Source: Xenophilus sp. Marseille-Q4582
GTDB taxonomy: Bacteria > Pseudomonadota > Gammaproteobacteria > Burkholderiales > Burkholderiaceae_C
Assembly (NCBI RefSeq): GCF_916700565.1
Contig: NZ_CAKAKO010000001.1
Location: forward strand, 558,001-622,000
Reading direction: 5' to 3'
Length of the DNA stretch: 64,000 nt
Shown: positions 1 through 64,000 of the stretch, one piece after another
How positions within the stretch are numbered: position 1 is the first letter of the stretch
Layout: each line of letters opens with the position of its first letter
Notes under the pieces: model-generated
What the model was told of the DNA's origin: nothing
Database searches by the model: none
The model's input: only the letters and a program-made list of their open reading frames with translations
Translations under genes and position numbers: made by a program

Positions 1-592
1 GCAGCGCCAGCTGCGCCGGGTTGCCGCCGTTGTACGGAATGTGCACGGCGAAGATGCCGGCTTCCTTCTTGAACATCTCGCCGGCCAGGTGCCCCGCACT
101 GCCGTTGCCGCCGCTGCCGTAGTTGAGCTTGCCCGGGTTGGCCTTGGCGTAGGCGACCAAGTCTTTCAGGCTGTCGATCTTCAGGCGCTGCGCGGTCTCC
201 GCGTTCATCACCAGCACGTTGGGCACGCGCACCATCTGCGTGATGGGCGCAAAGTCCGTGGCGGCATTGAAAGGCATCTTGCCGTACAGCCACGGGTTGA
301 CCGCATGCGTGGCCGTGGCGGCGATGCCGATGGTCAGGCCGTCGGGCGGGGCCTTGGCGACCATGTCGGCCCCGATGTTGCCGCCCGCGCCGGGCTTGTT
401 GTCGATGATGACCGGGCCGCCCAGCGTGTCCTTCACGCGCTCGGCCAGTGCGCGCGCGGTCACGTCGATGGGGCCGCCGGCGGCGTAGGGCACGATCAGC
501 CGCACGGTATGCGCCGTCTGGGCCTGGACGGTGGACGTGCCGATCGCCAAGCTCAGGGCCGCGACGGAAAGCAGGAAGGTGTTGCGTTTCAT
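1..592 (-). CDS. Bug/TctC-family substrate-binding protein (partial, N-terminal 197 aa)
   Basis: Periplasmic solute-binding protein of the tripartite tricarboxylate transporter family, cut by the left window edge so the C-terminal third is missing. The reverse frame opens with ATG at 592 and reads MKRNTFLLSVAALSLAIG, a Sec signal peptide with an Ala-X-Ala cleavage site near residue 24 (VQA/QT). The mature part shows Bug hallmarks: 'RLIVPYAAGGPIDVTAR', 'VIIDNKPGAGGNIGAD' and 'YAKANPGKLNYGSGGNGS'. These proteins bind carboxylates or aromatic acids. No TctA/TctB membrane genes are visible, as is common for the expanded Bug families of Burkholderiales. The ligand cannot be read from sequence. Confidence 0.9.
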   Translation of the reverse strand, partial: MKRNTFLLSVAALSLAIGTSTVQAQTAHTVRLIVPYAAGGPIDVTARALAERVKDTLGGPVIIDNKPGAGGNIGADMVAKAPPDGLTIGIAATATHAVNPWLYGKMPFNAATDFAPITQMVRVPNVLVMNAETAQRLKIDSLKDLVAYAKANPGKLNYGSGGNGSAGHLAGEMFKKEAGIFAVHIPYNGGNPAQLAL

Positions 593-1128
593 GGTGCCGG
601 CGATTGTCCGCGCCGCCGCGCCCGCGCGCAGCGCGGGGATTCCTGGGTTTCGTGCCCGAGCGCGGATGAAGAAAGAGTCACTTTGATCGATGACTGCGCA
701 GGGCCGGTAAGAGGGCGCCGATCCCGTGCATGCACGTCCTTTCCCGTGCGTGGCCCATTCACGCGTCTACGCGTTTACGCGTTTACGCGCAGCTTCGTTT
801 GCCGGTGCATGTGGGCGGCAGGGCTGCCTGCCCTGCGCCGCCACCTCCTCGTCCCGCGGAACGGCCGTAATTGGGGGCATTTGCGCCGCGTGCCCATCGA
901 TCCCGCAAGGCCGGGCGCGTCGCTGCCGCCAGGCGCCGCGTCCTCGGCGCCAGCGGCGCGCGGGCCATCTGTACGCGCATGGGCGCCGCTGGGGTGCCAG
1001 GCCGGCAGGGTGCAGCCATGGCCCGCGCGTGGGCGCCGCGCGCAACGTCGGACAAGATCAGTGGCCGACCGCAGCAGCGGGCCGGGGGCACGCGCCTTCG
1101 CCCGCAGCGCGGCACGCGCGTTCCGTGC
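593..1128. other. Intergenic region without a convincing gene (536 bp)
   Basis: It lies downstream of the leftward reductase gene and upstream of the leftward Bug gene, so it should hold the Bug promoter. Open frames here are GC-driven and lack family resemblance. The only clear structure is the 8-bp tandem repeat at 761-792. No intrinsic terminator with a T-run was recognised. Confidence 0.5.
761..792. repeat. Four tandem 8-bp units (ACGCGTNT type)
   Basis: Four consecutive octamers begin at 761, 769, 777 and 785: ACGCGTCT, ACGCGTTT, ACGCGTTT and a degenerate ACGCGCAG. ACGCGT is palindromic. The array lies about 170 bp upstream of the leftward Bug gene, so it could be an iterated regulatory site or simply slippage. 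Confidence 0.5.
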
Positions 1129-2193
1129 TCAGGGCAACGCCTTGTCGGCCTCGCTGGTGAAGGCGTCGGCGTAGAACTCCTCGTCGGGCAGGCCGGCCTC
1201 GGCCACGTAGTCGCGCCGCGCGGACTCGACCACGATGGGTGCGCCGCAGGCATAGACCTGGTGGCCCGACAGGTCGGGCAGGTCTTCGAGCACCGCCCGG
1301 TGCACGAAGCCCGTGCGGCCCGTCCAGTTGTCCTCGGGCGTCGCATTCGACACCACGGGCACGTAGCGCAGGTGAGGCATCGCGGCGGTGCGCTCGCGCA
1401 GCCAGGCGTCCATGTAGAGGTCTTGCGGCCGGCGGCCGCCCCAGTAGAGCACCGCGGGCCGCACGATGTTCTTGAACTGCATGTGCTCGATCAGCGCCTT
1501 GATCGGCGCGAAACCCGTGCCCGAGGCCAGCAGCACGATGGGCTTGTCGGAGTCCTCGCGCAGAAAGAAGCTGCCGTACGGTCCTTCGACGCGCAGGATC
1601 TCCTTTTCCTTCATCGCGCCGAACACATGGTCGGTGAACTTGCCGCCGGGCATGTGGCGCACGTGCAGCTCCACGCCCGCCCCGGGCTCGTGCAGCGTGT
1701 GTGGGGCGTTGGCCATCGAATAGCTGCGGCGGGCGCCGTCGCGCAGGATGAACTCGATGTACTGGCCGGCGTGGAACTGCATCGGCTCGCCGGCCGGCAG
1801 CTGCAGCTGGATCTGCATCACGTCATGCGACAGTTGCGTGAGCGCGCGCACGCGCACCGGCATCTTGCGGATCGGGAACGCCCCGGCTTCGGTGACCTGG
1901 CGCGACTCGAGCACCACGTCGCTGGTCGGGCGGGCGCGGCAGGTCAGGATCAGCCCCGCCAGTTCCTCATCGGCCGACAGCGCCTTGCTCTGGTGGCTGT
2001 CGAGCGTCACCGTGCCCGACAGCTTCCTGCACTTGCACGAGCCGCAGGCGCCGTCCTTGCAGCCATAGGGCAGGCCGATGCCCTGGCGGATGGCGGCCGA
2101 CAGGATGGTCTCGTCGCTGGCCACCGTGAAGGCGCGGCCGCTGGGTTCGACGGTGATGGAAAAGCCCGCATCCGCGGTGCCGGCAAGGCTCAT
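1129..2193 (-). CDS. 2Fe-2S ferredoxin/FAD oxidoreductase, CDP-6-deoxy-delta-3,4-glucoseen-reductase type
   Basis: Single-chain electron-transfer flavoprotein of 354 aa. An N-terminal plant-type ferredoxin domain carries Cys45, Cys50, Cys53 and Cys85 (CX4CX2C...C). The FAD domain follows with 'RRSYSMAN' and the NAD(P) domain with 'LLASGTGFAPIKA'; the C-terminal 'VYACGAP' is typical of ferredoxin-NAD reductases. Family members pass electrons from NAD(P)H to an oxygenase or dehydratase partner. The glucoseen-reductase label is the usual homology name and need not mean deoxysugar synthesis, since no such pathway is nearby. I take ATG at 2193; a GTG at 2226 would add 11 residues. It is divergent from the epimerase at 2254. 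Confidence 0.85.
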   Translation of the reverse strand: MSLAGTADAGFSITVEPSGRAFTVASDETILSAAIRQGIGLPYGCKDGACGSCKCRKLSGTVTLDSHQSKALSADEELAGLILTCRARPTSDVVLESRQVTEAGAFPIRKMPVRVRALTQLSHDVMQIQLQLPAGEPMQFHAGQYIEFILRDGARRSYSMANAPHTLHEPGAGVELHVRHMPGGKFTDHVFGAMKEKEILRVEGPYGSFFLREDSDKPIVLLASGTGFAPIKALIEHMQFKNIVRPAVLYWGGRRPQDLYMDAWLRERTAAMPHLRYVPVVSNATPEDNWTGRTGFVHRAVLEDLPDLSGHQVYACGAPIVVESARRDYVAEAGLPDEEFYADAFTSEADKALP

Positions 2194-2253
2194 GGCTATT
2201 CTTGGGCCGTCGTTGCGCAACGGCACCTCTCATCGGTCAGGGAATCCTCGATT

Positions 2254-3177
2254 TTGCCTTCAAACACCCAACCCCTCGGCGCGCTGCCGGCGCGCTTTCG
2301 CCGGCAGCGGCTGCTCATCGTCGGCTGCGGCGACATCGGCCTGCGCGTGCTGCGGCGGGTGGGGGCGCGCATGCGCGTGATGGCGCTCACGTCCTCGCCC
2401 GAGCGCGCACCGGCGCTGCGCGCCGCCGGCGCCGTGCCGCTGCTCGGCGACCTCGACGCCCCCGCCACGCTGCGCCGCCTGGCCGGCCTGGGCCTGTGCG
2501 TGCTGCACCTGGCGCCGCCAGCGCGCGAGGAGGGCGCCGACGCCGGCCGCGACCGGCGCACCGAAGCGCTGATGAACACGCTGCGCTTGCGCACGCCGCC
2601 GCGAGTGCTGGTCTACGGCTCGACCAGCGGGGTGTATGGCGATTGCGCAGGCGCCCGGGTGCCCGAAACGCGTGCACTGCGGGCCGCCACGGCGCGCGCC
2701 CAGCGCCGTGTGGATGCCGAGCAGCGCGTGCGCTGGCTGGGCCGCAGCGCCGGCGTGCGCGCCAGCATCCTGCGCATTCCGGGCATCTACGCGCCCGACC
2801 GCGAAGGCGGCACGCCCCATGCGCGGCTGCTGCGCGGCACGCCGGTGCTGCGGGCCGAGGACGACGTCTACACCAATCACATCCATGCCGACGACCTGGC
2901 CGGGGCCTGCGTGGCGGCGCTGTATCGCGGACGGCCCCAGCGGGTGTTCAACGTGAACGACGACAGCGACCTGAAGATGGGCGACTACTTCGACCTGGCG
3001 GCCGACCTTTATGGACTGCCGCGCCCGCGACGCGTCTCGCGGGCGCAAGCGCAGCAGCAGCTCGCCCCCCTGCTGCTGAGCTTCATGGGCGAATCCCGCC
3101 GGCTCGACAACACGCGCATGAAGCGGGAACTGCGCCTGGCGCTGCGTCATTCGACGGTGCGCCACGGGCTGCGCTGA
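2254..3177 (+). CDS. NAD(P)-dependent epimerase/dehydratase-like SDR (YeeZ type)
   Basis: Atypical extended short-chain dehydrogenase of 307 aa. The N-terminal dinucleotide motif is 'LLIVGCGDIGLRVL' (Gly24, Gly26, Gly29). 'VLVYGSTSGVYGD', 'ILRIPGIYAPDREGG' and 'VYTNHIHADDLAGACVAAL' are features of the YeeZ-like epimerase family; the canonical YxxxK is not obvious. The best start is TTG at 2254, preceded by AGGGA at 2239-2243, because no ATG or GTG lies before the Rossmann strand. The 60-bp gap to the divergent reductase should hold both promoters. Substrate unknown. Confidence 0.75.
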   Translation: MPSNTQPLGALPARFRRQRLLIVGCGDIGLRVLRRVGARMRVMALTSSPERAPALRAAGAVPLLGDLDAPATLRRLAGLGLCVLHLAPPAREEGADAGRDRRTEALMNTLRLRTPPRVLVYGSTSGVYGDCAGARVPETRALRAATARAQRRVDAEQRVRWLGRSAGVRASILRIPGIYAPDREGGTPHARLLRGTPVLRAEDDVYTNHIHADDLAGACVAALYRGRPQRVFNVNDDSDLKMGDYFDLAADLYGLPRPRRVSRAQAQQQLAPLLLSFMGESRRLDNTRMKRELRLALRHSTVRHGLR

Positions 3178-3725
3178 GCAGGCAACCGCCAGGGCATTCG
3201 CCAAGTCCGGGGCGCTGCCCGCGCAGGTCCATCGGGCGCGCCGGGCGCGCCACGCCGCCGCGTCCTTGCAGCACGCCGGCCTGCTGTGGATCTTGGCGCT
3301 GCATTCGCGGCAGCAGACATGCCCACGAGCAGACATGCAGACCGCCGGGCGGTCCTGTCATGCCCCGACCCGCCCCGAGACTGCGTTCGCCCAGGAGGAG
3401 CGCTTCCATCGGCGACCGGCGTGCTCATCGGCGACCGGCGGATGGGCGATGCCTTGCGCCTCACCCACCATTCTCCGTTGCTATGTTGCAACGATTAAAT
3501 CGTGTCTTGGGAAATTCAAATAATTAATGAATGTGAACAATTGTGGATGTCAATAGATTTTGAAGCCCATTGATGTGAACTAGTTCATTGGTATTGAGGG
3601 TCACCTTCTACAGCCAGAAGGCCGAAAGCCCTGGTGGAAGCTTCAGGCTCCTGTCGCCGTTCGGTTTTCGTCCAGGCTGCGAGACGGGAAATGCTTACGT
3701 TCAATGTCGCTTCAAGCTAGCCTTC
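3178..3725. other. AT-rich non-coding region up to the IS3 element
   Basis: The first 300 bp are GC-rich with short direct repeats (TCATCGGCGACCGGCG occurs twice near 3410-3440). From about 3480 the sequence turns AT-rich, unlike its surroundings. Visible structure includes the palindrome CGATTAAATCG (3492-3502) and the hairpin CCTTCT/AGAAGG (3604-3609 with 3616-3621). This is probably the far upstream leader of the autotransporter gene, separated from it by the IS. No riboswitch family was recognised. Confidence 0.5.
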
Positions 3726-3752
3726 TGAACCGCCCCGGTTTTCGCGGAGGCT
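3726..3752 (+). repeat. IS3 element left inverted repeat
   Basis: 27 bp starting TGAACCGCCCC, the exact reverse complement of 5017-5043. It is preceded by target-site copy TTC at 3723-3725. Confidence 0.95.
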
Positions 3753-3764
3753 GGTTGGCTTGAG

Positions 3765-4990
<1,226 letters not shown>

Positions 4991-5016
4991 GATGGCTCCA
5001 TCTTCTCAAACGAGGG

Positions 5017-5043
5017 AGCCTCCGCGAAAACCGGGGCGGTTCA
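5017..5043 (-). repeat. IS3 element right inverted repeat
   Basis: 27 bp, a perfect match to the reverse complement of 3726-3752. It is followed by target-site copy TTC at 5044-5046. Confidence 0.95.
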
Positions 5044-5209
5044 TTCCGCGTTCTGTCAATTTGTAACTTGTTGGACGCAACGTGAGATCCTCACGTGCCG
5101 GCAATGTGAAAACATGTACGATGGTTTTGATAAAAACCAAGAACAAGTAAAAAGTTTTCGTTGTTCTGCTGAATCGAGTAACAAAGCATTAATTCTGGAG
5201 GTGCATTTG

Positions 5210-8200
5210 ATGACTGCGTACAGACCCGTTGAGCGTGAGATGGCCGAAGCGACTTCCTCCCACTACTTGGCGGATCTGCGCCACAAGCTGTTCAGGGGCG
5301 GACGCCTGACCAAGATCGACGGCATTACGGGCAGCGTGGCGCCCGAGGCGTCGCAGTTGGGTGCGGGTCTGCTGCTGGCGTTGGGGCTGTCGCTAGGAGG
5401 CTTGGGCTTTTCACCAAGCGCGGAAGCAGGCAATTGTGCGCTTGCGATGCCTGGATCCTTTGTCTGCATCGGCCCTGCCGATCCCGGCACGGACACAACG
5501 TTCAGCCAGAGCCTTCCGACTGCCATCTCAGTGAGTGCCGATCCCGGATTTGGCCTGGCGACCGCAGCGGGCAACGGATTCACTCTCTATGCGAACGGCG
5601 GGCTGGATATCCAATTGGGCAGTTCGACTGTGACCGGCAAGGCCACAGGCATCTATGCGGAGAACGTCGCCAATGGAGACTTGGCAATCACCGCAGGCCA
5701 AGTTACCGGGCAGGGCGGCCATGGCATCCATGCGCGCAGCTTCGGCTCAGCCGGTGCGCTGACGATCAATGTGGGTCAGGTCGAGGCCGAGGGCGGTCAT
5801 GGCTTCTTCACGCATCACACCGGCACGGGCGCCATGAACATTGCGGCAGGGTCGATTGAGGCGTCGGCAACCGGTATCTGGGATGTCGCCACGAGCGCGG
5901 CGAGCAGTTACACCATCACGGTAGGTGATGGCACAGGCGGCGGTATCACGGCTGGACAGCATGGAATGTGGCTCGAAGGCTACACCGGCGATGGTGATAT
6001 GACCATTACAGGCAAGTCAGGAAGCCTGATCAAGGCGGCGGCGGGTACCGCCGTCGGTTTGATTGCCGGCGCCAATACGAAGAACCTGACGATTTCCGTC
6101 GACGAACTCGAGGCACGCGACCACGGCATTTTCGTCAACGGAGGACACCACGGTACCGGGACTGTGGACATCCGCGCGCGCAAGATCACTACGACCTCGG
6201 GACATGGCATCTACGCCGGAGCTGACTCGAATGTGACGTCCTCCACGATCGAAGTCACGGACGAAATCAACTCCGGTGCTTCGGGCATCGTGTATAGCCA
6301 CCTGGGTTCCGATTCGCTCTCGATCACAGTTGGCAAGGTGACTGCGGGGGGCATTGGCGTCTCCGCGAACAACTGGGACGGCGGCAAGGACCTCACCATC
6401 AACGCGGGTGCCGTGACATCTGGGTCGCACTCTATCTACGTGTCCGCCAGCCGTGGCAGCGACGGCCTCAGCATCACAACGGGCGATCTCGAGAGCACTG
6501 CCGGCAATGGCGTCTTCACCGACAACGCGATCACGGCGGACAAGGGCACCAGCGTCGTGACCGGTTCGGTGACCGCTGCCGGCCACGGCTTCGACGTGCA
6601 GGACTGGAGCAAGGGCAGCATCGACATCACCGCGAACGGCAAGATCGATGCGGGCGGCCACGGCATCTTTGCCGACAACACGGCCGCAGGCCAGGACATC
6701 CTCATCACGGCCAATGACTCCATCGAGGCCGGCAATGTGGGCATCTACGCGATCAGCGACGGCCAGGGTGGCTTGAATATCAAGGCGCAGGACATCACCA
6801 GCGGAGGCATCGGCGTCTGGACGGACAACACACTCGCCAGCAGCACGAAGGGCACGATCATTGAGGTGGGCGCGGTGACTTCCACGGGCAATGACGCCAT
6901 CAACGTGGAGGAGTGGGGCACAGGCGGGGTGGCCATCACTGCCAACGGCGCCCTTGACGCTGCCGGCGAAGGTGTCCATACCAACAACTTCAACGCCGGT
7001 CCATTGACCATTCACACGAAGGGTTCTGTCACGGCAGGTGGCTCCGGGATCCTCGCCTATCAGGGCGGCGACGGTGCGGCAACGATCACGACGGATGAAG
7101 TGGTTTCAGCCAAGGCAAACGGTATTCAGTTTGAGAGCGCAGCCAATGCTTCGTCGGCCGTGATCACGGCGCACAAGGACGTCACCGCCGCTGGCCTCTG
7201 GGGCATTTACGGCGTGCATCGCGGCACGGATTCGCTGACGATCAACTCCGAGGGTGTGGCGACGGGCGGTGCGGACGGCATTCGCGTCGACAACTATGGC
7301 AAGGGCCTGGTCATCAACGCCGTTGACACCAAGGGCGGGAACTATGGCATTTATGTGACGAACGTCGGCAGTGCGGGCGCGGACATCACGTCGACGGGCT
7401 CTGCCGTCGGAGGCGCATTGGACGCCATCCACGTCAGCAGCAACACCAACAGCACGCACCTGAATGTCGCAGCCAAGGATGCGCAGGGCGGGCGCCACGG
7501 CATCGCCGCAATCCATTTCAGCACTGCAGGCACGTCCGACAACGACTCGAAGATCGACGTCAGCGGTGTGATCCAGGGCGGCAGCGGCTATGGCATCTGG
7601 ACGGAGTCCGACCCGGGCGTGATGACGCGCATCAACATCGCCGACACGGCGACGGTGCAGTCCGCCTCGGGCAACGCGGTGTTCAACGATGACGGCAACT
7701 CGATCACGAACGTGGCCGCGGGCGCGACAGTGGCAGGCGCCTTCCGCTTGGGTGCGGGCGACGACCACCTGATCTTCAATGGCACCGACCTCAGCAAAGT
7801 GACGGTGCTGGACGGCGGTGACGACACCGCGATCAACGCAAACGGGTATGACAAGCTGTTCCTGAACGGCTACAAGAGCCTGACGCTGGATGGCTCCAAG
7901 GTCATCAATTGGGAAGAGATCCCGGTGGATGGCGGCACGGTCACGGTGCTCGGAAACCTGGCTGTGGGCTCTGCCGCTGTGGGCCAGGAGGCTTCCGGCC
8001 TGCGCCTGCTCAACAACGCCGTGCTTGATTTCACCAACAACCCGACCATTGTGGGGCGCCTCTATAACGATGGCATCGTTCAGGGCAGCAATGGCTTTGT
8101 GGGCAACACGCTGACCATCAACGGCGCCTACAACGCCGGTCCCAACGCCAGGTTGGGGGTGGATGTCGACTTCGCCACGGACAAGGCCGACAAGCTGGTG

Positions 8201-10735
8201 GTGACGGGCGCCGTCTCAGGCATTACGGGCGTGACGGTGACCGACCTGAGCTCCGGCGCAGCCACGGGCAACAACGTGCGTGTGGTCGATGTGGGCGGCA
8301 GCAACCCCACCGGCTCATTTGTGCTGGCCTCCGGTCCGGTCAACTCAGGCGGCACCTACTATGAGCTGGTGCGCGACACCAGCGCGAATGGCGGTTGGGA
8401 TCTGAGCCAGACGACCGCGCCGACGCCGACCCCCACGCCGACGCCGACCCCCACGCCGACGCCGACGCCGACTCCCACGCCGACGCCGACTCCCACGCCG
8501 ACGCCGACGCCGACCCCAACGCCGACGCCCACGCCGACACCGGTGACCTGCGACGCCACCGTGAGCGGCGGCGCTTCCTCGGTGCTGGGCTGTGCCACGG
8601 CCGACACCATCACGGTCACGGGCAATGCGCTGGTCGAGGGTGACATCCAAGGTGCGGGCAACCGCGACATCATCCAGGTCACGGGCCAAGCCACCGTGCG
8701 CGGCATCGTCCGCGGCGGGGCCGATGGCTCCGACGCCAGCGCCGCCAGCGATGCCGGCGACCTGATCACCATCAACACCACGGGCTCCGTGGGCGGCGTG
8801 CAGGGCGACCTGGGCGACGACCAGATCTGGGTGCTGGGTGGCACGGTGCAGGGCAACGTCGAGGGCAACGTCGAGGGCAACGAAGGCAATGACACCATCG
8901 TGCTCAACGGCGCCAACGCCGTGGTGCGCGGCGCCATCGAAGGCGGCACGGGCAACGACGTGATCGCCCTGTTCGAAGGCCAGGCCGACCGCGTGCTGGC
9001 CGGTGCCGGTGACGACGAAGCCAGCTGGGATGCCGGCAAGGTCAAGGTTGCGCGCATCGACATGGGCACCGGCTCCGACCGCCTCACCGTGACCAACGGT
9101 GCCGGTGGCCTGGGCAACACGGTGCTGGACGGCGGCGATGCCACGACGCCTGCGGGCGGCGCGGACACGCTGACCCTGGATGGTGTCAAGCACACCGCCC
9201 AGGCCGGCCAGTTCCTGAACTGGGACGTGATCAACCTGCGCAACTCCACGCTTGCGGCGTCCGACACGCTCACGGCGCGCCAGGACGTGTTCCTGACCGA
9301 AGGCTCGACGCTGGACGGCCAGAAGAACCTGACCTTGGCCAGCAATCTGCACATCGATGCCACTTCCCGCTTCGTGGGCCATGGCGCAGGCGCGGGCCGC
9401 TACAGCGTGACGGGCAATCTGGCCAATGCGGGCACCGTCAATCTGATGGACCGCGTGGCCGGCGATCGCCTGCGGGTGGGTGGCAGCTACACCGGCGGCG
9501 GCGTGCTGGCGGTGGATGTGGACTTCGCCCGTGCGGCGTCCGACGTGCTGGCCGTCGATGGCAGCGTCACCGGGCCGTCCACGGCAGTGGTCGTCAACGA
9601 CGCCTCGACCGTCGGTGCGTTCTGGGGCCAGGAGGTCACCGTGGTCACGGCCGAAGGCGGCATTGCGTCGGGCGCCCTGCGCCTGGCCAACGGCCCCATC
9701 ACCAAGGGCGTGTGGAACTACGACCTGGTCACCCGTCCCAAGCAGGCGGTGCTGTCCGGCAAGGTCAACTCCATCGGTGCCGCCTACGAAGCCACGTCCG
9801 ACGTGCTGCTCAACAGCTTCGCCAGCCTGCCCACGCTGGAGCAGCGTGTGGGCCAGCGTCAGTGGGTGTCGCGCAACGAGAGCGGCGGCTCGCAGATCGA
9901 GGGCCTGTGGTTCCGCGTGAGCGGCGACCGCGACGAATTGCGTCCGGACCGCAGCTTCTCGGGCTACAGCAGCAAGGCCACCACCACCACCGTGCAGGCG
10001 GGCGTGGACCTGGTCACCGGCCGCAGCGACAGCGGTTACTGGGTGGTGGGCGCCACCGGCCAGTACGGCCGCGTGAACAGCACGGTGACCAACGCGGCGG
10101 GCCGCGGCAAGGTCGAGGGCACGGGCTACGGCCTGGGCCTGACGGCCAGCTGGCACGGCGCGCAGGGCACGTATGTCGACTCGCAGCTGCAGGTCAACCG
10201 CGTGTCGCTGGACGTGTCCTCGGACGGCCATGGCCTGCTGGTCGACGGCCAGCACCGCACGGCGGTCGCCGCGGGTGTGGAGGTGGGCCACCACTTCGAC
10301 ATCGGCGAGCGCAAGCACTGGCTGGTGCCGCAGGCGCAGCTGAGCTACGGCCGCATCGGTGGCAGCCAGTTCCTGGACCGCCGCCTGAACACGGTGAACT
10401 TCGGCAGTGCCGACCACGTCATCGGCCGCCTGGGCGTGGCCTACCAGTACCGTCCGAACGGCGAGCTGCGCAACAGCGGTGCCGACGGCAAGATGCTGTA
10501 CGTGGTGGGCAACATCCTGCGCGACTTCGCCTCGGAGAACAGCGTGACCGTGAGCGGCACCACGCTGTCGCCCAAGCAGCAGCGCACCTGGGCCGAAGTG
10601 GGTGTGGGCGGCTCGCTGCAGCTGGCCAAGGGCACGCTGCTCTACGGCGAGGCGGCCTACCGCACCGCGGTGGGCGGCGGGTCCTCGGGCAACAAGGGGC
10701 TGTCGGCCAACGTGGGCGTGCGCGTGAGCTGGTAA
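5210..10735 (+). CDS. Giant type V autotransporter (1841 aa)
   Basis: Secreted or surface beta-helix protein exported by its own barrel. ATG 5210 is chosen because TGGAGG (5196-5201) sits 8 bp upstream. The N-terminus has a long charged extension (about residues 1-45) before a hydrophobic core and an SPSAEA-like cleavage site near 75, as in extended signal peptides of large autotransporters. Residues about 130-830 are degenerate repeats of about 23 aa ('GHGIYA...LTI...V.A.G') predicting a beta-helix. A Pro-Thr linker spans about 1071-1111. Acidic Gly-rich repeats ('[13 protein letters not shown]', '[10 protein letters not shown]') resemble RTX nonapeptides. The C-terminal 300 residues form a 12-strand-type beta-domain ending in Trp ('VGVRVSW'). 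The passenger looks lower in GC than the barrel, suggesting passenger transfer or shuffling. Adhesin or biofilm role is inferred; no protease motif is seen. Confidence 0.92.
8420..8541 (+). repeat. Pro-Thr-encoding simple-sequence repeat in the autotransporter
   Basis: About twenty CCG/CCC-ACG dicodons encode an uninterrupted (Pro-Thr)n linker. Imperfect 6-bp and 12-bp periodicities (ACGCCGACC, ACGCCGACT) favour slippage or recombination. Changes in multiples of 6 bp alter linker length without breaking the frame. Confidence 0.95.
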
Positions 10736-10776
10736 GGCTTGCGGCACGAGGGCCGAGAGGCCCTCGTCTTGCGCGG

Positions 10777-10811
10777 CGGTGGAGCAGGGCGACCTGCTCC
10801 ACCGTTTTTTT
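10777..10811 (+). terminator. Intrinsic terminator after the autotransporter
   Basis: A perfect 12-bp stem CGGTGGAGCAGG/CCTGCTCCACCG has a GCGA loop (10789-10792) and is followed by seven T (10805-10811). A second hairpin without T-run (CGAGGGCC/GGCCCTCG, 10747-10766) lies between it and the stop codon. Confidence 0.93.
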
Positions 10812-10960
10812 GTTGGGGGCGGGCGTGGCTGGGATGAGGGCTGCGGTTGACGCGGGCGAGGGCGGGGCGACGGGCGGGAGCCGGCGGCCCCGGGCTGGCG
10901 CTGCGGCCGACCTTGGGTGAGCAGCGCGTGCTTTCGCCCCGTGCAGCTCGCACCCCCAAG

Positions 10961-10984
10961 CAAAAGGCCCGCCGAAGGCGGGCC
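10961..10984 (-). terminator. Intrinsic terminator downstream of tRNA-Leu
   Basis: Read on the minus strand, GGCCCGCC-TTC-GGCGGGCC forms a UUCG-capped stem followed by TTTT (AAAA at 10962-10965 on the plus strand). It lies 11 bp past the tRNA 3' end, so it should end its transcript. Confidence 0.85.
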
Positions 10985-10995
10985 AGTGCTTGTCG

Positions 10996-11080
10996 TGGTG
11001 CCGGAGGCCGGAATCGAACCGGCACGCCTTGCGGCGGGGGATTTTGAGTCCCCTGCGTCTACCAATTTCACCACTCCGGC
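10996..11080 (-). tRNA. tRNA-Leu (anticodon CAA)
   Basis: 85-nt class II tRNA with encoded CCA. The acceptor stem GCCGGAG (11080-11074) pairs with CTCCGGC before ACCA. The anticodon stem GGGGA/TCCCC encloses loop CTCAAAA, with anticodon CAA at 11046-11044, reading the UUG codon. A long variable arm (CGCCGCAAGGCG) and a T-arm with GGTTCGATTCC fit tRNA-Leu. A CATAAT hexamer on the minus strand about 24 bp upstream (11109-11104) may be its -10 element. It has its own terminator. Confidence 0.97.
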
Positions 11081-11182
11081 AGGAATGTCTGAGGCAGCCC
11101 AAAATTATGGCACAGTGGCCGGCCGGCTCCGACGCCGTTGGCCGACCCGATCGCTTCCTCCGTTTCCCTTCCTGCCCGTCCC

Positions 11183-12091
11183 ATGACCCATTCCTATCCC
11201 ACCCTCGAAGATGCCGTCGGCCAGACGCCCCTGGTGGCGCTGCAGCGCATCGATGCGGCCCGCAATGCCGAGCGCGGCAACGTCATCCTGGCCAAGCTGG
11301 AGGGCAACAACCCGGCGGGTTCGGTCAAGGACCGGCCCGCGCTGTCGATGATCCGGCGCGCGGAGGAGCGCGGCGAGATCCGGCCCGGCGACACGCTGAT
11401 CGAAGCCACCTCGGGCAACACCGGCATTGCCTTGGCGATGGCCGCCGCCATCAAGGGCTACCGCATGCTGCTGATCATGCCGGAGGACCTGTCGGTCGAG
11501 CGCGCCCAGACCATGAAGGCCTATGGCGCCGAGCTGATCCTCACGCCCAAGAGCGGCGGCATGGAATACGCGCGCGACCTGGCCGACCAGATGGTGGCCC
11601 AGGGCAAGGGCCGCGTGCTGGACCAGTTCGCCAACCCCGACAACCCGCGCATCCACTACGAAACCACGGGCCCCGAGCTGTGGGCGCAGACCGGCGGGCG
11701 CATCACCCACTTCGTGAGCGCGATGGGCACCACGGGCACCATCACCGGCGTGTCGCGCTTCCTCAAGGAGAAGAACCCGGCCGTCCAGATCGTGGGCGCG
11801 CAGCCCGACGAAGGCTCGCGCATCCCGGGCATCCGCAAGTGGCCGCAGGAATACCTGCCCAAGATCTACGACCCCTCGCGCGTGGACCAGGTCGTGAACG
11901 TCAGCCAGGACGAGGCCGAGGAAATGGCCCGGCGGCTGGCGCGCGAGGAAGGCATCTTCGGCGGCATCTCGGCCGCCGGCGCGCTGTGGGTGGCGCTGGA
12001 AGTGGCCAAGACGGTGGAGAACGCGACCATCGTCTTCGTGGTCTGTGACCGTGGCGACCGCTACCTGTCGACCGGCGTCTTCCCGGCCTGA
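11183..12091 (+). CDS. cysM: Cysteine synthase B
   Basis: PLP-dependent O-acetylserine sulfhydrylase, making cysteine from O-acetylserine and sulfide or thiosulfate. 302 aa starting at ATG 11183 (MTHSYPTLEDAVGQTPL). The Schiff-base lysine is Lys49 in 'EGNNPAGSVKDR'; the substrate loop is 'EATSGNTGIAL' and the phosphate-binding loop 'GTTGTITG'. The 'NNPAGSVKD' form and the shorter length favour the CysM subclass over CysK. It is followed co-directionally by a NUDIX hydrolase and tusA, the latter also in sulfur metabolism. Confidence 0.93.
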   Translation: MTHSYPTLEDAVGQTPLVALQRIDAARNAERGNVILAKLEGNNPAGSVKDRPALSMIRRAEERGEIRPGDTLIEATSGNTGIALAMAAAIKGYRMLLIMPEDLSVERAQTMKAYGAELILTPKSGGMEYARDLADQMVAQGKGRVLDQFANPDNPRIHYETTGPELWAQTGGRITHFVSAMGTTGTITGVSRFLKEKNPAVQIVGAQPDEGSRIPGIRKWPQEYLPKIYDPSRVDQVVNVSQDEAEEMARRLAREEGIFGGISAAGALWVALEVAKTVENATIVFVVCDRGDRYLSTGVFPA

Positions 12092-12151
12092 TTCCCACCC
12101 CGTTCGCGCGGGCGACACGCCGAACTCGCGACAACAAAGAGACTCCCCGCC

Positions 12152-12721
12152 ATGAAACTGCCTCGCTTTTGCCCCGACTGCGCCACGCCGCTCGAATGGA
12201 TCGCGCTCATGGAGGATGGCGGCCCCAAGGAGCGCCTGCGCTGCGTCAACTGCGGCCACACGCACTGGGGCAACCCCACGCCGGTGCTGGCCGCCATCGT
12301 GGAGTACCGCGGCCAGGTGCTGCTGGCGCGCAATGCGGCCTGGCCCGGCAAGATGTTCGCGCTGATCACCGGCTTCATGGAAGCGGGCGAGTCGCCGCAG
12401 GAAGGCATCGCGCGCGAGGTCAAGGAAGAAACCAACCTCGACGTGCTGAGCTGCAGCATCGTGGGCGCCTACGATTTCAAGCGCATGAATCAGGTCATCA
12501 TCGCCTACCACGTGGTGGCCGAGGGCGAGGTGAAGCTCTCGCCCGAGCTGGTGGACTACCGGCTCTACGACCTGCCCGACCTGAAGTGCTGGCCCGCCGG
12601 CACGGGCTACGCCCTGGCCGACTGGCTGCGCACGCGCGGCCACGAGCCGGTGTTCTTCACGGCGCAGGAGAACGAGGAGCGGCGCCGCGGCCTCGACCTG
12701 CCGCCTTCGGAGAATTCCTGA
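12152..12721 (+). CDS. NUDIX hydrolase with N-terminal zinc ribbon
   Basis: 189-aa pyrophosphohydrolase. Cys7, Cys10, Cys31 and Cys34 form a zinc-ribbon pair (CPDC...CVNC), as in NudC-like NADH pyrophosphatases. The NUDIX box runs from Gly74 to Leu96 with catalytic REVKEE; the usual Gly near the end is replaced by Asn95. 'GFMEAGESPQEG' resembles NADH/NAD-cap type enzymes, but the full NudC architecture is absent, so the nucleotide substrate is uncertain. Its stop overlaps the tusA start (TGATG), implying coupled translation. Confidence 0.85.
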   Translation: MKLPRFCPDCATPLEWIALMEDGGPKERLRCVNCGHTHWGNPTPVLAAIVEYRGQVLLARNAAWPGKMFALITGFMEAGESPQEGIAREVKEETNLDVLSCSIVGAYDFKRMNQVIIAYHVVAEGEVKLSPELVDYRLYDLPDLKCWPAGTGYALADWLRTRGHEPVFFTAQENEERRRGLDLPPSENS

Positions 12722-12963
12722 TGTCTTCGGCTGAACTGCACATCGACCGCGAGATCGATACGCGCGGCCTGAACTGCCCGCTGCCCATCCTCAAGGCCAA
12801 GAAGGCCCTCAACGACATGGCCAGCGGCCAGCTGCTCAAGGTGGTGTCCACCGACCCGGGTTCGCTGCGCGACTTCCAGGCCTTTGCGCGCCAGACCGGC
12901 AACGAGCTGATGGACCAGCAGACGGCGGGTGCCGACTTCATCCACGTGCTCAAGCGGCGCTGA
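12721..12963 (+). CDS. tusA: TusA/SirA-family sulfur-carrier protein
   Basis: 80-aa cytoplasmic sulfurtransferase of the TusA family. It carries the signature 'DTRGLNCPLPILKAKKAL' with Cys19 in the CPxP motif, the residue that accepts persulfide sulfur. TusA proteins deliver sulfur for tRNA thiolation or other sulfur trafficking. Its ATG overlaps the NUDIX stop codon. Its position behind cysM is consistent with a sulfur role; which sulfur acceptor it serves is not evident. Confidence 0.9.
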   Translation: MSSAELHIDREIDTRGLNCPLPILKAKKALNDMASGQLLKVVSTDPGSLRDFQAFARQTGNELMDQQTAGADFIHVLKRR

Positions 12964-13032
12964 GGCCGGCGCGCGGCGCCGGCAGCAAAAGGGGGCGCTT
13001 CCCACTGAGGGGGTGGCGGCCCGTCGACGATG

Positions 13033-13057
13033 AAAAAGCCCGGCGCACGGCCGGGCT
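13033..13057 (-). terminator. Intrinsic terminator after galU
   Basis: On the minus strand AGCCCGGC-loop-GCCGGGCT (13057-13050 with 13044-13037) is followed by TTTTT (A-run 13033-13037 on plus). It sits 25 bp beyond the galU stop. It may also slow rightward transcription from tusA. Confidence 0.82.
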
Positions 13058-13081
13058 GTTCGTTGGGGCGCGCCGGCGCGC

Positions 13082-13969
13082 TCAGAGCTTGAGCGAGCGC
13101 AGGTAGTCGCGGAAGGATTCGCCGACTTCGGCATGCGCCAGCGCGAGTTCCACGGTGGCTTGCAGGAAGCCTTCCTTGGCCCCGCAGTCGTAGCGCGTGC
13201 CCTTGTACGCGTAGGCGTAGACGCTTTCCTTCTTCAGCAGCGAGGCGATGCCGTCGGTCAGCTGGATCTCGCCGCCTGCGCCCTTGGGCTGGTTGCGGAT
13301 CTCGTCGAACACCCCGGGCGTCAGGATGTAGCGGCCGGCCACGGCCAGGCGCGAGGGCGCCTTCTCGGGCGCCGGCTTCTCGACCATCGCGCTGACCTTG
13401 GTGAGGTCGTTGCCCATCGCATCGCCGGCCACGATGCCGTAGCGCTTGACCTGGTCCAGCGGCACTTCCTGCACGGCGAGCACCGAGCCGCCCAGGTTGT
13501 TGTAGTTGCGCACCATCTGCGCCAGCACGCCTTCGCCGTCCTTGGGGCCGACCATCAGGTCATCGGCCAGCAGCACGGCGAAGGGCTGGTCGCCCACCAG
13601 GTGCTCGGCGCACAGCACGGCATGGCCCAGGCCCAGCATGCGCGGCTGGCGCACGTAAGAGCAGGTCATGTCCTCGGGCGCGACGGAGCGGGCGATGTGC
13701 AGCAGTGCGTCCTTGCCGCTGGCCTCGAGCTGGCTTTCCAGCTCGTAGGCGGTGTCGTAATGGTCTTCGATGGCGCGCTTGTTGCGGCCGGTGACGAAGA
13801 TCATGTCGCGGATGCCGGCGGCATAGGCCTCCTCGACCGCGTACTGGATCAGCGGCTTGTCCACCACGGGCAGCATTTCCTTCGGCTGGGCCTTGGTGGC
13901 GGGCAGAAAACGGGTGCCGAAGCCGGCAACGGGGAAGACAGCCTTGCGGATGCGCGTCGAAGTGGGCAT
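13082..13969 (-). CDS. galU: UTP-glucose-1-phosphate uridylyltransferase
   Basis: Makes UDP-glucose from UTP and glucose-1-phosphate for exopolysaccharide, LPS and trehalose synthesis. 295 aa, full family length. The nucleotidyltransferase signature '[25 protein letters not shown]' region is intact, followed by '[28 protein letters not shown]' with the metal-binding Asp, and C-terminal '[14 protein letters not shown]'. It lies downstream of valS on the same strand with a 92-bp gap and its own terminator. It could supply UDP-glucose to the GtrB-type enzyme at 48.7 kb. Confidence 0.96.
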
Positions 13970-14061
13970 GGACGGGTCGGTAGGAGGTGGAAAGTCTGGA
14001 TGCCTGGGGGCCAGGCGCGGGAAACGCCACGCATGGTAGCGAACCGCACCGGCACCGGCTG

Positions 14062-16989
14062 TCAGCCGAGGCGCTGGCGTTGGGACTGCAGGCGCGTCAA
14101 TGCGGCGGAGAAATCGGCCAGGCGCTGCTTTTCCTGCTCGATCACGGCCGCCGGAGCGCGCGCCACGAAGGACTCGTTGCCCAGCTTGCCGTTCGCCTTG
14201 GCGATCTCGCCTTCCAGGCGTGCGATCTCCTTGCCCAGGCGCACGCGCTCGGCGGCGACGTCGATTTCCACGTGCAGCGCCAGGCGCAGGCCGCCCACCA
14301 CGGCCACGGGCGCGGCCTGGGCGGCGGCCGTCCAGGCCGCTTCGTCCTCGAAGACCTTCACTTCGTTGAGCTTGGCCAGCGCCTGCAGCACGGCAGCCGC
14401 GCCCTGCAGGAACTCGGCCTCGGCCGGGCTTTCGGCCAGCACGTACAGGGGCAGGCGCTGGGCGGGCGAGACGTTCATCTCACCGCGCAAGGTGCGGCAG
14501 GCGGCCACCAGCGACTTGAGCTTGGCCACATGGGCTTCGGCCGCTTCGTCGATCTTCTCGGGCTGCGCGACCGGGTAGGCGGCAATCATGATCGACGCGC
14601 CAGCGTGCCCCGAGGCCTCGGAAGTGGCGGGCCAGCGGCCCGCCACGGGCGCCACCTTCTGCCACAGCTCTTCCGTGATGAAGGGGATGACCGGGTGCGC
14701 CAGGCGCAGCAGCGCTTCCAGCGTGCGGATCAGCGTGCGGCGCGTGGCGCGCTGCTGCGCCTCGTTGCCGGTCTGGAGCTGCACCTTGGCGATTTCCAGG
14801 TACCAGTCGCAGAAGGCGTCCCAGGCGAACTGGTAGATGGCGTTGGCCACGTTATCGAGGCGGTATTCCTCGAAGCCCTTGGCCACCTCCATCTCCACGC
14901 GCTGCAGCTGCGAGGCGATCCAGCGGTCGGCCTGGCTGAAATGCATGTAGCCGTGGAAGGCGCCGCCGGCTTGGCATTCGGCCTTGGTGTGCTCCTTCAG
15001 GCCGCAGTCGTGGCCTTCGCAGTTCATCAGCACGAAACGCGTGGCGTTCCAGAGCTTGTTGCAGAAGTTGCGATAGCCCTCGCAGCGCTTGGAATCGAAG
15101 TTGATGCTGCGGCCCAGCGAGGCCAGCGCCGCGAAGGTGAAGCGCAGTGCGTCGGCGCCGTAGGCCGGAATGCCTTCGGGGAATTCCTTCTGGGTCTGCT
15201 GGCGCACCTTGGGCGCGGTCTCGGGCTTGCGCAGGCCGGTGGTGCGCTTGTCCAGCAGCGGGGCGAGCGCGATCCCGTCGATCAGGTCCACCGGGTCGAG
15301 CACGTTGCCTTCGGACTTGGACATCTTCTTGCCCTGCGCGTCGCGCACCAGGCCGTGGATGTACACATGCTTGAAGGGCACGCGGCCCGTGAAGTGGGTG
15401 GTCATCATGATCATCCGGGCGACCCAGAAGAAGATGATGTCGTAGCCCGTCACCAGCGTGGTGGAGGGCAGGTACAGGTCGTAGTCCTTGAGGGCGTTGC
15501 CGTCTTCCAGCGCCTCGGGCCAGCCCAGCGACGAGAAGGGCACCAGCGCCGACGAATACCAAGTGTCCAGCACGTCCTCGTCGCGCGTCAGCGTCTTGCC
15601 GGGGGCCTGCTGCTGCGCTTCCTCCTCGCTGCGCGCCACGTAGACCCGGCCGTCCTCGTCGTACCAGGCCGGGATCTGGTGGCCCCACCAGAGCTGGCGG
15701 CTGATGCACCAGTCCTGGATGTTGTTCATCCACTGGTTGTAGGTGTTGACCCAGTTCTCGGGCACGAAGCGCACCTGGCCCGACTGCACGGCGTCGATGG
15801 CCTTCTGTGCGATGGACTTGCCGCCCGGGTCCTTCTCGCTGGGCTTGCTCATGGCCACGAACCACTGGTCCGTCAGCATGGGCTCGACCACCTGGCCCGT
15901 GCGCGCGCAGCGCGGCACCATCAGCTTGTGCTTCTTGGTCTCGACCAGCGCGCCGGCCGCTTCCAGGTCGGCCACCACGGCCTTGCGCGCGACGAAGCGG
16001 TCCAGGCCGCGGTACTTCTCGGGCGCGTTCTCGTTGATCTTCGCATCCAGCGTCAGCACGCTGATCATCGGCAGGCCGTGGCGCTGGCCCACGGCGTAGT
16101 CGTTGTTGTCATGCGCGGGCGTGACCTTCACCACGCCGGTGCCGAACTCGCGGTCCACGTAGTCGTCGGCAATGATGGGGATCAGGCGGTCCACCAGCGG
16201 CAGGCGCACGTTCTTGCCGACCAGCGCGGTGTAACGCTCGTCCTCGGGGTGCACCATCACGGCCACGTCGCCCAGCATGGTCTCGGGGCGCGTGGTGGCC
16301 ACCGTCAGGCTGCCGCTGCCGTCTTCCAGCGGGTAGGCGATGTGCCAGAGGAAGCCGTCTTCCTCCTCGCTCTCCACTTCCAGGTCGCTCACGGCGCTCT
16401 TGAGCTCCGGGTCCCAGTTCACCAGGCGCTTGCCGCGGTAGATCAGGCCTTCCTGGTACAGGCGCACGAAGGTCTCGGTCACCACCTTGGACAGCTTGTC
16501 GTCCATGGTGAAGTACTCGCGGCTCCAGTCCACCGTGTCGCCCATGCGGCGCATCTGGTTCGTGATGGTGTTGCCGGACTGCTCCTTCCACTCCCACACC
16601 TTGGCCACGAAGTTCTTGCGGCCCAGGTCATGGCGGCTCTGGCCCTGGCCCTGCAACTGGCGCTCCACCACGATCTGCGTGGCGATGCCCGCGTGGTCGG
16701 TGCCGGGCACCCACAGCGTGTTCGCGCCCGCCATGCGGTGGTAGCGCGTGAGGCTGTCCATGATGGTCTGGTTGAAGGCGTGGCCCATGTGCAGCGTGCC
16801 GGTCACGTTCGGCGGCGGCAGCTGGATCGAGAAGGCGGGCGCCCCTTCCTTGGGCTGCTGCGTGCCGCGAAAGCCCGCCTTCGCATAGCCGCGCTTCTCC
16901 CATTCGGGGCCCCAGTGGGCTTCGAGGGCAGCGGGTTCAAAGGACTTGGACAGGCCGGCCAGGCCCGGTTGTTCGGGGGTGTCGCTCAT
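14062..16989 (-). CDS. valS: Valyl-tRNA synthetase
   Basis: Class Ia aminoacyl-tRNA synthetase of 975 aa charging tRNA-Val. The HIGH-type motif is '[15 protein letters not shown]', the zinc/editing insertion follows, and the KMSKS loop is '[13 protein letters not shown]'. The C-terminal coiled-coil arm ('[20 protein letters not shown]') is present. The start is ATG 16989 ([13 protein letters not shown]); the frame remains open upstream to 17442 but those residues do not resemble ValRS. Confidence 0.97.
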
Positions 16990-17121
16990 GGGAATCCAGA
17001 CGGGGAGGCCACGCATTCTTCGGGTCGGCAAGGGGGTTGACGACCGGCCGCGCAGCAGGCGGAGGAAGCCGGGGATTTTAGGGCAGACCCTAGGAGGCTG
17101 CCGGGCCGGGGGATGGGCGTG

Positions 17122-17142
17122 AAAAGGGGCGCGCCGGCCCCT
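17122..17142 (-). terminator. Probable intrinsic terminator after the marR-containing operon
   Basis: On the minus strand AGGGGC (17142-17137) pairs with GCCCCT (17030s on the other arm are not involved; the partner is 17130-17125) across a 6-nt loop, followed by TTTTC. It sits about 24 bp beyond the marR stop. Confidence 0.65.
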
Positions 17143-17165
17143 GTGCCAGGCCCACCAGGCGCTGG

Positions 17166-17678
17166 CTACTCGCCGGTCGCGCGCCGCTCGGCCTTGTACA
17201 GCTTCTGCAGCAGCGTGCGCAGCGTGCCGCGTTCGCGCTCGGTCAGGGCGTCCGCGGCCTCGCTCTCCAGCTCGATCACGACCTTCTCGGTCTCCTGCGC
17301 TAGCGCCAGGCCGGCGGGCGTGAGGTGCAGGCCGATGGCGCGACCGTCGCGCGGATGCGGGTGGCGCTCGATCAGGCCGCGCCGGTCCAGCGCCGAGATC
17401 AGGCTGACCAGGTTGGGCGGCAGGATGTCCAGCGTGGCGCACAGCTGGCGCGAGGTGGCGCCGGGGTTGTGCGCCAGCAGCGCCAGCACCGAATACTCGA
17501 CCTGCTTGAGGCCGTAGGGCGCCATGCGCTCGAAGAACAGCGCGCTGATGCTGCTGTAGGCGCGGCGCGCGTTGTAGCCGATCAGGGCTTCGAGCGTGCC
17601 GGTGTCCAGGCGCTCGGGGGCGGGCAGTGGAGCGGCTGGGGGCGGTGCGGAAGGCTTCTTGCGGGGGGCGGCAGGCAT
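17166..17678 (-). CDS. MarR-family regulator, probable hydroxycinnamate-responsive repressor
   Basis: 170-aa winged-helix dimer. The core is '[20 protein letters not shown]', the recognition helix region '[19 protein letters not shown]' and the wing '[17 protein letters not shown]'. ATG 17678 is preferred because it lies 7 bp beyond the stop of the upstream dehydrogenase; ATG 17723 would add 15 residues overlapping it. As the last gene of the hydroxycinnamate operon it is the natural regulator. HcaR, CouR and FerC/FerR are MarR proteins that release DNA on binding hydroxycinnamoyl-CoA thioesters. The palindrome at 25869-25887 is its likely operator. Confidence 0.88.
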
Positions 17679-17685
17679 CGTCCGG

Positions 17686-19422
17686 TCATTGTCGCGCGAG
17701 GACCGGGCGGGTCTTTTCCGCATGGGCGCTCAGGGTCCCCTCGGCGGCGCGCTTGACCATGCCCAGGCGCATCTCGAACTCCGGCAGCGCCCAGCGGCGG
17801 AAGGCCGTGGCGGGCCGGCTCCAGCGCAGCTCGTCGGCCGCCACGCCTTCGATGCGCGCCCAGGCCCAGGCCATCAGGCCCAGCATCACGGCACGCAGGA
17901 AGTCGTCGGCCACCTCGCAGGGCAGTCGCGGGTCGGCCTGCGCCGCCATCGCCACGCTGGTGCCCAGGTAGCGCAGCTGCGCCAGGCGGCGCTGCGCATC
18001 GGCGTCCGCCTCGCGCGAGGCGTCCAGCTCGTCGCGCAGCTCCAGCGCCACCGCCGACAGGGCGGCGCCGCTGTCGGGCAGCACCTTGCGCACCAGCAGA
18101 TCGATGGCCTGGATCTCGTTGGTGCCCTCGTAGATCATGGCCACGCGCGCGTCGCGCACATGCTGCTCGATGCCCCATTCGCGCACGTAGCCGTGGCCGC
18201 CGAAGACCTGCAGGCAGGCGCTGGCGCCCTCGAAGCCCTGCTGCGTGCAGGCCGCCTTGAGCACCGGCGTGACCAGCGCGCACCAGCGCTGCGCGCGTTC
18301 GCGCGCCTTCGGGTCCTGGGCATGGCGCGCCAGATCCAGCTGCACGCCGGTGCGGTAAGCCAGCAGGCGCGCGCCGTCGATCCAGGCGCGTTGCGTGTCC
18401 AAAATGCGCGCGATGACCGGGTGCTCGGCGATGTAGCTGGGCCCGGGCCCCGTCGCGCCGGGCGCCCTCATCTGCTGGCGTTCGCGCGCATAGGCCTCTG
18501 CCTTCTGCCAGGCGGCGTCCAGCAGGCCGATGCCCTGCAGCGCCACATGCAGGCGCGCGGCATTCATCATCACGAACATGGCGTTCAGGCCCTTGCCGGG
18601 CTCACCGACCCGCCAGCCCGTGGCCTCGTCGAAGCGCAGCACGCAGGTGGGGCTGCCGTGCAGGCCCATCTTCTCTTCGATGCGCTCGCAGTGGATGGCG
18701 TTGCGCGTGCCGTCAGGCAGCACCTTGGGCGCCAGCACCAGCGACAGGCCCTTGGGGCCTTCGGGCGCGTCGGGCAAACGGCACAGCACCAGGTGCACGA
18801 TGTTGTCCGTCAGGTCGTGCTCGCCGCCCGAGATGAAGATCTTGCCGCCCGTGAGGCGCACGCTGCCATCGGCCTGTGGCGTGGCGCGCGTGCGCACGCG
18901 GCCCAGGTCGCTGCCCGCATGCGCCTCGGTCAGCGCCATGGTGGCCAGCCATTCGCCGGTCGCGATCTTGCCCAGGTAGCGCGCCTTCAGCTCCTCGCTG
19001 CCGTGGTGCTTCAGGCATTCATACGCGCCGTGCAGCAGGCCGGGCGCCATGGTCCAGCCGTGATTGGCGGCCGACAGCCATTCGTAGAGCACGGCTTCCA
19101 GCACCGCGGGAAGGCCCTGGCCGCCGTCTTCGACCGCGGCCGAGAGCGCGGGCCAGCCGGCGTGCCGGAAGGCTTGGTAGGCCTCTTTGAAACCCGGCGG
19201 CGAGAGGACGGCGCCGGCCTCGAAGCGGCAGCCGATCTCGTCGCCCGAGCGGTTCAGCGGCGCGATCACCTCGGCCACGAACTTGCCCGCTTCCTCCAGC
19301 ACCTGCCGCGCCAGCGCCGCGTCCGTCTCGGCGAAGGCGGGCAGGGCCTGCCACTGCGCACTGCCGCCCAGCACGGTGTCGATCAGGAACAGCGAGTCGT
19401 CGGGGCGCGGGGCGTAGTCCAT
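17686..19422 (-). CDS. Long-form acyl-CoA dehydrogenase
   Basis: 578-aa FAD-dependent acyl-CoA dehydrogenase with a C-terminal extension beyond the usual 380 aa, as in the DmdC/FadE-like long class. Visible features are 'TMALTEAHAGSDLG' (FAD/substrate loop), 'KIFISGGEHDLTDNIVHLVL', and the catalytic-base region 'MIYEGTNEIQAIDLLVRK'. In this operon a plausible role is oxidising dihydrocinnamoyl-type (phenylpropanoyl) CoA esters to cinnamoyl-CoAs, feeding the hydratase; this is inference from context. It lies between the esterase gene (30-bp gap) and marR on the same strand. Confidence 0.85.
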   Translation of the reverse strand: MDYAPRPDDSLFLIDTVLGGSAQWQALPAFAETDAALARQVLEEAGKFVAEVIAPLNRSGDEIGCRFEAGAVLSPPGFKEAYQAFRHAGWPALSAAVEDGGQGLPAVLEAVLYEWLSAANHGWTMAPGLLHGAYECLKHHGSEELKARYLGKIATGEWLATMALTEAHAGSDLGRVRTRATPQADGSVRLTGGKIFISGGEHDLTDNIVHLVLCRLPDAPEGPKGLSLVLAPKVLPDGTRNAIHCERIEEKMGLHGSPTCVLRFDEATGWRVGEPGKGLNAMFVMMNAARLHVALQGIGLLDAAWQKAEAYARERQQMRAPGATGPGPSYIAEHPVIARILDTQRAWIDGARLLAYRTGVQLDLARHAQDPKARERAQRWCALVTPVLKAACTQQGFEGASACLQVFGGHGYVREWGIEQHVRDARVAMIYEGTNEIQAIDLLVRKVLPDSGAALSAVALELRDELDASREADADAQRRLAQLRYLGTSVAMAAQADPRLPCEVADDFLRAVMLGLMAWAWARIEGVAADELRWSRPATAFRRWALPEFEMRLGMVKRAAEGTLSAHAEKTRPVLARQ

Positions 19423-19452
19423 GGGAGACGGGAAGAAGGCAACAAGAGGAGG

Positions 19453-21180
19453 TCAGGAGGCGCTGCAGACGAAACTGCCGGCCTGTTCGGGGTCGCCGCC
19501 ACGGTAGCGCGCCACGGCGGGCCAGGCGCACAGCGGGCGGCTGCGCGTGGGCGACCAGGCGGCCGGCACTTCGGGGTTCGGGCTGGCGGTGCCGGCGCCG
19601 CGCGCGCGGGCCGTCACGGCATCGGGCGCCACGCCGCGCTCGACCCAGTCGACCAGTGGGGTCAGCAGATCGAACTGGTCGGTGGACGGGCCGCCGCGGC
19701 AATGGTTCATGGCCGGCACCGGGAAGTAGCGCACGAAGGCGGCGGCGCTGCCGCGGTGCGAGGCGTTCAGCGTCTCCCACCAGCGGGCCGTGTCGTCTGA
19801 AGAGAACACGCCGTCCGCGGTGCCGTGGTACACGATCATGCGCGCACCGCGCTCGCGCAGCGGCGACAGATCTCCGGCCGGTGGCAGCATGAAGGACAGG
19901 GCCGATTCGGTGTAGGGGCCGCTCGTGGCGCCGATCGTGGGTACGTCGCGGTCCAGGTCGAAGCCCAACGCGAAGGGCAGGCCCTGCGCGCGCTCGTGCA
20001 GCGGCGGCGTGCTGAAGATGAAGGCCACGGCCGCTGCGTCGCGCGTGCCCGGCGCCGCGAATTTCCAGCTGCGCCAGTCCTCGCCCGTGATCCCGGGGTC
20101 AAACGGGAAGCTGCTGTAGATGGGCTGCCCGGCGCTGTTGCGCGCGCCGGCGAAGACGCGCGCCAGCGCCTGCTTTTGCGCGGGCGCCAGGCAGGCGCCG
20201 CTGCTTGCTGCACCGGGGGCACAAGCCGGCACATCGCGTTCCACATCGAACTGCGCCTGGCAGGCCTTCACGTCGCTCACGATGCCGTCGGCCAGGCCGT
20301 CCAGCGCGTCGCAGCGCGCCGACACCTTCTGAGAGACCAGCATCAGTTGCTCACGCGTGAACGCGGTCTGCAGATCCGGCTGGCCCTGCGGCGTGCGGCC
20401 CGTGGCCAGCGGCGCCCATTGCTGCGCACCCCAGAGCTGCGCCACGGCGGCGCGCGGCAGGTTGAAGCCGGGGTTGCCGGCCAGCACGCCGTCATATTCG
20501 CCGGGCAGGCGCGACGCGGCCACCATGGCGTGGCGGCCGCCGTTGGAGCAGCCGCCGATGTAGGAGCGGTCCGGCCCGCGCCCGTAGGCGCTGGCGATCA
20601 GTTGCTTGGCCACGGGCGTGAGCTGCGTCACGGCGCCGTAGCCGTAGTCGATGCGCGCCTGCGGGTCCAGCCCGAAGCGCGGGTTCTGCGCACCCGTGTG
20701 GCCGGCGTCGGAGCTGACCACGGCAAAGCCCTGCTGCAGGGCCGTGTGCGTGGGCGCCCCGCCGCCGATGCTGCCCATGGCCGGCACCACCGCGCCGTCG
20801 AGCCCGCCGTTGACCTGGTGGAAGAAGCGGCCGTTCCAGGCCTGGGGCAGGCGCAGCTCGAAGCCGATGGCATAGCGCTGGCCATCGACCGGGCTGGTGC
20901 GCTCGTTGAGCTGGCCCTGCACCAGGCAATGCGCGGGTACCGCCGGGGTGGGGCCGGCGGCCGGCGCGGCGGCCACGGCTTCGGCGCGTGTGAGCCGCGT
21001 GCCCGCGGGCAGCGCGCCACGGGCCAGCGTTTCACACTGCTGCAGCGCGCCGGGGCGGGCGGCGGCCAGGGGCGGCGCGGAAGCACCGGGTGGGCTGCTG
21101 CCGCAGGCACCGAGCAACGCCGTGAAGGCGAGGAGGGCGCCCGCGCGGGCGGGCGTGCTGAGGCCGTGTCGTGCGCGCAT
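19453..21180 (-). CDS. Tannase/feruloyl-esterase family lipoprotein
   Basis: 575-aa serine esterase of the tannase/feruloyl esterase family (PF07519). ATG 21180 gives a lipoprotein signal with lipobox 'LLGAC' near residue 25, so it is probably outer-membrane anchored. The nucleophile is in 'IGGCSNGGRHAM' (CSxGG, whose Cys normally pairs with the Cys beside the catalytic His); Asp is in 'YHGTADGVFSSDD' and His in 'MNHCRGG'. Extra cysteines in the lid match the calcium-binding region of the family. It would cleave feruloyl, p-coumaroyl or chlorogenate-type esters outside the cytoplasm, feeding the CoA pathway encoded around it. Confidence 0.9.
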   Translation of the reverse strand: MRARHGLSTPARAGALLAFTALLGACGSSPPGASAPPLAAARPGALQQCETLARGALPAGTRLTRAEAVAAAPAAGPTPAVPAHCLVQGQLNERTSPVDGQRYAIGFELRLPQAWNGRFFHQVNGGLDGAVVPAMGSIGGGAPTHTALQQGFAVVSSDAGHTGAQNPRFGLDPQARIDYGYGAVTQLTPVAKQLIASAYGRGPDRSYIGGCSNGGRHAMVAASRLPGEYDGVLAGNPGFNLPRAAVAQLWGAQQWAPLATGRTPQGQPDLQTAFTREQLMLVSQKVSARCDALDGLADGIVSDVKACQAQFDVERDVPACAPGAASSGACLAPAQKQALARVFAGARNSAGQPIYSSFPFDPGITGEDWRSWKFAAPGTRDAAAVAFIFSTPPLHERAQGLPFALGFDLDRDVPTIGATSGPYTESALSFMLPPAGDLSPLRERGARMIVYHGTADGVFSSDDTARWWETLNASHRGSAAAFVRYFPVPAMNHCRGGPSTDQFDLLTPLVDWVERGVAPDAVTARARGAGTASPNPEVPAAWSPTRSRPLCAWPAVARYRGGDPEQAGSFVCSAS

Positions 21181-21236
21181 GGAAGGCTCGGCTTGCGGGC
21201 GGGTGGACGTGTGGGCGTGTGTGGGCAATCCGCCGA

Positions 21237-22226
21237 TCAGGACTCGGCCGTGAATCCGATCTGCTTGACCAGCGGCCCCCAGCGCTCGAACTCGGCCTTC
21301 TGGTCGGCCGCCATCTCCTGCGGCGTGCTGCCGTGCGCCACCAGGCCCACCAGTGCCAGCGAGTCGATCACCGTCTTGTCCTTGAGGGCGGCGGTGATGG
21401 CGGCATTGGCGTTGGCCAGCGTGGCGGCGGGCGTCTTGGCCGGCGCATAGAAGCCGAACCATTCTTCCGAGGTCACGTCCGGGTAGCCCAGTTCCGTGAA
21501 GGTCGGCACGTCGGGCAGGTAGGGCGAGCGCTTCTTGCCCGAGGTGGCGAGCACGCGCACGCGGCCGCTCTTCATGTACTGCAGGTAGTCGCCGCTCGGG
21601 TTCATCGCGGCGGCGATCTGGCCGCCCACCAGGTCGGTGATGCTGGGCACCGTGCCGCGGTAGGGCACGTGCTTGAGATCGACGCCCGAGCGGATGCCCA
21701 GCAGCGCGCCCAGCAGGTGCGGCATGGAGCCGGCACCGGGCGAGCCGTAGCTCGCCTGGCCCGGGTTGGCCTTGGCCCAGGCCAGGAAGTCCTTGAGCGT
21801 CTTCACCTCGGCCGGCACGGCCGGGCCCACCGCCAGGCCGTGGAACATGATGGCGCCGATGGACACCTGCGTCACGTCTTCGGGCTTGTAGCTGAGCTTG
21901 GGATAGATGTAGGGATACACCGCCAGCGCCGACACCGGCGCCAGGGTCAGCACCGAGCCGTCGGCGGGCGAATTCTTGAGCGTTTCCACCGCGATGCGGC
22001 CGCCCGCGCCGGGCTTGTTCTCGACGAAGCCCGGGTTCTTGCTGTAGGCCGTGCCGCCGATCTTCTCGGCCACGCGGCGCGCCACGCTGTCGCCCGCGCT
22101 GCCGGCCGGAAAGCCGTACATGATCTTGACCTGGTCCAGCGCCTGCGCGAGCGCCGACAGCGGCGAGAGCGCCGCCAGTGCGGCCGCGCCGCCCAGCGTG
22201 TTCAGGAATTGACGACGGTGTTGCAT
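21237..22226 (-). CDS. Bug/TctC-family substrate-binding protein
   Basis: 329-aa periplasmic binding protein with a signal peptide containing paired arginines ('MQHRRQFLNTLGGAAALAAL'), possibly Tat-type, cleaved near ALA/QA. Bug features include 'KIMYGFPAGSAGDSVARR', 'VENKPGAGGRIAVETLK', 'WAKANPGQASYGSPGAGS', 'HVPYRGTVPSITDLVGGQI' and 'LPDVPTFTELGYPDV'. It is located inside the hydroxycinnamate operon without TctA/TctB, so an aromatic acid ligand is a reasonable guess. Partner permease not in the window. Confidence 0.92.
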   Translation of the reverse strand: MQHRRQFLNTLGGAAALAALSPLSALAQALDQVKIMYGFPAGSAGDSVARRVAEKIGGTAYSKNPGFVENKPGAGGRIAVETLKNSPADGSVLTLAPVSALAVYPYIYPKLSYKPEDVTQVSIGAIMFHGLAVGPAVPAEVKTLKDFLAWAKANPGQASYGSPGAGSMPHLLGALLGIRSGVDLKHVPYRGTVPSITDLVGGQIAAAMNPSGDYLQYMKSGRVRVLATSGKKRSPYLPDVPTFTELGYPDVTSEEWFGFYAPAKTPAATLANANAAITAALKDKTVIDSLALVGLVAHGSTPQEMAADQKAEFERWGPLVKQIGFTAES

Positions 22227-22278
22227 GGCATGTCTCCTGGTGGGGTTTGGTTGGCGTCGAGGAAGGAAGCGAAGCGGC

Positions 22279-23052
22279 TCAGCGCGCAGCCATGCGCAGG
22301 GCGCCGTCGAGGCGGATCACCTCGCCGTTGAGATGGCCGTTGCTGACGATGTGGCAGGCCAGCTCGGCGAACTCCGAGGGCTTGCCCAGTCGCGGCGGGA
22401 AGGGAATGGACGCGGCCAGCGACTGCTGCACGGGCTCGGGCAGCTCCAGCAGCAGCGGCGTGGCGAAGATGCCGGGGGCCACCGTGCACACGCGGATGCC
22501 GTGCTGCGCGAGGTCGCGCGCCATCGGCAGCGTCATGCCGGCCAGGCCGGCCTTGGACGCGCTGTAGGCCTGCTGGCCCACCTGGCCGTCGAAGGCCGCG
22601 ACCGAGGCGGTGAACATCATCACGCCGCGGCCTTCGCCATCGTCGCCTTCCAGCGGCGCCAGCTTGGCGCAGCGCGCCGCGAACAGCCGGCTCACGTTGT
22701 ACGTGCCGATCAGGTTGATCTGGATCACGCGCGCGAAGTCCTCCAGCGGGGCCGCGCTGCCGTCCTTTCCCACGATGCGCTTGGCCGAGCCGATGCCCGC
22801 CACGTTCATCAGGATGCGCGCCGGGCCGTGCGCGGCCTCGGCACCGGCCAGCGCGGCTTCCACGCTGGCGGTGTCGGTGATGTCGCAGGCGAAGGAAACG
22901 CCGCCGATGTCGGCTGCCACCTTCGCGGCCAGCTCGGCGTTGCGGTCCAGCACGGCGACCTTCGCGCCTTGGCGCGCCAGTTCGCGTGCCGTGGCCTCGC
23001 CCAGGCCCGATGCGCCGCCCGTGACCAGCGCGGCCTGTCCTTGGATCTTCAT
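22279..23052 (-). CDS. SDR 3-hydroxyacyl-CoA dehydrogenase (HSD10-like)
   Basis: 257-aa classical short-chain dehydrogenase. The NAD motif is 'ALVTGGASGLGEAT', followed by 'LMNVAGIG', Ser in 'MMFTASVAAFDG' and the catalytic 'YSASKAGLAG'. It resembles type-2 3-hydroxyacyl-CoA dehydrogenases. In the Agrobacterium hydroxycinnamate cluster an SDR oxidises the 4-hydroxyphenyl-beta-hydroxypropionyl-CoA intermediate to the beta-keto form, and the same step is proposed here. It lies just downstream of the CoA ligase on the same strand. Confidence 0.88.
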   Translation of the reverse strand: MKIQGQAALVTGGASGLGEATARELARQGAKVAVLDRNAELAAKVAADIGGVSFACDITDTASVEAALAGAEAAHGPARILMNVAGIGSAKRIVGKDGSAAPLEDFARVIQINLIGTYNVSRLFAARCAKLAPLEGDDGEGRGVMMFTASVAAFDGQVGQQAYSASKAGLAGMTLPMARDLAQHGIRVCTVAPGIFATPLLLELPEPVQQSLAASIPFPPRLGKPSEFAELACHIVSNGHLNGEVIRLDGALRMAAR

Positions 23053-23106
23053 GGTGCGTCTCTCCTGTTCAGTGCAGTTCGTGCGATGCGGTCGAGGCGG
23101 GGGGCC

Positions 23107-25029
23107 TCAGTTCCATTGCGGCTTGAGCGTGAAGGGCAGCGTGTCGCCGTGCAGCGCCTGCACGAAGGCATCGCGGTGCTTGAGCACGGCGCGCTGGTTG
23201 ATCGAGCCCTTGTCCGTGACCTCGCCCTTGTCGATCGACGGCGGCTCGGCCACCAGCACGGCGCGCGCGACGCGGTTGGCGCTGCCCGTGGCATCGGCCG
23301 CCAGGCGGTCGATCACGGTCTGGAAATGCGCCTGCACGGGGGCGCTCTGCAGCACCTCGGCCCAGGGGGCATCGGCGGGCAGCCGCGCCAGTTCGCGCAC
23401 CGCCTGGGTCGGGAAGATCAGGGCGCCCACTTCCTTCATGTTCAGGCCCGTGAGCACCACGTCCTGCACATAGGGTGCGCCGAAGGACGTGACCTTGGCG
23501 CGCAGCGGCCCCACGCTCACGAAGGTGCCGGTGGTCAGCTTGAAGTCCTCGGCGATGCGACCATCGAAGCGCAGGCCCAGGTGCAGGTTGTCCGGGTCCA
23601 TCCAGCACACGGCGTCGCCGGTCAGGAAGAAGCCTTCCTCGTCGAAGGACTCGTGCGTGGCCTCGGGCATGCGCCAGTAGCCGGGCGTGACGTTGGGGCC
23701 GCGGTAGCGGATCTCGGTCTTGCCGTCCGCGGGCACCAGCTTGATCTCCAGGCCGGCGGCCGGCAGGCCCAACTCGCCGGCGACCATGTCAGGGCGCGTG
23801 ACGTTGAGCGCGAAGGGCGACGATTCGGTCATGCCCAGGCCGGTGCCCATCACGATGCGTTCGCCCACCTCGGCCTCGGCCAGGCGGTACAGCTTGTCCA
23901 GCACGCCCGGCGGCAGGGCGGCGCCGGCGTAGTAGAAGAGCTGGCAGCGCGCCAGCAGCTGGCGGCGCAGCACCGGGTCCTGCTCCATGGCGTCGGCAAT
24001 CGCCTCGAAGCCGGTGGGCACGTTGAAGTAGATCGTGGGCGAGATCTCGCGCAGGTTGCGCAGCGTCTCGCCGATGCCGGCCGGCGTGGGCTTGCCCTCG
24101 TCGATGTACAGCGTGCCGCCGTTGTCCAGCACGATGCCGATGTTGTGGTTGCCGCCGAAGGTGTGGTTCCAGGGCAGCCAGTCGACCAGCACCGGCCCGC
24201 AGCCGTCTTCCAGCCGCGCGCTCAGCGGCGGCAGGCTGCAGCGCAGCTGCTGCTGGTTGGCGCACCACATGCGGTGGTTGTTGATCACCGCTTTCGGGTT
24301 CTTGGTCGAGCCCGAGGTGAACAGGAACTTGGTGATGGTGCCCGGGTGCACGCGCTGCATGGCCTCGTCCACGGCATGCGTGGCGCGCGTGGCCCGCAGC
24401 GCGGCCAGCGGCGTGGTGGCGCGGCCTTCCAGCGTGCCGCTGCCCATCACCACCGGCACCTCGGGCGGCACCGTGGCCGCGATGGCGGGACCGAAGCGCG
24501 CATCGGCCGCGAACACCAGCCCCGGCGTCAGCGTCTGCATCACGTGGCGCAGCTTCTCGTAGTCCTTGCTGACCAGCGCATAGGGCGTGGAGACGGGGCA
24601 GTGCGGCACGCCGATCAGCAGGCAGCCGAAGGCCACCAGCGCGTGGTCCAGGCTGTTCTCGGCGAGGATCGCCACCGGCCGCTCCTCGGACAGGTCGTGG
24701 CTCAGCAGGGCCTGGGCGATGCAACGCGCCTGGGCCAGGAACTGGCTGTAGCTCAGGTGGATCCAGTCGCCGCGGCTGCCGTCGGGCAGGCGTTCGCGCT
24801 GGGCCATGAAGGTGCGGTTCGGCGCGACGGCGGCCCAGTGCACCAGCCGGTCGTTCATGCGGTGGGCGTAGGGGGGCAGCTCCGGCTCGGACCGGAGGTA
24901 CTGGACCCCGTTGGCGCCCTCGCGCAGCACGCCGCGCGTGATGCCGTAGATGGCGGCCGGGTTGGCGGCGCGGTATCTGGGCGCAGCAGCGCCCCGGCTG
25001 CTGTCGGCAGCCTTGTCGGTTTGCGTCAT
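23107..25029 (-). CDS. fcs: Feruloyl-CoA / hydroxycinnamoyl-CoA synthetase
   Basis: 640-aa AMP-forming ligase activating ferulate, p-coumarate or caffeate to the CoA thioester. The adenylate motif is 'KFLFTSGSTKNPKAVINN'; further motifs are 'LVDWLPWNHTFGGNHN', 'GTGLGMTESSPFA' and 'FFLTGDAVCW...FDGRIAEDFKL'. The long N-terminus with 'HRMNDRLVHWAAVAPNRTFMAQR' is typical of the bacterial feruloyl-CoA synthase class. It sits between the hydratase and the SDR in the same operon. The exact aryl substrate range is not readable from sequence. Confidence 0.9.
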   Translation of the reverse strand: MTQTDKAADSSRGAAAPRYRAANPAAIYGITRGVLREGANGVQYLRSEPELPPYAHRMNDRLVHWAAVAPNRTFMAQRERLPDGSRGDWIHLSYSQFLAQARCIAQALLSHDLSEERPVAILAENSLDHALVAFGCLLIGVPHCPVSTPYALVSKDYEKLRHVMQTLTPGLVFAADARFGPAIAATVPPEVPVVMGSGTLEGRATTPLAALRATRATHAVDEAMQRVHPGTITKFLFTSGSTKNPKAVINNHRMWCANQQQLRCSLPPLSARLEDGCGPVLVDWLPWNHTFGGNHNIGIVLDNGGTLYIDEGKPTPAGIGETLRNLREISPTIYFNVPTGFEAIADAMEQDPVLRRQLLARCQLFYYAGAALPPGVLDKLYRLAEAEVGERIVMGTGLGMTESSPFALNVTRPDMVAGELGLPAAGLEIKLVPADGKTEIRYRGPNVTPGYWRMPEATHESFDEEGFFLTGDAVCWMDPDNLHLGLRFDGRIAEDFKLTTGTFVSVGPLRAKVTSFGAPYVQDVVLTGLNMKEVGALIFPTQAVRELARLPADAPWAEVLQSAPVQAHFQTVIDRLAADATGSANRVARAVLVAEPPSIDKGEVTDKGSINQRAVLKHRDAFVQALHGDTLPFTLKPQWN

Positions 25030-25067
25030 GTCTTCCTCCGGGAAGGGGTGGGGGTCGCTCGGGCTTC

Positions 25068-25841
25068 TCAGTCCCTGGCGACCTTGGCGGCGCGGCCTTC
25101 GAGGAAGGCGCGCACGCGCTCCTTGGCGGCCGGCGCGTCCTGCGCGATGCCGGCCATCAGCGCTTCGGTGAACAGGCCGTGGTCGGCCGGCTGCTCGGCG
25201 ATGCGGGGCAGCGCGTGCATCAGCGCGTAGTTGGTCAGCGGCGCGTTGGTGGCCACGCGCTTGGCGATCTCCACGGCCTTCGCCAGCGCCTGGCCTGGCG
25301 GCACGAGGTACTGCGCGAAGCCGGCGCGCTCGCCTTCCTCGGCCTTGTAGACGCGGCCCGTCATCATCATGTCGGTCATGCGCGCCACGCCGATCAGCTT
25401 GGGAATGCGCACCGAGCCGCCGCCACCCACGAAGATGCCGCGCGAGCCCTCAGGCAGCGCGTAGAAGGTGGTCTCGTCGGCCACGCGGATGTGGCAGGCG
25501 CTGGCCAGCTCCAGCCCGCCGCCCACCACGGCGCCGTGCAGGGCCGCGATGACGGGCACGGTGCCGAACTGCACGCCGTCCAGCGCCTGGTGCCACATGC
25601 GCGAATGCAGCACGCCCTGGCCGGCGTCGCGCTCCTTCAGCTCGGACAGGTCCAGCCCGGCGCAGAAATGCTCGCCCGCGCCGTCGACCACCACCGCGCG
25701 CACGCCCTCGGGCAGGTTCTGGAAGGTGTCGCGCAGCGCGAGGATCAGGCCGTCGTTGAGCGCATTGCGCTTGGCGGCGCGTTCCAGGCGAACGATCGCG
25801 ATGTCGTCCTGGACGGTGAGGGAAAGGTCGGGGTGGGTCAT
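25068..25841 (-). CDS. Enoyl-CoA hydratase/isomerase family protein (hydroxycinnamoyl-CoA hydratase)
   Basis: 257-aa crotonase-fold enzyme, first gene of the leftward operon. 'GEHFCAGLDLSEL' and 'HGAVVGGGLELASACHIRVA' form the CoA pocket and oxyanion hole. 'FYALPEGSRGIFVGGGGSVRIPKLIG' carries the Glu region seen in hydratases. In the neighbouring Fcs context it would hydrate feruloyl-CoA to the beta-hydroxypropionyl-CoA. Since an SDR and a ketoacyl-CoA hydrolase are present, I infer hydratase rather than vanillin-forming aldolase activity. The operator lies 27 bp upstream of its ATG. Confidence 0.85.
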   Translation of the reverse strand: MTHPDLSLTVQDDIAIVRLERAAKRNALNDGLILALRDTFQNLPEGVRAVVVDGAGEHFCAGLDLSELKERDAGQGVLHSRMWHQALDGVQFGTVPVIAALHGAVVGGGLELASACHIRVADETTFYALPEGSRGIFVGGGGSVRIPKLIGVARMTDMMMTGRVYKAEEGERAGFAQYLVPPGQALAKAVEIAKRVATNAPLTNYALMHALPRIAEQPADHGLFTEALMAGIAQDAPAAKERVRAFLEGRAAKVARD

Positions 25842-25864
25842 GATTGCGTCCTGGGGATGAATCG

Positions 25865-25893
25865 ATTATGGTTATGAAAAATAACCAAATCAA
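25865..25893 (-). promoter_or_regulatory. Sigma-70-like promoter of the hydroxycinnamate operon
   Basis: On the minus strand TTGATT (25893-25888) and CATAAT (25870-25865) are separated by exactly 17 bp and precede the hydratase ATG at 25841. The spacer is almost entirely the palindrome annotated separately. Confidence 0.7.
25869..25887. promoter_or_regulatory. Palindromic operator, probable MarR site
   Basis: TGGTTAT-GAAAA-ATAACCA is a perfect 7-bp inverted repeat with 5-bp spacing, 19 bp long. It fills the -35/-10 spacer of the leftward promoter and lies in the divergent region with the amidohydrolase gene. Size and symmetry fit MarR-family operators; repression of both directions is inferred. 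Confidence 0.72.
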
Positions 25894-25956
25894 GGCGGCG
25901 GACAGCCCCGCGATGCCGGTGTTTACCCTAGTCATCAAGCCCACCCGGAGACATCC

Positions 25957-26820
25957 ATGGACTGCTCCCAACTCATCGCCATCGACACGCACACGCATGC
26001 CGAGATCAGCTGCTGGAATCCTTTCGACAACTACGGCGAGGAGTACGACCGCGCGGCCGACAAGTACTTCCGCTCCAGCCGCCGCCCGACCATCCAGGAG
26101 AGCATCGACTACTACCGCGAGCGCAAGATCGGCTTCGTGATGTTCGGGGTGGACAGCGAGTCCAACCTGGGCCGCCGGCGCATTCCGAACGAGGAGATCG
26201 CCGAGGCCGCGCAGAAGAATCCGGACATCATGATCGCGTTCGCCAGCATCGACCCGCACAAGGGCAAGATGGGTGCGCGTGAGGCGCGCCGGCTCATCGA
26301 GGAGCACGGCGTGAAGGGCTTCAAGTTCCATCCCACGGTGCAGGGCTTCCACCCCTACGACAAGATGGCCTGGCCGATCTACGAGGTCATCGCCGAGCAC
26401 AAGCTGCCGGCCATCTTCCACACCGGCCACAGCGGCATCGGCTCGGGCATGCGCTGCGGCGGCGGCCTGCGGCTCGAATACAGCAACCCCATGCACCTGG
26501 ACGACGTGGCGATCGACTTCCCCGACATGCAGATCGTCATGGCGCACCCGAGCTTTCCGTGGCAGGACGAGGCGCTGTCGGTGGCCACGCACAAGCCCAA
26601 CGTCTGGATCGACCTGTCGGGCTGGAGCCCCAAGTACTTCCCCAAGCAGTTGATCCAGTACGCCAACACCCTGCTCAAGGACCGCGTGCTGTTCGCCAGC
26701 GACTGGCCGCTGATCTCGCCCGACCGCTGGTTGAAGGATTCGGAGGAGGCCGGCTTCAAGCCGGAAGTGATGCCCGGCATCCTCAAGGGCAACGCCATGC
26801 GCCTGCTGGGACTGGGCTGA
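25957..26820 (+). CDS. Amidohydrolase-2 family protein, probable aryl beta-ketoacyl-CoA hydrolase
   Basis: 287-aa metal-dependent TIM-barrel hydrolase. Metal ligands are expected in 'AIDTHTHAE' (HxH), 'IFHTGHSG', 'IVMAHPSFPW' and 'LFASDWPLISP' (Asp). ATG 25957 follows CGGAG at a good distance. It is divergent from the CoA ligase operon and shares its regulatory region. In Agrobacterium fabrum an amidohydrolase-family protein of the hydroxycinnamate cluster acts as 4-hydroxyphenyl-beta-ketoacyl-CoA hydrolase, yielding the benzoate-type acid. I assign the same role by context; a decarboxylase of the ACMSD type is the main alternative. Confidence 0.82.
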   Translation: MDCSQLIAIDTHTHAEISCWNPFDNYGEEYDRAADKYFRSSRRPTIQESIDYYRERKIGFVMFGVDSESNLGRRRIPNEEIAEAAQKNPDIMIAFASIDPHKGKMGAREARRLIEEHGVKGFKFHPTVQGFHPYDKMAWPIYEVIAEHKLPAIFHTGHSGIGSGMRCGGGLRLEYSNPMHLDDVAIDFPDMQIVMAHPSFPWQDEALSVATHKPNVWIDLSGWSPKYFPKQLIQYANTLLKDRVLFASDWPLISPDRWLKDSEEAGFKPEVMPGILKGNAMRLLGLG

Positions 26821-26908
26821 GGCGGGCGGGCCGCGCACGGCCACCGTGCCGCCGCAGGGAGGATGCCACCGTGCCGGATAATTTCCGGCTGCTTTCCCCT
26901 TGCCGCGC

Positions 26909-27697
26909 ATGCTGTTCCTGCTGTCCCCCGCCAAATCCCTCGACTACGACACACCGGCCCCCGAAGGCCTGCCTGCCACGGCGCCGCATTTCGAAGGGGC
27001 GCGCGGCCCCGCGGCGGAACTGATCGCGCTGCTGCGCGCGCAGTCGCCGCAGCAGGTGGCCGAGTTGATGCACCTGTCGGACAAGCTGGCGGCACTCAAC
27101 GTCGCGCGTTATGCCGCCTGGGCGCCCAAAGGCAGCGCCCGCAACGCCAAGCAGGCCGCGCTCGCCTTCGACGGCGACGTGTACGGCGGCCTGGACGCCA
27201 AGACGCTCACGCGCGCGCAGCTGGCCTGGGCCCAGGACCACGTGGTGATCCTGAGCGGCCTGTACGGCGTGCTGCGCCCGCTGGACTGGCTGCAGCCCTA
27301 TCGCCTGGAGATGGGCACGGCCCTGGCCAACCGCCGGGGCAAGGACCTGTACGCCTTCTGGGGTTCGCGCATCGCCGAATACCTCAACGAGCGCGCCGCG
27401 GCCGACCACACGCCGGTCGTCGTCAACCTGGCCTCGCAGGAATACTTCCGCGCCGTGGACCGCCGGGCGCTCAAGGCGCGCGTGATCGACTGCCAGTTCG
27501 AGGACTGGAAGAATGGGCAGTACAAAATCATCAGTTTCTACGCCAAGCGCGCGCGGGGCCTGATGGCCCGCTGGGCCATCCAGCACGAGGCCGTGACCCC
27601 CAGGACGCTGGAAGGCTTCGACCTGGAGGGCTACGCCCTGGCCGCCGAGGCATCCACGCCCGAGCGCCTGGTGTTCCGGCGCCGGATCGCCGATTGA
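26909..27697 (+). CDS. yaaA: Peroxide stress protein YaaA
   Basis: 262-aa DUF328/UPF0246 protein that in E. coli limits free iron and DNA damage during peroxide stress. '[13 protein letters not shown]' at the N-terminus, '[13 protein letters not shown]', '[23 protein letters not shown]' and '[10 protein letters not shown]' are diagnostic. ATG 26909 matches the family start; a TTG at 26900 would add three residues. It is followed co-directionally by an oxygenase gene. Confidence 0.95.
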
Positions 27698-27751
27698 GTG
27701 AACGGCGGCGAAGGCCGCCGCCCATGACCTGAAGAGAGGAGCATTGTCCGC

Positions 27752-28609
27752 ATGCAGCCGATCAGCCCCGAACTGCGCGAATGGATCGTCACCCAGCTGG
27801 CCGCCGGCCATTCGGTGGCGGCGCTTCGCCAATCCATGCATGCCGCCGGCTGGCGCGACGACGCCACCGATGCGGCGCTGGCCGAGGTGGAGCGGGGCGC
27901 GGCCGGCGCGACAGCCGCCGGTGCGGCCACAGCGGCCGCGGCGCCGGCGCGCACCGACATGCCGGGCCCCCGGCTGGAGGGGTCGCCGCTGTACCTGGAC
28001 GGCGGCGACCGGCGCGTGCAGGTGCTGCAGACCGTGCAGCATCCGCGCGTGGTGGTGTTCGGCAACCTGCTCGATGCGGCGGAATGCGAAGGGCTGATCG
28101 ACGCCGCCCGGGCGCGCCTGGCACGGTCGCGCACGGTGGAGACCAAGACCGGCGGCGAAGCGCTCAACGCCGACCGCACCAGCGACGGCATGTTCTTCGA
28201 GCGCGGCGAGAACGCGCTGGTGGCGCGCATCGAGGCGCGCATCGCCACCTTGCTGAACTGGCCGCTGGACCATGGCGAGGGCCTGCAGATCCTGCGCTAC
28301 AGCCCGGGCGCGCAGTACAAGCCGCACTACGACTATTTCGACCCCAGGGAGCCGGGCACGCCGACCATCCTGCGCCGCGGCGGCCAGCGCGTGGGCACGC
28401 TGGTGATGTACCTGCAGGAGCCGGAGGCGGGCGGCGCCACCACCTTCCCCGACATCGGGCTGGAAGTGGCACCCGTGCGCGGCACGGGCGTGTTCTTCAG
28501 CTACGACCGGCCCGACCCGGCCACCCGCACGCTGCACGGCGGCGCGCCGGTGCTGGCGGGCGAGAAATGGGTGGCCACCAAGTGGCTGCGCGAGGGCGTG
28601 TTCCGCTGA
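27752..28609 (+). CDS. Prolyl 4-hydroxylase-like 2OG-Fe(II) oxygenase
   Basis: 285-aa iron/2-oxoglutarate dioxygenase. The C-terminal double-stranded beta-helix has 'YKPHYDYFD' (His and Asp of the HxD pair), 'GGATTFPDIGLEVAP', the distal His in 'TLHGGAPV' and the 2OG-binding Lys in 'GEKWVATKWL'. The first 60 residues form a small helical domain followed by an Ala-rich linker. The substrate is unknown. It stands in a rightward run yaaA - oxygenase - hydrolase - queF. Confidence 0.88.
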   Translation: MQPISPELREWIVTQLAAGHSVAALRQSMHAAGWRDDATDAALAEVERGAAGATAAGAATAAAAPARTDMPGPRLEGSPLYLDGGDRRVQVLQTVQHPRVVVFGNLLDAAECEGLIDAARARLARSRTVETKTGGEALNADRTSDGMFFERGENALVARIEARIATLLNWPLDHGEGLQILRYSPGAQYKPHYDYFDPREPGTPTILRRGGQRVGTLVMYLQEPEAGGATTFPDIGLEVAPVRGTGVFFSYDRPDPATRTLHGGAPVLAGEKWVATKWLREGVFR

Positions 28610-28675
28610 CGCCGCACCGCGCGTGCCGCAGGGCCGCTCCCCTCCGAAGACCCCCCGCTCGACGCTGAATCCCTC

Positions 28676-29587
28676 ATGAAAATCCAGGCCAACGGCATTT
28701 CCCTCGAAGTCGAAGACAGCGGCGGCAGCGGCCCGGCGGTGCTGCTGGTCATGGGCCTGGGCATGCAGCTGATCGCCTGGCCCGAGGCTTTCGTGCGCGG
28801 CTTCGCCGACGCCGGCTACCGCGTGCTGCGGCACGACAACCGCGACATCGGCCTGTCGCAGTACTTCGACGAGGCGCCCACGCCGAACCTGCTGTGGCAG
28901 GTGCTGCGCCAGAAGATGGGCCTGTCCATCCACGCGCCCTACGGCCTGGAAGACATGGCCCGCGATGCGCTGGGCCTGCTCGAGGCGCTGGGCATCGCGC
29001 AGGCGCATGTGATCGGCGTCTCGATGGGCGGCATGATCGCGCAGCGCATGGCCATCGCCGACCCGCAGCGCGTGCGCAGCCTGGTCAGCATCATGAGCTC
29101 CAGCGGCGCGCGCGGCCTGCCCGCCGCGCGGCCCGACGTGGGCGCGGCGCTGATGCGCCCGCCGCCCCGCGGCGCCGGCGTCGAGGCGCTGGTCGAGCAT
29201 TCGCTGGGCCTGGTGCGCCTGATCGCCAGCCCCGGCTATCCCTTCGACGAAGCCGCCACGCGCCAGCGCCTGGCCGCGGCGCTGCAGCGCGCCTACCACC
29301 CCGCCGGCGTGGTGCGGCAGATGCTGGCCATCGGCGCCGACACCGGCGTGCGCGACCGCGCGCTGGCCGGCATCCGCACGCCCACCCTCGTGCTGCACGG
29401 CGACGGCGACGTGCTGGTGCCCATCGAATGCGGGCGCGACACGGCGCGCCGCATCCCTGGCGCGCACTTCGAAACCATCGCCGGCATGGGCCACGACCTG
29501 CCGCCCGGCGCGCTGCCGGTGCTGCTGGGCCACATCCTGCCCTTCCTGCAGGCCGTGGACGGCCGCCCGCCGGCCCACAACTTCTGA
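28676..29587 (+). CDS. Alpha/beta hydrolase
   Basis: 303-aa alpha/beta-hydrolase fold protein. The oxyanion strand is '[16 protein letters not shown]', the nucleophile elbow '[15 protein letters not shown]' (Ser), the acid in '[12 protein letters not shown]' and the histidine in '[11 protein letters not shown]'. The '[10 protein letters not shown]' stretch is typical of the pimeloyl/haloalkane-like group often annotated as general hydrolases. No signal peptide is seen, so it is cytoplasmic. The substrate cannot be stated. Confidence 0.88.
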
Positions 29588-29649
29588 TCGTTCCACGCGG
29601 GCACGCCGGCTGCCCGGTGTCGAAGGCCGCGCGGCCGAAGGAATTTCCC

Positions 29650-30510
29650 ATGTCCCTGGACCACACCCCCGAACAATCGCAACTGGGCCGCGCATCGGCC
29701 TATGTCGACCGCTACGACGCCAGCCTGCTTTTCCCGCTGCCGCGCGCCGCGCAGCGCGTGCCCATGGGCATCGAGGAAGGCCGGCTGCCCTTCTTCGGGG
29801 CCGACCTGTGGACGGCCTACGAGCTGTCCTGGCTCAACCCGCGCGGCAAGCCGCAGGTGGCGCTGGCGCACATCACGCTGCCCTGCGAATCGCCCAACAT
29901 CATCGAGAGCAAGTCCTTCAAGCTCTACCTCAACAGCTTCAACAGCACGGTGTTCTCGGGCGCCGAGGCGGTGCGCGAGCGCCTGCGCGCCGACCTGTCC
30001 GAGGCCGCCTGGCGCGGCAGCGAGCGCACCGGCACGATCGGGCTGAAGCTGGTGCTGCCCGAGCAGTTCGGGCAGGAGCGCGTGGCCGAACTCGAAGGCC
30101 TGGACCTGGACCGGCTCGACCTGGAATGCGGCGAGCATGCCGAGCCCGCCCCCGAGCTGCTGAGCGCCGCCACGCACGAGGCGCCGGTCAGCGAGACGCT
30201 CAGCAGCCGCCTGCTCAAGAGCAACTGCCGCGTGACGGGCCAGCCCGACTGGGGCAGCGTGCAGATCCGCTACACCGGCCCGGCCATCGACCAGGCCGGC
30301 CTGCTGCGCTACATCGTGAGCTTCCGGCGCCACAACGAGTTCCACGAACCCTGCTGCGAGCGCATCTTCCAGGACATCTGGCAGCGCTGCCAGCCAACCA
30401 AACTGGCGGTGTACTGCCGCTACACGCGCCGCGGCGGGCTGGACATCAACCCCTTCCGCACGAGCTGGCCGCAAGCCTTGCCGGCGCCGGTGCGCACGGC
30501 GCGGCAGTGA
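29650..30510 (+). CDS. queF: NADPH-dependent 7-cyano-7-deazaguanine reductase (type II QueF)
   Basis: 286 aa, the length of the fused two-domain type II enzyme. It reduces preQ0 to preQ1 in queuosine tRNA biosynthesis. The QueF signature '[13 protein letters not shown]' lies in the N-terminal half. The catalytic cysteine is in '[16 protein letters not shown]', and '[12 protein letters not shown]' follows in the C-terminal half. ATG 29650 gives the expected N-terminus; the same frame is open far upstream without homology. Other queuosine genes are not in the window. Confidence 0.96.
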
Positions 30511-30633
30511 CCGCGTCGGGCCGCTTTCCTACAGGGTGAGGACGGCCGATGGCGCATACTGAGGCGCCGCGCGGATTCCCTTTTTTCTGGCCATCGGCCG
30601 CCGCGCCGTCCGTTTCCTGCCTGAGGTGCCCCC

Positions 30634-31011
30634 TTGAACGTGCTGATCGTCGACGACAACCAGGCTGCCGCCGAGCTGCTGCAGGAGCTCATCGCCTTGC
30701 AGGATCACCAGGCGGTGTGCGCGTTCTCGGCGCGCCAGGCGCTGGAGCTGGCCGAAGGCGGCACCGAGTTCGTGCTGGCTTTCATCGACCTGACCCTGCC
30801 CGACCAGCCGGGCGCGGAAGTGGCGCGCCAGCTGCGCGACCGGGCGCAGGCGCGCGGGCAGCGCCTGGTGCTGGTGGCCGTGTCGGGCTACGGCCCCAAC
30901 GATCCGGCTGGCAGGCAGGCCGCGCCCTACGTGGACCATTTCCTGCAAAAGCCCATCGATTTCGACGCGCTGGACCGCCTGCTGGCGGCCACCGCCGCGG
31001 CCGCGGCATGA
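30634..31011 (+). CDS. Stand-alone response-regulator receiver protein
   Basis: 125-aa CheY-like receiver without an output domain. Acidic pocket Asp7/Asp8 ('LIVDDN'), phospho-acceptor Asp52 ('AFIDLTLPDQPG'), switch Ser in 'VAVSGYG' and Lys in 'FLQKPID' are all present, so it should be phosphorylatable. The start is TTG 30634 with GAGG (30623-30626) upstream. Its stop overlaps the next ATG as ATGA, so it is translated together with the degenerate kinase gene. Confidence 0.88.
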   Translation: MNVLIVDDNQAAAELLQELIALQDHQAVCAFSARQALELAEGGTEFVLAFIDLTLPDQPGAEVARQLRDRAQARGQRLVLVAVSGYGPNDPAGRQAAPYVDHFLQKPIDFDALDRLLAATAAAAA

Positions 31012-31748
31012 AGGCGGCGCCGAGCGCGCGCAGCTGGATCGCGGCGGGCGTGCGGCATGAGCTGCTGATGCGCGCCATGCCGGCGGTGCGCCACGACCTG
31101 GCCGCCCCGCTGTCCTTGATGCGCATGCAGCTGCTCATGCTGCGCCGCCAGGCCCAGGCCGACGTGCCCGCGCAGCCCCAGGCCATCGCGCCGCGCGTGG
31201 CCCAGCTGGAAGCCGAGGTCAGCGAACTGTCGCAGGGCATCCGCAGCCTGCGGGAATGGGAATGGCCCGCGCCCGAGTCCGGCGCGCCGGCCGACCTGAC
31301 GCGCAGTGCGCTGGTGGCGCAGGCCGTGTCGCTGATGCGCGCGGCCTTCGAACTCAACGGCATCGTGCTGCAGGTCGCGCCCGGCCTGGAGCCGCAGGCC
31401 GAGGGCAACGAAGGCCGGGACGCGCCCGAGCCGCCGCGCTGGAGCGACGCCGTGGGCCTGCGCTACCTGCTGATCGGCGGGCTGTGCCACCTGCACGATT
31501 CGCACGACGCGCTCGACAGCGGCGGCTGCATCGCGCTCACGCCCGTCGAGGATTGGGGCGTGCGCCTGGAGGCCGCCGCCCGGCCGGCCGGGCAGGCGCC
31601 GGGCGAGGCACCGGCCGCCTTCGCGCCGCACCGCGCCCCGCGTCACCTGGCCATCGACGCCATCAGCCTGCAGGCGCTGGCCGAGGACCTGGGGCACGCC
31701 GTGACCCTGGCGCCCGAGGCACTGACACTGGACTTGCGCCGCTCCTGA
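31008..31748 (+). CDS. Degenerate histidine-kinase-like protein
   Basis: 246-aa protein translationally coupled to the receiver gene. Residues 20-75 resemble a HisKA dimerisation helix with 'RHDLAAPLSLMRMQLLMLRR', where His29 could be phosphorylated. A later coiled segment ('QLEAEVSELSQGIRSL') follows. The C-terminal half has a weak ATPase-like layout ('LRYLLIGGLCHLHDS') but lacks recognisable N and G boxes, so ATP binding is doubtful. No membrane segment or sensor domain. It may act as a phosphotransfer or scaffold partner of the receiver. The last 86 bp overlap the convergent topoisomerase gene. Confidence 0.7.
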   Translation: MKAAPSARSWIAAGVRHELLMRAMPAVRHDLAAPLSLMRMQLLMLRRQAQADVPAQPQAIAPRVAQLEAEVSELSQGIRSLREWEWPAPESGAPADLTRSALVAQAVSLMRAAFELNGIVLQVAPGLEPQAEGNEGRDAPEPPRWSDAVGLRYLLIGGLCHLHDSHDALDSGGCIALTPVEDWGVRLEAAARPAGQAPGEAPAAFAPHRAPRHLAIDAISLQALAEDLGHAVTLAPEALTLDLRRS

Positions 31749-32871
31749 GCGCGGGGCGCCGGCCCTTGGCGCCCAGCCGCAGGCGCCGCATGAACTGCAG
31801 CAAGCGCACTTCGGCCGCCAGCAGGCCGCGCGGGCGACGCGTGGTCGCCAGCTGCGGCCACAGCTGGGCCAGGGCCGTGCCCTCGTCCACCAGCTGTTCG
31901 CCCAGCGCCAGCACGGCAGGGTGGACGTAGGCCTTTCGGCACACGGCCGGCGTGTTGCCCAGCTGGCGCGCCACGGCCGCCACGATGGTGGCGCCGCTCG
32001 CCCGCCGCGGCGGCGCGTCGCCCGGGCGCGCCAGCTGTTCGCAGGCCAGGCGCGTCAACTCCAGCGCCAGCACCGTGCCATGCCAGGTGCGGAAGTCCTT
32101 GGCGCTGAATTCGCCGCCCGAGGCTTCGCGCAGGTAGGCGTTGACGTCGCCGGCCTGCACGCGGTGCAGCTCGCCGCGTTCGTCGACGTACTGGAACAGC
32201 TCCTGGCCCGGCAGTTCCTGGCACTGCCGCACCACGCGCGCGACGCGCGGGTCGTCCAGCTCGCTTTCGTGCATCACGCCGCCCTTGCCGCGAAAGCGCA
32301 GGCGCACGGTGGGCCCGCGCACCTGCGCATGGCGGCTGCGCAGCGTGCTCAGGCCGTAGGAGCCGTTCTCGCGCGCGTAGCTTTCGTGGCCCACGCGCAG
32401 CCGCGTGGCGTCCAGCAGGCGCACCAGCGTGGCCAGCACCAGCGTGCGCTCGGGCGTGGGCGCGCGGCGCGAGGAGGCCGGCGCCAGGTCGCGCTGCACG
32501 CGTGCGCGGATGCGCGGCAGCGCGCGGCCGAAGGCCTCGATGCGCTCGAACTTGGCGGCGTCCTGCATCTCGCGCCAGGCCGGGTGGTAGCGGTACTGGC
32601 GCCGGCCGCGCGCATCGCGGCCGGTGGCCTGCAGATGGCCGTTGGGCAAGGGGCAGATCCACACGTCTTCGTAGGCGGGCGGGATGGCCAGGGCCCGGAT
32701 GCGCGCCAGTTCGGCCTGCGCACGCACCGGCTTGCCCTGCGGGTCACGGTAGCGGAAATCGGGCGGGCGGCCCAGGCGCCGCAGGCCCGGCATGTCCGGG
32801 TTCACATAGACCAGGTTCTCCGGCGCAATGGCGAAAGGGGAGGGCGCGCTTTTCTTCGCGGTGGCGGGCAT
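31663..32871 (-). CDS. DNA topoisomerase IB (poxvirus type)
   Basis: 402-aa bacterial type IB topoisomerase relaxing supercoils via a 3'-phosphotyrosyl link. The N-terminal domain contains 'YVNPDMPGLRRLGRPPDFRY' and 'WICPLPNGHLQATGRDARGRRQYRYH'. The catalytic core includes 'RVGHESYARENGSYGLSTLRSRH', 'FRGKGG' and 'SAKDFRTWHGT'. The active-site Tyr is in 'VCRKAYVHP'. The basic Pro/Arg C-terminal tail extends over the end of the opposing kinase-like gene and may be variable. Common in soil proteobacteria; it supplements topoisomerase I. Confidence 0.93.
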   Translation of the reverse strand: MPATAKKSAPSPFAIAPENLVYVNPDMPGLRRLGRPPDFRYRDPQGKPVRAQAELARIRALAIPPAYEDVWICPLPNGHLQATGRDARGRRQYRYHPAWREMQDAAKFERIEAFGRALPRIRARVQRDLAPASSRRAPTPERTLVLATLVRLLDATRLRVGHESYARENGSYGLSTLRSRHAQVRGPTVRLRFRGKGGVMHESELDDPRVARVVRQCQELPGQELFQYVDERGELHRVQAGDVNAYLREASGGEFSAKDFRTWHGTVLALELTRLACEQLARPGDAPPRRASGATIVAAVARQLGNTPAVCRKAYVHPAVLALGEQLVDEGTALAQLWPQLATTRRPRGLLAAEVRLLQFMRRLRLGAKGRRPALRSGASPVSVPRAPGSRRAPGPRPAPAG

Positions 32872-32982
32872 GCTGGGCGGCGGCGGATGAGGGAAGTCGG
32901 CCCGCCACTGTGCGGCCGGGCGCGCGTTTCCGCTGTAGGACAGCCCACGCGCCGCCGCGGGCGCGGGTGCGCGGCGCTGGCG

Positions 32983-33708
32983 TCAGCCGCCGCCCTGCGG
33001 GCCCGCGCCGGGGGCGGCCGCCCAGGCCGGCAGGTGCCGGCGCACGCCCGCCTCGAAGGGCGCCCAGCGCGGCACGGGCACACCGGCCGCGCGCAGGCCT
33101 TGCGCGGCCCATTCGTTGCAGGTGCGCAGCAGGTGGTAGTGGCCGGTGGCTTCGTAGAAGGCGTCGTTGCGCGCGTAGTGCATGCCGGCGATACGCTGCG
33201 CCCGGCCTGCGGGCAGGCTGCGGCGCACATGGTCGGCCAGTCGCCGGTACTGGGCGGCGCTGAGCGGCAGGCGCCAGGTGTGCCCTGGCGGCAGCTGGGC
33301 GCGCTGCAGCCAGCTCACGTGCAGCGCGGCCGGGTGCCGGCCCGCCATCGCGCGCAGGGCAAGCCCCGGCCTCAGGTCGGCCCAGGTGGGCGTGTGCAGG
33401 TAGAACGCGCGGTCGCCCCAGCCAATGGCGACGAAGTCGACCGCCGCGGGCGCGGCGCGCGCATCGCCGGGCGGGAACAGGGGGCGCCAGTCCACGCCCG
33501 CGGCCTGCAGCGGCAGCACCAGGTCGACGTGGACGCCATTGCTGATCACGTAAGCCTCGACCTCGGCCGGCTCGGGCGCGAGCCGCGCCGCGGGGGGCCA
33601 GAGCATCAGCACGCCGGCCACGGCCCCGTACAGCAGCGGCAGCGCGAGCACGCCGGCCGCGCCCCACATCATGGTGCGCAGCAGCCGGAGCCCGTGGCCA
33701 CGCACCAT
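32983..33708 (-). CDS. DUF2459 / TIGR02117 family membrane-anchored protein
   Basis: 241-aa protein with an N-terminal membrane anchor (about residues 14-37, 'GAAGVLALPLLYGAVAGVL'). The conserved family core 'YVISNGVHVDLVLPL', 'FVAIGWGDRAFYLHTPTWADL' and 'CNEWAAQGLRAAGV' is intact; the His and Cys-Asn residues could form an active site, as the fold has been likened to papain-like peptidases. No function is established. It ends next to topoisomerase IB and follows dinB by 7 bp on the same strand. Confidence 0.8.
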   Translation of the reverse strand: MVRGHGLRLLRTMMWGAAGVLALPLLYGAVAGVLMLWPPAARLAPEPAEVEAYVISNGVHVDLVLPLQAAGVDWRPLFPPGDARAAPAAVDFVAIGWGDRAFYLHTPTWADLRPGLALRAMAGRHPAALHVSWLQRAQLPPGHTWRLPLSAAQYRRLADHVRRSLPAGRAQRIAGMHYARNDAFYEATGHYHLLRTCNEWAAQGLRAAGVPVPRWAPFEAGVRRHLPAWAAAPGAGPQGGG

Positions 33709-33715
33709 GCGGCGC

Positions 33716-34942
33716 TCAGAACAGCGGCGCCGTCGCCGGCACCGGCGGCGCGGCGGAGCGCGCGGCGGGCGCCTGGGCCTCGGGGCTGTCGGCGCGCACC
33801 AGCGAGCCCACGCGCACGCCCAGCAGGCGCAGCGGCTGCGCCAGCGGCGCGCGCTTGAGGGCCAGGCCCGCGGTGCGGCGGATCAGCGCGGCGTCGGCCG
33901 TGTAGTGGTCCAGGCTGCGGTCGCGCGTGGCGATGCGGAAGTCGTCGTAGCGCAGTTTCACGCCGATGGTGCGGCCCACGTAGCCCTTGCGCTGCAGGTC
34001 GGCCGCCACGCGTTGGCACAGGTCGGTGAAGATGGCGCCCAGCTCGGCCTTGTCACGCACCGCGTGCAGGTCGCGGTCGAAGGTGGTTTCGCGGCTCATC
34101 GACACCGGCTCGCTTTCCGTCACCACGGGCCGCTCGTCGCGGCCCCAGGCCATGTCGTGCATCCAGGCGCCGCTGGCCTTGCCGAAGCGCGCGATGAGCC
34201 AGTCGCGCTCGCAGGCGGCCAGTTCGCCCACGGTGTGGATGCCCAGCGCCTGCAGCTTGGCGTCGGCCTTCGGGCCGATGCCGTTGACCTTGCGCGCGGG
34301 CAGCGGCCAGATGCGCGTGCGCAGGTCGTCCTCGTGCAGGATGGTGATGCCGTTGGGCTTGTTCATCTCGCTGGCCAGCTTGGCCAGCAGCTTGTTGGGT
34401 GCCACGCCGATGGAGCAGGTCAGGCCGGTGGCCTCGAAGATGGACTTCTGGATCAGCCGCGCCAGCACGCGCCCGCCCTCGCGCTGGCCGCCGGGCACGT
34501 CGGTGAAGTCGATGTAGACCTCGTCCACGCCGCGGTCCTGCATCACGGGCGCGATGTCGGTGATGACGGCCTTGAACTGGCGCGAGATGCGGCGCACCTC
34601 GTCGAAATCCACCGGCAGCACGATGGCCTGCGGGCACAGCTTGGCCGCCTTCATCATGCCCATGGCCGAGCCGACGCCGAACTGCCGCGCCGGGTAGGTG
34701 GCGGTGGTGATCACGCCGCGGCCCACGTAGTCCCTGAGCAGCGGAAAGGCCTCGACCGGGATCGCGCTGTCGGGCACGCCGGCCCAGTCGCGCGCCAGCA
34801 TCTCGTCCACCTTGCGCCGCCCGCCGCCGATCACCATCGGCAGGCCCTTGAGCTGCGGGTAGCGCAGCAGCGCCACGGACGCGAAGAAGGCGTCCATGTC
34901 CAGATGGGCCACACGGCGGATCGGCGGGGAGGAGGCAGACAC
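33716..34942 (-). CDS. dinB: DNA polymerase IV (Y-family)
   Basis: 408-aa translesion polymerase. Catalytic acidic residues are in 'VAHLDMDAFFASVALL' and 'GVDEVYIDFTDV'. 'ITTATYPARQFGVGSAM', 'CSIGVAPNKLLAKLASEMNKPNGI' and the HhH-like 'VNGIGPKADAKLQALGIHTVGEL' follow. The little-finger domain is 'SRETTFDRDLHAV'. The C-terminus ends in 'LF', a minimal clamp-binding-like tail. GTG 34942 is chosen; ATG 34993 would add an unconserved Arg-rich stretch. The promoter should lie in the 122-bp gap with the divergent gene at 35065; no LexA box was recognised. Confidence 0.93.
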   Translation of the reverse strand: MSASSPPIRRVAHLDMDAFFASVALLRYPQLKGLPMVIGGGRRKVDEMLARDWAGVPDSAIPVEAFPLLRDYVGRGVITTATYPARQFGVGSAMGMMKAAKLCPQAIVLPVDFDEVRRISRQFKAVITDIAPVMQDRGVDEVYIDFTDVPGGQREGGRVLARLIQKSIFEATGLTCSIGVAPNKLLAKLASEMNKPNGITILHEDDLRTRIWPLPARKVNGIGPKADAKLQALGIHTVGELAACERDWLIARFGKASGAWMHDMAWGRDERPVVTESEPVSMSRETTFDRDLHAVRDKAELGAIFTDLCQRVAADLQRKGYVGRTIGVKLRYDDFRIATRDRSLDHYTADAALIRRTAGLALKRAPLAQPLRLLGVRVGSLVRADSPEAQAPAARSAAPPVPATAPLF

Positions 34943-35064
34943 GGGGCGATTTTCGCCGCGGCGCGCGCCGTTGGGCCGGCCGCGCGCCGGCATGCCGCAG
35001 GGCTGCCTTGCGGGCGCGCCGCGGGTGCTTGCGCCACCCCCCGGCGGCGCGCATCATGCGCCCC

Positions 35065-35634
35065 ATGCAAACCGTCGCCACCCTTCTCTGGCGCCGCCTC
35101 GATGCCCCCGGGCACGATGCCTGCCGCCTCGATCGCAACGATGTCGCCTGGCAGGTGGACGGCGCGGCCGTGTTCCGGCACCGCGACGGCCGCATCGCGC
35201 AGCTGCATTACCGCGTGCGCTGCGACCGCCACTGGCATACGCAGTGGGGCACCGTGCGCGGCTGGCTGGGCGGCACGCCCATCGACCTGTCGGTGGCGCA
35301 TGGCGCCAAGGGCTGGACGCTCAACGAGCAGCCGGTGCCCGACCTGTCACATTGCGTGGACCTGGACCTGGGCTTCACGCCCGCCACCAACCTGCTGCAG
35401 CTGCGCCGGCTGCACCTGGCGGAAGGCGAATCGGCCGAGGTGCCGGCCGCCTGGCTGGACGTGGGCGACGGCAGCCTGGGCCTGCTCGAGCAGCGCTATG
35501 AACGCCTGCCCGGCGGCCGCTACGGCTATGCGGCCCCGCGCTTCGACTACCGCGCCGAACTGGGGGTGGACGCGGACGGCTTCGTGCACGACTACCCCGG
35601 CCTCTGGGTGGCCGAGGCGCCCGCCGCCGGCTGA
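35065..35634 (+). CDS. Putative glycolipid-binding domain protein (PF06475 type)
   Basis: 189-aa soluble protein of the 'putative glycolipid-binding' family. Recognisable blocks are 'TLLWRRLDAPGHDACRL', 'LHYRVRCDRHWHTQWGTVRGW' and 'HCVDLDLGFTPATNLLQLRRLHL'. ATG 35065 gives the family start. No signal peptide. The biochemical role of the family is unknown. It is divergent from dinB. Confidence 0.8.
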   Translation: MQTVATLLWRRLDAPGHDACRLDRNDVAWQVDGAAVFRHRDGRIAQLHYRVRCDRHWHTQWGTVRGWLGGTPIDLSVAHGAKGWTLNEQPVPDLSHCVDLDLGFTPATNLLQLRRLHLAEGESAEVPAAWLDVGDGSLGLLEQRYERLPGGRYGYAAPRFDYRAELGVDADGFVHDYPGLWVAEAPAAG

Positions 35635-35804
35635 GCCGCGGCCGCCCCTCGGTCGGGCCGGCGGCGTCCATCTGGGACCGCGCGCGGCACCGCCCCTTTC
35701 CTACACGGGCCCGCCGTTCACCGGCCTAGCTTGAGCGCCAGAAGGTCGCGCATTCGCCGCTGGCGCGGGCCGGCGGAATGGGCGACCGCCCGACGGAGCA
35801 AGCC

Positions 35805-36131
35805 ATGCCCACCACCGCCTCCCCTCGCGCGCAGGAGACGCGCCAGGACCGCCCGGAACGACGCGGCGGCGCCACGCAGCTGACCCCGGAACCCGGCACC
35901 AACGGCCGCATGAACGAGCGCGACAACCGGCGCATCCTGCGCATCGCCGTGGTGCTGGTGATCGCGCTGCTGGCCGGCGTGCTGGCCTTCAACGCCTTCT
36001 ACCTGCCCCGGGGCGGCAGCACGACCGATGCGCCGGTGCAGACCTCGCCGCTGCAGAACGCGCCGTCGCCGGCCGGCACCCCGAACACGGCGCCCGGCAC
36101 GGAGCCCGGCACCGCGCCCGCCCCGCGCTGA
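35805..36131 (+). CDS. Small single-pass membrane protein, unknown
   Basis: 108-aa hypothetical. ATG 35805 is preceded by CGGAG. Charged N-terminal 40 residues, one transmembrane segment ('ILRIAVVLVIALLAGVLAFNAFYL') and a low-complexity Pro/Thr/Ala/Gly tail of about 40 residues ('PGTEPGTAPAPR') predicted in the periplasm. Resembles small membrane proteins of unknown role in Comamonadaceae. Codon usage agrees with the neighbours. Confidence 0.6.
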   Translation: MPTTASPRAQETRQDRPERRGGATQLTPEPGTNGRMNERDNRRILRIAVVLVIALLAGVLAFNAFYLPRGGSTTDAPVQTSPLQNAPSPAGTPNTAPGTEPGTAPAPR

Positions 36132-36168
36132 GTGCGCGCCGGCGGCCCACCGGCGCGTTCGCGCCCGT

Positions 36169-36360
36169 TCAGTGGCCGCTGCGCCGCGCCACGATCGCGG
36201 CGACGTACAGCACCAGCGCCCCGATGCCGAAGCGCGTGGCCCAGACGGTGTTCTGCTGGAACGAGAACCAGGCGGCCACGAAGGCGCAGCCGGCGCCCGC
36301 GATCATCAGGGCGAGCACCCAGGGCTTGAAGGGCTTGCGCGGCGGCAGAGGAAGCGTCAT
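36169..36360 (-). CDS. Small two-TM membrane protein, unknown
   Basis: 63-aa hypothetical with two hydrophobic helices ('WVLALMIAGAGCAFVAAWF' and 'TRFGIGALVLYVAAIVA') and basic ends. It begins at ATG 36360. The short length, membrane pattern and isolated position support a real small gene, but no family was recognised. Confidence 0.55.
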   Translation of the reverse strand: MTLPLPPRKPFKPWVLALMIAGAGCAFVAAWFSFQQNTVWATRFGIGALVLYVAAIVARRSGH

Positions 36361-36468
36361 GGGGCGCAAGGGTAGCAAAGCGCGGCCCGGCCCCATCGGC
36401 AAAGCCCTTGCGCACCGGTGCGCGCGCTCGGCCCGTTTCCATCCTTTCCCACGAACCAGGAGTTGCCC

Positions 36469-36783
36469 ATGCCTCGCGGAGACAAGTCTTCCTACACCGA
36501 CAAGCAGAAGCGCCAGGCGGCGCACATCGAAGAGGGTTACAAGGAGCGCGGCGTGTCCGAAGGCGAGGCCGAGCGCCGCGCCTGGGCCACCGTGAACGCG
36601 GAAACGGGCGGCGGCAAGAAGTCCGGCTCGGGCCGCGGGCAGCCCGAGAACCACGCCCCTTCGCGCAAGGGCGGGCGCCGCGGCGGCGCTGCGGCGGCCC
36701 AGCGCACGGCGGCCCAACGGTCGGCCTCGGCCCGCAAGGCCGCGGCCACGCGCAAGCGCAACGCGGAGGCCCGCGCGCACTGA
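36469..36783 (+). CDS. Small basic protein, often called plasmid-stabilisation protein
   Basis: 104 aa, starting at ATG 36469 with CAGGAG upstream. The N-terminal half 'YTDKQKRQAAHIEEGYKERG' and 'EAERRAWATVNAETGGGKKSGSG' matches a widespread family of small soluble proteins annotated only as plasmid stabilisation or hypothetical. The C-terminal half is a Lys/Arg/Ala-rich tail ('ARKAAATRKRNAEARAH') resembling histone-H1-like DNA-binding tails. DNA or RNA binding is inferred from charge; no function is proven. Confidence 0.65.
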   Translation: MPRGDKSSYTDKQKRQAAHIEEGYKERGVSEGEAERRAWATVNAETGGGKKSGSGRGQPENHAPSRKGGRRGGAAAAQRTAAQRSASARKAAATRKRNAEARAH

Positions 36784-36836
36784 ACGCCGTCGGCGGGCGG
36801 TGCGCGGGCTCTCGGCGGCCCTGCCGCGCTGCGGCG

Positions 36837-39800
36837 TCAGTCGTATTGCAGCGTGTAGATCAGGTCGATCGCGCTTTGCTGGCCGGCCTGCCCGCGCAGC
36901 GTGAGGTTGCGCGTGAGGTCGTAGAAGATGAACAGCGTGCCCAGCGCGCCGGCCAGGCTGCGCTCGTAGGTCACGTAGAAATCCTGCGACAGCCGCTTGC
37001 CCAGCGTGACCGAGGACTCGGCCAGTTCGCCGCCGTTGCCCGGGCCCTTGAAGCCGATCTCGTCCAGGCCGAAGCGGCTGGCCAGGCTGCCGCCCGATCC
37101 GCCCTTGCCCAGGCCGCCCAGCAGCGCCAGCGCGGCCTGCTGCATCAGGATGGCCTCGCCGCCGCTGGCCGCCGAGGCGCGGCCCAGGATCACCCACGAC
37201 AGCGTCTCGGCCTCGGACAGCACCGGGTCGGAATACAGGGCCACGCGCGGCGCCTGCGCGCTGCCCGTGATGCGCACGCCCGCGCGCTGCGTGATGTTGG
37301 GCCGCAGCGCGAAGATGTCCAGTTGCGGGTTGTCGACCACGCCGTTGAAGCGCGCGAGGCCGCTTTCCACGTCCAGCGCCTGGCCGTAGGCGCGGTACTG
37401 GCCCTGCACGGTGCGCACTTCGCCGGTCACGCGCGGCGCGGCCGTGAGGCTGTTGGCGCGGATGTCCAGCGCGCCTTCCAGCCGCGTGGTGATGCCGCGG
37501 CCCTGCACGGCGAAATCCTTGCCCAGGTCGAACACGAGGGCGATGTCGGGCGGGCGGCGAAGCAGCGGCTGCTGGGGCTTGGGCGTGTCCTCGGCCGCGT
37601 CGCCGCGCGCCTTGGCTTCGCGCTCGGCCTTCTCGCGCGCCTCGCGCTCGATGGCGGCCGAGCGCACCACCACGTCGCTGCCCAGCCCGGGGGCGCTCTC
37701 GTCCGGCAGGGTGATGGCGGCGCGGTCGGCCGTGACCTTGCCGCGCACCTGCAACTGCCCGTCCTGCAGGCGGGTCTGCAGGTCGCCCGAGACGGTGACC
37801 TGGCGGTCGGCGCGCACCAGGGCGCGCAGGTGGTCGATGTCGGCGCGCAGGTCCAGGCGCGGCCCGGCCTCGCCCCACTGCGCTTCGCCGCGCACGGTCA
37901 CGCTGCCGCCGTCGCGCGCGCGTTCGCTGGCCACGGTGCTGATGTTGCCGCCGCGCCCGGCGATGCGCACCCGGCTGGCCTGGCCGCCCTGCAGCCGGAA
38001 TTCGTCGATGCGCAGGGTGGTGCCGGCCAGCGTGGCGCGCAGGCGGCCGTCGCGCAGGTCCAGGCCCTCCACGCGGGCGCGCAGGGCCAGCTCGTCGGCC
38101 GCCAGCGTGCCGTTCCAGCGCGGCTCGGCGCGGCTGCCGGCCAGCGTGGCATCGGCCTGCAGCGAGCCGGCCACGCGCCAGCCCGGCGGCGCCAGCATGG
38201 ACCACACGCCCAACTGCGGCAGCGTGGCGCGCACGCGGCCGCTGAGCGGCGCATCGGCCGCCCATTGCCAGCCGCCGCCCTGCTGCACCAGCCGCGTGCC
38301 GGCTTCGGCGTGGATCCGGCCGGCGCGTTCGCTGTCCCACACCAGCGTGGCCTGCAGTGCATCGCCATCGGCCTGCATGCGCAGCTCGGCCTGGCGCAGG
38401 CCGGCGGGCGTGCCCGGGCCCTCGTCGGTCGGGGTCATCGTGATCTCGCTGCGCGTGCCGGTGCCGTGGCTTTCGATGCGCCGCACCAGCGCCGCCTCGC
38501 CGGCCTGCACGCGCAGGTCGCCGCTGGCGCGGGCCACGCGGGCCTGGGCGCGCAGGCGGTCGCCGGCATCGATGTCCCAGTCGCCGTCGAAGACCAGGTC
38601 GCCGCTGATGCCCATTTCGCGCAGGCTGGCGTCGCCGCCGAAGGCGCGCGCCCAGGCCATGGGCAGGCCCTGCATGCGGCCCCTGGACTGCAGGCGCAGG
38701 CTGCTGCCGGCGGCGCTGCTGCGCTGCTGCAGGCGCAGCGGTTCCCAGTCGATGCGGACGGTGCCGGGCACCGGGCCGTTCAAGGTGGCGGCGCCGGCGC
38801 TGCTCTCCACGTCGAGTTGCCCGTCGCCGATGCGGATCTGGCTGCTGAGTTCGCGCGACAGGGCAAGGGTCCACGGATCGAGCTTCTGGGTGGTGTCCTG
38901 CGCCTGGGCGCGCAGGCGCGCCAGCTGCAGGCGCCATTCGCCGCGCCGGGCCAGTCCGCCGCTGGCCTGCGTGTCCAGGTTCAGGCGCTGCGTGCCGCGC
39001 TCGGCCTGGCCTTGCACCGACAGCGTGGCCTGCGCCAGCCGGCCTTCGAGCGTGGCGCGCACACCGCGCAGCAGCACAGGCGCAGGGCGCGGCGCCTGCG
39101 CGCCGGGGGCGGGCGGCTGCAGCGCCAGGCTGGGCACCTCCAGCTTCGCGCTCAGGGTGGGTTCGACGCTGCCGCGAGGCAGGGGTTGGCCGGGACTCTG
39201 CAACTGCTGCTGGAAGCTCTGCCAACCGCCTTGCCAGCGCGCGTCCAGCCGCGCCTCGCCGCGCAGGCTGTGGCCGGCGAAGGCCTGGCCCAGGCCGGGC
39301 AGGCTTGCGACCCAGTCTTGGAGCAGGGCCGCATCGCGCAACTGCAGTTGGGCCTGGCCCTGGCCCTGCGTCGGGGCCATGCGTGCGTCGATGTCCAGCG
39401 TGCCGCCGGGCAGCGTGGCCTGCAGTTTCGCCTGGCCGGCCTGCTCGGCGATGCGCACCTGGCCCTGGCCGCGCATGTCCACGCCGGCCGCCTCGACGCG
39501 CAGGCTGCGCAGGTCCAGCACCTGCGCCGGCAGGCTCCAGCGGCCCTGGGCCTGTGCGAGCCGCAGGTTCAGGCCCTCGAATCCGCGCGCACTGGCGCCA
39601 TCGCCGGCGGCGTGCAGGTCCAGGTCGAAGTCGAGCACGGTGCTTTCATCGTCGGGGGTGCGGGTGGTTTTCTGTGAGGCCTTGAGTTCGCCGCGGATCG
39701 GCGCGCCGGCCAGTCGGGTGTGCAGCAGCCCGGGCCGCACGTCGCGCACCGTGGCTGCGAGCTGCCAGGGCGCGGGGGCCGGCCGCCATTCCCCCTGGGC

Positions 39801-40934
39801 CTCGATCACGCCGCGGCCGGCTTCGATGCGCGCTTCGCGCACAAGCACGGCGTTGTCGGCCGCGTCGTAGTGCAGCTCGGCCTGCAGGGCGCGCACGGGC
39901 AGGCCGCCTTCGTCCCAGGGGGCCGCGGCGGGGTTGTCGAGTTCGGCGTCGACCGTCCAGGCCGGTCGAGCGGCATCGCCTTGCGGCTGCACGCTGACTT
40001 GGCCGCTCAGCTGCGTCCGCGGCGCTTCGGGCAGCAGCCAGGCTGCGTCGATGTTGCGCAGCCGGGCGACGGCGTCGATCACGGGTTGCGAAGCCCAGGG
40101 CGCCAAGTTCGCCTTCACGAAGGCGTCGACCGGGCGCGCGGGATCGGCCTCTTCCGCGGGCTGCAGCGTGGCCTCCACGGCCAGTCGCGCCTCGGGCCCG
40201 GCCAGCGTGCCCTCTGCCCGGGCCTGCGCGTTGAGTTCCAGCTTCCGGTCTTCCTGCAGCGCGGCCTGCACGCGGCCCTGCAGCGCCAGGTTCAGCGCCA
40301 TGGGCGCCGGGCCTTGCAGCTTCAGGTCGGCGCTGTAGTGGCCGTCGGCCACGTCCACGCCGTCGATCTTCAGCTGGTGCGCCTGGCCTTCGTAACGGTA
40401 GCGGCCGGCCAGCGCGCGCACCTCGACGGCGGGCGGGCCCGCCCATTCGATGGTGTCGATCTTGAAGGGCAGGTCCACCTCGACCGGCAGCGTCACGCCT
40501 TGCAGCGGCTGCAGGGGCTCTTGGGGCTTGTCGGGCTGCGGGAAGGATTCGATGCGCACGCGCGCGGCGCGCACTTCGCCGAGCTGCACCTTGCGGCTCA
40601 GCAGGGGGCGCAGCAGCCAGCCGATCTCGGCGTTCTCCACCGTCACCTGCATCGCGGCGCTGCGCCATTGCAGGTGGCCGATGCGCCCGCCCCGGCGCAC
40701 GGAGCCGGTCACCTCGCGGGTCTCCAGCGTCTGGCCCGCGGGCATCAGCCGCGCCACACGCGTGAGCGTGGCGGCCAGCGACTGGTCGGTGCCGGCCCAC
40801 CACCACAGCGCGCCGCCCAGCGCGATCAGCAGTGCCAGCAGGCCGGCCAGGCCCCAGCCCACCCAGGACAGCACACGGCGGCCCCGGCGGCGCGGCGGGG
40901 TGGGGGGCGTGGGGGCGGGCGTCTGCGCATCCAT
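36837..40934 (-). CDS. tamB: Translocation and assembly module inner-membrane protein TamB
   Basis: 1365-aa AsmA-like beta-taco protein of the bridge-like lipid-transfer superfamily. It is anchored by one N-terminal helix ('GWGLAGLLALLIALGGALWWWA') and spans the periplasm toward TamA. Long repetitive beta-strand segments ('GLDLRDGRLRATLAGTTLRI' type) fill the middle. The conserved C-terminal TamB domain ends 'NLTLRGQAGQQSAIDLIYTLQYD'. ATG 40934 is chosen over an upstream in-frame ATG at 40973. It is encoded 185 bp downstream of tamA. It works in outer-membrane protein assembly and/or phospholipid transport, and could assist autotransporter insertion. Confidence 0.93.
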   Translation of the reverse strand: MDAQTPAPTPPTPPRRRGRRVLSWVGWGLAGLLALLIALGGALWWWAGTDQSLAATLTRVARLMPAGQTLETREVTGSVRRGGRIGHLQWRSAAMQVTVENAEIGWLLRPLLSRKVQLGEVRAARVRIESFPQPDKPQEPLQPLQGVTLPVEVDLPFKIDTIEWAGPPAVEVRALAGRYRYEGQAHQLKIDGVDVADGHYSADLKLQGPAPMALNLALQGRVQAALQEDRKLELNAQARAEGTLAGPEARLAVEATLQPAEEADPARPVDAFVKANLAPWASQPVIDAVARLRNIDAAWLLPEAPRTQLSGQVSVQPQGDAARPAWTVDAELDNPAAAPWDEGGLPVRALQAELHYDAADNAVLVREARIEAGRGVIEAQGEWRPAPAPWQLAATVRDVRPGLLHTRLAGAPIRGELKASQKTTRTPDDESTVLDFDLDLHAAGDGASARGFEGLNLRLAQAQGRWSLPAQVLDLRSLRVEAAGVDMRGQGQVRIAEQAGQAKLQATLPGGTLDIDARMAPTQGQGQAQLQLRDAALLQDWVASLPGLGQAFAGHSLRGEARLDARWQGGWQSFQQQLQSPGQPLPRGSVEPTLSAKLEVPSLALQPPAPGAQAPRPAPVLLRGVRATLEGRLAQATLSVQGQAERGTQRLNLDTQASGGLARRGEWRLQLARLRAQAQDTTQKLDPWTLALSRELSSQIRIGDGQLDVESSAGAATLNGPVPGTVRIDWEPLRLQQRSSAAGSSLRLQSRGRMQGLPMAWARAFGGDASLREMGISGDLVFDGDWDIDAGDRLRAQARVARASGDLRVQAGEAALVRRIESHGTGTRSEITMTPTDEGPGTPAGLRQAELRMQADGDALQATLVWDSERAGRIHAEAGTRLVQQGGGWQWAADAPLSGRVRATLPQLGVWSMLAPPGWRVAGSLQADATLAGSRAEPRWNGTLAADELALRARVEGLDLRDGRLRATLAGTTLRIDEFRLQGGQASRVRIAGRGGNISTVASERARDGGSVTVRGEAQWGEAGPRLDLRADIDHLRALVRADRQVTVSGDLQTRLQDGQLQVRGKVTADRAAITLPDESAPGLGSDVVVRSAAIEREAREKAEREAKARGDAAEDTPKPQQPLLRRPPDIALVFDLGKDFAVQGRGITTRLEGALDIRANSLTAAPRVTGEVRTVQGQYRAYGQALDVESGLARFNGVVDNPQLDIFALRPNITQRAGVRITGSAQAPRVALYSDPVLSEAETLSWVILGRASAASGGEAILMQQAALALLGGLGKGGSGGSLASRFGLDEIGFKGPGNGGELAESSVTLGKRLSQDFYVTYERSLAGALGTLFIFYDLTRNLTLRGQAGQQSAIDLIYTLQYD

Positions 40935-41052
40935 GTCAGTTTTCCACGGCGCTGCGTGCCACCCGCAGGGCATGAAACGGGCGCTTCAAGCCTAGGAGCG
41001 CAGCGAAGTCCTCAGGGCACCCGAGGAACTGGCTCTGCCAGGCCTCTGGGTG

Positions 41053-41110
41053 CGCCCCCCTCCAAGCCGAAGGCGCCAGAGAGGGGGGAGCCGCGAAGCG
41101 GCCTGGGGGG
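41053..41110. repeat. Intergenic GC-rich palindromic repeat between tamA and tamB
   Basis: CCCCCCTC (41055-41062) pairs perfectly with GAGGGGGG (41081-41088), followed by CGCGAAGCGGCC and another G-run. The style (C-run, GCGCC core, G-run, GCTTCG-like palindrome) matches dispersed intergenic repeats I know from Comamonadaceae. It may attenuate read-through from tamA to tamB. Confidence 0.5.
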
Positions 41111-41119
41111 TGTTTCATT

Positions 41120-43102
41120 TCAGAACGAGAAGCCGAGGCGCAGGTGCAGCCGGAACTTCTTGACGTCCACGCCATAGGCCAGGTCGGCCTGCACCGGGCC
41201 CACGGGGCTGGCCCAGCGTGCGCCCACGCCCACGCCGACCTTGAACTTGTTCAGTTCGCTGGCCTTGTCGGCCACGGCACCCGCATCCACGAAGACCACG
41301 CTTTCCCAGTCGGTGCGCTTGCCGTTCCAGACCACGGGGCGCTGCCATTCCGCACTGGCGACGGCCAGGTAGCGGCCGGCCACGGTGGCGCCCGCGGCAT
41401 CGAGCGTGCCGATCTGCCGGTAGCTGTAGCCGCGCACCGTGGCGTCACCGCCGGTCAGGAACAGCAGCGTGGAAGGAATGCGGGCCGATTCCCTGGCCAC
41501 CACGCCGCCCAGTTCGGCGCGAAAGGCCAGGCGCGAGCGGCGCGCGTCGAGGGCCGTCTCGCCCGACTGTGCGCGCCCCAGCGGCACCACGCCCAGGAAG
41601 CGCGCGTAGGCCCGCGTGAACGGCAGGCGCTGGCCCGACAGCGCGTAGCCCGCGCCCAGCTCCAGTGCCAGGCCCCAGCCGCGGCGCGGGTTGGCCGCAT
41701 CGTCGAAATAGCGGCCCGTCCAGTGCCAGTTGACGCTGAGCGCGGCGGCCGAGGGCGGGGCGCCTTCGCCCACGTTCTCGGCATAGTCGTACTGCAGGAA
41801 GGTGGCGTAGTCGATGTGGTCGCCGGCCTTGCTCAGGCCGTAGCGCACGCGGCCGCTGTTCACGTCGTAGGTGCCGGCCTGCTCTTTCTTGAGCTCGCCC
41901 AGGGCGCCCCAGCGCCAGCCGTTCTCGCCGGGCAGCGAGGTCCAGGTGGTGTTGAGCAGCTGCGTGTCGCGGTCCACCGACAGCCTGGACACCGCGCGCC
42001 AGCCCAGCACCGGCATGCGGTTGTGGATGTGGTCCACCGACACGCGCGGGCCGTTGTCGGTGGTGAAGCCCACGCCCAGCACCACCTTCTGGAAGGGCGC
42101 CTCGCGCACCTGCGCGATCACGGGGGCGAAGGTGGGCAGGCCCTTATCGGTGTCCAGCGTGAGGAAGACCGAGTCGTAGTAGCCGCTGCTGGCAAGGCGC
42201 TGCTGCGCATCCAGCAGCTGCTGCTGGTCGTAGACCTCGCCCGTGGGCACGCGGGCGATGCGGCGCGCGCCATCGGGGTCGTAGCGTTCGGCGCCGCGCA
42301 CTTCCAGCGCCCCGAAGCGGTAGGCCGGCCCCGACTGGTAGGTGACCGACAGCCGCGCCCGGCCGCGGTCGGCATCCACGTCGGCGCGGCTGAACTGCAC
42401 GCTGCCGGTGGGAAAGCGGCGCGCCGTGAGCGCGCGCAGGCCCAGGGTCTTGGCGTTGTCCCAGCTTTGCTGCGTGAACGCGCTGCCCGGCGAGAGGTTC
42501 CAGCCGTTGCGGATGTACTCCCGCTGGGCGCGTGCGTCGGCGTCGGTGGCGATGGGCCCCGCGAAGTCGACCTGCACGGCCTCGACCTGTGTGCGCTCGC
42601 CCGGTTCCACGCGGATGCGCACGCGGTGCGGCGAGTCGCGGTCCTCGGGCACGTCGATCAGCTCCAGCGTGAGCTGCGGCGTGAAATAGCCCTGCGTGGC
42701 CAGCAGGTTGCGCGCATTGGCCTCGGCCGCCACCATGAGGCGCGACACCTCGGCCAGTTCCAGGTCGTCGAGCTGGCGGTAGCGCTGGATCTCGAGGTGC
42801 TTTTCCAGCAGCTCGCGCAGATCGTCGTCTTCGGCCTGCACTTCGACCGTGAAGGCGTGGCGCTCGCGCGGCGCGGCGTCCGCATCGCCCTGCACGGCGG
42901 ACGCCGCGGCGGAGGCCGTGGCCTCGTCGCCGCCCCCGCGGCCGGGCAGCACGCCGCAGCCCTGCAGCAGCAGCGCGATCAGCAGCAGGACGGCCGCCAG
43001 CGCCGGGTGCGCGCGCGGCGCTGCGGCGCGCTGCGGCCCTTGCCTTCGGGCAAGCGGGGGCCGGCATGAAAACGCCGGCGGAAGGGCCGGCGTGGGGGTC
43101 AT
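41120..43102 (-). CDS. tamA: Outer-membrane Omp85-family protein TamA (predicted lipoprotein)
   Basis: 660-aa BamA-like assembly factor partnering TamB. Periplasmic POTRA domains ('TQVEAVQVDFAGPI', 'GALEVRGAERYDPDGARRIA') are followed by a 16-strand barrel with 'VVLGVGFTTDNGPRVSVDHIHNR', the VRGY motif in 'GGDATVRGYSYRQIG' and the terminal 'LHLRLGFSF'. ATG 43102 gives a long N-terminal region with a lipobox 'LLQGC', so the protein may be lipidated, unlike E. coli TamA. ATG 43135 is an alternative start. Confidence 0.93.
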   Translation of the reverse strand: MTPTPALPPAFSCRPPLARRQGPQRAAAPRAHPALAAVLLLIALLLQGCGVLPGRGGGDEATASAAASAVQGDADAAPRERHAFTVEVQAEDDDLRELLEKHLEIQRYRQLDDLELAEVSRLMVAAEANARNLLATQGYFTPQLTLELIDVPEDRDSPHRVRIRVEPGERTQVEAVQVDFAGPIATDADARAQREYIRNGWNLSPGSAFTQQSWDNAKTLGLRALTARRFPTGSVQFSRADVDADRGRARLSVTYQSGPAYRFGALEVRGAERYDPDGARRIARVPTGEVYDQQQLLDAQQRLASSGYYDSVFLTLDTDKGLPTFAPVIAQVREAPFQKVVLGVGFTTDNGPRVSVDHIHNRMPVLGWRAVSRLSVDRDTQLLNTTWTSLPGENGWRWGALGELKKEQAGTYDVNSGRVRYGLSKAGDHIDYATFLQYDYAENVGEGAPPSAAALSVNWHWTGRYFDDAANPRRGWGLALELGAGYALSGQRLPFTRAYARFLGVVPLGRAQSGETALDARRSRLAFRAELGGVVARESARIPSTLLFLTGGDATVRGYSYRQIGTLDAAGATVAGRYLAVASAEWQRPVVWNGKRTDWESVVFVDAGAVADKASELNKFKVGVGVGARWASPVGPVQADLAYGVDVKKFRLHLRLGFSF

Positions 43103-43210
43103 CGGAAAGCGCGCCGCCCTGTGCATGGCGGGCATTCTGACATCGGGCTCCCGCGCCCCCTGTCGGAGAGGGCCGGAGATGCCGGCACGGGCCGGTGTGC
43201 GCGTCGCGCG

Positions 43211-44398
43211 CTACTTGGACAGCAGCCGCATCGCGTCTTCGAGCCCCTTGAGCGTGAGCGGGAACATGCGCTGGCTCATCAGCTGCTGGATGACGGAAAT
43301 GCTCTGGCGGTACTGCCACACGCCCTGCGGCTCGGGGTTGATCCAGGCGAACTTGGGGAAGGCGTGGGTGAGGCGCTGCAGCCATTCGGCGCCCGGCTCC
43401 TCGTTGTTGTACTCCACGCTGCCGCCGGGCTGCAGGATCTCGTAGGGGCTCATGGTCGCGTCGCCCACGAAGATCAGCTTGTAGTCCTTGTTGTACTTGC
43501 GGATCACGTCCCAGGTCGCGAACTTCTCGGAAAAGCGGCGCCGGTTGTTCTTCCACATGAAGTCGTAGACGCAGTTGTGGAAGTAATAGAACTCCAGGTG
43601 CTTGAACTCGGTCTTCACGGCCGAGAAGAGTTCTTCCACGCGCTGCACGTGTTCGTCCATCGTGCCGCCCACGTCCATCAGCAGCAGCACCTTGACGTTG
43701 TTGTGGCGCTCGGGCCGCATCTTGATGTCGAGGTAGCCCGCGTTGGCGGCCGTGCGGCTGATGGTTTCGTCCAGGTCCAGCTCGTCCTCGTGGCCTTCGC
43801 GCGCGAAGCGGCGCAGCCGGCGCAGCGCCATCTTGATGTTGCGCGTGCCCAGCTCCTGGCTGTCGTCGTAGTCCTTGTAGGCGCGCTGGTCCCAGACCTT
43901 GACGGCGCTCCTGTTCTTGCCGGCGCCGCCGATGCGGATGCCCTGCGGGTTGTAGCCGCCGTGGCCGAAGGGCGAGGTACCACCCGTGCCGATCCACTTG
44001 TTGCCGCCCTCGTGGCGCTCCTTCTGCTCCTCGAAGCGCTTCTTCAGCGTCTCCATGAGCTCGTCCCAGCCCATCTTCTCGATGGCGGCCTTCTCCTCGG
44101 CCGTGAATTCGCGCTCCAGCGTCTTGCGCAGCCAGTCCAACGGCACTTCTTTGGTGAAGTCCGTGAGCATCTCCACGCCCTTGAAATAGGCGGCGAAGGC
44201 GCGGTCGAACTTGTCGTAGTGCTTCTCGTCCTTCACCAGCGCAGTGCGGCTCAGGTAGTAGAAGTCGTCCATGCCGAAGGCGTCGTCCGAATTCGGCCCG
44301 ACCACGTCGGCCTGCAGGGCTTCCAGCAGGGTGAGGTATTCCTTCACCGACACCGGCAGCTTGGCGGCGCGCAGGGTGTAGAAGAAGTCGATCAGCAT
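43211..44398 (-). CDS. VWA-domain protein (CoxE-like)
   Basis: 395-aa cytoplasmic von Willebrand A protein of the CoxE-like group, which work with MoxR AAA ATPases to assemble or activate metalloenzymes and other complexes. The N-terminal half is helical. The VWA strand is 'VLLLMDVGGTMDEHVQ', where the classical DxSxS metal site reads DVGGT, so both serines are absent; metal coordination is doubtful. 'YYFHNCVYDFMW' and 'IFVGDATMSPYEI' are further VWA elements. ATG 44398 is chosen; sequence upstream in frame belongs to another gene. Its partner ATPase is at 45366-46208. Confidence 0.9.
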   Translation of the reverse strand: MLIDFFYTLRAAKLPVSVKEYLTLLEALQADVVGPNSDDAFGMDDFYYLSRTALVKDEKHYDKFDRAFAAYFKGVEMLTDFTKEVPLDWLRKTLEREFTAEEKAAIEKMGWDELMETLKKRFEEQKERHEGGNKWIGTGGTSPFGHGGYNPQGIRIGGAGKNRSAVKVWDQRAYKDYDDSQELGTRNIKMALRRLRRFAREGHEDELDLDETISRTAANAGYLDIKMRPERHNNVKVLLLMDVGGTMDEHVQRVEELFSAVKTEFKHLEFYYFHNCVYDFMWKNNRRRFSEKFATWDVIRKYNKDYKLIFVGDATMSPYEILQPGGSVEYNNEEPGAEWLQRLTHAFPKFAWINPEPQGVWQYRQSISVIQQLMSQRMFPLTLKGLEDAMRLLSK

Positions 44399-44421
44399 GG
44401 CGGATCTCCTGGGTTGCGCGT

Positions 44422-45018
44422 TCAGCCGCGCGGCTTGTCCAGCAGGTAGAGCAGTTGGGCCTTGACCTCGGGCCACTCGCCGCTGCGCAGGCTGTACATC
44501 ACGGTGTCGCGGATCGTGCCGTCGCGGCGCATCGCGTGGCCGCGGATGACGCCGTCCTTCTTCGCGCCCAGGCGCTCGATGGCGGCCTGCGAGGCGAAGT
44601 TGAAGTTGTCGGTGCGCCATCCCACCACGTGGCAGCCGAGGGTGTCGAAGGCATGCTGCAGCATCAGCAGCTTGCAGGTGGTGTTGACGTGCGTGCGCTG
44701 CACGCGCCGGGCGTACCAGGTGTAGCCGATCTCCACGCGCTTCACGGCCGGCACGATGTCGTGGAAGCTGGTGGTGCCCAGCACTTCGCCGCTCGCCTCG
44801 TCGGTCACCGCGAAGGCGAAGCGGTGGCCTTCCTCGCGCATCCGCAGGGCGGCCTCGATGTAGCCGCGCGTCTCGCCGGGCGCGGGCACCGAGGTCACGC
44901 GCAGGTTCCACAGCTCGCCGTCGGCCGCGGCGGCGGCCAGGCCCGCTTCATGCGACAGGGCCAGCGGGACCAGCTTCACGCCGCGCAGCGAAAGTTCGAC
45001 AGGGTTCACGAAAGCCAT
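44422..45018 (-). CDS. GNAT-family N-acetyltransferase (RimJ/RimL-like)
   Basis: 198-aa acetyl-CoA-dependent acyltransferase. 'LVPLALSHEAGLAAAAADGELW' opens the RimJ/RimL-type fold. 'FAVTDEASGEVLGTTSFHDI' and 'RVEIGYTWYARRVQRTHVNTTCKLLM' contain the CoA pyrophosphate loop, and 'VVGWRTDNFNFASQAAIERLGAKKDGV' is the typical C-terminal region. ATG 45018 is the start. It sits between a small membrane protein and the VWA gene, all leftward. Acceptor substrate unknown. Confidence 0.9.
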   Translation of the reverse strand: MAFVNPVELSLRGVKLVPLALSHEAGLAAAAADGELWNLRVTSVPAPGETRGYIEAALRMREEGHRFAFAVTDEASGEVLGTTSFHDIVPAVKRVEIGYTWYARRVQRTHVNTTCKLLMLQHAFDTLGCHVVGWRTDNFNFASQAAIERLGAKKDGVIRGHAMRRDGTIRDTVMYSLRSGEWPEVKAQLLYLLDKPRG

Positions 45019-45091
45019 GGTGTCAGGGGCAGGGAGGGCTCGAATCGGTTCGGTCGGATCGATCGGACAGGGCACGTGGGCGTGCGCGGCC

Positions 45092-45343
45092 TCAGACCGG
45101 TGGCGCGCCGTACTTGCGCCGGTACCAGCTGCGGGCCAGGTGCACGCCGCCACCGCCGCCCAGGCCGATGAGCGCAATGCCGGCGATCGCGCGGCCGGTG
45201 TAGCCCTCGGGGCCGAAGGCGTCCCAGCCCAGGGCCAGGCCCAGCCAGCGGCCGAGCAGGGCGCCGACGAAGAAACACACGGCCTGCGAGATGCCCAGCG
45301 CCATCAGCTGGCGCGTGGGCGGGGCGGGGTTGGGCGGCGCCAT
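45092..45343 (-). CDS. Small membrane protein, unknown
   Basis: 83-aa protein with two hydrophobic segments ('ALGISQAVCFFVGALLGRWL' and 'AIAGIALIGLGGGGGVHLA') and a basic C-terminus. It is encoded 22 bp downstream of the MoxR stop on the same strand, so probably co-transcribed with it. No family recognised. Confidence 0.6.
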   Translation of the reverse strand: MAPPNPAPPTRQLMALGISQAVCFFVGALLGRWLGLALGWDAFGPEGYTGRAIAGIALIGLGGGGGVHLARSWYRRKYGAPPV

Positions 45344-45365
45344 GGGCTGCGATGGTGGAGGCGCT

Positions 45366-46208
45366 TCAGCGGTTGTGCCGCTGCATGAAGACCAGCTTCT
45401 CGAACAGCGTCACGTCCTGTTCGTTCTTGAGCAGCGCGCCCACCAGCGGCGGCACGGCGACCTTGTCGTCCTTGCTCTGCAGGGCCTCGAGCGGAATGTC
45501 CTCGGCCACCAGCAGCTTGAGCCAGTCCAGCAGCTCGGAGGTGGAAGGTTTCTTCTTCAGGCCGGGCAGGTTGCGCACGTCGTAGAAGGTCTTCATCGCG
45601 GCCGTGAGCAGCTCCTGCTTGAGGCCGGGGAAATGCACGGCCACGATGTTCTTCATCGTTTCCGCGTCCGGGAACTTGATGTAGTGGAAGAAGCAGCGGC
45701 GCAGGAAGGCGTCGGGCAATTCCTTCTCGTTGTTCGAGGTGATGAACACCAGCGGCCGGTGCTTGGCGCGGATCATCTCGCGCGTCTCGTAGCAGTAGAA
45801 CTCCATGCGGTCGATTTCACGCAGCAGGTCGTTCGGGAATTCGATATCGGCCTTGTCGATCTCGTCGATCAACAATGCGACCGGTTGGTCGGACGTGAAA
45901 GCCTGCCAGAGCACGCCCTTGACGATGTAGTTGTGGATGTCCTTGACCCGTTCGTCGCCCAGTTGCGAGTCGCGCAGGCGGCTCACGGCGTCGTACTCGT
46001 ACAGACCCTGCTGCGCCTTGGTGGTCGACTTGATGTGCCACTGCAGCAGCGGCAGGCCCAGTGCGGTGGAGACCTCCTCGGCCAGCATCGTCTTGCCGGT
46101 GCCGGGCTCGCCCTTGACGAGCAGCGGACGCTTGAGCGTGATGGCGGCATTGACGGCCAGCATCAGGTCCTGCGTGGCCACGTAATTGTCGGAACCCTTG
46201 AATTTCAT
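45366..46208 (-). CDS. MoxR-family AAA+ ATPase
   Basis: 280-aa AAA+ protein. Walker A 'VKGEPGTGKTMLAEE', Walker B 'VALLIDEIDKADIEFPNDLL', sensor 1 'LVFITSNNEKELPDAFLRRC' with an arginine finger, and a C-terminal lid are intact. MoxR ATPases act with VWA-domain partners as chaperones for protein-complex maturation; the CoxE-like VWA gene at 43211 is two genes downstream. ATG 46208 (MKFKGSDNY) is the family start. It is divergent from the cytochrome gene. Confidence 0.93.
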   Translation of the reverse strand: MKFKGSDNYVATQDLMLAVNAAITLKRPLLVKGEPGTGKTMLAEEVSTALGLPLLQWHIKSTTKAQQGLYEYDAVSRLRDSQLGDERVKDIHNYIVKGVLWQAFTSDQPVALLIDEIDKADIEFPNDLLREIDRMEFYCYETREMIRAKHRPLVFITSNNEKELPDAFLRRCFFHYIKFPDAETMKNIVAVHFPGLKQELLTAAMKTFYDVRNLPGLKKKPSTSELLDWLKLLVAEDIPLEALQSKDDKVAVPPLVGALLKNEQDVTLFEKLVFMQRHNR

Positions 46209-46316
46209 GACAGGAGGGCGAATGAAAGGGTGGATGGGTGAAACGAGAACAGATGCCCGACCCCGGCTGAGTCGCCGACCGGTCAGCGAGCCAAGGGCCG
46301 CTGGAGATGCGGCCCA

Positions 46317-46322
46317 TATAAT
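46317..46322 (+). promoter_or_regulatory. Candidate -10 element of the cytochrome gene
   Basis: A perfect TATAAT lies 50 bp upstream of the cytochrome ATG (46372). No good -35 hexamer is visible at 16-18 bp upstream, so an activator may be required. Confidence 0.4.
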
Positions 46323-46371
46323 CGATTGTTGGTTAGGAAACCCCCGATCTGCCTCAGATTGTGCGCGCAAA

Positions 46372-47055
46372 ATGAACAAGCTGTTGACCACGATGTTTGC
46401 CCTGACTGTCGCTTCTGCGACCTGCGCCGCACTGGCGCAGGACGTCACCGGCAAGGTTGAAGACGGAGCCAAGAAGACGGCCATGTGCGTGGGCTGCCAC
46501 GGCATTCCGGGCTACCAGGCTTCCTTTCCAGAAATCCACAAGGTGCCGATGATCTCGGGCCAGAGCGCGAGCTACATCTCGGCCGCGCTGCACGCCTACA
46601 AGACGGGCGACCGCCGGCATCCCACCATGCGCGCGATCGCCGACACCCTGACCGAGCAGGACATCGCCGACCTGGCCGCCTACTACAGCCAGCACGGCGT
46701 GGTGCAGGGCGCCGCGCCCGTGCCGGCTGAACCCGCGAAGAAGCCCAGCGAGCGCCTGCAGCAGCTGATCGCGCGCAACGCCGACAGCTGCACCAAGTGC
46801 CACGGCGCGAACTTCAACACCCCCAACGACGGCACCGTGCCCAAGCTGGCCGGCCAGCACGCCGACTACCTGTACGTCGCGCTCAAGTCGTACAAGGCCA
46901 GCACCCATGCCACCGTGGGCCGCTCCAACGCCGTGATGGGCCTGCAGAGCAAGCCCTACACGACCGGCGAACTGCGCGAGCTGTCGCGCTACATCGCCGC
47001 GCTGCCGGGCGAACTCAAGACGGTCCCGGAGCCGCGGCTGCATACGGCCAAGTGA
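46372..47055 (+). CDS. Dihaem cytochrome c (c4/c553-like)
   Basis: 227-aa exported electron carrier. A signal peptide ('LLTTMFALTVASATCAALAQ') is cleaved near LAQ/DV. Two haem c sites are seen: 'AMCVGCHGIPGY' and 'DSCTKCHGANFN', each followed by a distal Met region ('VPMISGQ' and 'SNAVMGLQSKPY'). The two-domain layout with 'DIADLAAYYSQ' and 'ELRELSRYIAAL' helices matches cytochrome c4. It probably shuttles electrons to a terminal oxidase. The glycosyl-transfer operon begins 37 bp downstream. Confidence 0.92.
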   Translation: MNKLLTTMFALTVASATCAALAQDVTGKVEDGAKKTAMCVGCHGIPGYQASFPEIHKVPMISGQSASYISAALHAYKTGDRRHPTMRAIADTLTEQDIADLAAYYSQHGVVQGAAPVPAEPAKKPSERLQQLIARNADSCTKCHGANFNTPNDGTVPKLAGQHADYLYVALKSYKASTHATVGRSNAVMGLQSKPYTTGELRELSRYIAALPGELKTVPEPRLHTAK

Positions 47056-47092
47056 ATCCTGCGCGCCGGACGGTGGGCCGGCGCGTCTGCTC

Positions 47093-48727
47093 ATGCGTCT
47101 TCGCGTGGAATGGGCTTATATCGGCATCCTGCTGATTGCCCCCTTCCTGCTTTTCCATGGCGTGCTGGGCGCCTATTGGCGCGCGGACGATCCGGCCATC
47201 CTGCTGCACGCGGTCTCGTCACCGGGCCTGTCGGCTTTCTACGACCCGCTGGTCTGGCGCAAGCTCTCACCAAGCAATCTGACGCCCTGGCTGACGCTGT
47301 CCTTCCAGCTGGACCACCGCCTGGCGGGGGCGGCGCCCGCGTTCTTCTACGCGCATCAGGTGATCGCGTGCGCGGCCGTCGCTGTGGCGGCCTACGTCCT
47401 GGCCCGCTCATGGGCGCCACCGCTGGTCGCGTTCCTGGGCGGGCTGCTGTTCCTGGTCGGCGCTCCAACCGCTTCTGTGGCGGAACTGCTGATGACGCGC
47501 CATTACCTCGAGGGCTTGCTGCTCGCGTTGCTGGCGTTGCTGGCGTTTCTGCGAGCGCTCGAGCGCCGACAGCTGCGATGGGCCTGGATGGGCTCGCTGG
47601 CCTATGCGCTCGCGGTCACGGCCAAGGAGGTTTACGTGCCTCTGGTCCTGATCCTGCTCGCCGTGCCGCGCGGCGGCCTGCGGGAGCGCCTGCGCATGGT
47701 CTGGCCTTTCCTGATCGTGGCGGGCCTCTATGTGCCGTGGCGCGGCTACATGCTGGGAGCCCTGCTCGGCGGCTATGCGGCCCAGACGGGGAGCCCCGGC
47801 TCGGCGCTGGTCGAGATCGGGCACGCCGCCCTGCGCTTGCCCGCATTGGTTCTGGGGCCACAGTGGCGGGTGCTGGGCGCGGCCCTGCTCGTGCTGCTGG
47901 CGATCGGCGTGCGGCGCCACCTGCACTTCGCCGCGCTGGCCGGCGTGGTCGCGCTGGCGGTGCTGGCTCCCCTGATTCCTTTGGTGCGCTCGCCGGGCAT
48001 CACCGGCCCTGACCGCTATCTCTTCGTGCCCTGGTTCGTGCTGTGCATGGGCGTCACCTTTCTGGCGCGCATCGGATGGGCGCATCGCCAGGACGCCAGG
48101 TGGGCCGTCCTGGCCCCGGTGCTGTTGTGTGGGGTGTTGGCGGGCTTCTCACTGTCCTATCAGCATGCCGAGCGTGCCGTGCGTGCGCCGGTGTATCGCG
48201 AGTTCGAAGTGCAAGGCCGCTTCATCGATCAAGCCCAGGCGCGGCAGGGCATGGTGCCTTCCGACGGCCTGCTGGCAGGCTACTGGTACGCCACCGGCCT
48301 GCTGGGGTTGCGGGCCCAGGCGGGCGCGGCCGGTCCGGTGATGCTGATCCGCGGCTTTCCGCAGCAGGCGCCTGTTGACGTCTTGTTCCGCTACGACGCG
48401 GCAAGGCAGGACATGCGACCCGTGGAGGGCGCATTGCAGCCCTTCATCGCCCAATGGACTGCCAGCGACCAGAGCGATCCTCTGGTAGTGGACCTGCGGC
48501 TCTATGATGCCGCCGCGAGCTGGAAGCTCGGGCCCTACGATCAGGGGCAATACTTCATCGTTTCCGAATCCACGGGCCGCTATCCCATTCCCCGGGAGGG
48601 GCGCATCAAGATCGTTTTCGACACCTTGTCTTTCCAGATCCAGCACCAATCCCCAGAGGGCCGCCTGACGGCATCCCCTGTGTTGAATGTCCAACCCGGA
48701 GGGCATGTCGCGTGGTCTCGCCCCTGA
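47093..48727 (+). CDS. Polytopic membrane protein, GtrC-like (paralogue 1)
   Basis: 544-aa integral membrane protein with about ten helices in the first 360 residues and a soluble C-terminal domain of about 170. Features: 'GAYWRADDPAILL' near the first periplasmic loop (Asp-Asp as in GT-C catalytic loops), 'MTRHYLEGLLLALLALLAF', 'AVTAKEVYVPLVLILLAVP' and 'GPDRYLFVPWF'. The arrangement with GtrB and GtrA suggests a GT-C transferase that moves a glycosyl unit from undecaprenyl phosphate to a periplasmic acceptor. It overlaps gtrB by 16 bp. It is paralogous to the gene at 50053. Confidence 0.72.
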   Translation: MRLRVEWAYIGILLIAPFLLFHGVLGAYWRADDPAILLHAVSSPGLSAFYDPLVWRKLSPSNLTPWLTLSFQLDHRLAGAAPAFFYAHQVIACAAVAVAAYVLARSWAPPLVAFLGGLLFLVGAPTASVAELLMTRHYLEGLLLALLALLAFLRALERRQLRWAWMGSLAYALAVTAKEVYVPLVLILLAVPRGGLRERLRMVWPFLIVAGLYVPWRGYMLGALLGGYAAQTGSPGSALVEIGHAALRLPALVLGPQWRVLGAALLVLLAIGVRRHLHFAALAGVVALAVLAPLIPLVRSPGITGPDRYLFVPWFVLCMGVTFLARIGWAHRQDARWAVLAPVLLCGVLAGFSLSYQHAERAVRAPVYREFEVQGRFIDQAQARQGMVPSDGLLAGYWYATGLLGLRAQAGAAGPVMLIRGFPQQAPVDVLFRYDAARQDMRPVEGALQPFIAQWTASDQSDPLVVDLRLYDAAASWKLGPYDQGQYFIVSESTGRYPIPREGRIKIVFDTLSFQIQHQSPEGRLTASPVLNVQPGGHVAWSRP

Positions 48728-49698
48728 GTGGCGCGCCGGTCGGCCGCACGATCAGCATCGTGGTGCCATGCTTCAACGAGGGACACGTCATCGACGCCTT
48801 CCTGGATCGCCTGCGCAGCGTGCTGGCGGGCCTGCCGGAGTTGCGGGCCGAGATCATCTGCATCGACGATGGCAGCAGCGACGATACGCTGGCCCGCCTG
48901 CAGGTGCAGGCCGGGCAGGACGCACGCATGGTGGTGCTGGAGCTTTCACGCAACTTCGGCAAGGAGGCGGCGCTGACGGCAGGGCTCGAGGCGGCGACCG
49001 GCAATGCGGTGATTCCCATCGATGCGGACCTGCAACATCCACCCGAAGTCATCGAGGCGCTGGTGGCCAAGTGGCAAGAGGGCTTCGATGTCGTGCAGGC
49101 GCGGCGCCGCTCGCGCGACACCTCCTCCACCGGGCAGCGCCTGGGCGCTTTGCTCTTCTACCGGCTGCACAACAGCCTGGCCGATCCGCCGCTGCCGCGC
49201 GACGTGGGCGATTTCCGGCTGATGGACCGCTGCGTGGTCGATGCGCTGCGCGCCATGCCCGAACGGCGGCGCTTCATGAAAGGCATGTTCGCCTGGGTGG
49301 GCTTCCGCCAGACCGTGGTCGATTTCGACGTGGCGCCGCGCGCGGGCGGCGAGTCGGCCTATGGCTGGCGACGCCTCGGGGGCCTGGCACTCGATGGCTT
49401 GATGAGCTTCAGCAATGTGCCCTTGACCGTCTGGAGCTATGTGGGGGCCACCACGGCGCTGCTGGCGCTGGTCTATGGCGCGTGGATCGTGCTCAAGACC
49501 CTGATGTTCGGCGTCGACGTGCCGGGCTTCGCGTCGCTGCTGACGGCGGTGCTCTTCATGGGCGGCATCCAATTGCTGGGCATCGGCGTTCTGGGCGCCT
49601 ATCTGGGGAGGGTCTATGACGAGACCAAGGGGCGGCCGATCTACGTCGTGAGGCGCCGCTACGGCGCGGCCGGGGCAGAGGACTCGCATGCGCCTTGA
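48712..49698 (+). CDS. gtrB: Bactoprenol glycosyltransferase GtrB (GT2)
   Basis: 328-aa GT2 enzyme that loads a sugar from UDP-sugar onto undecaprenyl phosphate. The GT-A domain has 'SIVVPCFNEGHVIDAF', 'IICIDDGSSDDTL' and the DxD-type 'VIPIDADLQHPPEVIEAL'. Two C-terminal membrane helices ('VWSYVGATTALLALVYGAWI', 'ASLLTAVLFMGGIQLLGIGV') are followed by 'YLGRVYDETKGRPIYVV', all GtrB hallmarks. It starts at GTG 48712 with GGAGG at 48698-48702. It overlaps both neighbours, so a single translationally coupled operon is likely. Confidence 0.92.
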   Translation: MVSPLSGAPVGRTISIVVPCFNEGHVIDAFLDRLRSVLAGLPELRAEIICIDDGSSDDTLARLQVQAGQDARMVVLELSRNFGKEAALTAGLEAATGNAVIPIDADLQHPPEVIEALVAKWQEGFDVVQARRRSRDTSSTGQRLGALLFYRLHNSLADPPLPRDVGDFRLMDRCVVDALRAMPERRRFMKGMFAWVGFRQTVVDFDVAPRAGGESAYGWRRLGGLALDGLMSFSNVPLTVWSYVGATTALLALVYGAWIVLKTLMFGVDVPGFASLLTAVLFMGGIQLLGIGVLGAYLGRVYDETKGRPIYVVRRRYGAAGAEDSHAP

Positions 49699-50074
49699 GC
49701 TGTTCGGCCAGTTCCTGCGCTTCTCCGCGATCGGCGTGCTCAACACGCTGATCCACCTGGGCGTGGTGATGGGGCTGGTCGAAAGTGGGCTGCTGCCCCC
49801 AGTCCCGGCCAACGGGCTGGCCTTCGTGACCGCCAATCTCTTCTCCTTCTGGGCCAACAGCCACATCACTTTCAAGACCGCGCCCAGCCTGCGCCGCTAC
49901 TCGCGCTTCTTGTGTGTCTCTGTCGCCGGCCTGCTGCTGACACTGGCCGCCAGCTTGGTGGGCGAGCGGCTGGCGTGGCACTACCTCGGCGGCGTGCTGC
50001 TGAGCTTCGTGCTGCTGCCGGTGTTGTCCTTCGCCGCGAACCGCTTCTGGACATGGCGCGAGCCGACGCGCTGA
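49688..50074 (+). CDS. gtrA: GtrA-family flippase-like membrane protein
   Basis: 128-aa four-helix protein of the GtrA/DPMS-associated family. 'QFLRFSAIGVLNTLIHLGVV', 'LAFVTANLFSFWANSHITF' and the C-terminal 'LLPVLSFAANRFWTW' are diagnostic (Asn-Arg-x-Trp end). It is thought to flip undecaprenyl-phosphate-sugar to the periplasm. It overlaps gtrB by 11 bp and the following gene by 22 bp. Confidence 0.93.
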   Translation: MRLELFGQFLRFSAIGVLNTLIHLGVVMGLVESGLLPPVPANGLAFVTANLFSFWANSHITFKTAPSLRRYSRFLCVSVAGLLLTLAASLVGERLAWHYLGGVLLSFVLLPVLSFAANRFWTWREPTR

Positions 50075-51768
50075 AGCTGTCGGAAGGCGCACGCCGGGCG
50101 TTGGTGGGCGCCGTGTTGGCGCTGTTGACGCTGCTTCTGCACGGAGGCGCCTTGCAGATGGGCTGGCGCCACGACGATCCTGCCCACCTGCGCTTCGTCG
50201 GCACGTATTCGCCTTGGCAGTACTTCGTTGTGCCGGAGGTCATGCGTGAACAGTCCTACGCTCACATCACGCCCTGGAATGCGCTGTTCTATGCGATCGG
50301 TCTGAAGCCCTTCGGTCTGGATGCACGTGGCCACTATGCCCATCTTCTGGCCGTGATCTGGCTCACGGCCTGCGTCACCTGGGGCCTGTTGCGGCGGTGG
50401 GCAGGCGATGGTGCAGCATTCGCGGGCGCCGCGCTGTTCCTGGTCATGCCCCCGACGGGCGCCATGGCGCAGTTGCTCATGACCGGCCACTATGCCTACG
50501 GCCTGCTGTGGACTTGCCTGGCGCTGGGGTGCTGGTCGCGTGCGGCGCGACAAGGGCGCCTGCGCGATGCGTGGGCGGCGGCATTCTTTTACGCCCTGGC
50601 CTGCCTGTGCAAGGAGCTCTATGTGCCTTTGCCGATGGTGCTGCTGTTCTGGCCGGCGCTGGCATGGCGTCTCCGGCTCCGGTTGCTGGCGCCCGTGATG
50701 GCCGTGGCATGCTCGTACGCGGTCTTGCGGCTTTGGCTGCTTGGCGGCGTGGGCGGCTATGCCAAGCTGGCCGATGCCCCAGCCGTCGGGCAGGCCGAGC
50801 TGATGACCGGACTGGTCCGGATGGCGCAGGGTGTGGTGCATATGGCGCTGGGCGCTGGCGCCGAGGGGTGGCTGGCGCTTGCGCTGGTCGGGGCCTGCCT
50901 GCTGGCGGGTTGGGCACGCGGATGGCGGCCCCCCGTGGTGATGGCGGGGGCGGCATTGCTGGCGCTGCTGGTGCCCATTGCGCCGGTGCTGCTGGCCATC
51001 AGCCAGGGCGGCATCGCCGGGCGCTTCCTGGTGCTGGTCGGCTGGACCTTGAGTGTGGCGCTGGCTTTCTCGATGCGCCATGCGGGTGGGTGGGGCGCGG
51101 GACTGGGGGCAGCCCTGCTTCTGGTACTGGGCATGAACCAACAGCTCCAGGGAGCGCTCATCGAAGGCGCCAGCCGCTCCGGGCAATTCGAGAATCAGTT
51201 CATGCTGGACGGCGACGCCGCCGGCCATCTGATCCCCTTGGACTACGCCCACACCGGCTATGTGCACTCGATGGGGGAGGCCCGGCGATTGATCCGGGGC
51301 GAAGCCGCTCCGACCGTGGTTCAGGACGAGGAGCAACTTGCGCACCTGGGTGCCGAAGCGGGACGCGCGACCATGGCATGGGTGCCCGATTGTGCGTGCC
51401 TGCGGCCATTGGGCGATGCGTGGGACGTGCGCGCGCAGGCTTTCGAACGTGGCGTCGCGCTGGGCCGGGCACTGGCGCCTGCCATGGCTGTGGAGATCCG
51501 CCTGAAGGACGAAGGACGCTTCAAGCGGCTGAGCTGGCAGGTGCGAGGTCCCGCTGGCCGGGTGATGCTGGAAGTGCCCGAGCTCGGAAACTTCGAGATC
51601 CAGCGCCAGGGCCAAGCGCCCTTCGGAACCGATGCGACGCTGCGGCTCAAGGACACGGTGGGGGTACGTGCCGTGATCGAAACGCCTGAAGGGGCGCTGA
51701 TTCGCTCCCCCCTCCTGGTGCTGCCCACGAGGGGGGAGCACCACGCTTCGTGGTCCGGCGAAGAGTGA
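50053..51768 (+). CDS. Polytopic membrane protein, GtrC-like (paralogue 2)
   Basis: 571-aa membrane protein with the same architecture as the gene at 47093. Matching blocks: 'MGWRHDDPAHLRF' versus 'WRADDPAILL', 'LMTGHYAYGLLWTCLALGCW', 'YALACLCKELYVPLPMVLLF', and a soluble C-terminal tail with a similar end. ATG 50053 lies inside the end of gtrA. The pair flanking gtrB/gtrA suggests duplication followed by divergence, perhaps for two acceptors or two linkage positions. The C-terminal tail contains a GC-rich palindrome-like stretch at 51728-51760. Confidence 0.72.
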   Translation: MARADALKLSEGARRALVGAVLALLTLLLHGGALQMGWRHDDPAHLRFVGTYSPWQYFVVPEVMREQSYAHITPWNALFYAIGLKPFGLDARGHYAHLLAVIWLTACVTWGLLRRWAGDGAAFAGAALFLVMPPTGAMAQLLMTGHYAYGLLWTCLALGCWSRAARQGRLRDAWAAAFFYALACLCKELYVPLPMVLLFWPALAWRLRLRLLAPVMAVACSYAVLRLWLLGGVGGYAKLADAPAVGQAELMTGLVRMAQGVVHMALGAGAEGWLALALVGACLLAGWARGWRPPVVMAGAALLALLVPIAPVLLAISQGGIAGRFLVLVGWTLSVALAFSMRHAGGWGAGLGAALLLVLGMNQQLQGALIEGASRSGQFENQFMLDGDAAGHLIPLDYAHTGYVHSMGEARRLIRGEAAPTVVQDEEQLAHLGAEAGRATMAWVPDCACLRPLGDAWDVRAQAFERGVALGRALAPAMAVEIRLKDEGRFKRLSWQVRGPAGRVMLEVPELGNFEIQRQGQAPFGTDATLRLKDTVGVRAVIETPEGALIRSPLLVLPTRGEHHASWSGEE

Positions 51769-51783
51769 TTCCCGGACTCGGTG

Positions 51784-52218
51784 TCAATCCTTCGTCGCCC
51801 GCCGCTGCACGCAGTCCACATACGCCATGCCGTCCGGCGGCCGGCCGGCGCGCTGGCTTTCCCACATCATGCGGCCCAGGCATTCCATCGCTTCATGGTG
51901 CGCCTCCAGCAGCGAGCCGCGCCGCGCGGCCAGCAGTTCGACCGCTTGGCGGATGCCGCGAGGCTGGTCGATGGAGCATTGCTCGCTGATCGACAGGTGC
52001 ATGGACAGGTGCAGAAAGGGGTTCTCGCGACCGTCCTTGCCGTCGTATACGCGCGTGACGGCGGCATCGGCATCGGCCAGGTCGGCGTGGTACTCGGGGT
52101 GCTGCGCGATCCATTCGGCCGCGATGATCTCCAGCGCCTCCATGGGCTGGCCGGCGCGGCTCTTGGCGTAGACATTGCAGAAGAAGCGCCGCACTTCTTC
52201 CTGGGTGGGATTGAACAT
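51784..52218 (-). CDS. DUF1841 family protein
   Basis: 144-aa soluble protein of the DUF1841 family. 'MFNPTQEEVRRFFCNVYAK', 'GKDGRENPFLHLSMHLSISEQ' and 'HHEAMECLGRMMWESQRAG' are conserved in beta/gammaproteobacteria. The two His-rich segments could bind metal. No function is known. It converges with the GtrC-like gene with a 15-bp gap. Confidence 0.88.
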   Translation of the reverse strand: MFNPTQEEVRRFFCNVYAKSRAGQPMEALEIIAAEWIAQHPEYHADLADADAAVTRVYDGKDGRENPFLHLSMHLSISEQCSIDQPRGIRQAVELLAARRGSLLEAHHEAMECLGRMMWESQRAGRPPDGMAYVDCVQRRATKD

Positions 52219-52349
52219 GGGCCGCAGCGTAGCACCGTGCCGACCGCCGGCGCGGCGCGCGGCGGCAATGCCCTCGCGTCACAAAGCACGGGCAGCATGC
52301 GGGCCTTGCGCCCAGCGCCGTCCTGCATCTGCCCGATACTGCCGCGCCC

Positions 52350-53024
52350 ATGAATGCCACACCCCCTGCGACCTGGACCCGGGAACTCTTCGCACGCCTG
52401 CGCGTGCTGTTCTGGCTCAAGGGGCTGGGCACCACGCTGTGGGTGTGGGTCTTCTTCATCGGTTATTTCCACACGCTGCGCCATCCCGCGTACCCGGTCA
52501 CCGTGATGCCGCTCACGGGGGTCGATGCCTGGGTGCCTTTCCTGCCCTGGATGCTGGTGCCGTATCTGTCGCTGTGGGTCTACGTGGGCATTGCGCCGGG
52601 CCTGCTGCGCAGTTTCCGGCCGCTGTTGGTCTATGGCCTGTGGTCGGGCGCGCTGTGCCTGGCGGGGCTGGGGATCTTCCATTTCTGGCCCACGCAGATC
52701 CCGCCGCTGGCGGTGCACACCACGGCGCCGGGCTTTGCGCTGCTCCAGGGCATCGACGCGGCCGGCAATGCCTGTCCTTCGATGCACGTGGCCATTTCGG
52801 TGTTCACGGGCGTCTGGGTCGAGCGCACGCTGCGCTTCATCGGCGCGCCCGGCTGGCTGCGCGCGATCAACGTCCTGTGGCTGCTGTCGATCTGCATTTC
52901 GACCCTTGCCGTGCGCCAGCACGTGGCGCTCGACGTGCTGGGCGGGGTGCTGCTGGGCGGCGTCTTCGCCTGGGCCTCGCTGCGCTGGAGCCCGGCAGAG
53001 CGCCGGCTCACGGCAGGGCAGTGA
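52350..53024 (+). CDS. PAP2-type membrane phosphatase
   Basis: 224-aa protein with about six membrane helices. The PAP2 active-site blocks are present in part: 'GNACPSMHVAISVFTG' (SxH of motif 2) and 'RQHVALDVLGGVLLGG' (HxxxDxxxG-type motif 3); motif 1 (KX6RP) is not clear. PAP2 enzymes dephosphorylate lipid phosphates such as undecaprenyl diphosphate or phosphatidate. It lies 126 bp upstream of the ACP gene, same strand, so a role in a small lipid pathway is possible. Confidence 0.82.
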   Translation: MNATPPATWTRELFARLRVLFWLKGLGTTLWVWVFFIGYFHTLRHPAYPVTVMPLTGVDAWVPFLPWMLVPYLSLWVYVGIAPGLLRSFRPLLVYGLWSGALCLAGLGIFHFWPTQIPPLAVHTTAPGFALLQGIDAAGNACPSMHVAISVFTGVWVERTLRFIGAPGWLRAINVLWLLSICISTLAVRQHVALDVLGGVLLGGVFAWASLRWSPAERRLTAGQ

Positions 53025-53150
53025 AAGGCGAGCAGCTATCATGAAGAACAACCTTCGCCGCGGGGCGCGGCACATGCGGGCAGGCACGCCACGAGGCCCG
53101 CGCGCAGGCAGGCCCCTTGTGTGCGGCGAGGCGCACGGAACCACGCACAC

Positions 53151-53507
53151 ATGAGCTCGCTGAAGGAACTGCAGGACCTGATCCAGGAAAAGTACGGCAT
53201 CGATCCGGCCACGCTCGACCCGAACGAGTCCATGCGCGAAAAGGGCTTCGACTCGCTGGCCATCGTCGAATTCCTGTTCGAGGTGGAGGACCGCCTCAAG
53301 GTCTCGCTGCCCGACCCCGATCCCCGCATCGAGACCCTGGCCGGCCTGGCCGCCGTGGTGGACCGCGTGCGTGCCGGCCTGCCCGCGCTGCCCGCCGACG
53401 CAGCGGCTTCGCCCGCGCCTGCATCGGATGCCGCCGCACCCACGTCCGTCCCCGCGCCAGCGCCCGCCGCTGCGGGCGAGCCCTCTGCGCCCACTGCCGC
53501 CCCATGA
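53151..53507 (+). CDS. Acyl carrier protein with Pro/Ala tail
   Basis: 118 aa. Residues 1-78 form an ACP four-helix bundle with 4'-phosphopantetheine site Ser35 in 'EKGFDSLAIVEFLFEVED'. Residues 80-118 are a low-complexity Ala/Pro/Ser/Thr tail unusual for a discrete ACP, perhaps a linker to a partner. The stop overlaps the ketosynthase start as ATGA, so the two are produced together. It is not the primary fatty-acid AcpP, which has a different setting (fabD-fabG-acpP-fabF). Confidence 0.85.
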   Translation: MSSLKELQDLIQEKYGIDPATLDPNESMREKGFDSLAIVEFLFEVEDRLKVSLPDPDPRIETLAGLAAVVDRVRAGLPALPADAAASPAPASDAAAPTSVPAPAPAAAGEPSAPTAAP

Positions 53508-54730
53508 GTGCGCGTGCCGGTGTCGCCGTCACGGGCCTGGGCCTGATCGCACCGCACGGCGACGATCCGCAGGCGGTGTTCGACGCGCTGCTGCGGGGTG
53601 AATCCGCGATCCGTCCCGTCTTTCCCGAACTGCCCCGGCCGGCGGCGGCCGCCACCGTGGCCTTCGACGAATCGCGCTGGTTCACCAAGCTGCAGCTTTC
53701 GGGCGTGGACCGGGTGAGCCAGCTGGCCGTGGCGGCCGCCGACCTGGCCGTGAAGGATGCGGGTGGGCTGGAGGGCGTGGAGCCCGAGCGGCTCGGCGTG
53801 TTTGGCGGCTGCGGCATGGGCGGCGCCAACGCCATCGACAACGGCTATCGCAACGGCATGCAGGGCCGCATGCCGCCGCTGACCATTCCGGCCTTCATGC
53901 CCAACGCGCCGGCCGCGCACGTGGCCATGCGCCAGCAGGCCAAGGGGCCGGTGTTCACCTACGCGGTGGCCTGTTCTTCGTCGGCCGTCGCGATCGCCGA
54001 AGCGGCCAAGGCCGTGCAGTGCGGCGAGGTGGATGTGGCCATCGCCGGCGGCAGCGAGGCGCTGATCGTGCCCGGCGTGGTGATGGCCTGGCAGGCGATG
54101 CAGACGCTCGCGGCCTTTCCGGCCGGCGATGCGCAGGCAGCGGCCACGGCCGTGCGCCCCTTCGCGCCCGAACGCAGCGGCTTCGCGCTGGGGGAGGGCG
54201 CGGCCTTCGTCGTGCTCGAGTCCGAAGCGCGGGCGCGCGCCCGCGGGGCGCGGCGCTATGCCACACTGGCCGGCTGGGGCCACAGCTGCGACGCCACGCA
54301 CCTGACCAAGCCCGATGCGGCTGGCCAGGCGCGTGCCGTGCGCGCCGCCCTGCGCATGGCCGGCCTGCAGCCGCAGGACATCGGCTACTGCAACGCGCAC
54401 GGCACGGCGACCAAGATCGGGGACCCGATCGAGCGCGAGGCGCTGGCGCAGGTCTGGGGCGCGCACCTGGACGCGCTGCCCGTCAGCTCCACCAAGGCGC
54501 TGCACGGCCACCTGCTGGGCGCGGCCGGCGCGCTGGAGGCGGTGATCACCATCCTGGCGCTGCACCGGCGCGCGCTGCCGCCGCAGGCGCATGTGGCGCA
54601 GCCCGATCCGGCCTGCGCGCTGAACCTGGTGCGCGCCGACGCCACCGAGGCGCCGGCGCTGGAGGCGGCGCTCAGCAGCTCCTTCGCCTTCGGCGGCTCC
54701 AACGCGACGCTGCTGTTCAGGCGCGCATGA
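53504..54730 (+). CDS. Beta-ketoacyl-ACP synthase (FabF/KAS II type)
   Basis: 408-aa condensing enzyme. Catalytic Cys157 is in 'TYAVACSSSAVAIAEA', the first His in 'YCNAHGTATKIGD' and the second in 'KALHGHLLGAAGALEA'; the C-terminal 'SSSFAFGGSNATLLF' is conserved. All three residues are intact, so it is a working elongating synthase rather than a chain-length-factor. Translationally coupled to the dedicated ACP (ATGA) and to the following gene (ATGA). No ketoreductase or dehydratase is adjacent. Confidence 0.93.
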   Translation: MSARAGVAVTGLGLIAPHGDDPQAVFDALLRGESAIRPVFPELPRPAAAATVAFDESRWFTKLQLSGVDRVSQLAVAAADLAVKDAGGLEGVEPERLGVFGGCGMGGANAIDNGYRNGMQGRMPPLTIPAFMPNAPAAHVAMRQQAKGPVFTYAVACSSSAVAIAEAAKAVQCGEVDVAIAGGSEALIVPGVVMAWQAMQTLAAFPAGDAQAAATAVRPFAPERSGFALGEGAAFVVLESEARARARGARRYATLAGWGHSCDATHLTKPDAAGQARAVRAALRMAGLQPQDIGYCNAHGTATKIGDPIEREALAQVWGAHLDALPVSSTKALHGHLLGAAGALEAVITILALHRRALPPQAHVAQPDPACALNLVRADATEAPALEAALSSSFAFGGSNATLLFRRA

Positions 54731-55137
54731 GGCGGCTGCGCGGCTGGCGAGCGGGTGCGGCAGCCGCCGCCATGGCCGCGGCCTGCCTGGGCATTGGCGT
54801 TCCTGCGCAGGCCCAGGCGCCGCTGCCGCGCTGGGGCGCGATCGCCGCGTCGCAGCAGTGGTTCGGCTACGCCTTCGATCAGCCCACGCGCGAGGCGGCC
54901 GAACAGGCGGCCCGCGCCCAATGCCGCCGCACCGCGGGCCGGGAGGCCGACTGCACCGTGCGCACCGCCTTCAACCGCCAGTGTGGCGCGCTGGCCTTCG
55001 GCAACTACGGCGAATGGGGTGTGGCCAATGCCCCCACGCGCGAACAGGCGGCGCAGGACGCCGCGCGCCAGTGCAACGCGCACCTGCCCACCGAGCCCTG
55101 CAAGGTCGCGGTGCAGGTCTGCTCCGCCGCGCCTTGA
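54727..55137 (+). CDS. Secreted DUF4189 protein
   Basis: 136-aa exported protein with signal peptide ('GAAAAAMAAACLGIGVPAQA/QA') and a DUF4189 domain. 'WGAIAASQQWFGYAFDQPT' and 'EQAAQDAARQCNAH' are typical, with five or six cysteines likely disulfide-bonded. DUF4189 proteins are periplasmic and uncharacterised. Its start overlaps the ketosynthase stop, an unusual coupling of a secreted protein to a lipid-biosynthetic enzyme. Confidence 0.82.
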   Translation: MRRLRGWRAGAAAAAMAAACLGIGVPAQAQAPLPRWGAIAASQQWFGYAFDQPTREAAEQAARAQCRRTAGREADCTVRTAFNRQCGALAFGNYGEWGVANAPTREQAAQDAARQCNAHLPTEPCKVAVQVCSAAP

Positions 55138-55233
55138 GGGCCGCCTGGGCAGGGCACGGCCCGGCTGCGGCGCGCGCGACAGCGTGCGCGCCCCGGTCGG
55201 TCCAGAATGCGGCGATCACCGGAGACACCGACC

Positions 55234-56439
55234 ATGCGCTTCGACGCCTACATCTGCGACGCCATCCGCACTCCCTTCGGCCGCTACGGCGGCGCACTGA
55301 GCAGCATCCGCACCGACGACCTGGGCGCGCTGCCCATCCGCGCGCTGATGGCGCGCAACGCCCGCGTGGACTGGCAGGCCGTCGATGACGTGATCTACGG
55401 CTGCGCCAACCAGGCCGGCGAAGACAACCGCAACGTCGCGCGCATGGCCGCGCTGCTGGCCGGCCTGCCCATCGAGGTGCCGGGCGCCACCGTCAACCGC
55501 CTGTGCGGCTCGGGCCTGGACGCGGTGGGCACGGCCGCACGCGCCATCCGTGCCGGCGAGGCGCAGCTGATGATCGCGGGCGGCGTGGAAAGCATGAGCC
55601 GCGCGCCCTTCGTCATGCCCAAGGCCGAGTCGGCCTTCAGCCGCGCCAACGCGGTGTACGACACCACCATCGGCTGGCGCTTCGTCAACAGGCTGATGAA
55701 GGCGCAGTACGGCGTCGACTCCATGCCCGAGACGGCCGAGAACGTCGCCGCAGACTACAAGATCGAGCGCGAGGCACAGGACCGCATGGCGCTGGCCAGC
55801 CAGCAGCGCGCGGTGGCGGCGCAGCGGCGCGGCTTCTTCGAGGCCGAGATCGTGCCGGTCACCGTCGCGCAGAAGAAGGGCGATCCTCTGATCGTGGACA
55901 AGGACGAGCATCCGCGCGAGACCAGCCTGGAGGCGCTGGCCCGGCTCAAGGGCGTGGTGCGCGAGGGCGGCACGGTGACGGCCGGCAACGCCAGCGGCGT
56001 GAACGACGGGGCCTGTGCGCTGCTGATCGCCAGCGAGGCGGCCGCCGCCAAGCACGGGCTCACGCCGCGCGCGCGGATCGTGGGCATGGCCACGGCCGGC
56101 GTGGCGCCGCGGGTGATGGGCATCGGCCCGGCGCCAGCCACGCAGAAGGTGCTCGCGCTCACGGGGTTGAGGCTGGACCAGATCGACGTGATCGAGCTCA
56201 ACGAGGCCTTTGCCGCGCAGGGCCTGGCCGTGCTGCGCCTGCTGGGTCTGGCGGACGACGATGCGCGCGTGAACATCAACGGTGGCGCCATCGCGCTGGG
56301 CCACCCGTTGGGCGCCAGCGGTGCGCGCCTCGCCACCACGGCGGTGAACCAGCTGCACAGCGGCGGCGGCCGCTATGCGCTCGCCACCATGTGCATCGGC
56401 GTGGGGCAGGGCATCGCCCTCGTGCTCGAGAAGGTCTGA
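55234..56439 (+). CDS. pcaF: 3-oxoadipyl-CoA thiolase
   Basis: 401-aa thiolase, the usual length of PcaF. It cleaves beta-ketoadipyl-CoA to succinyl-CoA and acetyl-CoA, the last step of protocatechuate/catechol degradation. 'AYICDAIRTPFGRYGGALS' is characteristic of PcaF/PaaJ. The nucleophile Cys is in 'VNRLCGSGLDAVG', 'ELNEAFAAQ' and 'GGAIALGHPLGASGAR' follow, and the second Cys is in 'TMCIGVGQG'. ATG 55234 follows a GGAG. It stands alone here, without pcaIJ, which must lie elsewhere. Phenylacetate-pathway PaaJ is the main alternative. Confidence 0.88.
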   Translation: MRFDAYICDAIRTPFGRYGGALSSIRTDDLGALPIRALMARNARVDWQAVDDVIYGCANQAGEDNRNVARMAALLAGLPIEVPGATVNRLCGSGLDAVGTAARAIRAGEAQLMIAGGVESMSRAPFVMPKAESAFSRANAVYDTTIGWRFVNRLMKAQYGVDSMPETAENVAADYKIEREAQDRMALASQQRAVAAQRRGFFEAEIVPVTVAQKKGDPLIVDKDEHPRETSLEALARLKGVVREGGTVTAGNASGVNDGACALLIASEAAAAKHGLTPRARIVGMATAGVAPRVMGIGPAPATQKVLALTGLRLDQIDVIELNEAFAAQGLAVLRLLGLADDDARVNINGGAIALGHPLGASGARLATTAVNQLHSGGGRYALATMCIGVGQGIALVLEKV

Positions 56440-56511
56440 GCGCCGGGCGGCCCGTGCGGTGCGGGCGGCGCGGGCGCAGGCGCAGGCCGTGCCGCGGCTG
56501 CCACATAAATA

Positions 56512-56550
56512 CGAATAAAAGTTGTTCTTATTCGCTTGATTTGTTACAGT
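56512..56550 (+). promoter_or_regulatory. Candidate promoter with overlapping palindrome, TonB receptor gene
   Basis: TTGTTC (56522-56527) and TACAGT (56545-56550) are spaced by 17 bp. They overlap the inverted repeat CGAATAA-N9-TTATTCG (56512-56518 and 56528-56534). A repressor covering the -35 is plausible; a Fur box is possible but the match is poor. Confidence 0.45.
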
Positions 56551-56628
56551 TCCGCCGTTCCTCGGTCGCAACAACAACATTTTTCTCCAGAGCGGCAGGT
56601 TCTCCTTGCTGTTTCCGGAGTGTTCGAC

Positions 56629-58866
56629 ATGTTGTGTCTCTTTCGCGGCCGCGGGCCGCGCGTTTCGCCGCTGGCCTGGGCCGCGGCCGCCACCTTCTTT
56701 TCGCCCGCCCTGCTGGCCCAGACCGCGGCCACTGCCCCGACCGCCCCGACCGCCTCCGAGCTGCGCGAGATCGTCGTCACGGCCACTGGCTACGAGCAGG
56801 AACTCAAGGACGCACCGGCTTCCATTTCCGTCGTCACCCGTGAAGAGCTGCAGAGGCGCCAGTTCCGTGACCTGGCCGAGGCGCTGCAGAACGTGGAGGG
56901 CATCGACGTGCTGGGCGGCACGGGCAAGACCGGTGGGCTGGACATCAGCATCCGCGGCATGCCCAGCGAATACACGCTGATCCTGGTCGACGGCCGCCGC
57001 CAGAACGTGGCCGGCGACGTGACGCCCAACGGCTTCGGCGCCGCGCACACCAGCTTCATGCCGCCCATCGCCGCCATCGAGCGCATCGAGGTGATCCGCG
57101 GCCCGATGTCCACGCTCTACGGCTCCGACGCCATGGGCGGCGTGGTCAACATCATCACGCGCAAGGTGGCCAGCGAATGGGGCGGACAGGTGTCGCTGGA
57201 AGCCGGCATTCCGCAGGACAGCGAATGGGGCAAGCAGACGCGCGCCAACATCTACCTGAGCGGTCCCATCCGGCAGGACCGGCTGGGCATCGCCGTGCGA
57301 GGCAGCGTGTACGGCCGCGAAGCTTCCGACTGGGTGCTCGCGCCCGGCGCCGCGCAGCCCGCGGCGGCCCGCAACCCGGCACCGGCTGAAAGCGACCAGT
57401 ACAGCGCCGGCGCGCGCCTGACGCTCACGCCCAGCCGCCAGCACGAGCTCTGGCTGGACGTGGACGTGGCCCGCACCTGGTACAACAACGAGGACGGCCG
57501 CCTGGGCACGCGCGATGCGGCCAGCCCGAACTGGACCGGCAACAACCCGCCCGGCTACCGGGACGCGCTGCGCTTCAACCGCGAACAGGTGGCCCTCGGC
57601 CACACGGCGCGCCTGGGTTTCGGTCTGCTCGAAAGCAGCCTGATGCGCACCGAGACCGAAACCCTCGGCCGCACCATTCCCGGCGGTGCCATCCCGCGCA
57701 CGGCGGCGCAGCGGCGCAGCGTGTACTGGCTCAGCGAGGCGGACCGTGGCCAGCCGCGCGAGCTCAAGACCACCAACACCGTGCTCGACAGCAAGCTGGT
57801 CGCGCCACTGGGTGAATCGCACGTGCTTACCGTGGGTGGCCAATGGTGGGACGCCAAACTCACCGACGGCCTGCTGCCCGAGACGCAGGCGCAGCGCCTG
57901 TGGTCGGTGTTCGCCGAAGACGAATGGAAGCTCCTGCCCAACCTGACGGCCACGCTGGGCGCGCGCTACGACCACCACAGCGCCTTCGGCGGCCATGTGA
58001 GCCCGCGCGGCTACCTGGTCTGGGACGCGACGCCGCACTGGACCTTCAAGGGCGGCGTGAGCAAGGGCTTCAAGGCGCCGCGCCTGAACCAGCTGATCGA
58101 CGGCATCAGCGGCGTGAGCGGGCAGGGCGCGACGCTGAACATCGGCAACCCCCAGCTCAAACCCGAAACCAGCGTGAGCACCGAACTGTCGGCGCTGTAC
58201 GACAGCCGAAGCGGCTTCACCAGCGGCGTGACGCTGTTCCACAACAAGGTCAAGGACAAGATCAGCAGCGGCGGGGACTGCGCCACGGCGCCCATTTCCA
58301 GCTGCTCGGCCAACCCGACCGCGGACTACGCCATCAACGTGGACCAGGCCAAGACCTGGGGCCTGGAGCTGAACACGCGCTACCAGATCAATGCGGCCTG
58401 GAGCGTGCGCGGCGGCTACACGCACACGCGCAGCGAAGTGGTGGAAGCCGGCAAGAAGAACGGCCAGCTCGCCAACACGCCCAGGCATGCGGCCCATGCG
58501 CAGGTGGAATGGCAGCCCAGCAGCCAGTCGCGCCTGTGGCTGCGCGGCGAGTACCGCGGCAAGAGCCCGCGCTTCACCGGCGACCCGGCCGGCCTGACGG
58601 GCAACAACCTGGCGATCTACAACGCCGTGGGCGACATCAAGGCGCACGCGCTGTTCCATGTGGGCGGCTCCTACCAGGTGTCGAAGAAGCTGAGCCTGCA
58701 GGCCCACATCTACAACCTGCTCGACAAGGACTTCCGCGAATTCACGCAGGTGAACCTGAACGGCACGCCGACCTGGGTCAACGCCTACTTCCAGGGCGGC
58801 GCCTCGGTGGCCGGCACCACGCTGCCGGGCCGCACCTTCTGGATCTCGGCCAACCTGACGTTCTAG
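56629..58866 (+). CDS. TonB-dependent outer-membrane receptor (CirA/FepA-like)
   Basis: 745-aa transporter for an iron chelate or similar. ATG 56629 starts a signal peptide ending 'FFSPALLAQ'. A TonB-box-like 'SELREIVVTATG' is followed by the plug ('DAPASISVVTREELQRRQF', 'GGLDISIRGMPSEYTLILVDGRRQN', 'IERIEVIRGPMSTLYGSDAMGGVVNIITR') and a 22-strand barrel ending 'TFWISANLTF'. It resembles CirA/FepA catecholate or colicin receptors. The stop TAG (58864-58866) lies within CTAG, the target duplicated by the adjacent IS element, so coding is intact but the native 3' flank is moved away. Confidence 0.92.
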   Translation: MLCLFRGRGPRVSPLAWAAAATFFSPALLAQTAATAPTAPTASELREIVVTATGYEQELKDAPASISVVTREELQRRQFRDLAEALQNVEGIDVLGGTGKTGGLDISIRGMPSEYTLILVDGRRQNVAGDVTPNGFGAAHTSFMPPIAAIERIEVIRGPMSTLYGSDAMGGVVNIITRKVASEWGGQVSLEAGIPQDSEWGKQTRANIYLSGPIRQDRLGIAVRGSVYGREASDWVLAPGAAQPAAARNPAPAESDQYSAGARLTLTPSRQHELWLDVDVARTWYNNEDGRLGTRDAASPNWTGNNPPGYRDALRFNREQVALGHTARLGFGLLESSLMRTETETLGRTIPGGAIPRTAAQRRSVYWLSEADRGQPRELKTTNTVLDSKLVAPLGESHVLTVGGQWWDAKLTDGLLPETQAQRLWSVFAEDEWKLLPNLTATLGARYDHHSAFGGHVSPRGYLVWDATPHWTFKGGVSKGFKAPRLNQLIDGISGVSGQGATLNIGNPQLKPETSVSTELSALYDSRSGFTSGVTLFHNKVKDKISSGGDCATAPISSCSANPTADYAINVDQAKTWGLELNTRYQINAAWSVRGGYTHTRSEVVEAGKKNGQLANTPRHAAHAQVEWQPSSQSRLWLRGEYRGKSPRFTGDPAGLTGNNLAIYNAVGDIKAHALFHVGGSYQVSKKLSLQAHIYNLLDKDFREFTQVNLNGTPTWVNAYFQGGASVAGTTLPGRTFWISANLTF

Positions 58867-60187
58867 CAGGCCGTTGAAAAAATGCTCATCGAACGCGCCA
58901 GGGTCGTGGATTTCGAAGAAACGGATCGCCCAAACTGGCCTGCGCAGCGATTGGAGCGGCCATTTCGGCCTGTTTGCAGGCCGTTTTGCCCGTTCCGGGC
59001 GCACGTATCCCATGGTTCACGCATGATGCGCGTCCCACCAGCCGCCCAGACTGCCCATGCGCACCAGGTTGTAGGTGGCAAAGCACAGCAGCGCCTGGCC
59101 CGCGAGCTTGGCCTGACCGATCAATTTGGTCTTGGCCAGACCACCCACTGTCTTGATCCAGCCAAAGGCCTCCTCGATGCGCTTGCGCACTTTGAGGCTG
59201 GTCTTGTAGCCCTCGTGGCGCCGGATGCGGCCATCGACCGCCGAGTGCTTGTCCTTGGCCGCCACGTGTGGCGTGACTTTGAGCTTTCGGCAGCCCTTGA
59301 TGAAGGCCTGGCTGTCGTAACCTTTGTCGGCCCCGACCGTGGCCCGCTTGTTCTTGTTTCCCCGGCGTTTGAGCATCGCCAGCGCCGCCTCGCGCTCGGC
59401 GGTGCCACTGGCATGTGTGATCTCCACATCCACGATCAGCCCGTTGCGGTTCTCCATGAGGATGTGCCCCATGTGGCACAGGCGAGATTTGTCGCCCGCG
59501 CTCTTCTTGAACAGCCGGGCATCGGCATCGGTGGTGCTGGCGTGGGTGTCGTTGCAGCGCTCCTGCCCTTTGAAGTTCACCTCGGGGTTGCGTCCGGGTG
59601 GCGTGCCGCTGTCGTCGTCTTTGCGTTTGAAACTCTTGTGCGAGGCCCAGGCCTCAATCAGCGTGCCGTCCACGCTGAAGTGTTCGTCGCTGGCAAGCCG
59701 GCCCCACTGGGCGCTGAGCTTGACGCGCTCGAAGAAGGCGCGCGCCAGGTCTTCGTTGAAGAGGCGTTCGCGGTTGGCGCTGAAGGTGGAGTGGTCCCAG
59801 ACCTTGTCTTCAATGTTCAGGCCCACGAACCAGCGGTACAGCAGGTTGTAGTTGACCGCCTCGACCAGCTGGCGTTCGCTGCGGATGGAGAACAGGATTT
59901 GCAGCAGCAAGGCCTTGAGCAGCATCTCCGGCGGCACCGAGGGGCGGCCACGGCGGGCGTACACCGCTTCGAACTCGCTGTTCATGCTCGACAGCAGCGC
60001 ATCCACCACGGCGCGCAACTTGCGCAGCGGGTGTGCCGCTGGCACTCTTTCTTCAAGGCTGATGTAGCTAAACATCGCCCCCTGGAAGTCTTGGTTGCCT
60101 CTCATCTTTCTTGTCGCAGTTGTTCCGGGATGGCTTCAGATCGTAGCGGCCGACGCGGACGCTCGCAGGGGATTTTTCAACGGCCTG
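58867..60187 (-). mobile_element. IS5/IS1182-type insertion sequence (1321 bp)
   Basis: Terminal inverted repeats CAGGCCGTTGAAAAA (58867-58881, and its complement at 60173-60187) bound the element. The 4-bp direct repeats CTAG flank it (58863-58866 and 60188-60191). One intact transposase gene on the minus strand. CTAG is a preferred target of IS5-related elements. Intact ends and duplication suggest a recent insertion. Confidence 0.93.
59017..60105 (-). CDS. IS5/IS1182-family transposase
   Basis: 362-aa DDE transposase. The N-terminal DUF772-type domain ('MFSYISLEERVPAAHPLRKL', 'LLLQILFSIRSERQLVEAV') precedes the catalytic part with Asp in 'FSVDGTLIEAW', Asp in 'VGADKGYDSQAF' and Glu in 'RKRIEEAFGWIKTVGG'. 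The linker 'CNDTHASTTDADARLFKK' is typical of this group. The gene is full-length and intact. Confidence 0.95.
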   Translation of the reverse strand: MRGNQDFQGAMFSYISLEERVPAAHPLRKLRAVVDALLSSMNSEFEAVYARRGRPSVPPEMLLKALLLQILFSIRSERQLVEAVNYNLLYRWFVGLNIEDKVWDHSTFSANRERLFNEDLARAFFERVKLSAQWGRLASDEHFSVDGTLIEAWASHKSFKRKDDDSGTPPGRNPEVNFKGQERCNDTHASTTDADARLFKKSAGDKSRLCHMGHILMENRNGLIVDVEITHASGTAEREAALAMLKRRGNKNKRATVGADKGYDSQAFIKGCRKLKVTPHVAAKDKHSAVDGRIRRHEGYKTSLKVRKRIEEAFGWIKTVGGLAKTKLIGQAKLAGQALLCFATYNLVRMGSLGGWWDAHHA

Positions 60188-60238
60188 CTAGGGATGCTCC
60201 GCGGCCTGCGCCGATCGCCCGCGTGTTTCCCGCGGCGA

Positions 60239-60880
60239 TCAGCCGGCCGCCAGCCGCAGCAACTGCCACAGCGCCAGCGCCGCCAGCACGGCGGCGCTCG
60301 TGCGGTTCACCGCCCGCTGCCATCGCGCATCGAAGCGGTGGCGCAGCAGGCCCACGCCGGTGGACAGCAGCAGCCACCACAGCGCCGACCCGACCAGTAC
60401 GCCCGCCACCATCACCCAGGGCGTGGCGACGGGCGCGCGCCCGGCCAGCATGCCGAACACGGCGACGAAGGACAGGATGGTGCTGGGGTTGGACAGCGTG
60501 AGCACGAAGGTGCCCGCAAAGTCGCGCAGCAATTGCCGGCCGGAGGGCGCCGCCTCGGTTGCCGCGCCTGAAGAGCCGGCGGGCGCCCTCACCGGCTTGC
60601 GCGCGATGCCCCAGGCCATCCACAGCAGGAAGGCCGCGCCGAAAACCGTGAGCCAGACCCGCGCGCCCAGCAGCCAGCCAATCAGCGCACTGACGCCGAA
60701 GGCACCGACCGCGCCATAGACCGCGTCGGCCACCGCGGCGCCCAGGCCGGTCGCCAGCCCCGCGGCGCGGCCGCGTTCCAGCGTGCGCTGGATGGCCAGC
60801 ACGCCGATCTGTCCCACGGGTGCGGCGATGGACAGGCCGATGAGCAGCGACTGCCAGAAGAGGGGAAAGGCGGAAGACAT
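60239..60880 (-). CDS. LysE-family amino-acid exporter
   Basis: 213-aa inner-membrane exporter with six predicted helices. The RhtB/LysE signature 'LIGLSIAAPVGQIGVLAIQRTLERGR' and 'FVLTLSNPSTILSFVAVFGM' are clear. ATG 60880 gives the usual N-terminus. It is divergent from an Lrp/AsnC regulator 92 bp away, the classic LysE-Lrp pairing, so export is probably induced by an amino acid sensed by that regulator. Confidence 0.92.
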   Translation of the reverse strand: MSSAFPLFWQSLLIGLSIAAPVGQIGVLAIQRTLERGRAAGLATGLGAAVADAVYGAVGAFGVSALIGWLLGARVWLTVFGAAFLLWMAWGIARKPVRAPAGSSGAATEAAPSGRQLLRDFAGTFVLTLSNPSTILSFVAVFGMLAGRAPVATPWVMVAGVLVGSALWWLLLSTGVGLLRHRFDARWQRAVNRTSAAVLAALALWQLLRLAAG

Positions 60881-60972
60881 GCCGGCATTGTTCTGGGGTG
60901 CCGGCCGCCTGCACAGCACGAATTTCAGGCGCAATGCGTGGCGACTGCCGATTTTTCAGGTAGCTTGGCGCC

Positions 60973-61437
60973 ATGGCCGAAAACTACGAACTCGACGAGC
61001 GCGCCTGGCGTTTGCTGCTGGCGCTGCAGCAGGACGGCCGCGCGCCGCTCAAGGCGCTGGCCCAGGCGGCCGGTCTGTCCCTGCCGGCCACGGCCGAGCG
61101 GCTCAAGCGCCTGCAGGATGCGGGTGTGGTGCGCAGCGTGGGCGCGGAACTGGACGCGGCGCGGGCCGGCTACCCGGTGCGCGCCATCGTCGGCGCCACG
61201 GTGGCCCAGCCGGGCAAGAAGGCCTTCCTCGAGCGGCTGCGGCAGGCGCCCGAGGTGCTCGAATGCCACCATGTGGCGGGCGCCGACTCCTACCTGTTCA
61301 CGGTGGTCGCGCGCAGCCTGCAAGACCTGGAGCGCTTCCTGGGCGCCATCAACGGCTATGGCGAGACCCGCACTTCCATCGTCTTTTCCACGCCCATTGC
61401 GCGGCGCGGGCTGGTGCCGCCGGGCGGCACGCGCTGA
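60973..61437 (+). CDS. Lrp/AsnC-family transcriptional regulator
   Basis: 154 aa. The N-terminal winged HTH ('RAPLKALAQAAGLSLPATAERLKRLQDAGVV' region, split here as 'LAQAAGLSLPATAERL') precedes the RAM ligand domain ('VLECHHVAGADSYLFTVVAR', 'ETRTSIVFSTPI'). It is divergent from the LysE gene and convergent with the cyclodeaminase homologue. It likely controls the exporter; the effector amino acid is unknown. Confidence 0.92.
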   Translation: MAENYELDERAWRLLLALQQDGRAPLKALAQAAGLSLPATAERLKRLQDAGVVRSVGAELDAARAGYPVRAIVGATVAQPGKKAFLERLRQAPEVLECHHVAGADSYLFTVVARSLQDLERFLGAINGYGETRTSIVFSTPIARRGLVPPGGTR

Positions 61438-61467
61438 GGAGCTGCGGCTGGGTCCGCGGTTGCAAGC

Positions 61468-62415
61468 CTAAGCGGGCTGGCGGCTTTCCCATACCTGCGT
61501 GGCGGCCGCCAGGTCTTCGAGCGCGCTGCCCACGGCCTTGAAGACGGTGCGCTCGGATGCATCGCGGCGGCCGCTGCGTTCGCCGCGGCACAGCTGGTGC
61601 AGGTTGCCCTGCAGCGCGTGCCGGTGCAACTGGCCGGCGGCCATTGCGTCCAGCAGGTCCCCGGCCTTGGTCGGCGCCTCGTCGGTGTCGACGAACACGC
61701 GCCGGTCGGGGCCGAAGCAGGCCGGATCGGCCTCGCGCATCTCGGGCGTGAAGCTGCCGATCAGGTCCAGGTGCGCGCCCGGCGCCAGCCAGCCGCCGCG
61801 CACCAGCGGCTGCGTGGCCAGCGTGGCGCAGCTCACCAGGTCGGCTTCGCGCACCGCGCTTTCCAGATCGGTGACGGCCTGTGCCTGGAGGCCCTGCGCG
61901 CGCCATTGCGCGGCCAGGGCTTCGGCGCCTTCGGGCCGGTGGTTCCACACGCGCACCTGCGCCAGGCCGGGCCGCACGCTGCGCATGGCGGCCGGCAGCA
62001 GGCGCGCCACGCGGCCCGCGCCCAGCACCAGCAAGCGGCGCGCATCCTCGCGCGCCAGGAAGGAGGCGCCCAGCGCCGCCGCGGCGGCCGTGCGGTGGGC
62101 CGTGATCTCGTTGCCGTCCATCATCGCCAGCGGCACGCCGGTGCGCGCGTCGTACAGCACGTAGGTCGCATGCAGGCCCGGCAGGCCGCTGGCGCCATTG
62201 CCCGGGAAGATGTTGATGGTCTTGATGCCCAGGTAGCCCGCGTCGCTCCAGGCCGGCATGATCAGCACGGTGCCCTGCGCCTGGCCCTGCTGCGCGATGG
62301 CGTGCACATGGCGCGGCGGCACCTGCACCTGGGCCGCGAAGGCGGCGCGCAGCGCGGGCACCAGGGTGTCGAAGCCCAGGGCGGCGCGGGTGGCGGCGGC
62401 GTCGAAATGCTGCAT
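61468..62415 (-). CDS. Ornithine cyclodeaminase/mu-crystallin family protein
   Basis: 315-aa NAD(P)-binding protein. 'LGIKTINIFPGN', 'LLDARTG'-like 'YVLYDARTGVPLAMMDGNEITAHRTAAAAALG' (split), 'LLVLGAGRVARLL' (Rossmann) and 'LDLIGSFTPEMREAD' are family features. Members are cyclodeaminases or ketimine/delta1-pyrroline-2-carboxylate reductases; the latter is common when no arginine pathway gene is adjacent. Its neighbours are an amino-acid exporter and an Lrp regulator, consistent with amino-acid metabolism. Confidence 0.88.
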   Translation of the reverse strand: MQHFDAAATRAALGFDTLVPALRAAFAAQVQVPPRHVHAIAQQGQAQGTVLIMPAWSDAGYLGIKTINIFPGNGASGLPGLHATYVLYDARTGVPLAMMDGNEITAHRTAAAAALGASFLAREDARRLLVLGAGRVARLLPAAMRSVRPGLAQVRVWNHRPEGAEALAAQWRAQGLQAQAVTDLESAVREADLVSCATLATQPLVRGGWLAPGAHLDLIGSFTPEMREADPACFGPDRRVFVDTDEAPTKAGDLLDAMAAGQLHRHALQGNLHQLCRGERSGRRDASERTVFKAVGSALEDLAAATQVWESRQPA

Positions 62416-62507
62416 GGCGCTCAGGCCTTCGCCGGGGCCGCGTCAGGCTGCGGGCCGGGGCGCTGTGCGGCCCGCCGGGCGCAAAGGGGCAGGGCAGCCG
62501 GCATCGC

Positions 62508-63116
62508 TCAGACGCCCGTCAGTGCGCGGTAGGCCTCGCGTGTCTGCGGCGACACGGCATCGAGCACCTGCTCGTAGCTGCTCTGGTGCCGCGCCGCCAG
62601 CCGCGCGCTGGCCACGGTCCTGGAGCGGCAGAACCAGTGGCAGGTGTGCTGCATCAGGTACAGCTCGGCGGTCATCATGTAGGCCTTGGCCTTGGGGCTG
62701 AGCCCTAGCGCGTTCTGCGCGCTGGCCTCGATGCCGCGCGCGTGGATCGCGAAGGCCTTGCGCACGTCGAACAGGCGGTAGCCGGGCAGCAACTGCTGCG
62801 CGAAGGGCAGGGCGAAAGGCAGCTTGCTCACCTGCGCCAGCGGCGCCTCGGTCTGCTGGAACTCGCGCGCGAAGCTCGTGAACTGGCCGGTCAGGGCCTG
62901 TTCGGTGCCTTCCAGCACGCCCCAGACCTGCGCCTTGCGTTCGGCATCGTCCTCGCCCAGCCAGCGCAGGTAGCCGTCGGTCAGGTTCTCCATCAGCTGC
63001 TCGATCTGGTAGCGGCCCAGGGCCTGGCCCAGCAGCGCGATGCGCCGCTGCTGCTCGCGGGTCTTGAGGATGTGGCCGGCCAGGGCGGCCAGGAAGACGA
63101 GGAAGAACAGTTCCAT
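62508..63116 (-). CDS. Membrane-anchored protein of unknown function
   Basis: 202 aa starting at ATG 63116. A short N-terminal hydrophobic helix ('MELFFLVFLAALAGHIL') anchors a mostly helical cytoplasmic domain with 'QALGRYQIEQLMENLTDGYLRWLGE' and a Cys pair in 'QHTCHWFCRSR'. It lies 106 bp downstream of rtcR on the same strand. I do not recognise the family. Confidence 0.65.
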   Translation of the reverse strand: MELFFLVFLAALAGHILKTREQQRRIALLGQALGRYQIEQLMENLTDGYLRWLGEDDAERKAQVWGVLEGTEQALTGQFTSFAREFQQTEAPLAQVSKLPFALPFAQQLLPGYRLFDVRKAFAIHARGIEASAQNALGLSPKAKAYMMTAELYLMQHTCHWFCRSRTVASARLAARHQSSYEQVLDAVSPQTREAYRALTGV

Positions 63117-63222
63117 GAACGGCAAGGCGGGAGCGGTGAGCGCGCGCGGACGGCGCGCAGAAGAGCAGGCTGCGAGTGTAGGCACGCGCGCGGGCGCATC
63201 CGGCGCCCGCGGCCGCCGTCTC

Positions 63223-64000
63223 TCAGGCCACCAGCCGGTCCCAGCTCAACTGGTGCTTGGCCAGGTACTTGCGCAGCCGGTCCGCGTCGTTGACCACGCT
63301 GCGCGCCGCGCGCGAGGCCTGGAAGAGCTTGCGCCCGGCGTCCGACAGCGTGCGCGACTGGCGGCACACGCGCAGCACGGCTTCGAGCTGCAAGCGGTCG
63401 AACAGGTCCAGTGCCGCGGCCTGCTCGGCGCCCAGCAGCGCGTCCAGGTCCACCTCGGTGGTGGCGGCGCGCGCCGACGGGTCTTCGCGCGCCCACAGCC
63501 AGCGCAGTCGCGCGATCTCGGCCTGCACCAGCGGCTCGGTGATGCGCCCACCCTCGGCCAGCGTGGCCAGGCGCGTGATGCTGGCCGACAGGTCGCGGAA
63601 GTTGCCGCGCCACGGCGCGTCGGGCCCCTGGGCGAAGCGCAGGTAGGCGGTGCGCGCCTCGGCGTTGAAGCGCACGCCGCGGCGCGTCTCGTGCGCATGC
63701 TGGGCCAGCAGGTGCTCGATGTTGGGCTCCAGGTCTTCGGGCCGCTGGGCCAGGCCCGGCAGCTCGTAGGTCCAGAGGTTGATGCGCGCGAACAGGTCTT
63801 CGCGGAACCGCCCGGCCGCCACGGCCTCGCGCAGGTCGCGGTTGGTGCCGGCGATGAGCTGGAAGTCACTGGTCACCTCGCGGTCCGCGCCCACGGGGTA
63901 GAAGCGCTTTTCCTCGATGGCCATGAGCAGCATCGCCTGCTCGTCCGCGCCGAGTTCGCCGATTTCGTCGAGAAAGAGCACGCCCTGGTCGGCGCTGCGC
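63223..64000 (-). CDS. rtcR: RNA-repair regulator RtcR (partial, C-terminal 258 aa)
   Basis: C-terminal part of a sigma-54-dependent activator whose N-terminus lies beyond the right edge. The AAA+ core includes Walker B 'GVLFLDEIGELGADEQAMLL', 'FQLIAGTNRDLREAVAAGRF' with sensor/arginine residues, and the RtcR-specific 'GNFRDLSASITRLATLAEGG'. The C-terminal HTH region is 'LEAVLRVCRQSRTLSDAGRKLF'. RtcR senses RNA ends via an N-terminal CARF domain and activates the rtcBA RNA-ligase/cyclase operon, which would lie to the right. Confidence 0.9.
   Translation of the reverse strand, partial: RSADQGVLFLDEIGELGADEQAMLLMAIEEKRFYPVGADREVTSDFQLIAGTNRDLREAVAAGRFREDLFARINLWTYELPGLAQRPEDLEPNIEHLLAQHAHETRRGVRFNAEARTAYLRFAQGPDAPWRGNFRDLSASITRLATLAEGGRITEPLVQAEIARLRWLWAREDPSARAATTEVDLDALLGAEQAAALDLFDRLQLEAVLRVCRQSRTLSDAGRKLFQASRAARSVVNDADRLRKYLAKHQLSWDRLVA

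Follow-up and report, generated by a model that had tools for sequence, protein, structure and literature searches.

Introduction

The described hydroxycinnamate systems closest to the locus analysed here come from A. fabrum, R. jostii RHA1, R. palustris and P. fluorescens. The A. fabrum SpG8-1b genes (Atu1415-Atu1422) include a ligase, a hydratase, an SDR, a MarR repressor and a last enzyme, Atu1421, which is called a beta-keto-thiolase (PMC7797058). In the cou genes of R. jostii RHA1, the amidohydrolase CouO ends the route and yields the aromatic acid, and the repressor CouR, which has an inverted-repeat operator with a 5-bp spacer, is released by p-coumaroyl-CoA (PMC4737184). For the couA, couB and couR genes of R. 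palustris, CouA is described as a hydratase/lyase that yields hydroxybenzaldehydes (PMC7997838), aldehydes are also the products according to PMC7260809, and the route is termed non-beta-oxidative (PMC3610893), whereas one review terms it beta-oxidative (PMC10458429). The P. fluorescens ech-vdh-fcs-pcd cluster uses the hydratase/lyase HCHL together with vanillin dehydrogenase, and its acyl-CoA dehydrogenase Pcd, encoded in the ech operon, acts on saturated side chains, so that growth on phloretate depends on it (PMC12642758). In addition, a table from the ferulate proteome of S. scabies contains proteins of the hydratase, ligase, amidohydrolase and dehydrogenase/reductase kinds whose locus numbers lie next to one another (PMC6904314), and in R. 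ruber a comparable set of four enzymes takes several acids as substrates (PMC12753220).

Here we describe a locus in a 64-kb window (the whole stretch of DNA that was analysed) that is a further example of a known pathway type with a lineage-specific operon layout. On the basis of sequence comparisons, we consider it probable that this operon degrades hydroxycinnamates by CoA-dependent beta-oxidative deacetylation. A literature search by title and abstract opening, covering few subscription journals, found no description of this gene set in the host's family.

Results

Organization of the locus

Positions 17166-26820 contain eight genes, all of them open frames at or near the coordinates first given. 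Family profile searches agree with the hydratase, CoA ligase, SDR, divergent amidohydrolase and MarR regulator named in the first-pass annotation, and the esterase, solute-binding protein and acyl-CoA dehydrogenase that it also listed are present as a Tannase-family protein (PF07519), a TctC-type receptor and an acyl-CoA dehydrogenase. The features, with the evidence for each, are as follows.

17166..17723, minus strand: MarR regulator, CouR-like (among solved structures, 6c28, a chain with the name CouR, matches best)
17686..19422, minus strand: acyl-CoA dehydrogenase, 578 aa, predicted phloretyl/dihydroferuloyl-CoA dehydrogenase (family search; Pcd precedent; recurs in related loci)
19453..21180, minus strand: Tannase/feruloyl-esterase family enzyme, probable lipoprotein, MHETase-like (PF07519; solved-structure matches; start and lipobox-like motif)
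21237..22226, minus strand: TctC-type periplasmic solute receptor (PF03401)
22279..23052, minus strand: SDR, type II 3-hydroxyacyl-CoA dehydrogenase (nearest solved chains; SDR tree)
23107..25029, minus strand: feruloyl/coumaroyl-CoA-synthetase-type ligase (PRK12582; identities to the ligases of loci L191 and L107)
25068..25841, minus strand: enoyl-CoA hydratase, PRK08150 type, with both hydratase glutamates (profile, 3hin match, tree, alignment)
25869..25887, no strand: predicted MarR/CouR-type operator TGGTTAT-GAAAA-ATAACCA (inverted repeat; conservation)
25957..26820, plus strand: amidohydrolase (Amidohydro_2), predicted aroylacetyl-CoA (beta-ketoacyl-CoA) hydrolase (Pfam; synteny; residues; structure model)

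On the minus strand the order is hydratase, ligase, SDR, TctC receptor, esterase, acyl-CoA dehydrogenase and MarR, with gaps of 38, 54, 52, 56 and 30 bp and a 38-bp overlap between the MarR and dehydrogenase genes. Because the gaps are only 30-56 bp and the last two genes overlap, these seven genes are likely to form one operon. The amidohydrolase gene diverges from them across a 115-bp intergenic stretch.

The amidohydrolase is found in 59 of 150 host-family genomes at E up to 1e-100 (62 at 1e-30), and we fetched its neighbourhood in 40 of the 58 other genomes that carry it, mostly better-scoring ones with longer contigs. Hydratase and ligase genes are present in 35 of these 40 loci, in divergent arrangement in 34 of the 35, and the SDR is present in 26, so the grouping of the amidohydrolase with these genes exceeds chance. 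Frequencies are lower for the MarR gene (19/40), TctC (17/40), the acyl-CoA dehydrogenase (14/40) and the esterase (10/40); all seven genes occur in four of the loci and none of them in five. The acyl-CoA dehydrogenase, which had been counted among the expansions particular to this locus, also occurs in several Rhizobiaceae loci, and that part of the claim is not borne out.

Comparison with the Agrobacterium gene set

SpG8-1b was compared through locus L107 of A. salinitolerans, which carries, in addition to MarR and amidohydrolase genes, one for an O-demethylase of the LigM type that passes its cut-off and one for a GntR/FCD regulator, together with the hydratase, ligase, SDR and acyl-CoA dehydrogenase genes. 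With the MetF-like gene left aside, this content fits the SpG8-1b order given in PMC7797058, and the position of the syntenic A. salinitolerans gene suggests that Atu1421 is of amidohydrolase type. Identities between the window and L107 proteins are 60% for the amidohydrolase, 54% for the SDR, 51% for the hydratase, 45% for the ligase and 37% for the dehydrogenase. The first-pass assignment to an Agrobacterium-type gene set is thus supported by the content of L107, these identities and the SDR and hydratase trees, the comparison being with A. salinitolerans rather than with A. fabrum itself. Relative to SpG8-1b, the window adds the esterase and TctC genes and has its MarR gene as the last of the operon. 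The LigM-type O-demethylase and GntR regulator of L107, in contrast, have no relative anywhere in the 64-kb window. Among the 80 of 553 named loci that were compared, which include none from A. fabrum and many that are cut by contig ends, a hydratase is present in 61 and an SDR in 41 at the thresholds used.

Hydratase, ligase and the question of vanillin formation

The hydratase matches the PRK08150 crotonase profile with 416 bits (cut-off 232), and its closest solved relative is 3hin (61% identity over 241 residues), which presumably comes from R. palustris. A Rhodopseudomonas hydratase whose gene adjoins a ligase, with a MarR gene further along, shares 97.5% identity with 3hin, which we therefore take to be CouA by synteny. 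A tree of 56 crotonases, which drew a program warning about long outgroup branches, places the window, L107-type and CouA-type enzymes in one 45-row group (100/100) apart from three HCHL sequences. The locus hydratase also keeps both glutamates of the hydratases, the first of which is lost in the three aligned HCHL. Moreover, none of the 25 crotonase matches in the genome reaches the 276 bits of the PRK09120 hydratase/lyase (HCHL) model, the best scoring 133.4 and the locus gene 82.4. Score, tree and residues therefore reject the hydratase as a Pseudomonas-type HCHL.

The P. fluorescens cluster resembles the locus in its ligase, MarR regulator and acyl-CoA dehydrogenase, and differs in its use of HCHL and vanillin dehydrogenase: the window's genome has no HCHL over the cut-off, and a single benzaldehyde dehydrogenase query has no match in the 64-kb window at E 1e-5. 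The locus had been set against a common Fcs/Ech pair that yields vanillin, and the difference holds for gene content; "common" does not describe the host's family, in which HCHL exceeds the cut-off in three of 150 genomes, with scoring confined, in most genomes shown, to the top 15 initial candidates of each.

The best profile for the ligase is PRK12582, at 656 bits below that model's 777-bit cut-off. The ligase is 51% identical to a ligase beside a CouA-like gene (L191), compared with 45% over 595 residues to that of L107.

It is nevertheless conceivable, if improbable, that the pathway is non-oxidative. The CouA-like crotonase would then hydrate feruloyl-CoA and split it into acetyl-CoA and vanillin, from which an unlinked aldehyde dehydrogenase would form vanillate, and the SDR and amidohydrolase would serve other substrates. 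The nearest solved structure of the hydratase, 3hin/CouA, points this way, as do the closer kinship of ligase and hydratase to the Rhodopseudomonas pair (51% and 60%) than to L107 (45% and 51%), the published descriptions of CouA as a hydratase/lyase in a non-beta-oxidative route, and the existence of loci that have no SDR (below). Against it, such a route would have no need of the linked SDR and amidohydrolase, the benzaldehyde dehydrogenase query has no match in the window and a relative in only two of the 40 host-family loci, and the review cited above calls the R. palustris route beta-oxidative. Neither SDR nor amidohydrolase lies within two fetched Rhodopseudomonas hydratase-ligase stretches, which also argues against the non-oxidative reading, but the comparison is not clean because one of these genomes, that of the hydratase nearly identical to 3hin, carries an amidohydrolase (57%, L165) and an SDR (59%, L214) elsewhere.

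SDR and its distribution

Solved chains nearest to the SDR include many 3-hydroxyacyl-CoA dehydrogenases. In a midpoint-rooted tree of 55 rows, which took in 18 family SDRs, L201, 20 other locus SDRs and 15 labelled paralogs, a 97/88 branch joins 20 family rows with 17 of the 20 other locus SDRs, the remaining three standing on the other side with the 15 rows labelled paralogs; there, the labelled Rhodopseudomonas paralog L214 pairs with a locus SDR. The SDR of the window groups with those of Rhizobiaceae hydroxycinnamate loci, and the midpoint-rooted tree does not favour its recent recruitment from a housekeeping paralog.

Nine of the 35 hydratase-bearing host-family loci have no SDR. Seven of these nine genomes have only a 52-56% paralog, which is also present in all four SDR-bearing control genomes; the eighth carries a 67% SDR away from the locus; and the ninth, 89% complete, has no SDR at E 1e-50. 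We would give little weight at present to a broader proposal, namely that one hydratase clade (CouA/SpG8-1b type) serves two routes, via hydrate or aldehyde as the partner genes decide, and that some host-family genomes do not require an SDR for the amidohydrolase-hydratase-ligase core. If the core is SDR-optional, the cleavage module may use the product of a housekeeping dehydrogenase, or act on an intermediate other than the one now assumed.

Amidohydrolase

The divergent gene encodes an Amidohydro_2 protein by Pfam. His-12, His-14, His-155, His-197 and Asp-249, which are placed like metal ligands and which we take to be such, are invariant in 22 aligned sequences. The structure model predicts a TIM barrel (pLDDT 86.8) with 3irs, a protein of unknown function, as best fold match, followed by putative amidohydrolases and hydroxybenzoate or carboxyvanillate decarboxylases.

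The amidohydrolase is not tied to the hydroxycinnamate pathway alone, since in 28 of 131 loci neither hydratase/ligase genes nor a carboxylase set was found nearby. In L034, a Paraburkholderia plasmid, HCHL, aldehyde dehydrogenase, ligase and amidohydrolase genes lie in a row; among the 40 of 168 HCHL plasmid records and the 40 of 103 amidohydrolase records listed, only this plasmid's record appears in both. L034 and the 28 loci weaken the amidohydrolase as proof of beta-oxidation, and they stand, with the 3hin/CouA kinship and the SDR-less loci, on the side against a beta-oxidative assignment.

In L033 and L038 a relative of the amidohydrolase has biotin-carboxylase genes and an acetoacetate-CoA ligase gene as neighbours, and in L077 and L111 one lies near an acetoacetate-CoA ligase without the carboxylase set. 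Aroylacetyl-CoA would arise in the carboxylase-set loci too, as far as these few loci suggest. A connection with aryl-ketone degradation has little behind it, however: among 133 loci the carboxylase set occurs only in L033 (five of seven queries) and L038, the source of the queries.

Predicted operator and regulator

The intergenic positions 25869-25887 form a perfect inverted repeat, TGGTTAT-N5-ATAACCA, which is the sole match at up to three mismatches in the 64-kb window (0.05 expected by shuffling) and the sole site at up to two mismatches in the 5.5 Mb genome, where the reversed control gives none. A wider regulon is rejected, there being no second genomic site at that threshold. Across 35 divergent regions, comprising the window and 34 host-family loci with divergent genes, the repeat is found in 21 at up to two mismatches and in 24 at up to three (mononucleotide-shuffle mean 0.13). 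Because the pattern came from the window itself and only afterwards was looked for in the other loci, and the loci are related rather than independent, we read this conservation as footprint evidence.

The best solved match of the MarR protein is the CouR chain 6c28, presumably from R. palustris (E 6.4e-18; next best 7.2e-11), and the RHA1 CouR structures 3fm5 and 5cyv match it only at E 1.1e-6. The MarR protein is predicted to bind at 25869-25887. The repeat shares its 5-bp spacer with the RHA1 CouR box, but the letters are different (PMC4737184).

Esterase and acyl-CoA dehydrogenase

The esterase scores 410 bits against Tannase PF07519. Its probable start is 21180 rather than 21462, which gives the protein a lipobox-like LLGAC. 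Since its best solved match is MHETase (E 1.5e-117), far ahead of feruloyl esterase B (E 3.2e-38), and the R. ruber enzymes take several acids, the true substrate might be a related aryl-propenoate or an aromatic diester instead of ferulate or coumarate, but this is very unlikely given that the MarR protein is closest to CouR, that ligase and hydratase are kin to hydroxycinnamate genes, and that only a quarter of the 40 host-family loci have the esterase. By analogy with Pcd, the acyl-CoA dehydrogenase probably feeds in dihydro-acids.

Discussion

In the CoA-dependent beta-oxidative reading that we prefer, the exported tannase-family esterase would release hydroxycinnamates from esters, and the TctC receptor may bind a substrate. 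The ligase would convert ferulate or p-coumarate into feruloyl- or p-coumaroyl-CoA, with the acyl-CoA dehydrogenase supplying the same CoA intermediates from dihydro-acids such as phloretate. The hydratase would then add water to the hydroxycinnamoyl-CoA, the SDR would oxidise the 3-hydroxyl, and the metal-dependent amidohydrolase would cleave aroylacetyl-CoA to vanillate or 4-hydroxybenzoate and acetyl-CoA. Hydroxycinnamates are likely to be converted into the aromatic acid without free vanillin. The CouR-like MarR protein is predicted to repress both divergent transcripts from 25869-25887 and to be released by hydroxycinnamoyl-CoA. The genome itself has genes that could handle the products: a VanA-type gene, two PobA genes over the cut-off and two LigA-domain genes. 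Support for this pathway comes from these product genes, the protein families, the L107 order, the kinship of the SDR, the hydratase clade, the CouO precedent, with which the locus was compared by description, and the lack of an HCHL over the cut-off in the genome.

Published work assigns different reactions to members of one hydratase clade, which is a testable gap, and between its divergent promoters the locus has one clear-cut candidate for an operator. For the host's family, the amidohydrolase-type gene set (59/150 genomes) is far commoner than the textbook vanillin-forming enzyme (3/150).

Among solved structures, the nearest relatives of the tannase-family esterase encoded at 19453-21180 in the window are those of MHETase (E 1.5e-117), with feruloyl esterase B matching far behind (E 3.2e-38); the esterase is probably a lipoprotein.

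At seven loci fetched from other genomes (L049, L050, L062, L068, L071, L079, and L081), the amidohydrolase, hydratase, and ligase genes are present and the locus lacks the SDR gene, the only SDR relative in each of these genomes being a 52-56% paralog. Within the fetched stretch, 28 amidohydrolase loci (including L035, L036, L041, L055, and L060) contain neither a hydroxycinnamate set nor a carboxylase set. On a Paraburkholderia plasmid (L034:5623-10891), the gene for the vanillin-type hydratase/lyase HCHL stands together with an aldehyde dehydrogenase gene and a ligase gene, and the amidohydrolase gene comes directly after them; the stretch appears to combine two routes. At two other loci (L033:2274-10864 and L038:523-10873), the neighbours of the amidohydrolase gene include genes of the biotin-carboxylase type as well as one for an acetoacetate-CoA ligase, and this gene company suggests that the pathway may have a step in common with aryl-ketone degradation.
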